A model generated the notes under the pieces. It saw nothing but the letters and a program-made list of their open reading frames with translations. It made no database searches and was not told where the DNA came from. 56,595 nt of DNA from an uncultured Bacteroidota bacterium. GTDB lineage: Bacteria > Bacteroidota > Bacteroidia > Chitinophagales > Chitinophagaceae. The position numbers and the translations under genes are program-made. The stretch's first letter is position 1, and each line of letters starts with the position of its first letter. Of this stretch, positions 1-56,595 are shown one piece after another. The stretch lies in the NCBI GenBank assembly GCA_903903635.1, contig CAIUZK010000183.1:1-56595 (forward strand), given 5' to 3'.

Positions 1-311
1 ACAACATCACTGAAACCATGCTCCGACACAGGTATAAAACGCTAATGACGAGGCGGCTACTTCCGCTGAGCATTATACAAATGTCGGAATTAGTTCATTT
101 CCATTGTTTTGGCGTAAGCCATTTTTTGCTCCGACGGCATTTGAAAAACTGCAGCTCAATAAAATACCCCAAAATCCACTCTCGCGTTTATAAACCTAAT
201 TCCATAGTAGTGCGTTTGTAATGGACGAAATACAGATGCGCAAAACCTGCACGAAATAACTACCACAATACTAAATACCCTAAACTATAACAATAAAATT
301 CCATGCACAAT

Positions 312-393
312 AGCCTGAAAGGCTTAAACAACAATAACCCTGGGTGAAGCCCAGGGTTATAAAAAAAATTTGCCACAAACCCTGAAAGGGTTT
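312..393. repeat. REP-like palindrome cluster
   Basis: Three short hairpins lie close together: AGCCT-GAA-AGGCT at 312-324, an 11-bp perfect stem at 334-344/350-360 (ATAACCCTGGG with loop TGAAG), and AAACCCT-GAA-AGGGTTT at 377-393. The first, with its flank, is repeated in inverse orientation at 20083-20110. Such intergenic palindromes are common in Bacteroidota genomes; their role here is unknown. Confidence 0.6.
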
Positions 394-550
394 AATAATA
401 ATCCTGGGGGCATTTTGAATACACCCTTACCCACGACACCAATTCCACATCATTGCCTCACCTGTTACCAGTTTCCGGAATTAATTTTTCGCCTTCACCC
501 TTTTTAGGTATTTTCCAATTAATTGGCATTAAAATAAACAATCCAATTTA

Positions 551-582
551 TTTGGAATATGCAATTATTAAATTTACCTTTG
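551..582 (+). promoter_or_regulatory. Promoter of repeat cluster A
   Basis: TTTG at 551-554 and TACCTTTG at 575-582, separated by exactly 20 bp, match the Bacteroidota sigma-70-type consensus TTTG-N19/20-TAnnTTTG. No credible gene follows. The first 97-bp repeat unit begins exactly 100 bp after the end of the -7 box, the same distance as in cluster C. Confidence 0.7.
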
Positions 583-681
583 ACACAAAATTCAACCATA
601 AACATTATATAATCCTATCATAATGCCGCTAATCCCAAAATTCATATACCAGATTCATTGTTATTACCATTGCACATAAAA

Positions 682-778
682 TTGCACACCTTGAGTCAAA
701 ATGCGCAATTATTTCAATCTAACACATTGAAAATCAATAAAAATCTGTGCAACAAATTATTTCTTGCGCAGTGTGCAA
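682..778 (+). repeat. 97-bp repeat unit A1
   Basis: The unit starts TTGCACAC and ends GTGTGCAA (perfect 8-bp terminal inverted repeats). Internal conserved blocks are AAAATGCGCAATTA, TCAATAAAAA, CTGTGCAACAAA and TTGCGCA. TGCGCAA near the left end can pair with TTGCGCA next to the right end, extending the terminal stem with a one-sided bulge of about 12 nt. It is 97 bp, like six other copies in this window. Confidence 0.75.
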
Positions 779-1046
779 TTGCACTCCTAAATCAGATTGG
801 CAAAGTAAAAATTCTGACCCAACGTACTAATCAACCTGTCAACTTTTCAACTAATCAACTTACCCCTCCTATCCGCTTTGTGTCCTTGGTTACCCTATGT
901 TTCGTAAACAAAATCACATTGTGAACCTTGTGTATACTTGGTGTTCTTAGTGGTAAAATGTTTTGGTTTTAATGATTTTATCCATCAACCTGTCGCATTT
1001 GAAATTCTGTAAATTCAACAATTCTAAAAATTCTGATTCAGACATT

Positions 1047-1143
1047 TTGCACACTTACTCCCAAAATGCGCAATTATTTAAATCTAACACATTGAAAATC
1101 AATAAAAATCTGTGCAACAAATTATTTCTTGCGCAGTGTGCAA
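1047..1143 (+). repeat. 97-bp repeat unit A2
   Basis: Nearly identical to unit A1 (differences cluster in the loop after the left terminal repeat and one base later) and the same length. It is preceded by an ATTCTGATTCAGACA flank, also found before units A3 and B2. This is the second of three same-strand copies downstream of the promoter at 551-582. Confidence 0.75.
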
Positions 1144-1150
1144 TTCAATA

Positions 1151-1260
1151 ATTGGAGTAAACAAATTATCATTTCACAAATAAATTCTGTTAATTCTACT
1201 TCGTGCGCCAAAGCTTCTTCAGCGACGGCGCACAATTCTGAAAATTCTGATTCAGACATT
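1151..1260 (+). repeat. 110-bp conserved linker of cluster A
   Basis: This stretch between units A2 and A3 is closely matched, at the identical length of 110 bp, by 19507-19616 on the minus strand in cluster B. It contains the stem GTGCGCC (1203-1209) / GGCGCAC (1227-1233). In cluster B the left arm is GTGCGTC, which keeps pairing through a U-G wobble. It ends with TTCTGATTCAGACATT directly before the next unit. Confidence 0.65.
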
Positions 1261-1357
1261 TTGCACACTCACCATCAAAATGCGCAACAAAACAAGGTTA
1301 ATTGCTTGAAAACCAACAAAAAACTGTGCAACTATTTATTTTCAAAATAGTGTGCAA
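1261..1357 (+). repeat. 97-bp repeat unit A3
   Basis: The most divergent copy: the right-hand TTGCGCA block is lost (TTCAAAATA instead), yet the 8-bp terminal inverted repeats and the 97-bp length are kept. About 100 bp after it resemble the flank of A1 (TGCACTCCTAAATCAGA and following), so the repeated block is longer than the unit here. Confidence 0.7.
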
Positions 1358-1399
1358 TTGCACTCCTAAATCAGAGTTGCAAAGTTGAAATTTTGACAC

Positions 1400-1470
1400 C
1401 AAAGTACCAATCAACTATTCAACCAATCAACTAATCAACTTTTCAACCTATCAACTAATTAACTTTTTTA
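1400..1470 (+). repeat. Degenerate ATCAAC-type short repeats
   Basis: Low-complexity run of roughly 10-bp phrases built on ATCAACTNNTCAAC. A similar run occurs at 825-865 and again at 30541-30607. It encodes nothing recognisable. Confidence 0.5.
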
Positions 1471-1568
1471 GTACGTCATTGTCAGTGAATTAATCAAAAA
1501 CAGATAAAAAAACGGGTAGTAAAAAAAATTTTTCTTATCTTTCCACATAGTTCATAAATTTGATAATT

Positions 1569-4121
1569 ATGAGACAAGAAAAATTACATAATGAGCCTAT
1601 AACCGCTATTAACAAAATGAGTATGAAACACCTTATCAGGAGATTTTTTATCTTGGGCATACTAGCTTTTGCTTTGCCCTTTACCGGCTGGTCACAACCT
1701 GTATTTATTGGAGGAAGTACATTAGCTGTATGCCAGAATTCACCTGCACACGATATCAGCAGTCTGTTGATGATTATTGATCCAAATATCGGGTCCAATG
1801 ATACATGGAGTGTATCCGTTGGCCCTGTAAATGGTTTGCTGGCAGGATTCCCTGTAACATTAATGTCTTTTGGATCAAGTCTTACACCCGGCCCTGGATT
1901 AACTTATACTCCCAATCCAGGCTATATCGGTCTCGATTCATTTTCAATTTTGATTGATGATGGTTTGGGGAATATTGATTCGAATGTAATCATAGTTACT
2001 GTTACAGCGCCTCCTGTGGTAAGCCCTATTACCGGGCTCAACACCGTGTGTATAGGCGGAACTATTACACTTACTGATGCAACAGGAGGCGGAATATGGT
2101 CAGCAAGTAATGGTCATGGAACCTTAGCAGGAGGAAATGTAACCGGAGTATCAGTAGGTAATGATACAATTAGTTATGTTGTTACAGGTACTGGTGGCTG
2201 CACTACTACTGCAACACTTGACGTCGCTGTAACCCTGCTACCTTCTGCCGGCACAATATATGGTCCTAATCATGTATGCCCTGGTTTTACAATTACCGAT
2301 TTTAACGCGACAGCCGGCGGGGTTTGGTCCATGACAAATGGCCGTGCCACTATTAATACAACAGGAGATGTATTGGGTATTACACCAGGCCTGGATACAA
2401 TAATATATACCGTTACTTTGCCTTGCGGTGTAGGTCGGGATTCCTTTGTTGTTACCATCGATCCGCTACCAACTTCAGGTACAATATTTGGTCTTTCTAC
2501 TGTTTGTGTTGGCGCCACTATTACACTCACAGATCCGGTTCCCGGTGGAAGCTGGTTTCGGGTGAACGGGCACACAAATGTAAGCGGAACAGGCGTTGTT
2601 ACAGGGGTTTCAGCCGGCGTTGATACTATTATCTACAGCGTAATTAATTCATGCGGCGCTGCAAATTCATTATTTACAGTAACCGTAAATCCTTTACCTA
2701 ATTCAGGTATTATATCAGGGCCTTCTGCTGTCTGCATAGGTTCCAGCATAACATTGACGGATCCATCACCAGGAGGAACCTGGAATGCTACTAATTTAAG
2801 AGCTGTCGTAACAGGAGGAGTAGTTTCCGGAATATCTGTTGGCATGGATACTATTACTTATAGAGTAATCAACAGTTGCGGAATTGCTACTTCTATGTAT
2901 CCCGTTGCAGTCAATCCACTGCCTTTTGCCGGCGCTGTTGCTGGATTAACAGCGGTATGCGTGGGCTCTACTATTACCATGACTGACCCTACTGCAGCAG
3001 GCCCCGGAATCTGGAGCATGACCAACGCCAGAGCAACTATTAATACTTCGGGTGTTGTCACAGGTGTAACAGCAGGAGCGGATACAGTAAAATATACTTA
3101 TACCAATTCATGCGGAACAGACATTGCTACCTATCCGATGACAGTGAACCCATTGCCTAATGCAGGATGGATAACTGGTCGCACTTCATTTTGCAACAGA
3201 GACACTATACATCTGTCTGACACTGTAACAGGAGGTCATTGGAGAACTACATCTTCTAATATTACAGTTGATTCAATGACTGGTGTTATTACAGGTGTAT
3301 CGGCCGGTACTGCCAGGATCACTTATACCTATACCAATTTCTGCGGAACATTGTTTGTAACACGTCTTGATACAATCATTGCACTTCCTGATTCAGGTCT
3401 TATTTCCGGCCCGGGCAGTGTATGCGTTGGCGCACATATTACATTGACCGACCCGGTAGCTGGTGGTGCATGGAGCAGTGGCAGCACAGGTGTGGGAACT
3501 ATAAACTCAGGAGGTGTATTGACAGGCGTTTCTGGCGGCATAGATCACATCAGCTATACAGTTACCAATGTATGCCGTTCTGCTATTGCTGTGTATACAG
3601 TAACAGTAAATACGGTACCTGTAGCAGGAACTATCTTCGGCGATTCGGCAATATGCCCCGATGTACTTGTTGCGTTTCACGATACATTCCCTGGCGGTAT
3701 CTGGACATTGGCAAATGATAGTGCGCTCATTGATGATTCAGGCGTTGTTGCCGGAGTTCATGCCGGACTTGATACAATTATCTATACCATTACTAATGCC
3801 TGTGGTTCAACCAGTACAACTAAAGCGATAGTGATTTTGTCGCTCTATGTATGCTGGCATACAGGCGTACAGCCAGTTAACGGCCCGGGCGAATTATGCA
3901 ACATTTACCCTAACCCGGCTATGGATGAAGTAACAATTAAGGTTGAGCATGGCGCCTATAATAAATGTACCATTACCAACCAGCTAGGACAACTAATTCT
4001 GGAACGGCCATTGACCACAAGCGAAACCGATATAAATGTCAGTTCGTTTGCACCCGGATTGTATAATATTACGCTGACCGGAGAAAGTGGTATTGAAACC
4101 AGGAAAATGATCAGGCAATAA
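1569..4121 (+). CDS. T9SS-secreted Ig-like repeat protein (850 aa)
   Basis: Secreted surface or extracellular protein, probably adhesive; no enzyme domain is visible. An N-terminal hydrophobic signal (ending near ...FTGWSQ) is followed by a region with cadherin-like features (TPNPGYIGLDSF) to about residue 150. Eight tandem repeats of about 75 residues follow (about 150-760), each with the pattern VCxGxxITLTD...GGxW...GVVTGVSAGxDTIxY...CG and two conserved cysteines. The last ~80 residues are a T9SS type A sorting domain (IYPNPAMDE...GLYNITL). The first ATG is at 1569; ATGs at 1617 and 1623 also leave an intact signal peptide, so the start is uncertain. TATCTTTC at 1536-1543 may be the -7 box. 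The repeats resemble those of the giant adhesin at 32418-39101, suggesting exchange or common origin. Confidence 0.85.
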   Translation: MRQEKLHNEPITAINKMSMKHLIRRFFILGILAFALPFTGWSQPVFIGGSTLAVCQNSPAHDISSLLMIIDPNIGSNDTWSVSVGPVNGLLAGFPVTLMSFGSSLTPGPGLTYTPNPGYIGLDSFSILIDDGLGNIDSNVIIVTVTAPPVVSPITGLNTVCIGGTITLTDATGGGIWSASNGHGTLAGGNVTGVSVGNDTISYVVTGTGGCTTTATLDVAVTLLPSAGTIYGPNHVCPGFTITDFNATAGGVWSMTNGRATINTTGDVLGITPGLDTIIYTVTLPCGVGRDSFVVTIDPLPTSGTIFGLSTVCVGATITLTDPVPGGSWFRVNGHTNVSGTGVVTGVSAGVDTIIYSVINSCGAANSLFTVTVNPLPNSGIISGPSAVCIGSSITLTDPSPGGTWNATNLRAVVTGGVVSGISVGMDTITYRVINSCGIATSMYPVAVNPLPFAGAVAGLTAVCVGSTITMTDPTAAGPGIWSMTNARATINTSGVVTGVTAGADTVKYTYTNSCGTDIATYPMTVNPLPNAGWITGRTSFCNRDTIHLSDTVTGGHWRTTSSNITVDSMTGVITGVSAGTARITYTYTNFCGTLFVTRLDTIIALPDSGLISGPGSVCVGAHITLTDPVAGGAWSSGSTGVGTINSGGVLTGVSGGIDHISYTVTNVCRSAIAVYTVTVNTVPVAGTIFGDSAICPDVLVAFHDTFPGGIWTLANDSALIDDSGVVAGVHAGLDTIIYTITNACGSTSTTKAIVILSLYVCWHTGVQPVNGPGELCNIYPNPAMDEVTIKVEHGAYNKCTITNQLGQLILERPLTTSETDINVSSFAPGLYNITLTGESGIETRKMIRQ

Positions 4122-4143
4122 ATAATATTCTATCAAATAACTC

Positions 4144-4175
4144 AACAGGAAACCCGCATTTGCGGGTTTCCTGTT
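4144..4175 (+). terminator. Strong hairpin after the Ig-repeat gene
   Basis: A perfect 15-bp stem (AACAGGAAACCCGCA, 4144-4158) with a two-base loop, 23 bp after the stop codon. There is no U-run, so it may act as a rho-independent-like terminator or mRNA end stabiliser. Confidence 0.7.
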
Positions 4176-4208
4176 GATGGGCTATTCTGACAGGGGATAA
4201 GAATTACT

Positions 4209-4216
4209 TACCTTTG
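4209..4216 (+). promoter_or_regulatory. -7 box of the aminotransferase gene
   Basis: TACCTTTG matches TAnnTTTG. No good TTTG lies about 20 bp upstream. The position implies transcription from about 4223, which rules out the in-frame GTG-like start at 4214 and supports the ATG at 4313. Confidence 0.5.
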
Positions 4217-4312
4217 GGCCTGAAAAAAGAGACGTTTGTTACAATCAGAATTTTTGCTGCAGGAAAAGGGATTCTTACAAACGCTACTCTGCTTAATTTA
4301 AATTGCAAGCAT

Positions 4313-5569
4313 ATGAGTTCGTTAAGTCAGTTAGCCGAGTCATTGACCGGATCGGAAATTGTAAAACTTGGCAATGAAATAGGTAAACGCATCCGCGAGG
4401 GCGAGCAGATTTACAACTATACCATTGGAGATTTTGATCCGCACATATTCCCGATACCCTCAAAGCTGGAGGAATTAATAGTAGAAGCCTACCATAACAA
4501 ATTCACCAACTACCCTACTGCTGATGGTATACCTGAATTAAGAAAGGCCATCACCCAATTTGTAGCTGAACATGATAACGTACAGTATAATCAAGATGAA
4601 GTACAGGTAGCTTCAGGTGGCAGGCCATTGATCTATAGCCTGTTCAAAGCGATTGTAGACCCTGGAGATAAAGTGATTTATGCTGTACCCTCATGGAATA
4701 ACAATCATTATACTTCGATGAACCATGGCGCTCACTGTGTAATTGAGGCCCATCCGGAGCATAACTTTATGCCCACCCTGGCCGATATAGCGCCGCATAT
4801 CAGCGGGGCAACTCTGCTTTGCCTGTGTACGCCACAAAACCCAACCGGAACAACTCTTGATAAAGAAACTCTTGAAGGCATATGTGATCTGGTAATAGCC
4901 GAAAACAATAAAAGAACCGGCAATACCAAAAAACTGTACGTGATGTTCGACCAGATGTATTCCATGCTTACCTATGGCAATATCAAACACCACAACCCGG
5001 TTTTTCTCAGGCCTGAAATGAAACAATACACCATTTTTGTAGATGGTATCTCTAAATCGTTTGCAGGCACAGGCGTAAGGGTAGGCTGGGCGCTTGGTCC
5101 CGCTATTGTACTTAGCAAAATGAAAGCGCTTCTGAGTCATGTGGGTGCATGGGCGCCTATGGCAGAGCAAAAAGCGACGGCAAAATTCCTGGTACAGTCT
5201 GATGAAGTGGCCCGGTATTTTACCCTGTTTAAAAAAGGCCTGTGGGAAAGACTATCAGCCATATATGAGGGCTTTATGCTGCTGAAAGAGAAGGGATACC
5301 CTGTAGATTGTATAGTGCCGCAAGCCGCCATATACCTTACGGTAAAAATAGATCTTGCCGGCAAATATGCGAATGGCAGATTACTGGCCAACCAAAAAGC
5401 TGTTACAGATTATTTGCTGGAGCAGGCGCATCTGGCTATTGTTCCTTTTTGCTGCTTTGGCAACAACAGCGAATCTCCCTGGTACCGCATCAGTGTAGGC
5501 ATAATCCGCAAAGAGGATATCCCGACCGTGTTAGGGTTACTTGAGGATGCATTGAAGAATGTACATTAG
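4313..5569 (+). CDS. PLP-dependent aminotransferase, class I/II
   Basis: Cytoplasmic aminotransferase of fold type I (aspartate-aminotransferase-like), 418 residues. It has the substrate/PLP motif NPTGTT and the Schiff-base lysine motif ISKSFAGTGVRVGW, where SxS-K followed by an Arg-rich turn is diagnostic. The N-terminus has the usual family segment (YNYTIGDFDPHIFPIP, then NYPTADGIPELRKAI). An upstream in-frame extension to 4214 exists, but it overlaps the -7 box and lacks family features, so the ATG at 4313 is preferred. It stands alone between a strong terminator and its own downstream promoter. The amino-acid substrate cannot be told from sequence. Confidence 0.88.
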   Translation: MSSLSQLAESLTGSEIVKLGNEIGKRIREGEQIYNYTIGDFDPHIFPIPSKLEELIVEAYHNKFTNYPTADGIPELRKAITQFVAEHDNVQYNQDEVQVASGGRPLIYSLFKAIVDPGDKVIYAVPSWNNNHYTSMNHGAHCVIEAHPEHNFMPTLADIAPHISGATLLCLCTPQNPTGTTLDKETLEGICDLVIAENNKRTGNTKKLYVMFDQMYSMLTYGNIKHHNPVFLRPEMKQYTIFVDGISKSFAGTGVRVGWALGPAIVLSKMKALLSHVGAWAPMAEQKATAKFLVQSDEVARYFTLFKKGLWERLSAIYEGFMLLKEKGYPVDCIVPQAAIYLTVKIDLAGKYANGRLLANQKAVTDYLLEQAHLAIVPFCCFGNNSESPWYRISVGIIRKEDIPTVLGLLEDALKNVH

Positions 5570-5592
5570 TATTTTCTTTTGAAACCAATTTG

Positions 5593-5600
5593 TATTTTTG
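5593..5600 (+). promoter_or_regulatory. -7 box of the YD-repeat gene
   Basis: TATTTTTG matches TAnnTTTG; the -33 element is not clear. It lies 79 bp upstream of the ATG at 5679. Confidence 0.4.
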
Positions 5601-5678
5601 TCTGCTTTTATAATAGAGAATATCATTCATTATCCGGGGGTAAAACAAACTCCCGAGCCATTAAAATGCTTCGGCAAA

Positions 5679-6353
5679 ATGAAAACAAAAACCATTTTAT
5701 ACTTACTGCTGCATTTCTCCTTTTTCGCATCAGCCCAGCTACATACACATAACCAATTTAAGAACGATCTGGCTCGACAAAAACTGCATGGAAACATTAA
5801 AACAGTAACTGAAAAAGAATTTAATGCCAATGGAGATAGCCTTAAACTCAGATCGGTTAGTACCTATAATGATACCGGTAATCTGGTCTTATTTATTACT
5901 TACTCACCTGATGGCGCTTCCCTCTCCCGTACAACATTTAAGTATAATGACAGTGGTAAGCTTATTGAAGAAAAAAGGTATAAAGCGGATGGTAGCCTGA
6001 ATGTAAAAACCACGTGCGTTTATGATGTAAAAGGCAATAAAATTGAAGAAGACAATTATGATGCAGGGGGCATTTTGTTTCTGAAAATACTGAATAAATT
6101 TGACGGCAAGGGGAACAGGATAGTTAAGGATAGTTATAATGAATATGGCAGCCTGTTTTTGAAGTGCAATTCGAAATTTGATGATGACGGCAATGAGATA
6201 CTGGGGAAAGAATTCGACTCGCATCATGGACTTAAATACACCACAACCTATGAATATGAAGACACCGATAAAGCCGGCAACTGGCTTAAACGAACAACAC
6301 TTAAAAATGATGATCCTTTTACTATTACAACCAGGGAAATAGAATACCGGTAA
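5679..6353 (+). CDS. Secreted YD/RHS-like repeat protein (224 aa)
   Basis: The signal peptide (MKTKTILYLLL...ASAQ) supports the ATG at 5679 rather than the longer in-frame start at 5598. The mature part is built from about six 22-28-residue repeats of the type YNDxGNLxxxxxYxxDGSLxxK, resembling YD/RHS and MORN-like beta-hairpin repeats. No toxin domain, nuclease motif or sorting domain follows, so it is not a full RHS toxin. It is probably a periplasmic or outer-membrane-associated protein; function unknown. Confidence 0.7.
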   Translation: MKTKTILYLLLHFSFFASAQLHTHNQFKNDLARQKLHGNIKTVTEKEFNANGDSLKLRSVSTYNDTGNLVLFITYSPDGASLSRTTFKYNDSGKLIEEKRYKADGSLNVKTTCVYDVKGNKIEEDNYDAGGILFLKILNKFDGKGNRIVKDSYNEYGSLFLKCNSKFDDDGNEILGKEFDSHHGLKYTTTYEYEDTDKAGNWLKRTTLKNDDPFTITTREIEYR

Positions 6354-6624
6354 AATTAGCCATCAGGTTTTAGCAACCGGCCAGGCATCTGCCACATTCG
6401 CTAATTAGAAATATGATTCTGTTGAAATCTTCTATTCATCATCTTACATGTTAGTATAACCGGCCATTTTCTTAACTTAACTAAGTACAGATTTACTATA
6501 TTTACCCCCTAAAACAGTGAAAAAATATTTACCCACAGGTAATTACAACGGATTGCAGCAAATATTTTAGTTAGATTAATCGTTTGTGGTAAGTATTTAA
6601 TTTGTTTTAAAGGCGCTAAGCTTC

Positions 6625-7458
6625 ATGGCTAAAAGTAACAACAATACATTCGAACAGGTATATAACCTAAGTGAAGAAGAAGGCCTGCTATCGAAGGTCG
6701 CAAAGGTTTATTGTGTACTGGTAGAACGAGGACTTCTGGTTGCCGGCTTCAGCAATAAACAAGAATTGCTTTCCCTGAATTACTCCGGCTACAGTAAAAC
6801 AAAACCTGTATGGGAGCTTGGTTTTTTCGAGCACTTATTTGCTAACGAACCCATGTTAGCACATAGAGGGAAAGTAAGGGGTGTTTTCATTTCAGGTATT
6901 AAAAACCTGCTGGTGCCAGATACCCTGTATAATAAAGACGAAGCTGAAAAATGGCTGAAAGCTATCCATTTTATTGAACCGTCGGATAGCATAGGTCATT
7001 ATCCAATTAAGGAAAACAATGTAAAATACCTGCTGGCTGTACCCATAAATATTACTGAACTTGTTCGCATTAATTTCAAAAATGCAATATCGCTTCCACT
7101 TGAAATATATCAGTTTGGTAGTTTAAGTAAACCCGGAGCAGTTATGCAATGCTTTATCTCGGCTGGCCAGGTCAGCGCTACACTGCATCTTAATGGCCAG
7201 TTGTTATGGCAAAAAGTGACCGATTATATCAATACTGAGGACATCGCTTATACCTTCATGCAGGTTTGCACCCAAAACAATATTACAGCACCGGACCTTC
7301 AGGTGAAATGCAACTCCATAAGCGCTGCTGAGTACCCTGTTATCAAGGGGCTATCGCAATATTTCCCTGGTATCATAACAGGTGATAACAGTGCGTTCAC
7401 ATCAAGTTGGGATGGCGCTATAAAACTGGCTCAACAATTATATTCATGCGTATCGTAG
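6625..7458 (+). CDS. DUF3822 family protein
   Basis: A 277-residue cytoplasmic protein with no signal peptide or membrane segment. Sequence (FIEPSDSIGHYPIKEN, LPLEIYQFGSLS) and position directly before rsmD and coaD fit the DUF3822 family, which sits in this context in many Bacteroidota. Its function is unknown; the context suggests a link with ribosome or CoA housekeeping. Its last 13 bases overlap the start of rsmD, so translation is probably coupled. Confidence 0.8.
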   Translation: MAKSNNNTFEQVYNLSEEEGLLSKVAKVYCVLVERGLLVAGFSNKQELLSLNYSGYSKTKPVWELGFFEHLFANEPMLAHRGKVRGVFISGIKNLLVPDTLYNKDEAEKWLKAIHFIEPSDSIGHYPIKENNVKYLLAVPINITELVRINFKNAISLPLEIYQFGSLSKPGAVMQCFISAGQVSATLHLNGQLLWQKVTDYINTEDIAYTFMQVCTQNNITAPDLQVKCNSISAAEYPVIKGLSQYFPGIITGDNSAFTSSWDGAIKLAQQLYSCVS

Positions 7459-7991
7459 GCGGCACATTTGGTGGCAGGCGTTTCAATCCACCGGCAAAAA
7501 TACCGGCCAGACCCACTACTGAGGTGGCCAAAGAAGGTTTGTTCAACATGCTGAATAACATGATCGATTTCGAGGGCATCAAAACACTCGATCTCTTTGG
7601 CGGAACCGGCAGCATCAGCTATGAGCTGGCATCCCGTGGCGCCCTTGATCTCACACTTGTAGAACGTGACCTTACAACTATTGACTTCATTAAAAAAACG
7701 TCAAAGGAACTTGGCATTGAAAACCAGCTCCAGATTATAAGGGGTGAGGTATTTAAATTTATGAAACAATGCACTGAGCAATACAATTTTATTTTTGCCG
7801 GACCTCCCTATGCTCTACTGAATATTGATGATATACCCATGCTGGTATTTGAAAAGAAATTGCTTTTACCCGGAGGTATTTTTGTTCATGAACATACTCC
7901 CCGCAATGATTACCAGGGTCACCCCAATTTCACCCGAATGAAAAATTACGGAACTACAGTTTTTACTTTCTTTACACAACCAAATGAATGA
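7446..7991 (+). CDS. rsmD: 16S rRNA (guanine966-N2)-methyltransferase RsmD
   Basis: Methylates G966 of 16S rRNA using S-adenosylmethionine. The ATG at 7446 gives the family N-terminus MRIVGGTFGGRRF and the RPTTEVAKEGLFNML segment. The SAM-binding motif is LDLFGGTGSISYELASRGA. The catalytic motif, normally DPPY, reads GPPY (residues 119-122) here: the aspartate codon is GGA. Length (181 aa) is normal for the family. It overlaps DUF3822 by 13 bp and coaD by 8 bp, so all three are one operon. Confidence 0.88.
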   Translation: MRIVGGTFGGRRFNPPAKIPARPTTEVAKEGLFNMLNNMIDFEGIKTLDLFGGTGSISYELASRGALDLTLVERDLTTIDFIKKTSKELGIENQLQIIRGEVFKFMKQCTEQYNFIFAGPPYALLNIDDIPMLVFEKKLLLPGGIFVHEHTPRNDYQGHPNFTRMKNYGTTVFTFFTQPNE

Positions 7992-8451
7992 TATGCAACG
8001 CATCTGCTTATTTCCCGGCACATTTGATCCTATAACACTTGGGCATGTAGATGTTATACATCGTGCGGTATCACTTTTCGATAAACTGATAATAGGAGTG
8101 GGTATTAACTCTACCAAGCAACCCATGTTTACCATAGATCAACGGACGGGTTGGATCAAAGATATTTTCCGCAATGAGCCCCGCATAGAAGTTACAGGAT
8201 ATGAAGGACTAACTGTAGACTATTGCAACCAGGTAGGCGCCAAATATATTCTACGTGGTATACGCTATGTGAGCGACTTTGAGTATGAGAAAGCGATTGC
8301 CGATATGAACCGCATGCTTGTACCCGATATAGAGACGATCTTCCTAACGTGTGCTCCGTTATACTCCACTATTTCTTCAACGCTTGTCCGGGATGTAATT
8401 CGTAATGGTGGCAATGCAAGGATGTTTATGCCTGATGAGGTGCAATTCTGA
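7984..8451 (+). CDS. coaD: Phosphopantetheine adenylyltransferase
   Basis: Catalyses the fourth step of coenzyme A synthesis (4'-phosphopantetheine + ATP to dephospho-CoA). The nucleotidyltransferase motif GTFDPITLGH is near the N-terminus, followed by RGIRYVSDFEYE and the C-terminal ISSTLVRDVI motif. At 155 aa it is of normal length. ATG at 7984 overlaps rsmD by 8 bp; ATG at 7993 is an alternative. It converges with the M1 peptidase gene, leaving only 33 bp between stops. Confidence 0.95.
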   Translation: MNDMQRICLFPGTFDPITLGHVDVIHRAVSLFDKLIIGVGINSTKQPMFTIDQRTGWIKDIFRNEPRIEVTGYEGLTVDYCNQVGAKYILRGIRYVSDFEYEKAIADMNRMLVPDIETIFLTCAPLYSTISSTLVRDVIRNGGNARMFMPDEVQF

Positions 8452-8484
8452 CAGGTTTCATGGACTTCATTTAAACACCAATCA

Positions 8485-10437
8485 TCAGTATTTTACCACT
8501 TTATACGTTTTGATTTTTCCTTTTGCAGCTATCTGTATAAAGTATAATCCATGGACCAATTTGTCTGCAGGAACGTCGGCAGAATTACCTTGTGAAATAC
8601 CATGCCATAATTCACGGTTCATTGCATCTGTTAGTGTTATATTGGAATTAGGAAGTAAAGTGGAAATATGCCAGACACTATTGGCTGGATTTGGCGCTAT
8701 AAATGGATTTATTTCACTTAGTTCAGGCACAGTAAGATAGGTATCAATACTTATACTATCGAGCCCATATATTAGCCAATTATTAGGGTCAGCTGTTATC
8801 GAAAGGACAGATTCGGGGAAGGTGAAATGAAAAACCTGAGACTGCAAAGTATCATTGAATTTTACTAACAAAGTAGTACCTAATGATCCGTCAATAGCGA
8901 ACTCGACAGGGAGTTTAAATAAAGGCACAGAGATAGAATCAGATGTTCGCTGATCAATTTTTATGATAACATCATTCCCAATTTGGTTCCATGTTATATT
9001 ATAAATCGGAAATCCTTGCCCATAAGCCCATTGTGTAAAAAAGGTGTCGAGGTTTATTCCATTTACTGTAACGCCTACTAGGGATTCTGCTTCATTTTTA
9101 AGGTCATTTATAGACCCGTTACCGCCACCAAAATGAGCTTGGTAATTTTTCAAAACCTTGAAGAAGTGGCTATCATTGTTGATGATACCACGTAGCATAT
9201 GTATAATGCCGGCTCCTTTTGAATAAGTAAGAAACCAACTGAAAATCCTGTTTTCATCCGTAGTATCCGCTACATAACAGGAGCCGGTATCTGTAACTTT
9301 TGCACTGTTCTGGCAACCTGTTATGTACGTAGTTGCAGATGCATGGCTTTCAAAATGGTCTTTATAACAGTAGCTGGCATAGGTTGCCATTCCCTCATTC
9401 ATTATTATATCTGACCATGTGGCGCAGGTTACATTATCACCAAACCATTGATGGCCCAATTCATGTGAAATGGTCTCCATATCCAGGTTCCTGAGTGTGG
9501 TCATTGTCTGGTTCTCCATACCGGGCGTACCTGCAATACAGTGGCCATATTTTTCCTTCCAGAAGGGATACCGTCCGAACAATCCGGAAAAATAATCTAT
9601 GACAGGACCTACAGAATTAGTTATGGTCACATTGGTCATGAAATTCGAGTTATCTAACAAATAATTCTGTACCAACATGGAATCTGTACTCCCGGAAAAT
9701 ACCATAAAATAGGATGATTCCCGATACTGGGCTACAGCAACAGAAATGAGGTAATAATCAATTGGATAACGTTCGGCCCACTCATAGCGCACAAAGCCCG
9801 GACTAACAATAGTAGTATCTTTCAACAAACCATTGCAACCTGCCTTGAGGCCAGATGGTATTGTTACCCAGAAATCAACTGAATCAATTTTATCTTTAAG
9901 CGACTGTTTGCATGGCCACCACTCTTTGGCATGATAGCATTCTCCCTGAGAAAATGTGGCTTTTATGTAATCTGTGCCACTGTTTAATCCGTTTATGCCC
10001 AAAAAGCCCGACATAGGCATAGGAGTGCCATGATAAAACACCTGTGAATTAAACATACTTCCAGACGGCAGGGGTGTTGCCAAATGTACAGTCCTAATAA
10101 ACCCTGAAGTGCTGTAAGAAAGCATTGTACCATTTAACAGTACAGAATCAATAACCATTAAAGAGTCTAATTCGAATACATAATCTGTAAAGGATGAAAC
10201 TGTGGTAATGGCTCTGGTACTAACATCTCCACTTAGATATACCGAAGTATCGGTAAGGCTCAGGTTTAGTTTAACATACTTTACATCATAGTTATCCTCA
10301 GCTGGGTCAGCAACTGTTGGTTTGGCAGAAAATCTTCCTTTAGCACAGCCTGATCCGGCTTCAGCATGCTTCATACCAAAAACTCCTGAGACCAGGATTG
10401 TAACCAGATAAATTATTGCAGAAGACTTTCCTCTCAT
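8485..10437 (-). CDS. M1-family metallopeptidase, T9SS-secreted
   Basis: Secreted zinc aminopeptidase-like enzyme of 650 aa. An N-terminal signal (MRGKSSAIIYLVTILVSGVFG) is followed by the M1 N-domain. The substrate motif GTPGMEN is followed by the zinc site HELGHQWFGD (H325, E326, H329), with E348 in NEGMATY completing the HExxH-x18-E pattern. The last ~75 residues form a T9SS type A sorting domain (IAPNPANSV...GLYFIQIA). No full-length ERAP-like C-terminal domain is present. It probably digests extracellular peptides. Its promoter should lie in the 177-bp divergent region shared with the gene at 10615. Confidence 0.9.
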   Translation of the reverse strand: MRGKSSAIIYLVTILVSGVFGMKHAEAGSGCAKGRFSAKPTVADPAEDNYDVKYVKLNLSLTDTSVYLSGDVSTRAITTVSSFTDYVFELDSLMVIDSVLLNGTMLSYSTSGFIRTVHLATPLPSGSMFNSQVFYHGTPMPMSGFLGINGLNSGTDYIKATFSQGECYHAKEWWPCKQSLKDKIDSVDFWVTIPSGLKAGCNGLLKDTTIVSPGFVRYEWAERYPIDYYLISVAVAQYRESSYFMVFSGSTDSMLVQNYLLDNSNFMTNVTITNSVGPVIDYFSGLFGRYPFWKEKYGHCIAGTPGMENQTMTTLRNLDMETISHELGHQWFGDNVTCATWSDIIMNEGMATYASYCYKDHFESHASATTYITGCQNSAKVTDTGSCYVADTTDENRIFSWFLTYSKGAGIIHMLRGIINNDSHFFKVLKNYQAHFGGGNGSINDLKNEAESLVGVTVNGINLDTFFTQWAYGQGFPIYNITWNQIGNDVIIKIDQRTSDSISVPLFKLPVEFAIDGSLGTTLLVKFNDTLQSQVFHFTFPESVLSITADPNNWLIYGLDSISIDTYLTVPELSEINPFIAPNPANSVWHISTLLPNSNITLTDAMNRELWHGISQGNSADVPADKLVHGLYFIQIAAKGKIKTYKVVKY

Positions 10438-10519
10438 AAAACAGATTCAAACATCAAACCAACAAGTATAGCTATTAGACTCCTCCGGCGATAATACTGG
10501 TTGGGTATAGATCGTATCT

Positions 10520-10551
10520 TGTGGCAAACTTAAAAAATATTGCTACCTTCA
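10520..10551 (+). promoter_or_regulatory. Possible promoter of the propeller/SGNH gene
   Basis: TACCTTCA at 10544-10551, with TTGTG-like bases about 20 bp upstream, is a weak match to the Bacteroidota consensus. Confidence 0.3.
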
Positions 10552-10614
10552 AATATACAAAAGGAATATTAAAAATAGTTCTGTACCGATTTCAGAAACA
10601 AAAGAAGCTGCTTT

Positions 10615-13419
10615 ATGAAACAAGCCTTACTGATAATTTTGCTGTTTTATTCTTTAGCTACTCCATTCTTTAGCCAGGCCCAGAATTTTGTATGGGCAAA
10701 ACATGCAGGTGGCAACAACAACATAGATAATTATGGCGCTGCTATTGCAACCGATCAATATCATAATACTGTAGTTACCGGCACTTATAGTTCAGGATGC
10801 AATTATGGTTCTTCAACCTTAAGTGGCCCCGGACCACATAATATTTTCCTTGCAAAATATGATTCATCGGGCAACGTAATCTGGCTGATAACAATGGGAG
10901 GCGACAGCACCGATGAAGCAGGCAGCGTAGCCCTTGACAGCAATGGAAATATTTACATTGCCGGCAACATGCACAGTCCTTATCTGTTCTTCGGTCTCTA
11001 TCATCATCTTACTAATACCAACATAAATGGATGGAATAGTTTCATCGCAAAATATGACTACGGCGGACATTTTATTTGGGCAAAATCTATAAACAGCCTT
11101 ACCGATAATAAAGTCTTCAGTGTTACAACCGATGCCGCTGGTAATGTTGTAATTGGGGGCTATTTCACAGGCCAGGCCTATTTCTCGGATACCACTATAA
11201 GAGGTGGAAAGCAGAATATATTTATTGCCAAATACTCCTCTTCAGGTTCGCTGTTGTGGGTGCGTAGTGGCATATCAGATAATGTTTGTTTTGCCAAAGC
11301 CCTGGCATGCGACCCGGCAGGTAATATATATGCAACCGGCAAGGTAAGTGGAGCTATTGCCTTTGGCTCAACTCCATTAGGTAATATTACCGATCAGTAT
11401 TTCGATGGCGCTATGCTACCCCTGACTTTTACTGCGCAGCTTCCGGATGCCGCAATATCATTTACCGGATCGTATATGCATGTATCAGGCGGAGCAGGGG
11501 ATAACAGCAATAACATTACCACTAATTACGTTTCCAACCTGGAGCATTTTAAAGTTGAATCTAACCTCCTAATTACCTCACCAGGATCCGGAGTTGGAAT
11601 AGGTAAATTTTCCGGCAGCCCGATTCTTGCCGAATTTCCATTGAACGATACCGTCGACAACCAGATCCGAATCTATAACTTTGGTATCCTTTCTGTTGGA
11701 TCAAATTACCATGTAGCTGTTGGTGATTCTATTAATATTTCGTTGGAGCGGGATTATGATTCAATTCTCGCTACGCTGATTAATTACACCCGTCATTACA
11801 GTATATCGGCAGGATACAGGTTTCTTATCGGGCTGCCGTTATTCTCAACTGTTATGCCCAACTTTGGGCCCTATGGCATGTACTTTTCGGGAGGAGCGCA
11901 AAATGTTTACAATTTCAAATTAAGCAGTACTGAGAATAAGAATGCACTTTGTGTATTTACAGGCAACAGTATCACTACCGGCTATTATTCAGGGGGCAAG
12001 GGCCACCGGTTTCAGGATATACTTTATGCCAATAATCCCTGGCTATATGCTACGAATGCCGGCGCCGGCGATAAGTCGGTAAATGTGATGCTGGATAGTA
12101 TAGAGATGATAGCCCTGCAACCAAAATATGCATTTGTAAATATTGGTGTAAATGATGCTCGTGCCGGATTTGACTTAGTGTTGTATCAAAACAGATTGCA
12201 CCTGTTATGCCAGACCTATAAAAATCATGGTATCACTCCGGTATTAGCCACACTGACACCGCAAGACCCTGGAATGGTTGATCCATACAATCTTGCAATA
12301 AAAGCCGTTGGACTTGCAGATACAATCACGGTGGTAGATATATGGTCTGCGTTGGTTGATTCTACAACCGGCTTTATGAAAAGCATGTATAATTCAGGGG
12401 ATAACGTTCATCCCAACCCGGCAGGCAATGTGGCTATGGCAGCGGCAATTGCCGCACAGGCTCCCTTTTTAATTGCTGATATCCCTGCCTGGAATTTCAG
12501 TCACAAGGTAACTACGCTAACCCCCGGTAATGACAAGGCTTTTGTGGCCAGGTTTCTGCCAGACGGACAACTAGACTGGATAACAACAGATACAAATACT
12601 GTCGCCCAGGGAAGCTCTCCAAACAAAAATTTCAGTTGCGGCAATGGTATCGCAACAGACAATTCAGAAGGTATGTACGTAGGGGGTAGCCTGCTCGATG
12701 CCCGGTTTATCGTTTCTGGTGTCCCGGTAACCATTCAGGATGCTTTTGTAAGTAAATACAATCGTTCTGGCACACTTGTGTGGCAGAAAAGATGGGGCAG
12801 TAATACCAATGATGCTGTAACCGGCCTGGCAGTAAATGCAGCCGGAGCGCCCTATGCCATAGGCAACTATAGCGGCGATATAGTTATAGGCAGCAAAACG
12901 CTATCCGGAGATCTTTCCAATGTTTTCATTGCACGGTTTGATACATCCGGCAACAATCTATGGGTGAAGAATATTGAGGGACATGCCTGTTTTGGGAATG
13001 CCATTGCGATAGATAAATTCGACAGCAGTATTCTGACCACTGGCAACTTCAACAACCAGGCAATTTTTGATTCCATTTTACTTGAGTCATCCTTTCCTGC
13101 CACGTTTTATAACTATGATCTGTTTGTTGCCAGACAAGAGGATGGCGCAGGCTACTTAAACATAAATAAGACCCCTTCATTAATTACTAATACTATTTAC
13201 CCAAACCCAACCAGTGACCAACTAAATATCAAGTTGAACAAGCCTGGGCATTACTCAATCTCATTGTTCGATGTTGTTGGTAAATGTTGTGCGAAATTCG
13301 AAACTGCAAAAGAGTTGTACACAATCGACACAAAACCATTGGCATCCGGCATATATTACATACACATTTCTGATGGCAAGAATCTCTCGTCTTATTTTAA
13401 GTTCGCAAAAATTGATTAG
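10615..13419 (+). CDS. T9SS protein: SBBP beta-propeller interrupted by an SGNH hydrolase
   Basis: A 934-aa secreted protein. The signal peptide ends near AQA/Q. Residues ~23-245 hold SBBP-type propeller repeats (DxxGNIYxAGxxxG...FIAKYDSSGxxLW). They break off at a ~200-residue beta-rich segment, followed by an SGNH/GDSL hydrolase domain: block I TGNSIT (Ser452), block III GVND (Asn513), block V DNVHP (Asp596, His599). SBBP repeats resume at ~625-850 (FVARFLPDGQLDW, FIARFDTSGNNLW). The end is a T9SS type A sorting domain (IYPNPTSDQ...SGIYYIHIS). The catalytic set is complete, so carbohydrate-esterase activity such as deacetylation is plausible. The substrate is unknown. Confidence 0.82.
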   Translation: MKQALLIILLFYSLATPFFSQAQNFVWAKHAGGNNNIDNYGAAIATDQYHNTVVTGTYSSGCNYGSSTLSGPGPHNIFLAKYDSSGNVIWLITMGGDSTDEAGSVALDSNGNIYIAGNMHSPYLFFGLYHHLTNTNINGWNSFIAKYDYGGHFIWAKSINSLTDNKVFSVTTDAAGNVVIGGYFTGQAYFSDTTIRGGKQNIFIAKYSSSGSLLWVRSGISDNVCFAKALACDPAGNIYATGKVSGAIAFGSTPLGNITDQYFDGAMLPLTFTAQLPDAAISFTGSYMHVSGGAGDNSNNITTNYVSNLEHFKVESNLLITSPGSGVGIGKFSGSPILAEFPLNDTVDNQIRIYNFGILSVGSNYHVAVGDSINISLERDYDSILATLINYTRHYSISAGYRFLIGLPLFSTVMPNFGPYGMYFSGGAQNVYNFKLSSTENKNALCVFTGNSITTGYYSGGKGHRFQDILYANNPWLYATNAGAGDKSVNVMLDSIEMIALQPKYAFVNIGVNDARAGFDLVLYQNRLHLLCQTYKNHGITPVLATLTPQDPGMVDPYNLAIKAVGLADTITVVDIWSALVDSTTGFMKSMYNSGDNVHPNPAGNVAMAAAIAAQAPFLIADIPAWNFSHKVTTLTPGNDKAFVARFLPDGQLDWITTDTNTVAQGSSPNKNFSCGNGIATDNSEGMYVGGSLLDARFIVSGVPVTIQDAFVSKYNRSGTLVWQKRWGSNTNDAVTGLAVNAAGAPYAIGNYSGDIVIGSKTLSGDLSNVFIARFDTSGNNLWVKNIEGHACFGNAIAIDKFDSSILTTGNFNNQAIFDSILLESSFPATFYNYDLFVARQEDGAGYLNINKTPSLITNTIYPNPTSDQLNIKLNKPGHYSISLFDVVGKCCAKFETAKELYTIDTKPLASGIYYIHISDGKNLSSYFKFAKID

Positions 13420-13508
13420 ACAGTCCGAAAATCACGTTTCATTCGAACACCGTATGTTATGCATAGTTTCAGGTCATTGAGCTACTAAGATTTCTTTTAA
13501 AAAATAAT

Positions 13509-13540
13509 TTTGAATATATTGCGCGACTATATTAAATTTG
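13509..13540 (+). promoter_or_regulatory. Promoter of the 93-aa membrane protein gene
   Basis: TTTG at 13509-13512, 20-bp spacer, TAAATTTG at 13533-13540: a full consensus match. Transcription should begin about 13547, leaving a leader of only ~13 nt before the ATG at 13560. Confidence 0.65.
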
Positions 13541-13559
13541 CTATGAATAAGTCTCGCTC

Positions 13560-13841
13560 ATGAAACTCCTTGCTAAGAAACGATTCGCATTTATCGGGAA
13601 ATCACTTTTGTGGTCTCTGATGCTTTATGTTGCCTTTATGGTAACCATTAACTGGGATGAAGTAAGTAATACGGTAAGTGGTAATAATCCTATTACTGTG
13701 ATCAACCAGACATTGCCTGATGCGCCGCCACCGGGTATCAATTCACCGGTGACAACTCCGACCAACATCAATACCCACAGTGTTATAGTTAAGGGTATCA
13801 TTGCCGTGGTGAAGGCAGTAAGCGGATTTTCGGGTCATTAA
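13560..13841 (+). CDS. Small membrane or secreted protein of unknown function (93 aa)
   Basis: A hydrophobic stretch near residues 15-32 (SLLWSLMLYVAFMVTI) looks like a signal anchor. It is followed by a Pro/Thr/Asn-rich linker (DAPPPGINSPVTTPTN) and a short amphipathic C-terminus (VIVKGIIAVVKAVSGF). A consensus promoter sits immediately upstream, which supports a real gene despite the small size. An out-of-frame six-codon ORF (ATG 13543) ends at TCATGA, overlapping this start codon. No homologous family is recognised. Confidence 0.55.
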   Translation: MKLLAKKRFAFIGKSLLWSLMLYVAFMVTINWDEVSNTVSGNNPITVINQTLPDAPPPGINSPVTTPTNINTHSVIVKGIIAVVKAVSGFSGH

Positions 13842-13870
13842 TACATACAGAGAGCGCTTACCTATGCCTT

Positions 13871-15646
13871 CTACCTGCTTAAGTGGCTCCATGCCATTCT
13901 CAGTGAAGTATTATCTCCTTGTTTGTATTGAACCAAAGCTGCATAGACTCCTCTTTTTTCATCGAAACAAGCACCTTCAGTAAAGCAACTCAGATATTCA
14001 TCTTTCTGAGGTTCACCAAATAAGTAGTGCTTAGTGATCTCCTTCTTATTACTGATCCGGTAACAAACCGCATTTGTCTGTTCAAATTTATAAGTGGTGT
14101 CGCCGGGATTCATTAAACTGTTGTTGAAATTTGAATTGTTGTCGTTAAATATGAGATAGAAATTTTTGCCAAAGGAATATGTATTAAGTGCCGCAAACTG
14201 CCTGTTGTAAACCTGTAGAGGCAGATCATTAAAGATGTTCTGATCGCACCACTTAGCTTTTAACTGTCCTGAATAGTAAAAATGCCTGTAGCTACGATAG
14301 TAAACAGAACGCGGCACAACAGCGCCCCAGAGTTCATTGCCATCGTCATCATATTGTGTGATACAGATATCACGCAGATAAGTTTCAAACAGGCTATTCC
14401 GCGCCTGGGTTTCAATATTCATAAATCGTGTGAATGATTCACTGATCATTGTAGACAAACCTTTTTCATTGGTAAATACCGAAACCGGCACACCGGTATA
14501 TTGCGCATTACTATCTGTTTTATCCTTAAGATATTTATTGGCCAACTGGTTATTGATCCATTTAAAATCTGTACCTCTGGTGTTTTCATCAAGTTTAATG
14601 AGCAGGTTGCCGGTTACAGCAGTTGGCAGCATCTGCAGCCCATATCTCATCAATGCATCCTTATAGCTGAATACCATCAGGTTATCAGCGCCAGCAAAAG
14701 CATTATAAGTGCCGTAAACATGAAACGGATAAACATCAGAGGTAACATCGGCCTTTTTCACGACCGGACTACCGCCTTTTGCAGGAATGAAATAAATAGC
14801 AACATGGTGACTTAGCTCGGGAGGAGTAGGGTCGATTTCATCGTAATTGCCTCCAAATTTTTCTCCTCTCGGATCATCCAAAGACTGATACCCATTAGCC
14901 GAACCAGATGTTGACAGGTTAAAAGGGTTGCTGGAGGTATCATAAACATTGCCGTGGCTGATAGTGCCATTAATAAGTATTTTAGACTGGCAAAGCGTTA
15001 CCACGAGACCGTTTTCGAGGTAATCTCCCCCTATTACATCTATGTAATCATAATTTGCCCTATCCACATCCAGTTGAACTTCTTTCAAAACCTCATGAGA
15101 TGCCTGATAATAAACCAAATAAACATCAGCAGATTTCGGGTAATTCTTAATAGTACTGAACAGGATAGCATAACCAGTCCCATCCTTCTTCTTCATTATA
15201 TGAAAATTCATCCGGTTTTCCTTATTCTTAGATTCAGCTACAACTTTTTCTTCAATCAGTTTTCCTGTGGTAGCATTAAATCTGAGCCGTATAAGACAAT
15301 GTTTGTGCACCCGGTTTTCCTGGTCAAAAAACAAAACGGCCTCGCCATTAATTTCAAATAATCCTTTAAACAGCGCCTCCTGAATGACATACACATCAAG
15401 ATACCTGCATAGTTCTTTGTAGCCTGCAATTTCCTTACGCGCAGAATCGAACACTTTTATTACAATACCTTTTGCAGGCTCAAAATGAAATAGCATGGTA
15501 TTACCATTGCTCATGCACAAAACCTTATTCACACCCGTCTTATTCAGGTCTACTTCACGGCTCAACTCCCTTTTGTTTTCTTGCGCCTGATTGCTGTAAG
15601 GTAATATACCCAGCATGAAAACAAGTAAAAATTTAAGACTATTCAT
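13871..15646 (-). CDS. Secreted protein of unknown function, paralog 1 (591 aa)
   Basis: The signal peptide MNSLKFLLVFMLGILPYSNQAQ is followed by a long beta-rich protein with no recognised domain. It is clearly paralogous to the next gene (15707-17326): both share NGxTxLFHFxPxK, VFDSARK, FKGLFEINGEAVLF, KEVQLDVDR, YDDDGxELWG and the C-terminal YAALVQYKxGDxTSxRMAWS. The repeating strand pattern suggests a propeller-like fold, but this is inference. There is no T9SS domain and no lipobox. It is 60 bp downstream of its paralog and probably co-transcribed. Confidence 0.75.
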   Translation of the reverse strand: MNSLKFLLVFMLGILPYSNQAQENKRELSREVDLNKTGVNKVLCMSNGNTMLFHFEPAKGIVIKVFDSARKEIAGYKELCRYLDVYVIQEALFKGLFEINGEAVLFFDQENRVHKHCLIRLRFNATTGKLIEEKVVAESKNKENRMNFHIMKKKDGTGYAILFSTIKNYPKSADVYLVYYQASHEVLKEVQLDVDRANYDYIDVIGGDYLENGLVVTLCQSKILINGTISHGNVYDTSSNPFNLSTSGSANGYQSLDDPRGEKFGGNYDEIDPTPPELSHHVAIYFIPAKGGSPVVKKADVTSDVYPFHVYGTYNAFAGADNLMVFSYKDALMRYGLQMLPTAVTGNLLIKLDENTRGTDFKWINNQLANKYLKDKTDSNAQYTGVPVSVFTNEKGLSTMISESFTRFMNIETQARNSLFETYLRDICITQYDDDGNELWGAVVPRSVYYRSYRHFYYSGQLKAKWCDQNIFNDLPLQVYNRQFAALNTYSFGKNFYLIFNDNNSNFNNSLMNPGDTTYKFEQTNAVCYRISNKKEITKHYLFGEPQKDEYLSCFTEGACFDEKRGVYAALVQYKQGDNTSLRMAWSHLSR

Positions 15647-15706
15647 AGTAAGGCATTTAAAGTGGAATAATGGTAAGGTACAAAAATCTCCAAAATCATG
15701 AAAATG

Positions 15707-17326
15707 CTATTCAAGCTTGCTCCAGGCCATCCTTATTGAAGTATCATCGCCCCTTTTATATTGCACAAGAGCTGCATAGTCTCCGGTTTTTTCATCAAAA
15801 AATGTAGCATCCATAAAGCAAGAAATATGCTCATTCACCACAGGCTTACTGAATACATACTTCTTAACCACCTCTCTTTTCCTGGTTATCTTGTAATAGC
15901 AGGCACTGGTGTTTTCAAATGAATTGATAACAAGGCCAGGATTCTTAAAGGTATTGCTAAAGTTCTCTTCATAATCATTAAATACCGCAAAGCTATTGTT
16001 GCCATCCGAATAGGTATAAACGGGTCTGAAATGATACTTGTACTTTTGATATTGGTTATAAATCTGTGCAATGGGCATTACAGTACCCCATAATTCCTTA
16101 CCATCATCATCAAACATTGTAACGCCAATTGAGTAAGTAGTAAAGGATGAATTATTGATACTAAAACCATCATCACCCAGATGGTTTACAGCGGCTATTG
16201 AAACTATGGTTGATAGTCCGTTTTCGTTGGTCCTCATTAGCTGGGGCCTTCCACTAAAGTATCTGGAGGTATCGGTATTTTTGTGAAGATGAGCATTAGC
16301 AAGACTGTCTTTTATTCTGCAGTAACTTATAATGCCTGCTTGTTCATCCATCTTAAAGAACAGGCAACTATTGATATCGCCCAGAACCTCATTCAATCCA
16401 AATTTAGAGTGGATGGCATGCGAATTGTACAATAGGGTATTAAGGGAACCCGCAAATGTGTTTTGTGTAAAGAATGCATTCTTCGGGAAAACATCAACCG
16501 ATAAATCAAAAAGTTGAGTAAATGCCCTGCTACTATCTTTGGGAATAAAATAAAACTGCACATTATGATCGTAGATCGCCCCTCCTTCCACTATAGGAAC
16601 ATCGTGATCCTCAATTCCAAATTGCACAGTCTTATCCAATCCAAGTGTGATCATGATACCAGCAGGTTGGCTGGCTGCTCCTAATACAGTGAGGTAATCA
16701 TACTTTTTGCGGTCCACATCTAATTGTACTTCCTTTACCGACTGATGCAAATTATTGAAGCACACCACATACAAGTCGCATTTCCTGAGTGGCTCATTGT
16801 CGGTGCAGAAGAACACTTCATAGTTCTCTTCCTGTTTGTTTTTGATCACATAAAATTTTATCCGTTTGGCCGTATTTTCAGATTCTCCCAATAGCTTTTC
16901 TTCTGTCAAATTCCCGGTTATGGCACTATACCTTAACCGAATAAGACAATGTTTTGCCCTTACTTCCTGCTCAATGAAAAGTACCGCCTCTCCGTTAATT
17001 TCGAACAGCCCTTTAAAAACAGGCTCTTCATAACCAAAGCGATCCAAATAGCGGTAATGATCAGATACTTTGGCTGATTGTTTTCTGGCACTGTCGAAAA
17101 CCCATACCGTAATAAATTTTTCGGGATCAAAATGAAAAAGCAGGGTGCTGCCATTGTGCATGAGTATTAATCTGTTCCAGCCATCGGAGGGAACTTCAAC
17201 CGGCGGGCTTAATTCGTAGTTTTTTTTATCTTGCGCTATAGCGGGGTATACTGAATTGAAACAAAACAATATAGCAAGAACAAAAACACGAAATATGAAT
17301 TGTATGGTTATTATGATAGATTTCAC
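15707..17326 (-). CDS. Secreted protein of unknown function, paralog 2 (539 aa)
   Basis: Tandem paralog of the 591-aa protein, with the same conserved blocks over nearly the whole length. The frame is open further up to 17404, but that extension contains the hairpin that ends the XRE gene. A GTG at 17326 gives a clean signal peptide (KSIIITIQFIFRVFVLAILF...AIAQ), so I take that start. TATTTTG just upstream is a possible -7 box. No sorting domain or catalytic motif is visible. Function unknown. Confidence 0.7.
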   Translation of the reverse strand: MKSIIITIQFIFRVFVLAILFCFNSVYPAIAQDKKNYELSPPVEVPSDGWNRLILMHNGSTLLFHFDPEKFITVWVFDSARKQSAKVSDHYRYLDRFGYEEPVFKGLFEINGEAVLFIEQEVRAKHCLIRLRYSAITGNLTEEKLLGESENTAKRIKFYVIKNKQEENYEVFFCTDNEPLRKCDLYVVCFNNLHQSVKEVQLDVDRKKYDYLTVLGAASQPAGIMITLGLDKTVQFGIEDHDVPIVEGGAIYDHNVQFYFIPKDSSRAFTQLFDLSVDVFPKNAFFTQNTFAGSLNTLLYNSHAIHSKFGLNEVLGDINSCLFFKMDEQAGIISYCRIKDSLANAHLHKNTDTSRYFSGRPQLMRTNENGLSTIVSIAAVNHLGDDGFSINNSSFTTYSIGVTMFDDDGKELWGTVMPIAQIYNQYQKYKYHFRPVYTYSDGNNSFAVFNDYEENFSNTFKNPGLVINSFENTSACYYKITRKREVVKKYVFSKPVVNEHISCFMDATFFDEKTGDYAALVQYKRGDDTSIRMAWSKLE

Positions 17327-17380
17327 TATAACAAAATACAAAACAATAACAATATTGCAAGAACTATTGAAATGATAAGG

Positions 17381-17402
17381 CCTGCGAGTTACCGCAAGCC
17401 TC
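17381..17402 (-). terminator. Hairpin after the XRE regulator gene
   Basis: On the minus strand, GGCTTGCG-GTAACT-CGCAGGCC forms an 8-bp stem (one G-U pair) 35 bp after the regulator's stop codon. Confidence 0.55.
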
Positions 17403-17436
17403 AAAATATTATCAATGTTTTTCTATGCCTGCATTA

Positions 17437-17751
17437 TCATGCACCTACCAAACTCAGGTGTTCTGAGCTTACCATCTGGAGTGCGAGGCTTTTAATGGAT
17501 GGGTATACCAGTTCGTAAACGCCTTTTTTGCTAGGTGGTACATCAGCTTCCTGCATAGCCACAATGTAAATAATAGACTCGGGTATATCTAAAACCATAC
17601 ATACCTTTGAAATCGTTCGCTGACTTGGACGCTTTACTCCTGTTTCTATTTGAGATAGGGAGGTTTGAGAAAGATCACATTTTTCAGCAAGTTCGTACTG
17701 TGTAATGGAGAGTTTCTTCCTGATCGATTTAATAGCTAGTCCTATATTCAT
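17437..17751 (-). CDS. XRE-family HTH regulator (104 aa)
   Basis: DNA-binding protein with an N-terminal Cro/CI-type helix-turn-helix (residues ~5-60: IGLAIKSIRKKLSITQYELAEK, SQTSLSQIETG, RPSQRTISKV) and a short C-terminal helical tail. It has no peptidase or sensor domain. An imperfect palindrome at 17785-17802 (CTGAT...ATCAG) lies 34 bp upstream of the start and could be its own operator. It is transcribed away from the small gene at 17935. Targets are unknown. Confidence 0.85.
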   Translation of the reverse strand: MNIGLAIKSIRKKLSITQYELAEKCDLSQTSLSQIETGVKRPSQRTISKVCMVLDIPESIIYIVAMQEADVPPSKKGVYELVYPSIKSLALQMVSSEHLSLVGA

Positions 17752-17784
17752 TGGATATGTTTTTTTAATATGCCGGTTAAATAA

Positions 17785-17802
17785 GCTGATAATTAATAAT
17801 CA
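17785..17802. promoter_or_regulatory. Imperfect palindrome, possible operator
   Basis: CTGATAATTAATAATCAG is an AT-rich near-palindrome with 5-bp perfect outer arms, in the divergent region upstream of the XRE gene. Role as an autoregulatory site is inferred from position only. Confidence 0.35.
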
Positions 17803-17934
17803 GTATCGTTTCATTTACCGCAGTTGCCAATAAAGACAGCAGTAAACTTAAAAACGTTTGGTAAAAGTCAAATTTTCATTTTATTAAAATATCCGAAAGA
17901 GCGGTTTTCCATCGCAAGCCATTAACTTTACGGC

Positions 17935-18174
17935 GTGGCAAGCAGCTTTTCAAAACAAGTTATATTTAATAAGAAGCCCATATTGGCAATCTTCGTACCT
18001 CAACTGAGGCCAGATGGCATGCACTATGAAGTAAATATCAAAGGATATCCCCGGTTTTATATGGCCTGGTCGCCGCTCGGGAGGTATGACATCCTGAATG
18101 AGGAGGGATTAAACCTGCCCTATGAACTGGTGCTATCGGTAAGCGATATTATTGAGCAACACAGAAAACGATGA
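17935..18174 (+). CDS. Small protein of unknown function (79 aa)
   Basis: Soluble, compact sequence with no signal peptide (ILAIFVPQLRPDGMHYEVNI, FYMAWSPLGRYDI, ELVLSVSDIIEQ), consistent with one small alpha/beta domain. The only start that keeps the N-terminal strand is GTG at 17935. A TAACTTTA box at 17923-17930 would place transcription at or near that GTG, so the mRNA may be leaderless. The next ATG (18019) would remove a third of the protein. Not recognised. Confidence 0.5.
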   Translation: MASSFSKQVIFNKKPILAIFVPQLRPDGMHYEVNIKGYPRFYMAWSPLGRYDILNEEGLNLPYELVLSVSDIIEQHRKR

Positions 18175-18208
18175 AAATTATAGCACCGGACATTTATTGA
18201 AAAAACGC

Positions 18209-19150
18209 TTACGGCACACGCTTTATCCTGACTATGGCCTGGTCGCCCTTTTTGTTGTAGGCCAGAATGCTGTATTTTTTAGCGCCATCGGTCAGTAGCA
18301 GGTTGGCGGTGTTTGGGGGTGCAGCTCCTTCATTTTCGGCAATAATGGTGATGATATCGGTTCCTGATGTGGAGACTGGTATGCGTATTTCCTTTTTTGC
18401 CCGCTGCAACATGTAATTTTCCAGGCAGTTCTTACCATTGTATTGTAAGGTTATCCGGTCGCCATCTATATCGCCACCATCCCATACTGCAATAACCACC
18501 GTATCGGAATGCCACTCATATGCCTTGGCTACACCTGCGGTTACCTGATCCATAGCTGGTGGTAACTCTTCCTTTACTGTTTTTGATTTATCGGTTTCCT
18601 CAGCAGGCTTAATCACTTTGCGCTTCATAGATATAACGGTGTCGAAGGTATCGTGGTAACTGAAAAGGTTCTTTAGTTCATCTTCATTGGCAAATGTGAG
18701 CACGCCATCGGTGCAGGATGTCTTGTCGGCTTCTTTGCTGGTTATACTGCCTTTGAGCACATACCTATTGCCGGCATATACATAATTGAGACGGGCATCA
18801 ATAAGGCACATAAATGCCCTGGTATGAAAGTTGTGCGAATAGACGATCTCTGTTTCTTTGAAACTTAGCGTTCTTGCCTGCTTATCGAGTTTTCCGGTTA
18901 TAAGGGCTTTTGTATCATCCGGCTCTTTATAGGTAAGGGAATAGCCTTTTACTTTACCCTCCTGTTCGGTGAGGACCACCTTAAACGGGAAGGTCTCACC
19001 TGTACTCACCTCTAATGTACCTGTAAGCGTGACAGCGCCACCCTGGGCAAAAGACAGGGCAGGAATGAACAGAAACAGCGTAACAAAAAATTGCCTGAAC
19101 AAATTGAAAATTTGGGGGTAAAAGTACGGGGAAAATTGTTGCTTTAACAT
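18209..19150 (-). CDS. Secreted protein of unknown function (313 aa)
   Basis: Starting at the ATG at 19150 (an upstream ATG at 19174 is possible), the signal region runs LFRQFFVTLFLFIPALSFAQ. An N-terminal beta domain (about 30-165; GTLEVSTGETFPFKVVL, KGYSLTY, ITGKLD) is followed by a Lys/Glu-rich linker. A C-terminal beta-sandwich-like domain (about 215-313) contains WDGGDIDGDRITLQYNG, an Asp/Gly-rich motif reminiscent of a calcium-binding loop. There is no T9SS sorting domain or lipobox. Function unknown. Repeat cluster B begins 46 bp upstream. Confidence 0.7.
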   Translation of the reverse strand: MLKQQFSPYFYPQIFNLFRQFFVTLFLFIPALSFAQGGAVTLTGTLEVSTGETFPFKVVLTEQEGKVKGYSLTYKEPDDTKALITGKLDKQARTLSFKETEIVYSHNFHTRAFMCLIDARLNYVYAGNRYVLKGSITSKEADKTSCTDGVLTFANEDELKNLFSYHDTFDTVISMKRKVIKPAEETDKSKTVKEELPPAMDQVTAGVAKAYEWHSDTVVIAVWDGGDIDGDRITLQYNGKNCLENYMLQRAKKEIRIPVSTSGTDIITIIAENEGAAPPNTANLLLTDGAKKYSILAYNKKGDQAIVRIKRVP

Positions 19151-19196
19151 AATGTGATAGTCTGTATATTTCAATTAAATGTTTAGGTATGTAAAA

Positions 19197-19293
19197 TTGC
19201 ACACTGCGCAAGAAATATTTTGTAGCGCATTTTTTTATTGAAAATCAGGTGATTAGACACTGAAAATTGCACATTTTGGGGTTGAGTGTGCAA
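19197..19293 (-). repeat. 97-bp repeat unit B3
   Basis: Read on the minus strand it has the same 8-bp terminal inverted repeats, AAAATGTGCAATT, TCAATAAAAA, ACAAAATATTTCTTGCGCA blocks and exact 97-bp length as the cluster A and C units. It is third in order from its promoter. Confidence 0.75.
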
Positions 19294-19409
19294 TAAATGT
19301 CTGAACCAGGATTCATATGATTAAAAGATTATAAGATTGAATTCTGTAAAATATATTCATTGATTTTAATAACTGTACCAATTCAGGAATTATGGTCTGT
19401 CATGTAAAA

Positions 19410-19506
19410 TTGCACACTGCGCAAGAAATATTTTGTTGCACAGTTTTTTATTGAAAATCAGGCGATTAGACACTGAAAATTGCGCATTTTGGGGCTGAGT
19501 GTGCAA
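19410..19506 (-). repeat. 97-bp repeat unit B2
   Basis: Minus-strand copy closest to the consensus: both TGCGCAA and TTGCGCA blocks and both terminal repeats are intact. It is preceded (on the minus strand) by the 110-bp linker shared with cluster A. Confidence 0.75.
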
Positions 19507-19616
19507 AATGTCTGAATCAGAATTTACTGAATTGTGCGCCGTCGCTGAAGAAGCTATGACGCACGAAGTAGAATTTACTGAATTTATTTGTGATATAATA
19601 ATTTATTTACTCCAAT
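19507..19616 (-). repeat. 110-bp conserved linker of cluster B
   Basis: Minus-strand counterpart of 1151-1260, same length and clearly homologous. Its stem is GTGCGTC/GGCGCAC (forward 19558-19564 and 19534-19540), where one C-to-T change relative to cluster A preserves pairing in RNA. Confidence 0.65.
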
Positions 19617-19730
19617 TTTGTGTGCAATGCGGTAATGTAGGGTTAATGCGATAATGTGATTGAATGTGGTTAATATGATTAAGTGGTTGATTTGGTTAAT
19701 TTGGGTTAGCGCAGGTATGCCATGAGAAAA

Positions 19731-19828
19731 TTGCACATTGCTGTGCAAGAAAAATATTTGCGCACATTTTTATTGGTTATCAATGATTTAGCTGGTGAAA
19801 ATTGCGCATTTTGGGGTTGAGTGTGCAA
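19731..19828 (-). repeat. 98-bp repeat unit B1
   Basis: First unit after the cluster B promoter. The outer right arm is changed (CAATGTGCAA), with a one-base length difference. The ATGCGCAATT and CAATAAAAA blocks are conserved. Confidence 0.7.
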
Positions 19829-19909
19829 TTTTGTGTGTAAAATTGGCTAAAAAGTCAATTAAAAGTGATCTGCATTTGATTTAGCTGTATGTGAGTGTGA
19901 TATTTGATA

Positions 19910-19941
19910 CAAAGGTACAATGCTAAACCGAAAATTCCAAA
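19910..19941 (-). promoter_or_regulatory. Promoter of repeat cluster B
   Basis: On the minus strand TTTG (19941-19938), 20-bp spacer, TACCTTTG (19917-19910). The surrounding ATTTTATTTGG context matches the promoters at 551 and 23190. No gene follows before the repeat units. Confidence 0.7.
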
Positions 19942-20029
19942 TAAAATGGATATTTTATTTTGGTGATAATGTGTGTCTTTATGATGGATGAGGGCGAGGG
20001 TGGATTAGTGGTTAGAATTTGTTCGGAAG

Positions 20030-20110
20030 CGGGATGCTTCCACATATTGGGACGAAGCGAGACGACTTCGACAAGTGGGAATTATTGTTTAAGCCTTTCA
20101 GGCTAAAACA
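20030..20110. repeat. REP-like palindromes
   Basis: Short hairpins GGAAGC...GCTTCC, CGAAGCGAGACGACTTCG, and AGCCT-TTC-AGGCT at 20092-20104. The last, with its TATTGTTTAAGC-type flank, is an inverted copy of the sequence at 310-335. The rest of 20110-20333 holds nothing I recognise. Confidence 0.5.
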
Positions 20111-20333
20111 GAAATGCCCCGCATACAGAGTATATGATGGGTATTTCTATGTCGTAAGCGGGTGCGAACAGATGTAGAAGCTAGGGAATGAAATTTACCC
20201 AAAATCACCTTATTTATCGCATAGATAAAAGATGAGGTAATGGAACTTATCCCAATTACAACTACTGTGTGAAATTAGAGTGCGAAATAAAACCAGGCCC
20301 ATGGTTGTATTATTAAACATGGGCCTGGATCAT

Positions 20334-22535
20334 TTAGTAAGTTATTGTTATCTGGCCATTCCCGTTTGCCCAACGGGAGTTTGTGCCGGGAGTATTGGTT
20401 CCGGTAAAACCCGCCCCTGTGATGTAGGAAGAACCACCGCCGCCGCCGCCATAATTAGTGGTGCTGTTTGTGGCTCCACCGCCACCGCCGCCAAAATAGC
20501 CACCGCCGCCGCCACCGCCGCCGGCTCCGTAGCGATAGGCATCGATGCCCGGAGTAGATCCGGATGCCCCGGAACTGTTGGCGCCATTACCGCCTGACAA
20601 AGCACCACCACCTGAGCCATTTGCATCGCAGCCTGTGCTACCTGCACCACCAGCCGATACAGTTGCTGCTTTACCTGCACCCGAACTACCATAATACTGA
20701 TCGCCACCATTGGTAGCACCACCACCACCACCTGTAAGGCCGGCACTAAAACCAATGGAAACACCATTGTCGGAAGCGCCGCCGCCGCCACCTGCTGTAA
20801 CCCTATCTACGCCGGCTATCTGGATTGCAGACCTGCCACCACCCCTATGTCCATAATAATAGGTTGAAGAACTGGTTGGGTAGTACCAGTAATACCCACC
20901 ATACCCATAGCCGCCACCGCCGCCATAGCCATTTGTGCCACCTACTATCAGTGAAAGTACCTGGCCGGGAGTAACGGTAAGCGTACCATTTACAGTAGCC
21001 CCAGTTCCACCACCATCGCCATCAGAGCCTTTGATAGAGAGTGTTAATGATGTGACACCACATGGCACAGTGTAACTTTGTAATCCACCTGTAAAGGCAA
21101 AGACCTGGGTATCGTGCCCTGTATGCACACTGTCGGTATTGGAATAAGCACTGAATACCCCGCAATAAATGCTGCGTACACGGTAATAGTAAGTATGCAC
21201 GCCACAAGGCACAGTAATATTCCTGCTCACTACATTGCCCACACTCAGGTTGTTGTAGCCGGAAACAAAAGTGGTAAATGTGCTGTTGGTGGCAACATCG
21301 AGGTAATAGCCGGTTACATTTGCCGTGGGTGCGGTCCAGTTGGCGGTATAGAAGTCGGGCACTACTGCGCTTGGGGCTGTTGCCACAGGAACTGCGATAA
21401 GACTATCTACGCTCGTTGTATTGGAATAGGGGCTGAATGTACCTGAGCAATAAGTGCTGCGCAGGCGATAAAAATACCTGTGTAATCCGCAGGGTACCTG
21501 TACATTTTTTATCAGCACATTGCCTACGTTAAGGTTATGATATACGGAAACAAATGTAGAAAACAGGCTGTCTGCAGATACATCTAAATAATAGGCAGTA
21601 ACAGCAGCTGATGGCGCTGTCCAGTTGGCTTTAAAGGAGTCTAACACTACATTGCTTGCCGCCGTAGCAATAGGAGTTGCACTGAGTGGATCAACCCGCA
21701 TAACATTTGAATAGGCACTGAACACCCCTGTACAAAAGGTGCTGCGTAACCTGTAATAATAAGGGAGCAAACCACATGGCACTGTAACATTTGTTGTCAG
21801 CACATTGCCAACACTAAGATTGTTGTAGCCGGAAACAATGGAGGTAAAACCAATGTCGGTGGCAACATCCAGAAAATAGCCGGTAACCGGATCTGCAGGG
21901 GCAAACCAGTTGGCAGTAAAGGTGGTGAAAGAAACACCTGTTGCGACATCGGCATAAGGTACGCCTGAAGCCGGGACGATCATGACATTTGAATTTGCTC
22001 CGGGACCAGAGCAAAAGTTTGCCCTGATGCGGTAATACATATTGCTCGGATTGCAGGGATAGGTAACTGCCAGATTGAGTGCAGTACCGACGTTGATATT
22101 GTTATAGCCACTGAGCATGGCTGAAAAGGCAGAGTCATTGGCTACATCGAGATAGTAGGCAGATACATTGCCGGCGGCTGGTGTCCAGTTGGCGGTAAAC
22201 CCGGTATAAGATAATACAGATGTAGGGGCTGTAGCTGTGGCAATACCACCTCCATATACCGATGTCCAGCCTCTTGCAATACTGAAAAAGTTCATTTCAT
22301 CACAATCGAGGTTGTAGATCATGAGGCCGGCAGCAGGAGTGGCAATGGCATTACGCTGGGCGGTGGTCATGCGGGGAGGTAAAAAGCCCTGGGTGGTAGA
22401 TTGTGCATCAAGGATAGCTGATGCATTGGCAGGAGTGCCGGTGGCATTTATGGACATACCCTGGCCAAATGCAAACTGGCTAAACAATGATACTATTAAC
22501 CCTGATGCTAAACTTAGTAAATTACTTTTTCTCAA
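20334..22535 (-). CDS. Secreted fibronectin-III / Gly-rich fibre-like protein (733 aa)
   Basis: The signal peptide (MRKSNLLSLASGLIVSLF...FGQ) follows a TTG start at 22535; an in-frame stop lies just upstream, so no ATG is available. Residues ~25-95 carry a head segment seen in Bacteroidota fibre-like proteins (GFLPPRMTTAQRNAI, AAGLMIYN). Four fibronectin-III-like repeats of ~92 residues follow (TANWTAP...VTGYYLDVA...VSGYNNLSVGNV...YYRLRS.C). About 250 C-terminal residues form a Gly-rich domain similar to the PF12810/ALK-type poly-Gly fold (runs of GGGGG, ending GGGGGGSSY...GQITITY). No T9SS domain is visible at the C-terminus, so the export route beyond Sec is unclear. Likely an adhesin or filament. 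Confidence 0.78.
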   Translation of the reverse strand: MRKSNLLSLASGLIVSLFSQFAFGQGMSINATGTPANASAILDAQSTTQGFLPPRMTTAQRNAIATPAAGLMIYNLDCDEMNFFSIARGWTSVYGGGIATATAPTSVLSYTGFTANWTPAAGNVSAYYLDVANDSAFSAMLSGYNNINVGTALNLAVTYPCNPSNMYYRIRANFCSGPGANSNVMIVPASGVPYADVATGVSFTTFTANWFAPADPVTGYFLDVATDIGFTSIVSGYNNLSVGNVLTTNVTVPCGLLPYYYRLRSTFCTGVFSAYSNVMRVDPLSATPIATAASNVVLDSFKANWTAPSAAVTAYYLDVSADSLFSTFVSVYHNLNVGNVLIKNVQVPCGLHRYFYRLRSTYCSGTFSPYSNTTSVDSLIAVPVATAPSAVVPDFYTANWTAPTANVTGYYLDVATNSTFTTFVSGYNNLSVGNVVSRNITVPCGVHTYYYRVRSIYCGVFSAYSNTDSVHTGHDTQVFAFTGGLQSYTVPCGVTSLTLSIKGSDGDGGGTGATVNGTLTVTPGQVLSLIVGGTNGYGGGGGYGYGGYYWYYPTSSSTYYYGHRGGGRSAIQIAGVDRVTAGGGGGASDNGVSIGFSAGLTGGGGGATNGGDQYYGSSGAGKAATVSAGGAGSTGCDANGSGGGALSGGNGANSSGASGSTPGIDAYRYGAGGGGGGGGYFGGGGGGATNSTTNYGGGGGGSSYITGAGFTGTNTPGTNSRWANGNGQITITY

Positions 22536-22887
22536 TTTTGTGGCTTTTTATGTGTTTAATTGCAATATTTAGTCTGAAGACAACTTTGTGCAGTTGCAGC
22601 AGAGGTGTTACTTCTATAAATAATTAGTGTAATGCTTTATGGAATAAGAGCTATTTGCATCAGAATTCAAATAACACAATATCACAATGTGAGTGAATGC
22701 ATTAAATGCGGGGCGAAAATAGGGAATAAGCCATTGGAAAAAGACTTTTCAATGGCCTAATTGGCGACAAAATGGTCCGAATCACTAAAAAATATAAAGA
22801 TGATTTATTTATTAATATCCATTAAGCAGACCTTTAAATTAATAAAACACAAAAATGTCTTGAATTGGCGACTTATTCAATGTGATT

Positions 22888-22970
22888 TTAATGCGGCAAT
22901 GTGGGGTTAATGCGATAATGTAGGGGAATGCGGCAATGTGGGGGGGAATGCGAGAATGTGATTTTAATGT
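22888..22970. repeat. Degenerate ~19-bp tandem repeats
   Basis: Four to five decayed copies of AATGCGGCAATGTGGGGTT. A related run at 19627-19680 lies inside cluster B. Non-coding. Confidence 0.5.
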
Positions 22971-23189
22971 ATTTTCACAAATTTCGATATCCTGTGCAAG
23001 TTGCGCCCAAACCTAAGATGCTGAACAACGCCATATATATATTTACCCTCTTGCGATGCAATCCTTCAGGAAATTCCCGAAAACTAATTCGTTATTTTAC
23101 TATTGTGGAAGTGGTTAGTTGTAGTGGGCCTCTTTTAGTTTTTGGCACACAATCCACTTAATTGCTATTAAAATATATTTTCCATTTTA

Positions 23190-23221
23190 TTTGGATTTTT
23201 CAGCCACACATCCTATATTTG
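23190..23221 (+). promoter_or_regulatory. Promoter of repeat cluster C
   Basis: TTTG at 23190-23193, 20-bp spacer, TATATTTG at 23214-23221. The first repeat unit starts exactly 100 bp after the -7 box, as in cluster A. AATCCTATCAT follows in both leaders (about 23252 and 612). Confidence 0.7.
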
Positions 23222-23320
23222 CGCCAGATTTTATCAAAGAATATAAATTAATCCTATCATGACACAACAATTCCAGAATACAAACTCTGGCTTCATTGTT
23301 TATTTCCATTGCACCCAAAA

Positions 23321-23417
23321 TTGCACACTTAACCCTATAATGCGCAATTAAACGCACTTAATCTATTGATTATCAATAAAAAATTGTGCATTAAAATATT
23401 TTCTGCGCACTGTGCAA
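23321..23417 (+). repeat. 97-bp repeat unit C1
   Basis: It starts TTGCACAC and ends CTGTGCAA, 97 bp. The ATGCGCAATTA, TATCAATAAAAAA and TTCTGCGCA blocks are conserved. The upstream CCATTGCAC and AAAATTGCACAC context is shared with unit A1. Confidence 0.75.
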
Positions 23418-23444
23418 TTCTACAAATATACATTGCACAGTAAT

Positions 23445-23541
23445 TTGCACACTCAAAGCCAGAATGCGCAATTACTTGGAGTTAATAGCTTGATTCTCAA
23501 CAAAAAACTGTGCAACAAAATATTTTACGGGCAGTGTGCAA
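23445..23541 (+). repeat. 97-bp repeat unit C2
   Basis: Second unit of cluster C, 27 bp after C1, with intact 8-bp terminal inverted repeats and the CTGTGCAACAAAATATTTT block. The inner right block is GGGCA instead of GCGCA. Confidence 0.75.
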
Positions 23542-23658
23542 TTCTACAAACGCTCGTCCAAAGTGTATACCTATTTCAGGCCGGACAATCACCACCAGCG
23601 ACTGAAAATGTAAATATATAGTTCAATAAATATTCCAAAACATGGCATGTTTTTTGTT

Positions 23659-23666
23659 TAAATTTG
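23659..23666 (+). promoter_or_regulatory. -7 box of the 526-aa T9SS gene
   Basis: TAAATTTG matches TAnnTTTG, 27 bp before the ATG at 23694. No TTTG about 20 bp upstream. Confidence 0.45.
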
Positions 23667-23693
23667 ATGTAACGAAATTTAATTCTATCCATT

Positions 23694-25274
23694 ATGACCA
23701 AACTACTCTATTTTTCATTGCTATGCTTGTGCCTGCCAGGCCTGGCTTTTTCTCAATTAAAACCCCGGCAAAGTTTTGTAAATCCAAAAACCGAGGCCAT
23801 AAAGGAAATAGCCCACAGGCAGCATATTCACAACCTGCTTCAGAACCAGGAAGAGTCAAGGGTGGGCGCTATGGAACCAGCAGCAAAAACAAGCGCATCG
23901 CTACAGGAGCGGTTGATAGCATTCAGTGTTTATGATTATTACCTGCCTGATACTATAAATTACCCATTAGGCAAAACAGATACGGGAATACTTAAGTACA
24001 GCAATGGAAGAGGCTCGAAATTTAATTATTACAACATGGGCTATGATTTTCCAGCAAACTTTTATAATGATGGCAGTATAATTTCCCAATTTAATGGAGG
24101 TTTCCGCTCCACTTACGCTGATCCTAATTACCGCCCGGGGGTATTGTGCGACAGTTTCAGGGGATGGGGGGCAAGGATAGCTACTTACAGTATTCCTATG
24201 TATGTTTATGGGTATACCGACAGCGAATACGTGGTATATGATGCCCATAATAATGTGGTTACTTACAATGACCAAACATTTCCTGATGTGCCGGGTATAG
24301 ACGATATATGGCACAATACATGGGATGCCAACAACAATAATATCACTTCACTGGAAGTACAATACAACCCAGGTATTCCTGTATATGATACCATAGGGCT
24401 AAGTGTACATGTCTTCAGCGGAGGCAAGCTTATTGAAGATAGCCTTAACTATGGTTGTGGTACCTATGGGCCAATTGAAAAATGGCTGTATTCCTACAAT
24501 TTAGCCGGCAATCTGACCCATGCATCGTTTTATACTGATAGCTCAGGGATTTGGATTGAAAAACAACAGTATTTTATTACCTATAACATTGACAATACGC
24601 TGAAAACGGACAGTGAAACTGTTATATATTCGGGAGTTTGGTTACCCAACTTATCTCAATCTTTTACCTACACACCAGGAGTGAGTTATTATACCTCCAG
24701 TACATTAAATTCATATAGTGCAGGTTATTCGGTAGGCCAGAAGATAGTCAGTACCAAGCATATAGGGACACTGGGGCTGCCGGATACATTGTATCAATAT
24801 ACTTATTTCGACCCAACAGGCACTGCTATGAAATTGACTTATCAAGACAAATCTGCTTTTACCTATGACACCTACAAAAACCCTAAGGTGGAATATACCT
24901 ATCATTACAACATTACAGATAGTGTAACCGGTGCAGGATACTACGATGCGGCCCCTGAAAATTTTATTTATTATTTTTATGAAACCTATCTTTCGACCGG
25001 CATAGAAGCGCCTGGCAGCAGTGATAAAATAACTTTATTCCCTAACCCATCTTCAAACACGGTTACCATTTCATGGCCAGGTGTACATCCAGGCAGTAAT
25101 ACGAAAATCGGTATATCGAATGTTGCAGGGCAAACTGTTTTTACTGAAAACCGGGTATGGAATGGCGAGACAACAACTATTTCTTTGAGTGGCTTAAGTG
25201 AGGGAATCTATATACTAAGGATTGAAGACCGGGATAATCATGTTGTGTTTGGCCGGAAGATAATGAAACGGTAA
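23694..25274 (+). CDS. T9SS-secreted YD-like repeat protein (526 aa)
   Basis: Secreted protein with signal peptide MTKLLYFSLLCLCLPGLAFSQ. The body contains Tyr/Asp/Asn-rich strand repeats (YDAHNNVVTYND, WDANNNNITSLEVQYN, YSYNLAGNLTHASFY, TYNIDNTLKTDSE) typical of YD-like beta repeats found in many Bacteroidota surface proteins. The last ~75 residues are a T9SS type A sorting domain (LFPNPSSNTVTISW...SEGIYILRI). No enzymatic motif is seen. It follows repeat cluster C on the same strand but has its own -7 box. Confidence 0.8.
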   Translation: MTKLLYFSLLCLCLPGLAFSQLKPRQSFVNPKTEAIKEIAHRQHIHNLLQNQEESRVGAMEPAAKTSASLQERLIAFSVYDYYLPDTINYPLGKTDTGILKYSNGRGSKFNYYNMGYDFPANFYNDGSIISQFNGGFRSTYADPNYRPGVLCDSFRGWGARIATYSIPMYVYGYTDSEYVVYDAHNNVVTYNDQTFPDVPGIDDIWHNTWDANNNNITSLEVQYNPGIPVYDTIGLSVHVFSGGKLIEDSLNYGCGTYGPIEKWLYSYNLAGNLTHASFYTDSSGIWIEKQQYFITYNIDNTLKTDSETVIYSGVWLPNLSQSFTYTPGVSYYTSSTLNSYSAGYSVGQKIVSTKHIGTLGLPDTLYQYTYFDPTGTAMKLTYQDKSAFTYDTYKNPKVEYTYHYNITDSVTGAGYYDAAPENFIYYFYETYLSTGIEAPGSSDKITLFPNPSSNTVTISWPGVHPGSNTKIGISNVAGQTVFTENRVWNGETTTISLSGLSEGIYILRIEDRDNHVVFGRKIMKR

Positions 25275-25308
25275 AATGAGGATTAGGAATAACACTCTGC
25301 CCCTTAAG

Positions 25309-25488
25309 GGGAGTACGTTGTGGTCGGACGTTTAGCGAATCAAGAATATTTGAGGCGGAATGTGTGATTTGTATGGAAGTGTGGCTTGCGACCAGTGAGT
25401 TGCAGTGCCCTGAGGCCGCCGAGTCCATGAACTTTTGAACAGTTTTTTGGGCTGTAGGAGTTTTTGAGATAAGACTGGGACACGAAAT
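25309..25488. repeat. ~180-bp direct repeat, copy 1
   Basis: Matches 25595-25776 in the same orientation. Strongly conserved stretches include GCGGAATGTGTGATTTGTAT, GGCTTGCGACCAGTGAGTTG, GCCGCCGAGTCCATGAAC and CTGGGACACGAAAT. No long ORF runs through it. Not recognised. Confidence 0.75.
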
Positions 25489-25515
25489 TTAAAGATAAAG
25501 GTGAAATGATGCAGC

Positions 25516-25552
25516 TATCGAGGACAATCTAAAGGACAATTTGTCCTCGATA
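25516..25552. repeat. 12-bp perfect inverted repeat between the direct repeats
   Basis: TATCGAGGACAA (25516-25527) and TTGTCCTCGATA (25541-25552) with a 13-nt loop, centred in the 106-bp spacer between the two 180-bp copies. It could be a terminator-like RNA hairpin or a recombination-related structure. Confidence 0.6.
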
Positions 25553-25594
25553 AGGTCAATTGAAAAACAAATAGAAAAGAAATGGGAAAGATAA

Positions 25595-25776
25595 GTGGAG
25601 TATGTTAGAGCAAGACTATTAGCGAATCAAGTCTATTTAAGGCGGAATGTGTGATTTGTATGGATGCGAGGCTTGCGACCAGTGAGTTGCAGTGCCCTGA
25701 TGGCCGCCGAGTCCATGAACTTTTGAACAGTTTTTCAGGGTTTGGGAGTTTTTGAGAGTTGGCTGGGACACGAAAT
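25595..25776. repeat. ~180-bp direct repeat, copy 2
   Basis: Second copy of the element at 25309. It ends five bases before the stop codon of the minus-strand gene at 25781. Differences include small indels and an extra T before GGCCGCC. Confidence 0.75.
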
Positions 25777-25780
25777 ATAT

Positions 25781-26281
25781 CTAATTTCTAATTACTCTCT
25801 GATATACTTCTGGTTCCAAATTGCCAGATTGAGGATATGCATTAATCGCCCTATAGATAATTACCTTATTCGATTTATTGGCATTTGGATATATGTCATT
25901 AATCTTCATCTGAATTTCGTCATTTTCTTTCCTTATTGCAGTTACATTATGAACATTAATTTTGGTTTCGTATTCTAGTGCTGGCGCGATATATTCGAAA
26001 GAGTGTTTCTTTTCCGCCTTACTTATATGTTTTGCCAGTTCGTAATTATCTAAACACTGTTGATAAGTGCGCCATGTTATAGAAAGTGCAGGAAACTCTA
26101 CCAGCTTATTATATTTGTATAGATAATCTTCACTAGTACATGGTATAATATATACTGAGGCTCCAACATCAGCCACATTGCCTATATTATCGTTAAAGTG
26201 GTAGGTAACTACCCCTTCTATCTTTTGGGCTTGGCTATTAAGTGTCATTGCTAAAGCCAGTGGGAGCAATAGGTTTTTCAT
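25781..26281 (-). CDS. Small secreted protein of unknown function (166 aa)
   Basis: The ATG at 26281 gives a typical signal peptide (MKNLLLPLALAMTLNSQAQ), so the longer in-frame start at 26365 is rejected. The mature part begins KIEGVVTYHFNDNIGNVADVGASVYIIP, a pattern seen at the start of small Bacteroidota extracytoplasmic beta-sandwich proteins. It is followed by a helical, charged segment (ELAKHISKAEKKHSF). It lies 55 bp downstream of the GIY-YIG-type gene and may be co-transcribed. Function unknown. Confidence 0.65.
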   Translation of the reverse strand: MKNLLLPLALAMTLNSQAQKIEGVVTYHFNDNIGNVADVGASVYIIPCTSEDYLYKYNKLVEFPALSITWRTYQQCLDNYELAKHISKAEKKHSFEYIAPALEYETKINVHNVTAIRKENDEIQMKINDIYPNANKSNKVIIYRAINAYPQSGNLEPEVYQRVIRN

Positions 26282-26336
26282 GTTCGTTTGTTTAGGTTGA
26301 CAATTATAAACATTGTGTTCGTTACTCTTTTGAAGT

Positions 26337-27524
26337 TCAATTTTCCAAAGTAAACCGTATCTCATATAGCTCTACTTCATTTAATTGGAACCATTCTCCC
26401 CTTACCCGTTTATCGGCATATGCAGTATGTAATGCCTTTTCAAAACTGGCTGCAATTTTTGTAGTGATAAATTTTTTGCTTGCAATTAATTCAATTGTAG
26501 GTTTCTGGCTTAATAATGTTTGCTCCCTGTATTCTGGATTATTTGAAATGCCGATTTTGTGAAAATTGTTTGTATAATCTATCATTAAATAAACATAACA
26601 TTCCTCAGCGGCTTGTTTTATGCTCTGCCCCTCACCTGATTTACTTAACAAGGGTTTATAGTTCTCAATTTCACGCCTAACCAATTCTCTATATTCCTTT
26701 GCCAGTTTTTTTACGATAGTGCTTAATTGCCTTTGCGGTTCAGTAGAATAACCTACTTTTCCCGGTTGCCCACCATTAATTTCACGATTGTCTTTTTTAA
26801 TTTTTATTTTCCACTGAATTAATTTATGAGTTTCAAAGGCCAGTAATTCTGCATCTGAAATCACTAATTTATTTTCCAAAACTTTCTCATATCCTTCACT
26901 GGGAAAATACCTATACTTCTCCCCAACTTTATATGAATTAGATACCAGTTTAAATTCGATAATTTCTTTGTTCTCAAGCAAAAATGATATAGTGTCATCT
27001 TTTGAAAGAGTTAATTGTTTAGGGTTTGAATGAAAGACTATGTAATCTTTATTATCTATAAAATTGAAACCAAAATCAAGAAAGTAAATTCCATTTTCAT
27101 ATGAGTATGAACAAATTTTCTCAGAAGTATGTCCCCCAATTGTGCGCCATCTAATTGTTTTATTTCCTGAAAATTCATCCTTTTTTATTTCAGGTACATT
27201 GATAAATTTTCGTGCAATTCTATCATTATCATTTTTGCGGATCGCGTATAAAAGCTTTCCTTCAGATTCACTACTTAAACGTATCCTATTGCGAAAAATA
27301 ATATGTCCCTCCTTTGTGATGTCTATATAACCAGCTATTTCAGCAAAGTGTTCTATTAAATCCAATCTAAATATTATTTCACCTACATTAACATACTCAC
27401 CATCTTCTTTAAGAAAATCGCAAGGGACAGTATTGTTATTTAAAATGTTGGTGAAATCCGCCCAGGTAAAAAAATATTCAAAATCCGATACAACCTCAAT
27501 ATTATTCTTGTTTTCTATTTCCAT
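26337..27524 (-). CDS. Protein with C-terminal T5orf172/MUG113 (GIY-YIG-type) domain
   Basis: A 395-aa cytoplasmic protein from the ATG at 27524 (MEIENKNN); the open frame continues upstream without family support. The last ~90 residues match the T5orf172/MUG113 group of the GIY-YIG nuclease superfamily: YVYLMIDYTNNFHKIGIS, NNPEYREQTL, FEKALHTAYADKRVRGEWF. The N-terminal ~300 residues are not recognised. Such domains often occur in phage or defence-related proteins and are thought to cut or bind DNA; activity is not proven here. Low GC and neighbouring repeats suggest accessory DNA. Confidence 0.72.
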   Translation of the reverse strand: MEIENKNNIEVVSDFEYFFTWADFTNILNNNTVPCDFLKEDGEYVNVGEIIFRLDLIEHFAEIAGYIDITKEGHIIFRNRIRLSSESEGKLLYAIRKNDNDRIARKFINVPEIKKDEFSGNKTIRWRTIGGHTSEKICSYSYENGIYFLDFGFNFIDNKDYIVFHSNPKQLTLSKDDTISFLLENKEIIEFKLVSNSYKVGEKYRYFPSEGYEKVLENKLVISDAELLAFETHKLIQWKIKIKKDNREINGGQPGKVGYSTEPQRQLSTIVKKLAKEYRELVRREIENYKPLLSKSGEGQSIKQAAEECYVYLMIDYTNNFHKIGISNNPEYREQTLLSQKPTIELIASKKFITTKIAASFEKALHTAYADKRVRGEWFQLNEVELYEIRFTLEN

Positions 27525-27601
27525 AAATTCATAGTTTATGTAGTTGACAAAAAAATAGCGTAACTGAAATTCTCTTGCAGCTACAAGGCTCGCCAAAGCC
27601 T

Positions 27602-27689
27602 ACCGGAAGCAAAAGACACAGTTACGCCGTGAGGCGTACTACATCCATTGCATTGCTTCCGGTTAATTAGAATTGGCGATTCTGTGTCT
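27602..27689. other. Interlocking inverted repeats (possible pseudoknot)
   Basis: ACCGGAAGCA (27602-27611) pairs with TGCTTCCGGT (27654-27663). AGACACAG (27614-27621) pairs with CTGTGTCT (27682-27689), giving an A-B-A'-B' order. A further hairpin ACGCC-GTGA-GGCGT lies at 27624-27637. It is 78 bp upstream of the MUG113-domain gene. The remainder of 27690-28006 is AT-rich with no feature I recognise. Confidence 0.5.
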
Positions 27690-28006
27690 GCAACACTATG
27701 TTATAATACAACAATCTTAAAAAGTCTTTATTTTCTCTATATCATAATTCTATTTTTGTAGGTGCTAAAGTACAATTCTAATTAAGGGTTTCAAAAACTA
27801 TTACTCAATTTTGGTTTCCAAGATCATTAGATTGTATTGATGTGGTTTAAAGTATAAGCATTGTTACTAAAGCTAAATGCATCAATACAAGATAGTGATC
27901 CGGTAAAAATGTTACCAAGCTAAATAGAATTACAGATGCTCCCGTTTGCGCCAGCATATCCGTAGTAATCACCAAAACAAAATCTATAATCATAGAGGTT
28001 TTCTTT

Positions 28007-28014
28007 TAGTTTTG
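28007..28014 (+). promoter_or_regulatory. -7 box of the 138-aa gene
   Basis: TAGTTTTG matches TAnnTTTG, 18 bp before the ATG at 28033. The -33 element is not clear. Confidence 0.45.
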
Positions 28015-28032
28015 TTTAATAAATTAACTGTT

Positions 28033-28449
28033 ATGGATATTTTGAATTACTTAAACACTGATGTTACTAAGAATATACTAACAATGGTTTCTATTGTTTT
28101 TGGTATAGTGCAATATGTACAGAAAAGAGGCATTAAACATTTAATTTCTTTTGAGGCTGCGGCACTACACAAGAATGTCGGAAAAGCACTTGGTGCTATT
28201 CAGGGAGCGCAAAATAACAGTAACGACAAGAATCATTTAATAGGTATGGCAGAAGGGCTTAATCAGGCATTACTTACAGAAAGCGCAAAACTCTTTTGTA
28301 ATCTCAGAGATACTACAATAGATGATATAGACGAATTAATAAAGAATGGCCAGCTACCCGAAAAATACAAGGATTTCTATTATTCTTTTTCAAAAAGAAA
28401 AATTGGAACTATTAGAAAAATCGGCAAGTGGGTTTCAAAGTTGTATTAA
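28033..28449 (+). CDS. Membrane-anchored protein of unknown function (138 aa)
   Basis: The ATG at 28033 follows a -7 box closely; the open frame upstream to 27946 is untranscribed if that promoter is used. Residues ~11-27 (KNILTMVSIVFGIVQYV) form one hydrophobic helix, followed by helical soluble sequence (LISFEAAALHKNVGKALGAIQGAQ; LNQALLTESAKLF) and a Lys/Arg-rich C-terminus. It is not recognised. Position between the MUG113-type gene and tRNA-Cys suggests accessory DNA. Confidence 0.55.
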   Translation: MDILNYLNTDVTKNILTMVSIVFGIVQYVQKRGIKHLISFEAAALHKNVGKALGAIQGAQNNSNDKNHLIGMAEGLNQALLTESAKLFCNLRDTTIDDIDELIKNGQLPEKYKDFYYSFSKRKIGTIRKIGKWVSKLY

Positions 28450-29271
28450 GTACTCATTTCCCGCCCCTGCCTTAGCCTGTGCGCATGCCATGTGCCAGGG
28501 TAATAAACTATTCCATCGGTGGCAGCGTTGGCAAAGAGCAAATGCAATGATTGAACCCCATTATATCACCTGTTGCCCTGTGTGTTTGCTGTGATGTGAT
28601 GGGGTGAAAGAATTGCTTTTACTGTGCGTGGGCGTGTGAATTGCTGCCGTGTATAGCCTTGTGTTTAGCTGGCAGCTATTCACTGCCCAGCCGGACAAAT
28701 AGACTAATAGTTTGAGCGTGGGAGAAGCCTAGCCTGTGCGCTGGCTCCGCCATGACGGAATGAATAGCCATACGTAAGCATCCCTAGACTCTAGAAGCTG
28801 CTTAATAGAGATTGCCTGCAACATGATTACAGCCCAGCCAGATACCTGTAAATGCGGAGTATTGCGTTATGAATGAAGTGGGCGGGGGCGGACAAAAGAT
28901 AAAGGGAGATGGCGTTGACATAGGGGTGCAGCGATAGCATGAAATTAGCGTGGATTTCCCCCTATGGGAACATAGCCATCGGAAGTAGTGCGAGGCGTGC
29001 CGTAGGTTTGTGCAAGTGCCTGCCGAGACACTACACAAATGAACCGCTTAATCAGGGTACTGCTGCTGAAATGACATTTAATAAAGCTAAATCAGGGTAC
29101 TGAAGCCCGTTTGACAGTGTCTTGAATCCGATCATTACCAAAGAACCAAAAGCTAAATCAGGGCTGTTAGCTGGCCACTAAAAATAAAGTAGCTTTGGTA
29201 GAATTAACCAAATCAAAATGACACCCTACCTGTTCAGAGTGTACCCCGACAGTGTACCCCAAACATAAAGA
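28450..29271. other. Gene-free stretch next to tRNA-Cys
   Basis: About 820 bp with no credible gene on either strand and more GC than the preceding genes. Visible signals: three copies of (AAAGC)TAAATCAGGG near 29050, 29086 and 29153, and a direct repeat AGTGTACCCC near 29238 and 29251. It may be the remains of an element integrated beside the tRNA gene. Confidence 0.4.
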
Positions 29272-29302
29272 ATGGGCTGCAAACGATTGGTTTGCAGCCC
29301 AT
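29272..29302 (-). terminator. Terminator of tRNA-Cys
   Basis: A perfect 13-bp stem (ATGGGCTGCAAAC / GTTTGCAGCCCAT) with a 5-nt loop, 16 bp past the tRNA 3' end on the minus strand. Confidence 0.7.
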
Positions 29303-29317
29303 TACAATTTTTAAAAG

Positions 29318-29388
29318 AGGTCGAAAGCGGATTCGAACCGCTGTAGCAGCTTTTGCAGAGCTGAGCCTAGCCACTCGGCCATCCGACC
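29318..29388 (-). tRNA. tRNA-Cys (GCA)
   Basis: The minus strand folds as a cloverleaf. The acceptor stem is GGTCGGA/TTCGACC (one G-U pair); the D arm is GCC-GAGTGGCTA-GGC. The anticodon stem CAGCT/AGCTG has loop CTGCAAA with anticodon GCA, and the T arm is AGCGG-TTCGAAT-CCGCT. The discriminator is U, as expected for cysteine, and CCA is not encoded. Confidence 0.95.
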
Positions 29389-29445
29389 GTGTCTGCAAAT
29401 GTAGTAAAAAATCGTTTCTTTACAACACCAAAATAATTTTAAATA

Positions 29446-30402
<957 letters not shown>

Positions 30403-30616
30403 CGGGAGTGGGAAGGAAAAGTCCCAATAACAATTTCCAATTTCTAATTTGCAATGAAGTCCAAAATCCAATAAACCAAAGACCAAATAGTAAAGTAGAT
30501 AGTAGATAGTAGAAAGATGCGGGTGGAGGCAAAATATAACTATTCAACCTATCAACTTTTCAACTTATCAACAAGTCAACAAGTCAACATACAAACAAAT
30601 CAACTAATTTCGCGCC

Positions 30617-31900
30617 ATGTATCCTGACTTCCAGTATTTGTTGCAATCGCTTTTTGGAACTAATATGCCTGATTGGCTGAGCCTGTTTAAAACTTTTGGT
30701 TTCCTGGTGGCATTGTCGTTCATAGGGGCGGCATGGGCTACCTCGCAGGAGTTGCGCAGGAAGGCTAAGGCGGGATTACTAACCTATGAGATACAGGAGA
30801 TGGTGGTGGGCAGGAAGGTGGAAATAACCGAACTGCTTGTTTCGGCTATCATAGGCTTCCTCCTTGGCTTCAAGGTGGGTGGCGTATTTACCCATTTCAC
30901 CGAGGTATCGCCCGACCCGATGGGTTTCCTGTTATCGGCAAAGGGCAACCTGCTGTTTGGTTTTATTGGCGCTGCAGCCCTGGCAGTAAGTAAATACCTT
31001 GAGGTTAAAAAACAGGAACTGCCTGAACCGGTGACCAAGAAGGTAAAGGTATATCCGCACGACCTCATCACCGAAATCGTGGTTGTGGCTGCAGTGGGGG
31101 GATTGGCCGGCGCCAAGATATTCAACGCATTTGAAACGTGGGACGATTTCATCAAGGATCCTATCCATAATCTTACCTCATCGAGCGGGCTTACTTTCCT
31201 GGGTGGATTGATCATGGCGACTATCTGTTTTTACTATTACACCAAAAAGCATAATATCCCTTTCCGACACATGTGCGATGCCGCAGCGCCGGGCATAATG
31301 CTGGCCTATGGCATAGGCAGGCTGGGTTGCCAGTTGAGCGGCGATGGCGACTGGGGTATATATAACACAGCCTATGTAACGCAGCCGGACGGAATACTGA
31401 GGGCAGCAACACCTGCCGACCAATCGCACATCATGCAGATGATAGGCACAACCGAACATGCCTGCTACAGCGCACCATCGTGGCTGCCGAGGTGGTTGTT
31501 TGGCATGAACTATCCACACAATGTGGGACATGAAGGCGTTAATATACTGGGCTGCACCGGTGAGTACTGCAATGTGTTACCGGTAAGTGTTTTCCCAACA
31601 CCGGTGTATGAAGCTATAACCTGCATACTGCTGTTTTTTGTGCTGTGGGCTGTGCGTAAACGTTTTACCCGCACCCTGCAGATGTTTGGCACCTACCTGA
31701 TACTGGTAGGGCTGGAGCGCTTTTGTGTAGAGCTGATAAGAGTAAACTATAAGTACAACTGGGGTTTTGTTCACCCAACGCAGGCTGAGATTTTATCGGT
31801 AGCCCTTATGATAATCGGCGGCGGCCTGCTGCTCTTTTACAAGGACAAAAACCCATATTCGGCTACTGCTGTTAAGGAACCCGAAGCTGCCAGTGCGTGA
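30617..31900 (+). CDS. lgt: Prolipoprotein diacylglyceryl transferase
   Basis: Inner-membrane enzyme that transfers diacylglycerol from phosphatidylglycerol to the lipobox cysteine of prelipoproteins. The 427-aa protein has about eight hydrophobic segments. It carries the Lgt signature region GIGRLGCQLSGDGDWG (canonical GRxGNFxNxExxG/GRxGC type), then PTPVYEAITCILLF and the C-terminal GLERFCVELIRVN / HPTQAEILS motifs. It is longer than the E. coli enzyme, with an insert of ~70 residues between the signature and PTPVYE, as in other Bacteroidota. The upstream region is low-complexity with no clear promoter. Confidence 0.88.
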   Translation: MYPDFQYLLQSLFGTNMPDWLSLFKTFGFLVALSFIGAAWATSQELRRKAKAGLLTYEIQEMVVGRKVEITELLVSAIIGFLLGFKVGGVFTHFTEVSPDPMGFLLSAKGNLLFGFIGAAALAVSKYLEVKKQELPEPVTKKVKVYPHDLITEIVVVAAVGGLAGAKIFNAFETWDDFIKDPIHNLTSSSGLTFLGGLIMATICFYYYTKKHNIPFRHMCDAAAPGIMLAYGIGRLGCQLSGDGDWGIYNTAYVTQPDGILRAATPADQSHIMQMIGTTEHACYSAPSWLPRWLFGMNYPHNVGHEGVNILGCTGEYCNVLPVSVFPTPVYEAITCILLFFVLWAVRKRFTRTLQMFGTYLILVGLERFCVELIRVNYKYNWGFVHPTQAEILSVALMIIGGGLLLFYKDKNPYSATAVKEPEAASA

Positions 31901-32134
31901 GTGGGTTAGGGTGAATTTTAATTGAACCCAGGGCTATGCATCTTTAAGTTCTCCGGACTATGTCTGGTTTTATTAAAGCTGTATTGATAATGACCCGATA
32001 TCAAAAATGCTATTTGACTATAATTGAGAACCCAGCTAGTCATGGTTCGGCGAGGCTGCCATGACATGTGTTCAAAATATATGACAATCAGTAGTTTGCA
32101 AAATGACAAAACTTTTCTATTTGCACGAATTGTT

Positions 32135-32199
32135 GCACCCCTCTGGGGTGCGTGCGGTGGTGGTATTGAGGATACTATAAACATTTTACCCCTCTGGGG
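32135..32199. repeat. CCCCTCTGGGG REP-like palindrome pair
   Basis: GCACCCC-TCT-GGGGTGC at 32135-32151 and CCCC-TCT-GGGG at 32189-32199, about 50 bp apart, in the ~500-bp gap between lgt and the adhesin. The rest of the gap contains only the hairpin at 32353. Confidence 0.55.
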
Positions 32200-32352
32200 C
32201 AATGACTGCATAAATAGTAATCTTATGTCATTTTCAAAAAGCTTGTGCGTAGCAAATTGTTTACACACCAAGACTTTCCATTTTGCTTTTTAACTAAATT
32301 GATGGCGGTTAATTATAAAGCGAAGGATGATTCCAACACAACCATATACAAC

Positions 32353-32379
32353 AACAGCATATGGGATCCATATGCTGTT
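32353..32379 (-). terminator. Hairpin downstream of the giant adhesin
   Basis: Perfect 11-bp stem AACAGCATATG / CATATGCTGTT with loop GGATC, 39 bp past the adhesin stop codon on the minus strand. Confidence 0.6.
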
Positions 32380-32417
32380 AGATATTCAGAGAATTATTTT
32401 CAATGCCGGCAACAAAA

Positions 32418-35400
32418 TTATCTGATCAATATTACCTCTCCGTTGAACGTTTTGTTTTTGCCGTCGGGCCTGGTTAGTATGATGCTGTAATAATAGGTTC
32501 CGACATCCTGAGGCACACCATGGAAAGTACCATCCCATCCGGCTGTTGGCTCATAATTATTATCGTAAACCAGTTGTCCCCAGCGGTTGAAAACTTTAAA
32601 CTCAACGATTTTGTCATACTTCACATTACCCACCCTGAAGATGTCGTTATAGCCATCATTGTTAGGAGTAAACGCATTGGGCATAAACTCGGTAACATTG
32701 TAATCTATACTGATGCGCACCGAAGCAGTATCCAGGCAACCCCAGGTATTCATGGCTTTTACACTATAGGTCACTGGCTCCTGGGGAGTAGCCAGAGGAC
32801 TGTCGATATTCGGATTATCCAGGGTACCATCATTGGGCGACCACATATAAAATTCTGCACCTACTGCATACAGCCGGATACTGCCACCCAATGGCACGAT
32901 CTGATCGGGAGTAATATTTGATAATACTACAGCAGGATGCACCAATACGTTTTCGGTAACCGTAGTGGGACAATTGAGATGCCTGATAGTTAAGGTATAC
33001 AAACCAGAATCGGGCATAGTAATATTGGGTATCACCGGATTCTGCTGGTTGGAAGTAAAGTTATTTGGCCCGGACCAGTCATAAGTAATATTGCTTATGG
33101 CATCGTTGGAACTCAGGGTAAGTGTTTGCCCTGCGCATATAGGACTGTTGCTATAAACAGTTGGCGCGGGCGGAGCAGCAGGGTCAACCAATGTTACAGG
33201 CCCGGCGGAGTTGGAAATACAGGTAAAAGAACTTACCACGAATCCGACATAGTTGCCCGCTCCTAAACCGGTAATAGTTACTTTACCACTGCCATCGGCT
33301 GTTGCAATAGTGGAGCCGGGAATACCATTGCCCGTATACCCAATATTATAAGTAACACCTGAATCGAGACCTGAAAGCATAATAACACCATCAGTGCCCT
33401 TACATGTACCCGGATTAAGTGATGTAACCTGGCCAATGTGCGGTATAGGATGAACCACGACAATTGTTGCGGCAGGAGCAGAAACACAAGCCAGTTTGGT
33501 TGCGGTAACCGAATAGGTACCAGACATGGCCACAACAGTTGCGGCAATGGTCGGGTTCTGCAATGTTGAAGTATAGCCACCCGGACCAGACCACAAATAA
33601 GTAACACCGGCAGTAGCATCAGAAGCAGTAAGCTTCAGTGTAGTTCCGGCGCATATGGGTGTATTATTTCCTGCAACAGGAGTGGCAGGTACAGGAGGCA
33701 GGGAAAGCACTATGGGGGCCGCTACAACATTTGATGTACAGCCCAGAGAAGTCGTAACACTGAAGTTTGAATAACTACCGGCTGCCAGTCCGGCAATGAT
33801 TATTTTACCTGCGCCATTAGCAGTGAGCAAAACAGAAACCGGTACTGCACCATTGTTGTAGTGTACCGTATAACTTTCACCGGCATGCAAACCATTCAGG
33901 GTAATGGTACCATCTGCGTTGATACAGGTAGTAGGATTGGTAGAAGATGTGCCGCTGATAGCAGGTGTAGGGTTAACGGTAACCGGCGCCACAACGAAAC
34001 AGCCTGAACCAGTAATGTAGGTAATAACTGCGTTGCCTGCCGTTACTCCGGTCAGCAATCCTGTAAGACTGCCAACTGTGGCAATAGCCGAATTGCTGCT
34101 GTTCCATGTACCCGAAGCCAGTGTATTTGTGAGTGTTGTATTCGCCCCTTCGCATACCACAGTTGTACCACCGATAGCCGATGGCATAGCATTTACAGTT
34201 ACCTGCCGGGTCATAAAGCAGCCAGCCGGTGTGCTGTACTTAATAAAGGTTGTTCCGGCAGATACCCCGGTAACTACGCCACTTGTATTCACAGTTGCAA
34301 TAGCAGGATTAATACTGCTCCATGTACCAGATATGGTGGCATCGTTGAGTGTAACTGATGCACCTGCACACATAGAAGCAACACCGGTTATAGCCAGCGG
34401 CAGCGGATTAACCGTTACTACAGCCGAGACTGCACAACCAGCACCTGAAGAATAACTAACAGTTACGGTATTGGGCGATACGCCGGCCAACACGCCAGTA
34501 ATAGAACCTACAGTGGCCACAGCCGTATTGCTGCTGCTCCATGTGCCACCTGTCAAAGTATTGCTTAAGGTAGTGGTACTGCCCATACATACTGCCAGCG
34601 CACCTATAATTGCCGATGGCATTGGGTTAATAGTCTCTATAAAATTAGCCATACAACCTAATCCGGAAGTAAAGCGGATTGTTGCTGTTCCGGTTAAAAT
34701 TCCGGTAACCATTCCCGATACAGGATTAACTGTAGCAGTAAGCGGTGCAAGGCTCGACCATGTACCTCCACCAGGTGTTGTATTGCTGAGCATAGTTGAA
34801 CTGCCTGCACATATAGACGGGTTTCCGGTGGTAGCCGCAAGCGGATTAACTGTAACTGCTTTGACAGAAGTACAACCCAGCAAGGTGGTATAACTAATTG
34901 TTACGCTGCCCGGCTGTGCACCCACCACAATTCCTGTAGTTGCACCAACAGGCGCAATCGTTCCATCGCTTGTAGACCAGGAGCCACCGGGTATCGCATT
35001 TGCAAGCGTGATGTTACTGCCCTGGCATACCGCAGCGCTTCCTGTAACCGGCATTACCGGATTTACTGTAACGAATGTTGTTGCCACACAGCCTGTTGTA
35101 GTAACATAGCTGATGGTGGTAGTACCTGCGGCAATGCCCGTAACCACTCCAGAGGTGTTTACAGTAGCCACAGCAGGAGCTAAACTGCTCCATGTGCCAC
35201 CGGTAACCGGATAACTCAAAGTTGAGGTACTGCCCAGACATACATTTGGAATGCCGGTTATGGGTTGCAGCGGATCAACGGTAAGTGTAGCTGTGGTGAA
35301 ACAGCCGCCTGGAAGTGTATAGGTAATAGTAACCGTTCCGGGAGAGAGTCCTGATGCTATGCCGGAAGAAGCCCCGATGACCGCCACCGCGGTATTACTG

Positions 35401-38400
35401 CTCGACCATGTACCACCGGCAACTCCATCGCTCAATGTAGTGGAGGTACACACCAGCATACTACCGGTAATGGCAGAAGGCGTTGGATTAACTGTAATAT
35501 TCAAACCGGTGATACAGCCGGTAGCTGAGGTATAAATAATTGTTGTTGTTCCAGATGCAGTACCGGTAACAATACCCGTACCCGTACCCACTACAGCAAC
35601 CGCTGGATTAGCGCTGCTCCAGGTTCCGCCCGGTACTGAATTAGCAAGCGTAGTACTGCTTCCTGCGCAAACAGTTGCGCTGCCGCTTACCGGAGCTACA
35701 GGATTTACTGTAACTATAGCCATGGCATTACAGCCACCTGCAGTAACATAACTAATATCCGTATTGCCGGGTATAAGACCCATCAGCAAACCGGAGGCAG
35801 GATCAATAGTCGCTACCGAAGTATTACTGCTGGACCATGTGCCACCAGAAACTGAATTCATCAAAATGGTTGAAACACCCTGGCAGAGATAGGTTACACC
35901 CATTACCGGCGCTGGCACACCCACTGTCATTGCAGTCCATGTGGTGCAGCCAGCCAATGAGGTATAAGTAATATTGGCAGTACCCATTGATATGCCCGTT
36001 ACCAGGCCGCTACCTGCATCTACAGTGGCAATGCCCGGCGATGAAGTACTCCATGATCCGCCAGCGAGATAATTGCTTAAAGTTGAGGTGCCACCGATAC
36101 ATATTGAAGTAAGACCTGTAATAGAAGAAATCGGATTGACAGTAACCGATGTATTCACTGTGCAACCAGATGGATTGGTATACATTATCGCAACGGTTCC
36201 GCCAGATACCCCTGTAACAATTCCTGTTAAAGAGTCGACGGCGGCAATACCGGGATTAGCGCTTGACCATATACCACCCGGCGTAATATTACTGAGTGTT
36301 ACTGTTCCACCTGGACAAACCGTGGTAATACCTGTACTAGGTGTAGCCAGACTTACATTCATGCTTATTGTCGCAGTACAACCTGCCATTGAAGTATAGG
36401 TAATGGTACAAATACCAACACCGGTACCTGATACCATGCCGGCAGGAGAAACTGTAGCTATGGCATTATTGCTGCTGCTCCATGTACCTGGTCCTGCACC
36501 ATCGGTGAGCATGGTTGTGCCGCCTAAACATACCGCCGGTGTTCCGGAAACAGGAGGAATGGGATTAACAGTTACTACCGCAATGGCAGAACAGCCACCA
36601 GCTATTGTATAAGTAATGCCAGCCAATCCGGTTGTCAGGCCAGAGACAAGGCCGGTGGTTGGATTGATTGTTGCTACTGCAGGATTGCCACTGGTCCATG
36701 TACCTCCTGGTATAGCATGGCTTAAGGTGGTTGTGCCACCCTGGCATGCCGACAAACTACCCGTAACAGGACTAAGCAGACTTATTGTAAGCGCTCTTGT
36801 AGTAGCACATCCGGAAGGCAATGTGTAAGTAATCGTATCAACTCCTGCCGAAATGCTGTTGACAACTCCTGTTGTTGCATTGATTACTGCAATACCGGGA
36901 TTACTGCTTGTCCATGAACCTCCGGGGGCCGCATCACTAAGTGTAGTGGTGGCACCCAGGCATATGGATGATATACCTGTGATAGGAGCCAATGCGTTTA
37001 CTGTAAGATTCTTTATAGCAAAACATCCGCCGCCATAGATAGAATAGGTAATTGTAGCATAGCCTCCGGAAACACCTGTGGCGACACCAATTCCGCCTGT
37101 GCCCGACACTGAAGCAATGGCCGATGAACTGGAAGACCATGTACCTGATGAGGTAGTATCGCTCAATGTGGTTGTGCTTCCCTGGCAAATGACTCCAGCA
37201 CCCAAAACCGGTGCAACTGCAGATTTAATACTTACCGGTGCAGTAACCGAGCAGCCGGCAAGCGAGGTATAAGTTATGGTTACATTTCCTTTTACAAGCC
37301 CGGTAACAATACCGGTTGTGCTGCCCACAGTAGCTTTGGCAGGATTACTGCTTACCCATGTTCCCGGTCCACCAATATCGCTCAGGGTAGTTGTTCCGCC
37401 TACACATACTGTTGTAACGCCACTGATAGCGCCAATGGGATTCACATAAATGGTATGGGTTAAGCTCGATGCATTTCCACAGGCATCTGTTACTGTAAGG
37501 GTGTATACTGTAGTTGCAGTGGGGTTGACTGTTACCGTACTTCCGGTAAGGCCTCCCGGCGCCCAGGAATAGGTTATAGGCGCTACTCCATATGCAGTAG
37601 CTGAAAGTGTTGCGCTTTGACCCTGGCAAACAGTATCATGGCTGGCTGAAATAACATGAGGCTCGGCAGTATGGCCAATAACGGTTACAGTGAGCTGACC
37701 AAGTGCAGAGATATAAGCAGGACTGCACGAAATATAAGTAGGTGCAAAGTTCTGGTAAAAATTCATCAGCACATTCAGGTCGTATGGCGTGCATTGTGGG
37801 GGCGGTATACAGGCCGAAATTTCAGGGAAGATCGTTACACCGATTTCATTACAGGTACCTACGCCGGTATCTGTGCACCGCCACCAGTATCCCGGCGCCG
37901 ATGGGCTTCTGCAGGTACCCACCTTGAAATCATTGGCACCATTGTTGATATGCGCACCTCCGCTTGTGGTGTAGCTAAAACTAAATTGAACATCGGTAAC
38001 AGTAAGACCGGCAGGCACAGTGGCAGGATTGGTATAAGGACAGGCTACGGTCCATCCCGGACTATAAGCCGAGCCCAAAGCCACCGGGGTGCTTGTTGCT
38101 AAAGATACCAGCGGATCAATGATAACAGGATATGCACCGGCAGGCCTGTTGAGGAATGAACCGGGCAATGCAATATCAAGTAGATTTCCGGCAACCAGGT
38201 AATCGAGGTACTGCAAGGTTGTCTTAGCCGCGTTTTGCTCATAGGCAGTCGCCGCTGAAATATAATAGGCCAGATCTCCGGCACTGTTCCTCACTTCAAG
38301 ATTGCCTGCATACTGGTGCTTATTCTCACCCGGTACATACAACGACCAACCGGTATTCATGCCAATATGATCTCTGACCAACAGCTTACCGGCAGCCCAA

Positions 38401-39101
38401 GCAGGCAGCGCATGATTGATAATGAAGTTTGTCTTGATACCTCCACGAGCTACATACATTTCAATATCAATACCCGGCCATGCATTGGTGATATAAACCC
38501 CATCATCGCCCGCAGTATAATGACTGTAATCGGCACTACCTATGAACTGTTGCGTGCCATCAGGCTTTGCATAAATCAGTTCAAGATTATTATTGAACTG
38601 CAGTAATTGACCGGGTTTTCCTAACGAAGAAGATTTTGATGATGGATTAATGGTTACAGGCGCTTCCTGGTCGGGAGCAGAAAAGATACCTGCTGCACTG
38701 CCTGAAGGTTTAAGTTGTGTTTGTACTGTACGCCAGTTACCTAATGCATCTTTGTAGTGTATGGGCGCAGTAGATGTCTGCCTCATCATCTCCCTGCCAT
38801 CAGTTCCTTCCTTAATAAACGTCTTTGATATTTCGGTCCTGTTGCCAATTAATTCAACGCAATTATCGCATGGAGTCTCTGCAAACAAAACACCCAATTC
38901 GGGATGCTGCTCAAAGCCGGAATTGCGCTTTACAACCTCGGGATTATTGTCCTTGTTAGGGGCTGTAAAGAAGGTATAATTTCTTGGGCGCGCGTTTAAA
39001 CCATTCTTAGCCTGCACCACATGTTGCTGGGCAAATACCCCGCCGCACAACACGGATAAAAGAATGGTAAACAGTATGTTTGATGTAATAATTTGCTTCA
39101 T
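32418..39101 (-). CDS. Giant Ig-like repeat adhesin with T9SS type B domain (2,227 aa)
   Basis: Surface protein exported by T9SS and likely adhesive. The signal peptide MKQIITSNILFTILLSVLCGGVFAQ fixes the ATG at 39101; the frame upstream to 39188 covers the promoter. The N-terminal ~470 residues are a large globular region (GREMMRQTSTAPIHYKDALG...IDIEMYVARGG). One PKD-like domain (~475-553) is followed by 16 tandem Ig-like repeats of 70-74 residues (~555-1715; VCxGxxTTLS...GGTWSSSNxAVATV...GIVTGxxxGxxTITY...GC) with two conserved Cys each. Two longer repeat pairs containing CxGTDGVIxLxGL and PICAGxTLxLxS...YxWSGPxxF follow. The end is a gliding-motility-associated type B sorting domain (PNAFTPNNDGYND...FNRWGQLVYD...GTYYYSIIL). 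Repeats resemble those of 1569-4121. Confidence 0.9.
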   Translation of the reverse strand: MKQIITSNILFTILLSVLCGGVFAQQHVVQAKNGLNARPRNYTFFTAPNKDNNPEVVKRNSGFEQHPELGVLFAETPCDNCVELIGNRTEISKTFIKEGTDGREMMRQTSTAPIHYKDALGNWRTVQTQLKPSGSAAGIFSAPDQEAPVTINPSSKSSSLGKPGQLLQFNNNLELIYAKPDGTQQFIGSADYSHYTAGDDGVYITNAWPGIDIEMYVARGGIKTNFIINHALPAWAAGKLLVRDHIGMNTGWSLYVPGENKHQYAGNLEVRNSAGDLAYYISAATAYEQNAAKTTLQYLDYLVAGNLLDIALPGSFLNRPAGAYPVIIDPLVSLATSTPVALGSAYSPGWTVACPYTNPATVPAGLTVTDVQFSFSYTTSGGAHINNGANDFKVGTCRSPSAPGYWWRCTDTGVGTCNEIGVTIFPEISACIPPPQCTPYDLNVLMNFYQNFAPTYISCSPAYISALGQLTVTVIGHTAEPHVISASHDTVCQGQSATLSATAYGVAPITYSWAPGGLTGSTVTVNPTATTVYTLTVTDACGNASSLTHTIYVNPIGAISGVTTVCVGGTTTLSDIGGPGTWVSSNPAKATVGSTTGIVTGLVKGNVTITYTSLAGCSVTAPVSIKSAVAPVLGAGVICQGSTTTLSDTTSSGTWSSSSSAIASVSGTGGIGVATGVSGGYATITYSIYGGGCFAIKNLTVNALAPITGISSICLGATTTLSDAAPGGSWTSSNPGIAVINATTGVVNSISAGVDTITYTLPSGCATTRALTISLLSPVTGSLSACQGGTTTLSHAIPGGTWTSGNPAVATINPTTGLVSGLTTGLAGITYTIAGGCSAIAVVTVNPIPPVSGTPAVCLGGTTMLTDGAGPGTWSSSNNAIATVSPAGMVSGTGVGICTITYTSMAGCTATISMNVSLATPSTGITTVCPGGTVTLSNITPGGIWSSANPGIAAVDSLTGIVTGVSGGTVAIMYTNPSGCTVNTSVTVNPISSITGLTSICIGGTSTLSNYLAGGSWSTSSPGIATVDAGSGLVTGISMGTANITYTSLAGCTTWTAMTVGVPAPVMGVTYLCQGVSTILMNSVSGGTWSSSNTSVATIDPASGLLMGLIPGNTDISYVTAGGCNAMAIVTVNPVAPVSGSATVCAGSSTTLANSVPGGTWSSANPAVAVVGTGTGIVTGTASGTTTIIYTSATGCITGLNITVNPTPSAITGSMLVCTSTTLSDGVAGGTWSSSNTAVAVIGASSGIASGLSPGTVTITYTLPGGCFTTATLTVDPLQPITGIPNVCLGSTSTLSYPVTGGTWSSLAPAVATVNTSGVVTGIAAGTTTISYVTTTGCVATTFVTVNPVMPVTGSAAVCQGSNITLANAIPGGSWSTSDGTIAPVGATTGIVVGAQPGSVTISYTTLLGCTSVKAVTVNPLAATTGNPSICAGSSTMLSNTTPGGGTWSSLAPLTATVNPVSGMVTGILTGTATIRFTSGLGCMANFIETINPMPSAIIGALAVCMGSTTTLSNTLTGGTWSSSNTAVATVGSITGVLAGVSPNTVTVSYSSGAGCAVSAVVTVNPLPLAITGVASMCAGASVTLNDATISGTWSSINPAIATVNTSGVVTGVSAGTTFIKYSTPAGCFMTRQVTVNAMPSAIGGTTVVCEGANTTLTNTLASGTWNSSNSAIATVGSLTGLLTGVTAGNAVITYITGSGCFVVAPVTVNPTPAISGTSSTNPTTCINADGTITLNGLHAGESYTVHYNNGAVPVSVLLTANGAGKIIIAGLAAGSYSNFSVTTSLGCTSNVVAAPIVLSLPPVPATPVAGNNTPICAGTTLKLTASDATAGVTYLWSGPGGYTSTLQNPTIAATVVAMSGTYSVTATKLACVSAPAATIVVVHPIPHIGQVTSLNPGTCKGTDGVIMLSGLDSGVTYNIGYTGNGIPGSTIATADGSGKVTITGLGAGNYVGFVVSSFTCISNSAGPVTLVDPAAPPAPTVYSNSPICAGQTLTLSSNDAISNITYDWSGPNNFTSNQQNPVIPNITMPDSGLYTLTIRHLNCPTTVTENVLVHPAVVLSNITPDQIVPLGGSIRLYAVGAEFYMWSPNDGTLDNPNIDSPLATPQEPVTYSVKAMNTWGCLDTASVRISIDYNVTEFMPNAFTPNNDGYNDIFRVGNVKYDKIVEFKVFNRWGQLVYDNNYEPTAGWDGTFHGVPQDVGTYYYSIILTRPDGKNKTFNGEVILIR

Positions 39102-39185
39102 AAATATATAGCAATCACCCCGCACATACAGCCCTACTTTTAATAGTAAAGATGAACCATATATGCAGGTAGTGAACTTAAAGTT

Positions 39186-39193
39186 CAAATTTA
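39186..39193 (-). promoter_or_regulatory. -7 box of the giant adhesin
   Basis: TAAATTTG on the minus strand (39193-39186), 84 bp before the ATG at 39101. No TTTG at the ideal distance upstream. Confidence 0.45.
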
Positions 39194-39309
39194 ATTAAAA
39201 TGTGCCATAATAAGGAGGTATAATACAAAAATGATATGGATTGAAATGCAAACTCAATTTCAAGCTCGAAACGAGTTACATTGCACGCATTTGCTAACCG
39301 TAAGCGCAT

Positions 39310-40422
39310 CTATTTTTCATTCCTGAAAACCAAGGATGGCTTCATTTTTCCCGCCACCCGCCTGCCCATGCTGATAAATGGAATTTCAACATATTTGTGC
39401 ATGGCCATTGCCATGAGAATAGTGATTGCTATATAGCAAATAAACATCAGGCTATTGTTTAATAAGATACCCGGAACTTTTAGGTTGGGTTTTATGAAGA
39501 GGTAAACGATATTGATAGCAAATGTGTGCAGCAAATAAATGCTGAATGATATTTTTCCAAGGAATACCATGGGCCGGTTGCTTAAAAAACGTTGCGCCTT
39601 TTTGCTTTGCAAAATTGCGACCAGGAACACAAAGGATGCAATGCCAGTATATAGGAACAGATCAATGGATGCATAATCGGCGAGGTATTTATAGGTCTTT
39701 CCCAGCGGCGAAATCATATCTATGCGCCTGATGGAAAATAAAACCGCAGCCAGGGGAAGGATAAAATACCGGTACCGGAACCACTTTGTTTTTTTGATAG
39801 AATCATTTGTTATGGCTACATAATAACAACTTACAATAAGCCCCATGATAAAGTGTGAACTATAGAAAATACTGTTGCCGATGATGATCAGAACAAAAAA
39901 CAGCCAAACTATGGCCCGCCTGTCCTTCATGGCTATGATCATAAAAAAGGGCATCAGGAAAGAACACAGCATTTCTATGCTCAACGTCCAGCCAGGGAAG
40001 TAGTAGTTATTATGAAACCTTAAGAGTAAGGCCTCCTCCCAAAATCCGGTTTTGTTCAGCAGAAACACCTCGACCATTCTTTGAAATCCCATTTCTCCAC
40101 GCAACTGCATCAGCGTATTAAGCACTACCGTAATGAAATAGGCAGGGAAAAGCCTGAATATCCTGCTCACAAAGAACTTCTTTACATCCAGTTCTCTGTT
40201 AAGTACCATGTATTTGTAGGACAAAACAAACCCGCTCAGGACAAAGAAGAAAGAGACTGCATCATTGCCGTTAAAGATCAGGAACACATATTTAGTTGCC
40301 GGTGCATCATGATATCCCCTATCGATAAAATGGCTTACAAAAACCATCAATGCCGCTATCCCCCTGGCTGAATCGAGATAGCGCAGGTGGTTGTCTGTAG
40401 ATGATGAAGTAAGATCAGCCAT
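39310..40422 (-). CDS. Acyltransferase 3 family membrane protein
   Basis: Integral membrane O-acyltransferase (OafA/YrhL type) of 370 aa with about ten hydrophobic segments. Diagnostic motifs are LDSARGIAALMVFVSH at the N-terminus (the His of the catalytic R/H pair), FFVLSGFVLSYKY, and SRIFRLFPAYFI. It lacks the SGNH domain fused in some homologs. Such enzymes acetylate or acylate surface polysaccharides or peptidoglycan. It is the last gene in the strand run with the glycosidases (66 bp after the GH20 stop) and may be co-transcribed. Substrate unknown. Confidence 0.88.
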   Translation of the reverse strand: MADLTSSSTDNHLRYLDSARGIAALMVFVSHFIDRGYHDAPATKYVFLIFNGNDAVSFFFVLSGFVLSYKYMVLNRELDVKKFFVSRIFRLFPAYFITVVLNTLMQLRGEMGFQRMVEVFLLNKTGFWEEALLLRFHNNYYFPGWTLSIEMLCSFLMPFFMIIAMKDRRAIVWLFFVLIIIGNSIFYSSHFIMGLIVSCYYVAITNDSIKKTKWFRYRYFILPLAAVLFSIRRIDMISPLGKTYKYLADYASIDLFLYTGIASFVFLVAILQSKKAQRFLSNRPMVFLGKISFSIYLLHTFAINIVYLFIKPNLKVPGILLNNSLMFICYIAITILMAMAMHKYVEIPFISMGRRVAGKMKPSLVFRNEK

Positions 40423-40488
40423 GAGGGGTTTATTACTTTTATATATTCAATTTCAAGCCGGGTATTCATTGTTGAAATAATTCTAAAA

Positions 40489-42342
40489 CTACTTATTCTG
40501 CAGCTTCATATCGGTAACCACACTCCTTTTACCCGATGGCGTAATAACAATGGTTTTGAAATCCACAGTCATTTTATCAGGCACAGTAATCTGCAAAGGC
40601 GCTGTATATTTTAAATCCGTTTCTCTTGGATTGTAACCGTCCAGTGTATAATAAATAGTAGCCCCTTCAACAGGTGTGGTTAGTTCAATATTGAACTTTG
40701 ATCCGGTGAGCACCGTATCGCTTGCGCCAATTGCAGTGGGCACCCTGTAGTTGTAACCCGCAGCATCAAGTCTTGGCAACTGATGAGGTATACGCGATTC
40801 AGAGAAGTTCTTAAAATCCTTATTAGCCAATGGAGACCATGCAACCTCAGCAAGGGCAAGCATTCTTGGCAGCAACATATACTCTGCTTTTGCAGGGGTA
40901 GGTATATACTCTGTCCATAAATTAGCCTGTACCCCGATTATGTGTTTTTGCTCATCCTTATTCAGTTCGGCCGGTACCGGATCATAAGAGTATGTTTTAG
41001 AAAGAGGCGCATTCCCACCTATCGAAAGCGGCTCCAGTGGCGACTTTAACTGGGTATGGTCAAAATACATTCCGGCGCTTCCGGGTGTCATAATCACATC
41101 ATGGTTTTGCTGGGCTGCCTTAATACCACCAGCCTCACCCCGCCAGCTCATAACAGTGGCATTGGGAGCCAGACCTCCTTCCAGTATCTCATCCCAACCT
41201 ATAATACTATGCCCCTGCGAGTTGACATATTGTTCTATGCGGCGGATAAAATAACTCTGCAATCCTTCTTCATCCTTAAGGTTCTTATCGGCTATTAATT
41301 GCTTACAAAAATCAGAGTTCTTCCATGCCGTCTTGTTGCACTCATCTCCACCGATATGAATATACTTGCCGGGGAACAATAGCATCACCTCAAAAAGGAT
41401 GTCATCCATCATTTTAAATGTCTCTTCTGTCGGACAATAAACATCCTTGAATTCGCCCCATGTCTCGGCAACTTTGTAAGTTTTCTTAGGGTCGCAACTC
41501 AATTCGGGATAGGAAGCAACTGCTGCCATTGAATGGCCCGGCAGTTCAATCTCGGGTACAATTGTTATAAATCTGTCTGTGGCATAATTCACAATTTCTC
41601 TGATCTGGTCCTGGGTATAGAAACCCTCATAAGGAGTGTTATCATATAGCTCAAGGTCAATACCAGCACGGTTTATCTTGGTTTGAGCCCGCTTGCTACC
41701 TATTTCAGTAAGCTTTGGATATTTTTTGATCTCAATGCGCCAGCCCTGATCGTCGGTGAGGTGCCAGTGAAAAGTATTCAGCTTGTACATGGCCATTACA
41801 TCAATGTACTTTTTCACAAAATCCACATCAAAGAAATGCCTGGACACATCGAGGTGCATACCCCTGTAGCCAAAGCGGGGATAATCTTTAATATTCGTGC
41901 AGGGAATCGTAATCAGGTTGTTATTTTTTATCTGCAATAGCTGTATCAAAGTCTGCATACCATAAAACAATCCGGCCCCCTTACCATTAAGCACAACATG
42001 ATCATCATAAACATGAAGCTGGTAACCTTCTGCAGGCAGATCTGACTTGGTATTGACAGAAAGAGTGATCGAATTTTTCATTTCCTTATTGCCCTTTGCG
42101 AGCTGGTTCAGGTCTGTAACCGTATTACTGAATCCGGCCTTCCGCAGGTATTCCGTGAAAAAACGTACCGCTTTATGATTGGGCGAATCGGCAAGAATTA
42201 TGGTTTCGGCAGTGAGCTTAAACTCCCCATTTCCTTTCTTTACAGAAACAGGTGCAGGAACTATACCCATATAAGGATCGTGCTGTGCAAAACATGGCAC
42301 CGAAAGCGCCAGCAGAATTACTATTAATACTTTTTTCATCAT
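40489..42342 (-). CDS. Beta-N-acetylhexosaminidase, GH20
   Basis: Secreted or periplasmic exo-enzyme removing terminal beta-GlcNAc or GalNAc by substrate-assisted catalysis. Signal peptide MMKKVLIVILLALSVPCFAQ. The N-terminal GH20b domain (about 25-140) is followed by the catalytic TIM barrel (FGYRGMHLDVSRHF, WHLTDDQGWRIEIKKYP, HIGGDE with D333-E334). A C-terminal chitobiase-type domain (TPVEGATIYYTLDGYNP) completes 617 aa. It starts 2 bp after the GH2 stop, so the two are one transcription unit. Confidence 0.95.
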   Translation of the reverse strand: MMKKVLIVILLALSVPCFAQHDPYMGIVPAPVSVKKGNGEFKLTAETIILADSPNHKAVRFFTEYLRKAGFSNTVTDLNQLAKGNKEMKNSITLSVNTKSDLPAEGYQLHVYDDHVVLNGKGAGLFYGMQTLIQLLQIKNNNLITIPCTNIKDYPRFGYRGMHLDVSRHFFDVDFVKKYIDVMAMYKLNTFHWHLTDDQGWRIEIKKYPKLTEIGSKRAQTKINRAGIDLELYDNTPYEGFYTQDQIREIVNYATDRFITIVPEIELPGHSMAAVASYPELSCDPKKTYKVAETWGEFKDVYCPTEETFKMMDDILFEVMLLFPGKYIHIGGDECNKTAWKNSDFCKQLIADKNLKDEEGLQSYFIRRIEQYVNSQGHSIIGWDEILEGGLAPNATVMSWRGEAGGIKAAQQNHDVIMTPGSAGMYFDHTQLKSPLEPLSIGGNAPLSKTYSYDPVPAELNKDEQKHIIGVQANLWTEYIPTPAKAEYMLLPRMLALAEVAWSPLANKDFKNFSESRIPHQLPRLDAAGYNYRVPTAIGASDTVLTGSKFNIELTTPVEGATIYYTLDGYNPRETDLKYTAPLQITVPDKMTVDFKTIVITPSGKRSVVTDMKLQNK

Positions 42343-42344
42343 TT

Positions 42345-44999
42345 TTAATTTTCAAAATCAATTACCCATTTATCTGCCGACCAACGTTGCAATAACAATG
42401 CAGGCGACATTCCCGGCTGCGGGGTAAACTCAATAGTAACCTTTTCTGTTGACATTGGTAAAACCGAAAAATAGTTATTATTACAGAACGAAGGTAATAT
42501 GCTTTTACCGGTAACCTTGTCAATCACCGAAATCCGGTTAAAAAAACCAAGGTTTTCAGTAGGATTTGTTATGGTTAGTTCCGCCACTCCGGGCGCCTTC
42601 AGACTGGCTTTCACCTTAAATGGCACAACCGGCAGATGCACAAGTAACTTCAAGCTGTTATTTTTATCAGGCAGCCAGTAAATATTTTTATCAATAATCT
42701 GCCCGCTGGAGGAATCACTCAATTCGAGATAATAAAACAGCCCTTCATTCTGCCTGAGTGAATCCCATTTTGCCGGGAACTTACCCAGCTTTGCCACACT
42801 ATTACTGCCGGCATTGCCAAAACCAGTAAACGTTTCTCTCACCTTGCCTTTAAAATCAATGATCTCAGATTTAACCTGAAGTTTGCCGGTAGCCTTCAAG
42901 CTGTTGTTGGCCAATAACACCGATTTTGCTATTGGATCGAACATGATATGCACCGGTTTCGCTCCTTCGCTCAAACCATAGAGACAGGCATTAGGGTCCA
43001 GGTATACATCATACATCTGGCCCAGCATTGCAGTCCATGGATTTTGTGTTTTCCAGATAATGACACCTGTGTACCAATCCCACATATGCGCGGTATAACC
43101 TTCAATCAAAGCCCTGTACTGATTATAGTTTACCAGTTGGGCCTTATTGGCAAAATCCATGGCCGATCGAGGGTGGCCATAAGCTTCAATGATCGAGTCG
43201 TAGCCGATAAACTTATGATACTGCCACACAGAATCTACTTTCCATTTATGGTTGATGACATCATACTCCGGCGCTACCAGATGCTCTTTGGGTATAAAAC
43301 GCTCTAAAGATTCATATTCGCCAATGCCTACTGAGCCTACCTCTGAATTGAACGGGAATGACCTGTGCTCCCAGAAAAAATTATCCTGTTGTATGGTATA
43401 TGGTCCATCACCACTTTTCAGCGACATACTATCATCATTCGAATACTCAAAAAAGAAGCGGGTGCTATCCAGTTCATGCAGTATAGAATCCCGGAAGGGC
43501 ACTAATATATCTGCCGGTGGTTTAATTTCATTACCGCCACACCAGTATACCAATGATGGGTGATTGCGCAACATTTTCACCTGGTCTTCCAGTGATTCCA
43601 GAAACAAAGCATGATCATCAGGATAAGCCCTCCGGGCATTGGTATCTTCCAGTTTCAGCGGATCGTACCAACGACCATTACAGTCGCCCGACACCCAGAA
43701 ATCCTGCATCACCATGAGCCCGTATTTATCACAGGCTTCATAAAACTCAGGCCTTTCTGTTATACCTCCACCCCATACCCTTATGAGGTTCAGGTTCATA
43801 TCCCTGTGGTATCTTACCTCAGCATCATAACGTTCTTTGGAAAAGCGCAGCATTTCATCCGACAGTATCCGGTTGCCACCTTTAATAAATATCTTCTGGC
43901 CATTCACACGCAACTCCCTGCCGCCTGTTTTTTTATTCCAAACAGCTTTCAATTCCCTGATACCGAAGGTGACCTGCTCTTCATCCGATACCACCTTGCC
44001 ATTGATCAGAAACCGCACCTTCAAAGTATACAGATTTTGTGGACCATATCCATTAGGCCACCATAACCTCGGGCTATCCACATACATCAACGGGAACTCT
44101 ACAAATTCACTGGTGCCGGGGGCCACTTTTACTTTTACCGAAAGCTTACGGCCTTCCACTTCCATCTGGGCCACTCCCTCAATATCCGCAACTGAATCAG
44201 GGTTCTCAATCTCTGCCGTAACTTTTATGGATGCCGCTTTTTGTATGGCATCCGGTGTTCTTTTTCCCGGAACATAGGTTACCACATGTGTATGCTCTAC
44301 AAGTGCCTGTTTTGTCTTTTTTATAAATACCTTATCCCATATTCCGGTGTTCCTGTCTCTTATTGGTTGTATCCAGTCCCAGCCGGCCACATACTGGTTG
44401 GTGATGCTATGAGCGATGGTACCATCGCCACCCTGGCCACCATTTGGGTTTCCCACAGGATCGGGCGGATAAACTATTATGGCCAACCTGTTTTTGCCAT
44501 CTTTACTCATCCATGGTGTGATATCATAACTCTGCCTCAGAAACATTCCCTTATCGGGCTTTTCATTTAGTTTATGTCCGTTAAGATAAATATCCGCGCT
44601 GTAATTGATACCTCTCAGAATCAGGCCCACCTTATCGCCTGCCCCCGGCGCCACTTCAGTAAAATCTTTTACAAACCAATAAGTATAATAATCCCTGCCC
44701 ACCTTGTAAATATCCGGTATCAGTTCATTGTTCATGCCATAAAAGGGATCGGGGATAAGCTTGTTCTCCAGCAGACTGGTAAGCACAGTACCCGGCACAA
44801 CAGCGGGTATAAACCCATTCAACGAAAAGCTTGTTTGCGATACTAACTCACCGGATTTATTTACTTCACCGGCCTTTTTGCACTTCCATCCGGTATTCAG
44901 TTCGTATTGCTGCTGGGCTGCAATTTGAGATGAACAAAAAAGCAGGATTAGTATGCTTAATAATGGCTTGAGTTTATATCTTGCTATCTGAACTATCAT
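42345..44999 (-). CDS. GH2 beta-mannosidase-type enzyme
   Basis: Secreted 884-aa glycoside hydrolase with a signal peptide (LLSILILLFCSSQIAAQ), sugar-binding domain (VPGTVLTSLLENKLIPDPFYGMN), Ig-like domain, TIM barrel and C-terminal beta domains. The likely acid/base is Glu491 in CGGNEIKPP; the likely nucleophile is Glu553 in FNSEVGSVG. The SEVGSVG form resembles mannosylglycoprotein endo-beta-mannosidases and exo-beta-glucosaminidases more than classical beta-galactosidases, so cutting Man-beta-1,4-GlcNAc is the best guess. It is co-transcribed with GH20. Confidence 0.85.
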   Translation of the reverse strand: MIVQIARYKLKPLLSILILLFCSSQIAAQQQYELNTGWKCKKAGEVNKSGELVSQTSFSLNGFIPAVVPGTVLTSLLENKLIPDPFYGMNNELIPDIYKVGRDYYTYWFVKDFTEVAPGAGDKVGLILRGINYSADIYLNGHKLNEKPDKGMFLRQSYDITPWMSKDGKNRLAIIVYPPDPVGNPNGGQGGDGTIAHSITNQYVAGWDWIQPIRDRNTGIWDKVFIKKTKQALVEHTHVVTYVPGKRTPDAIQKAASIKVTAEIENPDSVADIEGVAQMEVEGRKLSVKVKVAPGTSEFVEFPLMYVDSPRLWWPNGYGPQNLYTLKVRFLINGKVVSDEEQVTFGIRELKAVWNKKTGGRELRVNGQKIFIKGGNRILSDEMLRFSKERYDAEVRYHRDMNLNLIRVWGGGITERPEFYEACDKYGLMVMQDFWVSGDCNGRWYDPLKLEDTNARRAYPDDHALFLESLEDQVKMLRNHPSLVYWCGGNEIKPPADILVPFRDSILHELDSTRFFFEYSNDDSMSLKSGDGPYTIQQDNFFWEHRSFPFNSEVGSVGIGEYESLERFIPKEHLVAPEYDVINHKWKVDSVWQYHKFIGYDSIIEAYGHPRSAMDFANKAQLVNYNQYRALIEGYTAHMWDWYTGVIIWKTQNPWTAMLGQMYDVYLDPNACLYGLSEGAKPVHIMFDPIAKSVLLANNSLKATGKLQVKSEIIDFKGKVRETFTGFGNAGSNSVAKLGKFPAKWDSLRQNEGLFYYLELSDSSSGQIIDKNIYWLPDKNNSLKLLVHLPVVPFKVKASLKAPGVAELTITNPTENLGFFNRISVIDKVTGKSILPSFCNNNYFSVLPMSTEKVTIEFTPQPGMSPALLLQRWSADKWVIDFEN

Positions 45000-45030
45000 T
45001 AATTACCATTTTGAATTACGGTTGGTTTCA

Positions 45031-45657
45031 TTAGAAAGACGTGCTTACATAATTTTTTACAGCTAAATCTATATCCTTTTTCACCTGGCTCCATGTGAAA
45101 GAATTCAATGAAACCGGATCATTCTGAATTTCTGCATCTTCAAAATACAGTAGAGACTTGAGTATAAGGCCTATATCATCAGTTACATATTTTCCACGAT
45201 AAAAATCAATCATTTCAGCAATAGAGAAGTGCTTTAATAATTCAGCTATATCCCAGAAATCTTTCATTGCACCCCGTCCGGATACGGCGCCAAGTTTCAT
45301 GGGAATAATGTCGGGCAATGAGACTAATCTTATACCTGCAATCTCTTCAACTGGTTGCAAATAGCGATATTCATGCAGAACAATATCGGTCTTCACACCA
45401 TTGACCTGATACCACAAAGTTTGTTTCATCTCATCAAGCAATACCGAATCCGGGAAAGTGTCATGTATTACCTGCCTGATCTTCTCTTTATTAAATGGCT
45501 CATTGGCAAACAAATCGATGTCTATCGAAATCCGATGCCCAAACCTTAGTGCAAGATTTGTACCTCCAACCAGTGCAAAATTACTTAACTCAGGAATTGC
45601 ACAAAGTTGTTTCAGTAATTCCAGTGTTGCGGGTGAGACTGTCTCCTCATGTAGCAT
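45031..45657 (-). CDS. AbiEii-type nucleotidyltransferase toxin
   Basis: A 208-aa protein of the AbiEii/AbiGii family (toxin half of type IV toxin-antitoxin / abortive infection systems). It has the nucleotidyltransferase core LVGGTNLALRFGHRISIDIDLF (GG...D-x-D pattern), the conserved HEYRYL / LPDIIPMKL segment and the KDFWDIAELL motif. The family is thought to transfer nucleotides to a cellular target. Its start lies inside the upstream antitoxin gene (46-bp overlap), implying coupled translation. It sits between GH92 and GH2 on the same strand. Confidence 0.85.
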   Translation of the reverse strand: MLHEETVSPATLELLKQLCAIPELSNFALVGGTNLALRFGHRISIDIDLFANEPFNKEKIRQVIHDTFPDSVLLDEMKQTLWYQVNGVKTDIVLHEYRYLQPVEEIAGIRLVSLPDIIPMKLGAVSGRGAMKDFWDIAELLKHFSIAEMIDFYRGKYVTDDIGLILKSLLYFEDAEIQNDPVSLNSFTWSQVKKDIDLAVKNYVSTSF

Positions 45658-45902
45658 GTAAATTCTTCAGGTTGTAACTCAAATATAACGCAAAGGAAAT
45701 TGAAAACCTTTTTCTTGTAATAGGCCCCTTTTACAATATCTTCTTTTATCTTTTCTATTCCATAATATTTCACAATAGCTAGCTGGTCCTCCCATAATCC
45801 ATAATTAAACACCTTTTCCATGATAAAAACAGCATTGCGTTCAGGATCCAATTTATTAAAGTCCACATCCCAGAATGCCGTATTGGTAAGATTTGGTATC
45901 AT
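45612..45902 (-). CDS. Putative antitoxin, DUF6922-like (96 aa)
   Basis: A small protein with FWDVDFNKLDPERNAVFIMEKVFNYGLWEDQLAIVKYYG, the pattern of the DUF6922 domain found directly upstream of AbiEii genes in Bacteroidota. It would be the neutralising or regulatory partner of the toxin it overlaps. It starts 20 bp after the GH92 stop. The C-terminal ~15 residues are encoded in the overlap and may be poorly constrained. Confidence 0.7.
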   Translation of the reverse strand: MIPNLTNTAFWDVDFNKLDPERNAVFIMEKVFNYGLWEDQLAIVKYYGIEKIKEDIVKGAYYKKKVFNFLCVIFELQPEEFTCYMRRQSHPQHWNY

Positions 45903-45922
45903 ACACCGAAATTAGCCATTTT

Positions 45923-48172
45923 TTAATTCACCGATGCCGGCCAGCTTTCCGGCATGTTACCCCAGTGTTTATTGGGCTTATCGCCCATAGTAAACTCAAG
46001 CAGCCCGCCCTTCATCAGCTCAGAATGGTTGATATAGGTTTTGGTATAAGGCATTCCGTTCAGTTTCACACTCTGAATGTACGGGTGATCTTTCCGGTTG
46101 TTGAGCGCTCTTATTACCATGTATTTATTAGCTGCAATTTTTATACTCACCTGGTCGAACACCGGGCTACCAAACACATACTCACCACCGGCAGGGTTGG
46201 CGGGATACAAACCCATCATGCTCCATACTGCCCATGCGCTCATCTGGCCACAATCTTCATTTCCTGCATAGCCATCAGGATGGTCATGATACATAGAATC
46301 AATGATATAGCGCACCTTTTCCTGTGTCTTCCAGGGCTGACCAACAAAACTATACATATAGGCTATATGGTGACTCGGCTCGTTACCATGCGCATACTGG
46401 CCTATAAGTCCGCTCACATCGGGTGGAGCACTCTCTCCTTTTACTGCGGATGATACAGAGAATAAAGAATCCAGTTTTAGTACAAACTTATCAATGCTGC
46501 CATACTGCATTGCCAGACCCCTTACATCATGTGGTACAAAGAATGTATACTGCCATGCATTGCCTTCTTCATACATCGATTTACCATCTGTAGATGCCAT
46601 ATACGGATCAAAAGGGAGTACCCACTTACCATCGGAATTGCGGCCCCTGATAAAACCAGATTGCTTATCAAATAATTGTTTATAGGCAGCGCCCCTGTTC
46701 ATAAACATGCGGTAATCTTCCATCTTGCCCAGCTTCTTTGCTACCTGCGCTATACACCAGTCATCATAAGCATATTCAAGGGTAATGGTCACACTGTAGC
46801 TTCCTTTATCCTGCGGAAGGTATCCGTATTTTATATAGTCGGGTGTGCCTCTCACTGTCTGGAAGGCGGTTTTACGCATGGCATCATAGGCCCGTTCGGG
46901 ATCCAGTCCTGCTGTGTTCTTAAGCACTGCATCTGCAAGTACAGGCACGGCGTGGTACCCGCTCATACAGCCGGTTTCATAAGTACTCAGGTCCCATACT
47001 GGCAACAAACCTGTTTCATCACTGAATGCAAGCATACTGTTCAGTATATCTACATTCCTATCGGTCTGAGTAATAGTAAACAGCGGATTCAATCCCCTGA
47101 AAGTATCCCACAAGGAGAAAACAGTATACCGCTGGCCTTTCTTCATCATCAGGGTCTTGCCATTGGCATTCTTATACTGGCCATCGGCATCCGAATACAG
47201 CACGGGCGCCAAACAGGTATGGTACAGCCCTGTATAAAATATCCGCTTCAGCTTTTCATCACTGGTTTTAACCACAATTTTGGTCAGCTCATTTTCCCAT
47301 TTCTGTTTTGCCTCTCTAACCACGCGCTCAAAATCCCAGTCGCCAATCTCTTTAAGCGCCAGCAGCGCCTTGTCTGTGCTTACAGTAGAGAGCGCCACCT
47401 TCATCAGTATCTGTTTGCCTCCGGGGTCATTGAAAAAGATTTCGCCATTCTCCACATTTATGTTCCCGGTTTTCGGGTCTTTAAACCTTCCGGGCTTATA
47501 GGTATAAAGATGGTTGAATGGTACAGATGTACGGGCGGCAAAATATACTTTCTGAACACGGGCCCACCCGATGGATGAGCGGTAACCCACAATTGTAGAA
47601 TCATTAATGCGCGTAATGTAAGATTCAGCCGTACTATCCCAGTTGATCATGTAGGTAAGGTTGAACTTAACCACCGGCTTTGAGCCTTTAGGAAATTCAT
47701 ACCGGTGAAAACCGCAACGCTCGGTAGTGGTCAGTTCCACTTTAATCCCGTTTTCCATCTTTACACCATAGTAGCCCAGGGTGGCATCCTCTTTGTCGTG
47801 TCTGAATTTAACCCTGAAATCAGCGGCCGTATCGGGTATAGCGCCATTGTTGGGCATTACAGAAATATCGCACCAGTCGCCGCAGCCGGTGCCGCTGAGG
47901 TGCATATGACTGAAGCCGGCAATAGTCGAGTCTACATAATTATAGCCACTGCACCAGTCCCAACCCTCGCTGCCATTATCAGGACTGAGCTGAACCATGC
48001 CAAATGGAACCGTAGCGCCCGGATAGGTGTGCCCATGCCCACCAGTGCCTATAAAAGGATCTACATAATGAGAGAGGTTTTGGGCATTGGCGCTGAAACT
48101 CAGTCCAATAAATACTACCAGGATCAGAGAAAATCTATCTGCAAAAATTCCCTTAACTTTTCGAATGGTCAT
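45923..48172 (-). CDS. Alpha-mannosidase, GH92
   Basis: Calcium-dependent inverting exo-alpha-mannosidase (family activities alpha-1,2, -1,3, -1,4 and -1,6), 749 aa. Signal peptide (LILVVFIGLSFSANAQ) precedes the conserved start YVDPFIGTGGHGHTYPGATVPFGMVQLSPD. The N-terminal beta domain carries GFSHMHLSGTG and GCGDW. The (alpha/alpha)6 domain has GNEDCGQMSAWAVWSMMGLYP, with the catalytic Glu and Asp region, and ends GSPVFDQVSI. The C-terminus ends soon after, typical length. It is the first gene of the minus-strand glycosidase run and diverges from GH125. Confidence 0.95.
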   Translation of the reverse strand: MTIRKVKGIFADRFSLILVVFIGLSFSANAQNLSHYVDPFIGTGGHGHTYPGATVPFGMVQLSPDNGSEGWDWCSGYNYVDSTIAGFSHMHLSGTGCGDWCDISVMPNNGAIPDTAADFRVKFRHDKEDATLGYYGVKMENGIKVELTTTERCGFHRYEFPKGSKPVVKFNLTYMINWDSTAESYITRINDSTIVGYRSSIGWARVQKVYFAARTSVPFNHLYTYKPGRFKDPKTGNINVENGEIFFNDPGGKQILMKVALSTVSTDKALLALKEIGDWDFERVVREAKQKWENELTKIVVKTSDEKLKRIFYTGLYHTCLAPVLYSDADGQYKNANGKTLMMKKGQRYTVFSLWDTFRGLNPLFTITQTDRNVDILNSMLAFSDETGLLPVWDLSTYETGCMSGYHAVPVLADAVLKNTAGLDPERAYDAMRKTAFQTVRGTPDYIKYGYLPQDKGSYSVTITLEYAYDDWCIAQVAKKLGKMEDYRMFMNRGAAYKQLFDKQSGFIRGRNSDGKWVLPFDPYMASTDGKSMYEEGNAWQYTFFVPHDVRGLAMQYGSIDKFVLKLDSLFSVSSAVKGESAPPDVSGLIGQYAHGNEPSHHIAYMYSFVGQPWKTQEKVRYIIDSMYHDHPDGYAGNEDCGQMSAWAVWSMMGLYPANPAGGEYVFGSPVFDQVSIKIAANKYMVIRALNNRKDHPYIQSVKLNGMPYTKTYINHSELMKGGLLEFTMGDKPNKHWGNMPESWPASVN

Positions 48173-48382
48173 TATGATTTGTTTTAACTATAAATCAGGA
48201 GATTCGCATTAAAAGTATAATTTTTCCTTTATAACAAGATAACTTCACCTATTCGCAGACCTTAATCATCTTAATATACCTGAATAAATGTGCAGTCCTT
48301 TTTATTTCATGTAAATTCCGGCTTATACATGCAATTCTGTACATTTCTTCCAATATTTAAAAAGCCTGCCTATATTTAAACT

Positions 48383-49801
48383 ATGAACAGGAGAAAATTC
48401 GTAAAACAAACCACTATGGCAACAACAGCCATAATGTTATCTAAATATACCAATGTATGGGGTGCCGAAACTACTTTCCCAGTTGTGCGCATACCCGAAA
48501 AAGACAGGAAGTTTAAAAGCAAGGCTGTTGAAAAAGTAATAGCCGAGATAAAGCAGAATATCGGCAATAAAGAGATTGCCTGGCTGTTCGAAAACTGTTT
48601 TCCCAATACCCTCGATACCACAGTAGATTACACTATAACAGGAGGCAAGCCGGATACTTACGTAATTACAGGAGATATAGATGCCATGTGGCTGCGCGAC
48701 TCTTCGGCACAGGTATGGCCTTATCTGCCATTGTGCAAGGAAGACGACAACCTGAAGCAGATGATAAAGGGTGTGATATACCGGCAAACCAGGTGCATTC
48801 TTAAGGACCCCTATGCCAACGCATTTTATAAAGACGAAAATAAAATAAGCGAATGGAAGAGCGATAATACCAAAATGCAACCGGGTATTCATGAGCGCAA
48901 ATGGGAGATCGACAGTCTGTGCTACCCTATACGGCTGGCCTATGGCTACTGGAAAGCAACCGGCGATACATCTATTTTCGACAGCCAATGGATTGCGGCC
49001 ATCAACCTTATTATTAAAACTTTCCAGGAGCAGCAGCGCTTCAATGGCAAGGGTCCGTATTCGTTTATGCGCAATACCGAATATGCAACCGACAGCGTGC
49101 CGCTGGGAGGCTATGGTTACCCGGCAAAACCCAATGGCATGATTTGCTCCATGTTCCGGCCCAGCGATGATGCTACGGTCTTCCCGTATCTTATACCTTC
49201 CAACATATTTGCCTTCAGCGCACTGGGACAACTGATGGAGATACTGCTCAACACAAAGATTGAATTCGATCACAGACCTGTACGGGAGCTGATCAAAATG
49301 ATAAACCGGGGGGTAAATGAGCATGGTAAAATAAAAACAAAATTCTACGATGAGATCTATGCATACGAAGTAAATGGCTTTGGAAGTTATAACCTTATGG
49401 ACGATGCCAATGTACCATCTCTTTTATCATTAAGCTACCTTAATCCGGGCTTCGCCAGCGACCCTGCCTACATCAATACGCGCAAATTTGTACTAACCCC
49501 CGACAATCCGTTCTTCTTCACCGGCAAGGCTGGAGAAGGTATTGGCGGGCCGCATGTGGGTATGGACCAGGTATGGCCCATCAGTATTATCATGCGCGGC
49601 CTCACCAGCGCTGATGATGCCGAGATAAAAAAATGCCTCGACATGCTGCAACATAGCCATGCAGGTAAGGGCTTTATGCATGAATCCTTCCACAAAGACG
49701 ATGCAGGCAAATTCACACGGTCGTGGTTTGCCTGGGCCAATACTTTATTCGGGGAGTTTGTCTGGAAGGTTTACCGGGAGCGGCCGAAATTGCTGAGTTG
49801 A
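48383..49801 (+). CDS. Exo-alpha-1,6-mannosidase, GH125
   Basis: Metal-independent inverting alpha-1,6-mannosidase (formerly DUF1237), 472 aa. The N-terminus MNRRKFVKQTTMATTAIML resembles a Tat-type leader (RRKF), so export may be folded. Family blocks are TGDIDAMWLRDSSAQVWPYLP, WEIDSLCYPIRLAYGYW, FRPSDDATVFPYLIPSN and GPHVGMDQVWPISII. It removes alpha-1,6-linked mannose left after GH92 trimming of high-mannose glycans. TATATTTA at about 48372 may be its -7 box. Divergent from GH92 across 210 bp, which should hold both promoters. Confidence 0.92.
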   Translation: MNRRKFVKQTTMATTAIMLSKYTNVWGAETTFPVVRIPEKDRKFKSKAVEKVIAEIKQNIGNKEIAWLFENCFPNTLDTTVDYTITGGKPDTYVITGDIDAMWLRDSSAQVWPYLPLCKEDDNLKQMIKGVIYRQTRCILKDPYANAFYKDENKISEWKSDNTKMQPGIHERKWEIDSLCYPIRLAYGYWKATGDTSIFDSQWIAAINLIIKTFQEQQRFNGKGPYSFMRNTEYATDSVPLGGYGYPAKPNGMICSMFRPSDDATVFPYLIPSNIFAFSALGQLMEILLNTKIEFDHRPVRELIKMINRGVNEHGKIKTKFYDEIYAYEVNGFGSYNLMDDANVPSLLSLSYLNPGFASDPAYINTRKFVLTPDNPFFFTGKAGEGIGGPHVGMDQVWPISIIMRGLTSADDAEIKKCLDMLQHSHAGKGFMHESFHKDDAGKFTRSWFAWANTLFGEFVWKVYRERPKLLS

Positions 49802-49855
49802 TTCATATTAGCTATCTTAGTAGTATTATTTCACTGGTGCCTCAAGCTCCAACTA

Positions 49856-50041
49856 ATGAGAAAAATATTTCTGCTGCTATGTTTATCAATCTATAGTTGT
49901 AAACTGATGGCCCAGGCTCCTGCTATACAATGGCAGAAATGTCTTGGCGGTACAGGGAATGACGTAGCCTGGCAGGTTCAGCCAACCACTGATGGAGGAT
50001 ATATTGTTTGCTGTAGTTCAGGAGTAATTGCTAACTGTTGA
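49856..50041 (+). pseudogene. 5' remnant of a secreted repeat protein
   Basis: 61 codons: a signal peptide (MRKIFLLLCLSIYSCKLMAQ) and the start of a domain seen in long Bacteroidota T9SS proteins (IQWQKCLGGTGNDVAWQVQPTTDGGYIV), then a stop. Full-length relatives normally run for hundreds of residues, and nothing resembling the missing part follows. I read it as a truncated gene; the alternative, a genuine short secreted peptide, is less likely. Confidence 0.65.
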
Positions 50042-50081
50042 AAACATATTCGCCTGTAAAGCCCCTTCAGTTGTGAGGGTG

Positions 50082-51023
50082 TTACCACGCCAATGCACTT
50101 GCGCCCAGTATGGCAGCATCGGCATCAGGTAATCCCGATTTAAGGATTTTTACCTTGTTTTTATAGATATTCAGCAGTTGCTCCTCCAGGTGCTTTTTTG
50201 CCGGCACCAGCAGCATATCGCCGGCATTGGCCAATCCGCCAAAAAACACAATTGCTTCAGGCGAAGTCACGGCCACCATATCAGCAAGTGTCTGGCCCAG
50301 TATCATGGCAGTGTATTCATATAGTTCAAGAGCAAAAGTATCGCCCTTTTGAGCAGCCTCCTGTATCATCCTTGCAGTCAGTTTTCCGTTATGGCCACGC
50401 AGTGATGTTTCGTCAGTTCTTTCGGCCAGCCACAGTTCGGCTGTAATTACTATCCCTGTTGCAGAGGCATAACGCTCCAGGCAGCCATACCTGCCGCAAT
50501 TGCATTTACGACCATTCCTTTCAGCTATTACGTGCCCTAATTCGCCTGCCAGTCCATCATGGCCATAAACCATTTGTCCATTGGCTACAAAACCACTTCC
50601 TAGGCCAGTGCCCAGAGTCACCAGTATAAAATCCTTCATCCCCCTTGCTGCACCATAGGCCATTTCACCAATTGCGGCAGCATTGGCATCGTTGGTCAAT
50701 ATGGCCTTTATCCCCAAAGCCTCGCCCACAAGGTTAGCCATCGGGATTATCACGCCCTGCCAGGGCAGATTAGGCGCAAAAATTATCTCGCCGGTGTAGA
50801 AATTACCATTAGGTGCACCTATCCCCACACCAACTACATTATCCCTGCCTAACTTTTCAAGCAATGGCGACAATTCAGTATTAATAGCAGCTATATAATC
50901 TGCTACCGTAGCATGCCCTGTAGTAGGCAAACTACCTTTCATTAATATTTCACCCCTGCGGTTTACAATGCCATATGCAGTATTTGTACCGCCAATATCA
51001 ATTCCTAAGGCAAGTGTTTGCAT
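50082..51023 (-). CDS. ROK-family sugar kinase (glucokinase-like)
   Basis: Cytoplasmic ATP-dependent hexose kinase, 313 aa. It has the phosphate-1 motif GIDIGGTNTAYGIV, sugar-site LTNDANAAAIGE, the adenosine loop LGTGLGSGFV, and the ROK zinc motif GHVIAERNGRKCNCGRYGCLE. The stop converges with the remnant at 49856. It could phosphorylate glucose, mannose or GlcNAc; the neighbouring mannosidases and hexosaminidase make an amino sugar or mannose plausible, but specificity cannot be read from the motifs. Confidence 0.9.
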   Translation of the reverse strand: MQTLALGIDIGGTNTAYGIVNRRGEILMKGSLPTTGHATVADYIAAINTELSPLLEKLGRDNVVGVGIGAPNGNFYTGEIIFAPNLPWQGVIIPMANLVGEALGIKAILTNDANAAAIGEMAYGAARGMKDFILVTLGTGLGSGFVANGQMVYGHDGLAGELGHVIAERNGRKCNCGRYGCLERYASATGIVITAELWLAERTDETSLRGHNGKLTARMIQEAAQKGDTFALELYEYTAMILGQTLADMVAVTSPEAIVFFGGLANAGDMLLVPAKKHLEEQLLNIYKNKVKILKSGLPDADAAILGASALAW

Positions 51024-51119
51024 TCTTGTTTTTTTTGCTTTCGTTCCTTTTTGCAGACTTTTCCGTTACTAATTATGAATTTATCCTGAGAACTGTAGTC
51101 TGCCGTTTCAAAAACCCTG

Positions 51120-51968
51120 CTACCCCAGCACCATATTGTCAATAAGCCTTATCTCTCCAATCCTGGCAGCAATAAGGGTCACCATTGGGTAACCAGGTTC
51201 GTAGGTATTCAGCAAGGTCAGATCTCTGGCATTTGCCAGAGCAACATATTCCACATCAAAACCTTTTGCTGCCAGCAGTTCCTCACATTCCTTCTTTACC
51301 AGGGCGAATGAACCCATTTTCTGCTTCGATTCTATGGATACCAGGCATTGGTATATGGTTACGGCCACGGCCCTCTGAGACTCTGTAAGCCTGCGGTTTC
51401 TCGAACTCAATGCCAGACCATCAGGTTCCCGCATCGTAGGGCATATTACCACACTGGTGATATCAGTCCCCATTTTGCTGATCAATTTGTTAATCACCAT
51501 GCATTGCTGGTAATCTTTCTGACCCAGGTAAAGCCTTTCAGGTTGCACAATTTCCAACAGCCTTGCCACTACCTGTCCTACTCCTTTGAAGTGACCTGGT
51601 CGCTTTGCGCCTTCCAGTATCGTATCCAGATATCCAAAATCATAAGTTGCCGCCTTTTGCTGTCCACCGGGATACACCTCTTCCTGCGATGGCAGAAACA
51701 GCACATCGCAACCTGCTTTTACCAGTAGTTCGATGTCCTCTTCCACAGATATTGGGTATTGCTCAAAGTCCTTTTTGTCGTTAAACTGGGTTGGATTTAC
51801 AAAAATACTACATATGATCAGCATGCCATCTTCCCTTGCTTTGGCGATCAAAGACAGGTGCCCGGCATGCAGCGCTCCCATCGTAGGAATGAAGCCTGGT
51901 CTAACTCCAGCTACCTTTTTTCCCGAAATATATTCTTGTATATCTTTTACATTTTTAAATATAACCAT
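51120..51968 (-). CDS. panC: Pantothenate synthetase
   Basis: Condenses pantoate and beta-alanine with ATP to pantothenate. The 282-aa protein carries PTMGALHAGHLSLI (HIGH-type ATP motif), FVNPTQF, LYLGQKDYQQCMVI and the MREPDGLALSSRNRRL (KMSKS-like) region, ending IRLIDNMVL. It diverges from the starch-synthase-like gene across 105 bp; TACTTTG on the minus strand near 51995 is its likely -7 box. CoaD upstream in the window uses a downstream product of this pathway. Confidence 0.95.
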   Translation of the reverse strand: MVIFKNVKDIQEYISGKKVAGVRPGFIPTMGALHAGHLSLIAKAREDGMLIICSIFVNPTQFNDKKDFEQYPISVEEDIELLVKAGCDVLFLPSQEEVYPGGQQKAATYDFGYLDTILEGAKRPGHFKGVGQVVARLLEIVQPERLYLGQKDYQQCMVINKLISKMGTDITSVVICPTMREPDGLALSSRNRRLTESQRAVAVTIYQCLVSIESKQKMGSFALVKKECEELLAAKGFDVEYVALANARDLTLLNTYEPGYPMVTLIAARIGEIRLIDNMVLG

Positions 51969-52022
51969 ATAACTATTTTGGACTTCCGCGCCGCAAAGTA
52001 CGGTTGGAATTCAATATTTTCG

Positions 52023-52030
52023 TAATTTTG
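52023..52030 (+). promoter_or_regulatory. -7 box of the starch-synthase-like operon
   Basis: TAATTTTG matches TAnnTTTG, 43 bp before the ATG at 52074; the operon then runs through DUF4270 to glmS. Confidence 0.5.
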
Positions 52031-52073
52031 CAGACTATTTCAATTATTTACACCAATAATTAATTTACACCGC

Positions 52074-52901
52074 ATGTCTGTAGACACAAAGAAACGTGTT
52101 TTAATAATTGCCAACGAACTTTCTCCTTATACCGAGTTTACTGATTTTGCCCAGATACTAAATAAGCTGGCGATCAAGACTTTCGACTCTGGCCTCGAAG
52201 TGCGTGTCATCATGCCTCGTTTTGGTGTTATCAACGAGCGTCGTCATCGTTTGCATGAGGTTGTCAGACTATCAGGTATCAATGTAATAATTGATAAGGA
52301 TGATTATCCGCTTATCATCAAAGTTGCATCTTTACCTAATGCAAGATTACAGGTTTATTTTATGGATAACGAAGATTATTTCAAAAGAAAATCTGTATTC
52401 CGCGATGATCAGGATAACTTCCACGACGACAATGGGGAACGCATGATATTTTTCTGTAAGAGTGCGCTCGAAACCGTTAAAAAATTCGGCTGGCCTCCAC
52501 ATGTTATTCATTGCCATGGCTGGATGACCTCCCTTATTCCCCTGTATCTCAAAACGACTTACAAAAAAGAACCTGTTTTTGGATACTCCAAAATAATATA
52601 TACCGCTCAGCCCAATCAGTTCAAGGAGAAGCTCAATCCTAATTTCATGAAAAAAGCTATGATCAGCAATGAAATTAAGGAAAAAGACCTGGATCCGTTT
52701 AAGGATGGAACTAACTCTGCGCTTACTATTGGCGCGGGTAAAAGCGCTGATGTTGTAATCTTCGGTGCCGAAAAAATGGATAAAAAAGTTACTGACGAAC
52801 TGAAACCAGGTCGTTATAAAAAAGTGCTGAAATATGAGGCTGGCTGGAAGGACGATGTTACCGAACTACTGGAACTGTATAAAAGCTTAACAGAGTCTTA
52901 G
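52074..52901 (+). CDS. Short glycogen/starch synthase-like protein (GT5 N-terminal half)
   Basis: A 275-aa protein matching only the N-terminal Rossmann half of GT5 glycogen synthases: VLIIANELSPYTEF, VRVIMPRFGVINERRHRLHEV, PHVIHCHGWMTSLIPLYL. Typical enzymes are ~480 aa and have a second GT-B half with the nucleotide-sugar site, which is absent here, so glycosyl transfer is unlikely without a partner. A short form beside panC is, to my knowledge, usual in Bacteroidota, suggesting a conserved non-canonical role rather than decay. It is 28 bp upstream of the DUF4270 gene. Confidence 0.8.
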   Translation: MSVDTKKRVLIIANELSPYTEFTDFAQILNKLAIKTFDSGLEVRVIMPRFGVINERRHRLHEVVRLSGINVIIDKDDYPLIIKVASLPNARLQVYFMDNEDYFKRKSVFRDDQDNFHDDNGERMIFFCKSALETVKKFGWPPHVIHCHGWMTSLIPLYLKTTYKKEPVFGYSKIIYTAQPNQFKEKLNPNFMKKAMISNEIKEKDLDPFKDGTNSALTIGAGKSADVVIFGAEKMDKKVTDELKPGRYKKVLKYEAGWKDDVTELLELYKSLTES

Positions 52902-52929
52902 TATTTCTTTTACCATCTTAGCCAATAAA

Positions 52930-54423
52930 ATGTACATTTTGAATTACAGATTTCACCACCTTTTTTCGGGTTTAATATTATTTACAGCCATTGGTTTTCT
53001 TTTCGGCTGCAAGGAGAATGTGATAATGAATTCCAAAGTTTCTCCTTCCAGCAACGAGATCAATGTTTACTCTACTACACTACCCTGCCTTACCCGCACC
53101 TATTATGATGATTCGGCTAAGACCAGCACCAATATTGGCGGCATTCCTATTTACCAGGCAGTTGGATCCTTATACGATCCTTTTTTCGGCACTATGACCG
53201 GGGCTACCTATTTTCAGGTTATCCCTGTTTATCCAAGTTCCGATACGTTTACAGGTAAAACAATCGACTCAGCAGTGCTGGTATTACCGTACAGTGGCTT
53301 CACCTATGGCGATACCACTTTAGCTACCGGAGGAAATCTCACCCAGTCTTACCAGGTGTTTTATCTTACCGATTCACTTGGCGATGTGGCCACCAGCACT
53401 TATTATTCCAATTCCACCAAAAGCATTGATGCCACCTACCCACTCAGCGTACCCACTCAGGCAAATATTTACCACCTGAAAGATTCTGCCGGTATTAATG
53501 TTCTTAATTCCAATTATCCCGGACTAAGGATCAAGCTCAACTGGTCAAGGCTCAAAAAACACCTTTATCCTGCGATGCAGAATATTACCAGCAGCAGTAC
53601 AAACCCCGATCAGGACTTCAGGAATTTATTCAATGGTCTTTGTGTTCGTGTTGCTGATACACGGCAGTCTACCGCAGCTATTCCTTATTTTCAGCTAGAT
53701 GGTACTTCTACATTTTCGCAGGCAGGCATCCTGGTTTATTATCATACACCTGGTGCACCTGCAGATTCCGAAGCGTATTCAGCCTTCAGTTTCAGCACTC
53801 AGTTCTGTACGCACTTCAATAATATTACCCGTTCTTACAGCCATTCACCGGTCAATAGTTTAATTCAGGCTACCGGCAATAATGCACAGATCATTGCATT
53901 GCAAAACCAGCCCGGCGCAAGTATCGACCTTATTGTGCCTGGCATACGCAACCTGCCTTCAGGCATAATAAATAAAGCAGAGATTCAGCTTACTTTGCTA
54001 CCTGCTCCATACAATACTACCTATTCAGCCAGCGATATTTTATTTGCCCCAGAGCGTTTATACCCAACCGGTATATCCAATGGAAATTACCCGGTAGCCG
54101 GGTTCGAAGGTCTGGCTTACAATATTGCCGACCGATACCCGATCTACAGCATTACGCCCCTCACAGTAATGGATGGTTTTATGCATGATATGACAGGTGG
54201 CTCGGTGGCACGACACACATTTACCATCGATCTGCCACGCGAGGTTATGTATTCTATCCAGAAGAAGAATGATACCATTCACCTTCATATTAATGGCACT
54301 GAGGATTATTATGGCGCCTTTCATATGGTTGCCGGTGGTGGCAGCTATGGTGTGAATGGAACCAGCGACACGCTCTATCGTGCTAAACTGATTGTCACTT
54401 ATTCTAAACTGACCAATAATTAA
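52930..54423 (+). CDS. DUF4270 family lipoprotein
   Basis: A 497-aa exported lipoprotein. The hydrophobic leader ends in lipobox LFGC with Cys27 as the acylation site. The mature beta-rich protein carries DUF4270 features near the start (VYSTTLPCLTRTYYDDSAKTS, LYDPFFGTMTGATYFQVIP) and a C-terminal AKLIVTYSKL. The family is conserved between the short starch synthase and glmS in Bacteroidota; molecular role unknown, probably outer-membrane associated. Its stop is 2 bp before the glmS ATG. Confidence 0.88.
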   Translation: MYILNYRFHHLFSGLILFTAIGFLFGCKENVIMNSKVSPSSNEINVYSTTLPCLTRTYYDDSAKTSTNIGGIPIYQAVGSLYDPFFGTMTGATYFQVIPVYPSSDTFTGKTIDSAVLVLPYSGFTYGDTTLATGGNLTQSYQVFYLTDSLGDVATSTYYSNSTKSIDATYPLSVPTQANIYHLKDSAGINVLNSNYPGLRIKLNWSRLKKHLYPAMQNITSSSTNPDQDFRNLFNGLCVRVADTRQSTAAIPYFQLDGTSTFSQAGILVYYHTPGAPADSEAYSAFSFSTQFCTHFNNITRSYSHSPVNSLIQATGNNAQIIALQNQPGASIDLIVPGIRNLPSGIINKAEIQLTLLPAPYNTTYSASDILFAPERLYPTGISNGNYPVAGFEGLAYNIADRYPIYSITPLTVMDGFMHDMTGGSVARHTFTIDLPREVMYSIQKKNDTIHLHINGTEDYYGAFHMVAGGGSYGVNGTSDTLYRAKLIVTYSKLTNN

Positions 54424-54425
54424 GT

Positions 54426-56264
54426 ATGTGCGGCATTGTTGGATATATTGGGAAAAAGGAAGCTTTTCCTATTCTGATTAAAGGCCTTAAAAGGCTCGAA
54501 TACAGAGGATATGACAGTGCCGGTATTGCACTGCTCAACGGAGGTATGACCGTATTCAAGAAAGCCGGCAAAGTTTCAGATCTCGAGCAGATAGTTGACC
54601 TCAATCATACCGTTGCCAATATCGGCATTGGGCATACGCGCTGGGCTACCCATGGCGAACCCAACGACCGCAATGCGCATCCGCACATTTCGCAGTCAGG
54701 CGATCTGGCTATTATCCACAACGGAATTATTGAAAACTACTCTTCCCTTAAAGAATTACTTATAGGGAGAGGCTACGTTTTCCATTCCGATACTGATACT
54801 GAGATACTTGTAAATCTTATTGAAGAAGTTCAGAAAAAAGAAAATACTTCACTCGACAATGCTGTGCGCATAGCCCTCAACGAGGTAGTGGGCGCCTATG
54901 CTATTGTAGTGCTCAACCGCAATAATCCCAATCAGCTCATTGCAGCCCGCAAAGGCAGCCCTCTGGTTATAGGCGTGGGCGATGATGAGTTTTATATCGC
55001 CTCAGATGCATCACCCATTATTGAGTATACCAAAAATGTAGTCTATCTCGAAGAGCAGGAATATACTGTACTCAACCGCGATGGCAGCTATTTTATCCGT
55101 ACCCTTGGCAATATCGAAAAATCGCCGGAGATCCAGAAGATCGAGTTCTCCATTGAGATGATCGAGAAGGGCGGCTTCGAGCATTTCATGCTTAAGGAGA
55201 TTTACGAGCAGCCAAAGGCTATCGAAGATTCGCTGAGAGGACGTATGAATGCACAGCAGGGCTGGATAAAACTAGGCGGTCTGGATGAGTACATTAACCG
55301 TATCGACAATGCCGAAAGGTTTATCATAACAGCCTGCGGCACATCATGGCATTCAGGTCTTATTGGCGAATACCTTATTGAAGATCTGGCCCGTGTGCCG
55401 GTAGAAGTTGAGTATGCTTCCGAGTTCCGATACCGCAATCCTATCATCACAGATAAAGATGTGGTTATAGCTATTTCTCAGTCCGGAGAAACTGCCGATA
55501 CACTGGCAGCCATCCACCTGGCTAAAGAACGCCAGGCGCTTATTTATGGTCTATGCAATGTCATTGGTTCATCAATAGCCCGTAGCGCTCATGCCGGGTC
55601 GTATACTCATGCCGGCCCCGAAATAGGCGTAGCCTCAACCAAAGCTTTTTCAACCCAGATATCGCTTATTACGCTTATTGCATTGCAATTGGCTATGGTA
55701 AAGGGTACAATTCCTGTATCCAAACTACGAGAGATACTTTACGAACTCGAAAATATCCCTAAGAAAATAGAAGAAACTCTTTTGCTGGATGCCCAGATCA
55801 AAGAGATCGCCAGCATTTACAAAGACGCCACCAATTTCCTTTACCTGGGTCGTGGATACAATTTCCCGGTTGCCCTTGAAGGCGCGCTCAAACTTAAGGA
55901 GATATCCTACATTCATGCCGAAGGCTATCCTGCCGCCGAAATGAAACATGGCCCCATAGCGCTTATAGACGAAAACATGCCTGTTGTGTTCCTGGCTACC
56001 AACCAGAGCGCATACGAGAAAATTGTTAGTAATGTGCAGGAAGTAAAGGCCCGCAAAGGCAAGATCATAGCTGTTGTGCATAAAGGCGACACCCAGATCC
56101 GCGCGCTTGCCGACCATATCATTGAGGTGCCCGAAACCGAGGAAATACTTTCACCGCTTATTACCATTGTGCCACTGCAACTGCTTGCCTACCACATAGC
56201 CATCATGCGCGGCTGCAACGTAGACCAGCCCCGCAACCTGGCAAAATCAGTAACGGTGGAGTAG
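54426..56264 (+). CDS. glmS: Glucosamine-fructose-6-phosphate aminotransferase
   Basis: Makes glucosamine-6-phosphate from fructose-6-phosphate and glutamine, the first step to UDP-GlcNAc. 612 aa, full length. The N-terminal amidotransferase begins MCGIVGYIG with Cys as the nucleophile after Met removal, then RLEYRGYDSAGIA and GHTRWATHGEPND. Two SIS domains follow (CGTSWHSG; ISQSGETADTLAA; YLGRGYNFPVALEGALKLKEISYIHAEGYPAAEMKHGPIALI). The C-terminus PRNLAKSVTVE carries the conserved Lys. Last gene of the panC-divergent operon. Its last 18 bases overlap the 3' end of the convergent recombinase-like ORF. Confidence 0.97.
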   Translation: MCGIVGYIGKKEAFPILIKGLKRLEYRGYDSAGIALLNGGMTVFKKAGKVSDLEQIVDLNHTVANIGIGHTRWATHGEPNDRNAHPHISQSGDLAIIHNGIIENYSSLKELLIGRGYVFHSDTDTEILVNLIEEVQKKENTSLDNAVRIALNEVVGAYAIVVLNRNNPNQLIAARKGSPLVIGVGDDEFYIASDASPIIEYTKNVVYLEEQEYTVLNRDGSYFIRTLGNIEKSPEIQKIEFSIEMIEKGGFEHFMLKEIYEQPKAIEDSLRGRMNAQQGWIKLGGLDEYINRIDNAERFIITACGTSWHSGLIGEYLIEDLARVPVEVEYASEFRYRNPIITDKDVVIAISQSGETADTLAAIHLAKERQALIYGLCNVIGSSIARSAHAGSYTHAGPEIGVASTKAFSTQISLITLIALQLAMVKGTIPVSKLREILYELENIPKKIEETLLLDAQIKEIASIYKDATNFLYLGRGYNFPVALEGALKLKEISYIHAEGYPAAEMKHGPIALIDENMPVVFLATNQSAYEKIVSNVQEVKARKGKIIAVVHKGDTQIRALADHIIEVPETEEILSPLITIVPLQLLAYHIAIMRGCNVDQPRNLAKSVTVE

Positions 56265-56595
56265 TTCCGAACGGTGGTGTTTTGGTGCCCCAGTATTATC
56301 AATGCTTTCAGCTGATTCAGAAATTTTAACCGCATTTTTACCCCGCTTCAAAACGGCATCATTTTCTTTCAATATTCCGCCTAGCGTGCTAAGCACAGGC
56401 AGTCGGAAATTGATACGCAAATGGTGCCTTTTTTCCGCTTGGTCATAGTTAACCAAGATATCTCTGACTACAGCATTGATGATTCCCTTCTTTTCTTCGT
56501 CCGTAAGATCTTTAGCGGAAAGAATATCAGCTCCAAAATCATCAATCCAATCCAGCCACTGTTGCTGGTTTCCTAATTGACCAATTTCACCGTTA
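56247..56595 (-). CDS. Probable site-specific recombinase, C-terminal part (runs off the window)
   Basis: The frame is open on the minus strand from the window edge to a TGA at 56247 (115 complete codons). The segment QQWLDWIDDFGADI, DLTDEEKKGIINAVVRDILV, HHLRINFRLPV resembles the coiled-coil/C-terminal tail of large serine recombinases as found in Bacteroidota mobile elements; the catalytic domain would lie beyond the window. The last ~6 codons are antisense to the end of glmS, suggesting the gene reached its present stop by insertion beside glmS. Family assignment is from pattern only. Confidence 0.5.
   Translation of the reverse strand, partial: NGEIGQLGNQQQWLDWIDDFGADILSAKDLTDEEKKGIINAVVRDILVNYDQAEKRHHLRINFRLPVLSTLGGILKENDAVLKRGKNAVKISESAESIDNTGAPKHHRSELLHRY

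Follow-up and report, generated by a model that had tools for sequence, protein, structure and literature searches.

The window analysed here, a stretch of 56,595 nucleotides (contig C183) from an uncultured freshwater bacterium of the Chitinophagaceae (assembly GCA_903903635.1), raises the question of what a short repeat unit of almost constant length is doing in oriented arrays behind a promoter. An earlier note on this DNA had counted eight copies in three clusters (A, B and C), seven of 97 bp and one of 98 bp, and we confirmed all eight (Table 1). The pattern TTGCACAC-N65..95-GTGTGCAA matched six of them exactly, including the three units of cluster A, and gave no match in 100 shuffles; the other two, one of which is the 98-bp copy, lie outside this pattern. 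We then built a sequence-only model from 37 units of this genome (5.27 Mb, 275 contigs) and obtained 124 matches at a threshold of E<=0.01, dispersed over many contigs. Out of the 124 matches, 93 were 93-99 bp long, namely 58 of 97 bp, 12 of 96 bp, 12 of 98 bp, 9 of 99 bp and 2 of 93 bp (one of these two cut by a contig end), so that the near-fixed length proposed earlier is borne out across the genome. The others were shorter, some of them at contig ends, and partial, degenerate copies are also present. Allowing gaps of up to 600 bp, the matches fall into 59 clusters, of which 43 hold at least two.

Table 1 Units and leaders of the window, with the boxes and core of unit A1.
Feature	Position	Strand	Remarks
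Cluster A leader	532..641	+	Bacteroidetes-type promoter and conserved 5' region; 81% identity to leader consensus
Unit A1, 97 bp	682..778	+	exact pattern; IHF consensus with 1 mismatch
Unit A1, box1	682-689
Unit A1, box2	702-708		TGCGCAA
Unit A1, IHF-type core	720-732		unit position 39-51
Unit A1, box4	746-752		TGTGCAA
Unit A1, box5	771-778
Unit A2, 97 bp	1047..1143	+	exact pattern, model match
Unit A3, 97 bp	1261..1357	+	diverged right arm; exact pattern, model match
Unit B3, 97 bp	19197..19293	-	exact pattern, model match
Unit B2, 97 bp	19410..19506	-	exact pattern, model match
Unit B1, 98 bp	19731..19828	-	model match; IHF consensus exact
Cluster B leader remnant	19932..19960	-	93% over 29 bases to leader consensus
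Cluster C leader	23181..23280	+	75% to leader consensus
Unit C1, 97 bp	23321..23417	+	model match; IHF consensus exact
Unit C2, 97 bp	23445..23541	+	exact pattern, model match; IHF consensus exact

Each cluster of the window has a conserved leader of about 110 bp or a remnant of one, matched against a consensus that we composed from several copies. The promoter elements of the cluster A leader are TTTG at 551-554 and TACCTTTG at 575-582. Across the genome we found 36 leader matches; for 30 of them the element that came first in the next 900 bp was a unit on the same strand, at a distance of 19-319 bp, for none was it a unit on the opposite strand, and six had no unit. A single strand was kept in all 43 multi-match clusters. 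The claim of a fixed orientation relative to a shared promoter is therefore upheld. As to the claim that no gene follows the cluster A promoter, a gene at 1560-4121 on the same strand, about 200 bp past the last unit, encodes a surface protein that ends in a secretion-sorting tail. Five of the unit-less leaders (on C223, C93, C211, C100 and C87) precede arrays of a different repeat, CCAGAAG, with 4-6 copies of CC(A/G)GAAG per array, and the leader is thus common to two array families; the sixth (C6:1093) has neither a unit nor a CCAGAAG array. On 24 contigs of the genome the pattern ACCAGAAG-N4..30-ACCAGAAG occurred 67 times in all, with overlap between some of the matches; the same pair pattern read backwards as a control gave none. 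Arrays of CCAGAAG also stand beside units of the 97-bp type on one strand (C218:30322-30849, C19:765-1450 and C6:12936-13198), which suggests that arrays of both types may share a single leader.

The unit model matched in 24 of 60 genomes, that is in 24 of 35 of the same genus (the genome of the window included) and in none of the 25 of other genera. From 17 other genomes of the genus we drew 83 matched stretches and left out 12 without the core pattern, which gave 71 units (70 where one further unit was too short); species-specific variants exist within the genus. The 71 units align without gaps, with box2 at -25 to -19, TTGATTATCAA at 0 to 10, TGTGCAA (box4) at 19 to 25 and a T-run at 31 to 36, the constancy of TTG and CA being no evidence because selection on the core pattern fixes both. 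Box2 reads TGYGCAA in many units and TGAGCAA, TGTGATA, CCGGAAA, GGGGCA or GGGAAA elsewhere, and the outer boxes follow it. Within a unit, box2 and the best right-arm site were on average 1.56 mismatches of 8 apart (2.44 with permuted arms), and box2 and the left arm, on either strand, 1.54 of 8 (2.27 with permuted arms); for neither arm was any of 2000 permutations as low (70 units, relatedness not removed). Box4 is constant in most unit types and may for this reason serve something besides the cognate protein. When 84,980 named genomes were scanned for the core pattern, 15 stretches were returned (the window's own record may be excluded), 14 of them in records of Chitinophagaceae bacterium or uncultured Bacteroidetes bacterium and one in Flavipsychrobacter sp. 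Viral contigs gave no match to the core pattern; one peptide pattern, a weak test, gave 66 stretches on them, among which no relative was confirmed. Such repeats were not described in the literature searched, most subscription papers lying beyond that search, so that their absence from print is not established.

At the centre of the unit lies Y-A-A-N4-T-T-G-A-T-W, the reverse complement of WATCAANNNNTTR, which we take to be the IHF consensus. An exact WATCAANNNNTTR was found in 25 of the 37 units of the genome (shuffles: mean 0.68, maximum 3 in 100 runs), and YAA-N4-TTG in 35. Among distinct units of other genomes it was exact in 28 of 69 (shuffles: mean 0.80, maximum 3), where only the YAA half is independent since selection fixed TTG and CA; there A stands at -6 in 71 of 71 units and YAA is complete in 52. 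In the window the site occupies unit position 39-51 in all eight units, with three exact copies and five with one mismatch. The best IHF match also falls at one fixed position in each of six CCAGAAG arrays, with no more than one mismatch in five of them, the corresponding figures for 500 mononucleotide shuffles being a mean of 0.75 and a maximum of 4.

Units of 96 bp on four contigs (C94, C149, C156 and C272) follow a same-strand helix-turn-helix (HTH) gene of 280-306 codons. Pfam assigned its product to Terminase_5 (1.3e-7, above cut-off) and, below cut-off, to DUF1804. In PHROGs, three such proteins matched phrog_4151, 'DNA binding protein', over residues ~2-146 (3e-14 to 1e-17), followed by phrog_756 and then by several families of terminase small subunit (TerS). 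Among phages there were 24 matching records, all below 60% identity (26-27% in the 20 listed), and 8 of the 20 listed matches run into a gene annotated as terminase large subunit (TerL); in the Bacteroides phage BK010646 the homologue is annotated as terminase small subunit and TerL comes directly after it. At 6 of 8 loci of other genera a gene of 149-172 aa likewise runs into a frame related to the BK010646 TerL. With a single-sequence query this TerS-like family was found in 34 of 35 genomes of the genus (12 matches in the genome of the window) and in none of 25 genomes of other genera, and a TerS-like profile run against 247 further genomes of the order matched 8, including G188, of another genus of the family, with 7 copies. 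Judged by these searches, the family appears to be multicopy chiefly in the genus studied here.

Like the small terminases of Bacteroides phages (phrog_4151, phrog_756), the proteins of the genus have an HTH and a helical domain of ~145 residues in all; unlike them, they are multicopy, carry long and variable C-terminal tails and come without a large terminase. A tblastn search with seven TerL sequences found no relative at 62 TerS-like loci of the genus and relatives at 2 of 6 loci of G188; the six loci of other genera that had supplied query frames all matched the annotated phage TerL. Of 22 genomes of the genus, 1 contained PF03237, and that of the window did not (control positive in 6 of 14); next to the TerS-like genes of the genus we saw neither a large terminase nor a nuclease. 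The AlphaFold model of a TerS-like protein had a mean pLDDT of 71 and a pTM of 0.38, with no significant PDB match in a fold search, and PADLOC returned only a short HTH match to mad1. The TerS-like genes were also considered as the source of the leader and rejected, the leader consensus having matched none of the TerS-like loci of the genome. Contigs C116 and C74 both terminate inside a TerS-like gene, as expected of an assembly broken by near-identical copies. Many TerS-like C-termini end in LAA, AAA, VAA or AA, which resemble ssrA/ClpXP degrons, and a common tail, NRAQRRxLARTKAAA, is basic.

The position of the site relative to the gene is one-sided. At 17 of 30 TerS-like loci (one per genome, some of their units having gone into the model) the core model matched at E<0.01, always downstream and on the same strand. 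We extended this to 68 distinct TerS-like genes, 62 of the genus and 6 of G188, with a less strict core pattern, read on the strand of the gene: 40 of 68 had it between -130 and +650 of the stop codon and 1 of 68 within 650 bp upstream, the bases available being 34,217 upstream and 43,198 downstream, with at least 600 bp upstream in 41 of 68 genes. A core past the stop is present in 37 genes, in 12 of them at no more than 50 bp, and at the four TerS-1 loci of the genome that have a unit, the unit begins ~70-470 bp past the stop, among other repeats. Genome G010 has a 10-copy TerS-like family whose members, over the initial part of the gene, mostly agree at 93-98% per stretch and in which boxes lie inside the last coding part and homology among the copies fades near the stop codon. 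G010 has a TerS-like gene upstream of lpd, which none of 11 relatives examined has there (1.5-kb flank, junctions unalignable); of 21 other same-genus genomes that were searched, 20 contain lpd itself. The G010 family and the lpd locus show gain or loss of gene copies. By eye, no target duplication could be defined at the arrays of the genome or at the G010 copies, and the gene considered for an empty site (window 20334-22535) occurs in no relative (1 of 34, which is itself).

To relate protein to box we classed the genes on a single recognition-helix position and compared this class with whichever of three box types was most frequent in the 3' flank, calling a box when it had two or more copies and no tie; of the 68 genes, 28 were uncalled and 2 tied. 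P-class proteins, all six reading PRRTLH, went with TGAGCAA in 6 of 6 cases, R-class proteins (mostly SRR or SRS) with TGYGCAA in 26 of 27, and E/D-class proteins with GGAAG in 4 of 4. The respective Fisher values, which treat genes as independent, ignore phylogeny and refer to box types chosen after seeing the data, are 3.6e-7, 2.5e-7 and 6.8e-5. The single R-class exception is L317; L326 counts as TGYGCAA, yet its evident boxes read CGGGAGA, and genes with other boxes (e.g. L197 and L203) are uncalled. The contrasts are also seen inside single genomes (G010, G025 and that of the window), and for L188 and L190 we had written down TGAGCAA as the expected box before reading that part of the flank. 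The genome of the window contains a second, diverged TerS-like gene (on C15) with CCAGAAG repeats downstream, the repeat of the second type of orphan array; by eye it shares a 5' palindromic operator with TerS-1, and each type has its own box. In G188, loci L289 and L291 have repeats of CCAGAAG/CGGAAGT type downstream (3-4 matches each). As multicopy genes of G188 carry such repeats, the arrangement of a gene with repeats downstream may predate the genus.

On balance we lean, by analogy with two known systems, towards reading the units as cosB-like sites to which the chromosomal TerS-like proteins would bind and whose dispersal resembles that of REPs. We propose them as predicted TerS-like binding sites because they have the layout of lambda cosB. 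Each unit would then be a nucleoprotein site at the level of DNA, not RNA: the central IHF-type site (YAA-N4-TTGATW) would bend the DNA so that the flanking heptamer boxes face each other, and the facing boxes would be held by the small-terminase-like HTH protein, as by TerS and IHF at lambda cosB. PMC4856287 describes for lambda that TerS (gpNu1) binds repeated cosB sites and that an IHF bend at I1 turns R3 and R2 together, their facing position letting the dimeric DNA-binding domain of TerS dock; as in the units, repeated sites for a small-terminase HTH protein flank an IHF bend. In contrast to lambda cosB, the units are chromosomal and multicopy, and have no TerL relative at 62 loci of the genus, and the features read from their sequence do not include a nicking site.

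Under this cosB-like reading, cognate genes would carry the site just past, or within, their own 3' end, and units without a gene, such as clusters A-C, would be orphan copies of that 3' site, dispersed behind the shared promoter-leader as REPs are around RAYT genes. The arrays may be transcribed from the leader and would have spread as selfish or domesticated repeats; no mechanism of spread was found. According to PMC2817692, the REP/BIME and RAYT (TnpA-REP) system resembles the present one in its short, high-copy intergenic repeats, in a gene whose edge carries the repeat and in an apparent coevolution of protein and repeat; BIME-1 has IHF between the repeats, and the head of the REP palindrome is GT(A/G)G. 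The differences are that our HTH protein is TerS-like, with no Y1 domain match, that no Y1 (HUH) gene was found beside the repeat in the genome of the window, that the site stands on one side of the gene instead of in two inverted flanking copies, and that the arrays have a common promoter-leader and one orientation.

Several other explanations share part of this evidence. The earlier note had offered two readings, a structured transcript and a small mobile unit, the latter of which may still hold. Transcription from the leader promoter into noncoding RNA, with the units as its structured modules, would account for the promoter-led, single-strand arrays, the nearly fixed length and the complementary terminal arms of the genome's own units. 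Inverted arms of at least 6 bases are indeed commoner in units of other genomes than with permuted arms (42 of 70, 27.7 expected). RNAalifold on the 37 units of the genome predicted 14 pairs, however, and both sides changed in none of them, a result weak by itself because most of these pairs are invariant. A bulged stem can be drawn for the copies of the window but is without covariation in the 37 units, and the terminal inverted repeats, 8 bp long in the units of this genome, reach 6 bases in only those 42 of 70 elsewhere. At gathering score the sole Rfam match in the whole window is a tRNA (29318-29388), with none on the units; six sub-threshold matches were taken as chance. Comparing species gives the stronger evidence: direct-repeat arms occur in 31 of 70 units of other genomes (20.4 expected with permuted arms), some types carry direct repeats only, and an inverted arm of at least 6 bases is absent from 8 of 9 TGAGCAA units and 3 of 3 TGTGATA units. 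The stem is therefore not the common principle of the units, whereas, on the alignments, a repeated recognition sequence can be. Box2, which does not pair with the outer arms in the stem, moreover changes along with them. Taken together, the structured-transcript claim is not supported, and we regard RNA modules as quite unlikely.

The 8-bp inverted ends, the dispersal over many contigs and the species-specific variants would also suit miniature inverted-repeat transposons of the ordinary kind, which a conventional transposase would move in trans. The unit types without inverted ends, the strict orientation behind the leader and the recurrent linkage to a TerS-like gene all argue against such elements, which we hold to be unlikely. 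Our transposase search, which covered the Y1 family, gave two PF01797 matches in the genome, one on C203, a contig with no unit match, and one at C94:7074-7331; the latter domain has its nearest unit at 3.5 kb and a TerS-like copy 2.3 kb downstream. A site that stands right past the stop codon on the same strand at many loci, with partial and degenerate copies elsewhere, could instead serve the TerS-like gene alone, as its cis-regulatory or 3'-end element, the orphans being inert debris. But most orphans keep a length of 96-99 bp, many stand behind a conserved promoter-leader, and that leader is common to two separate array families, which makes this explanation improbable. We assign a similarly low probability to the idea that the sites are chromosomal packaging signals through which cellular TerS variants, every one with cosB-like sites of its own dispersed along the chromosome, would engage the TerL of an incoming phage and divert packaging to host DNA. 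Were it true, the system would be an anti-phage trick and a gene-transfer route at once, and the joint diversification of protein and box within one genus would be explained.

If the cosB-like reading is right, the system would be a second, independent solution of REP/RAYT type, derived from a phage packaging protein and without a recognised nuclease. Decoding of HTH specificity could draw directly on the boxes and recognition helices of the many naturally diverged pairs, and small-terminase genes with matching chromosomal sites can be tested for roles in regulation, in nucleoid structure and in interference with phage packaging.

Three further readings were considered and rejected. An integron attC site had come to mind for a site after the stop codon and for single-strand arrays; what we take to be the attC core consensus is absent from the unit ends, and the direct-repeat types could not fold as attC. 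A small peptide encoded by leader and unit would need a frame that, by eye, stays open in certain copies (e.g. L013 and L028) and runs into a stop in others. A replication origin was considered since ATATCCACA and DnaA boxes occur at some loci; they are not general. ATATCCACA lies in the TerS-like promoters of L195, L196, L203, L229 and L230, and L312, which has the TGAGCAA site of G025, has two copies of the perfect DnaA box TTATCCACA near its unit.

The operator upstream of two very different TerS-like genes has the form TCTATGATAG...CGTATACGG...TATCATAGA; sites like it were seen at L295:1-120 and upstream of the TerS-like genes on C94, C149, C156, C272, C116 and C74, and the G010 copies have a similar operator around CGTATACG. 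The spacers at 1020-1046 and 1185-1260 of the window, and those at many other loci, are filled with other intergenic repeats, namely AATTCTGATTCAGACA, a palindrome CGTGCGCC...GGCGCAC, a hairpin CCCCGGAACAAGGTCCCGTT and runs of TATCAACC.
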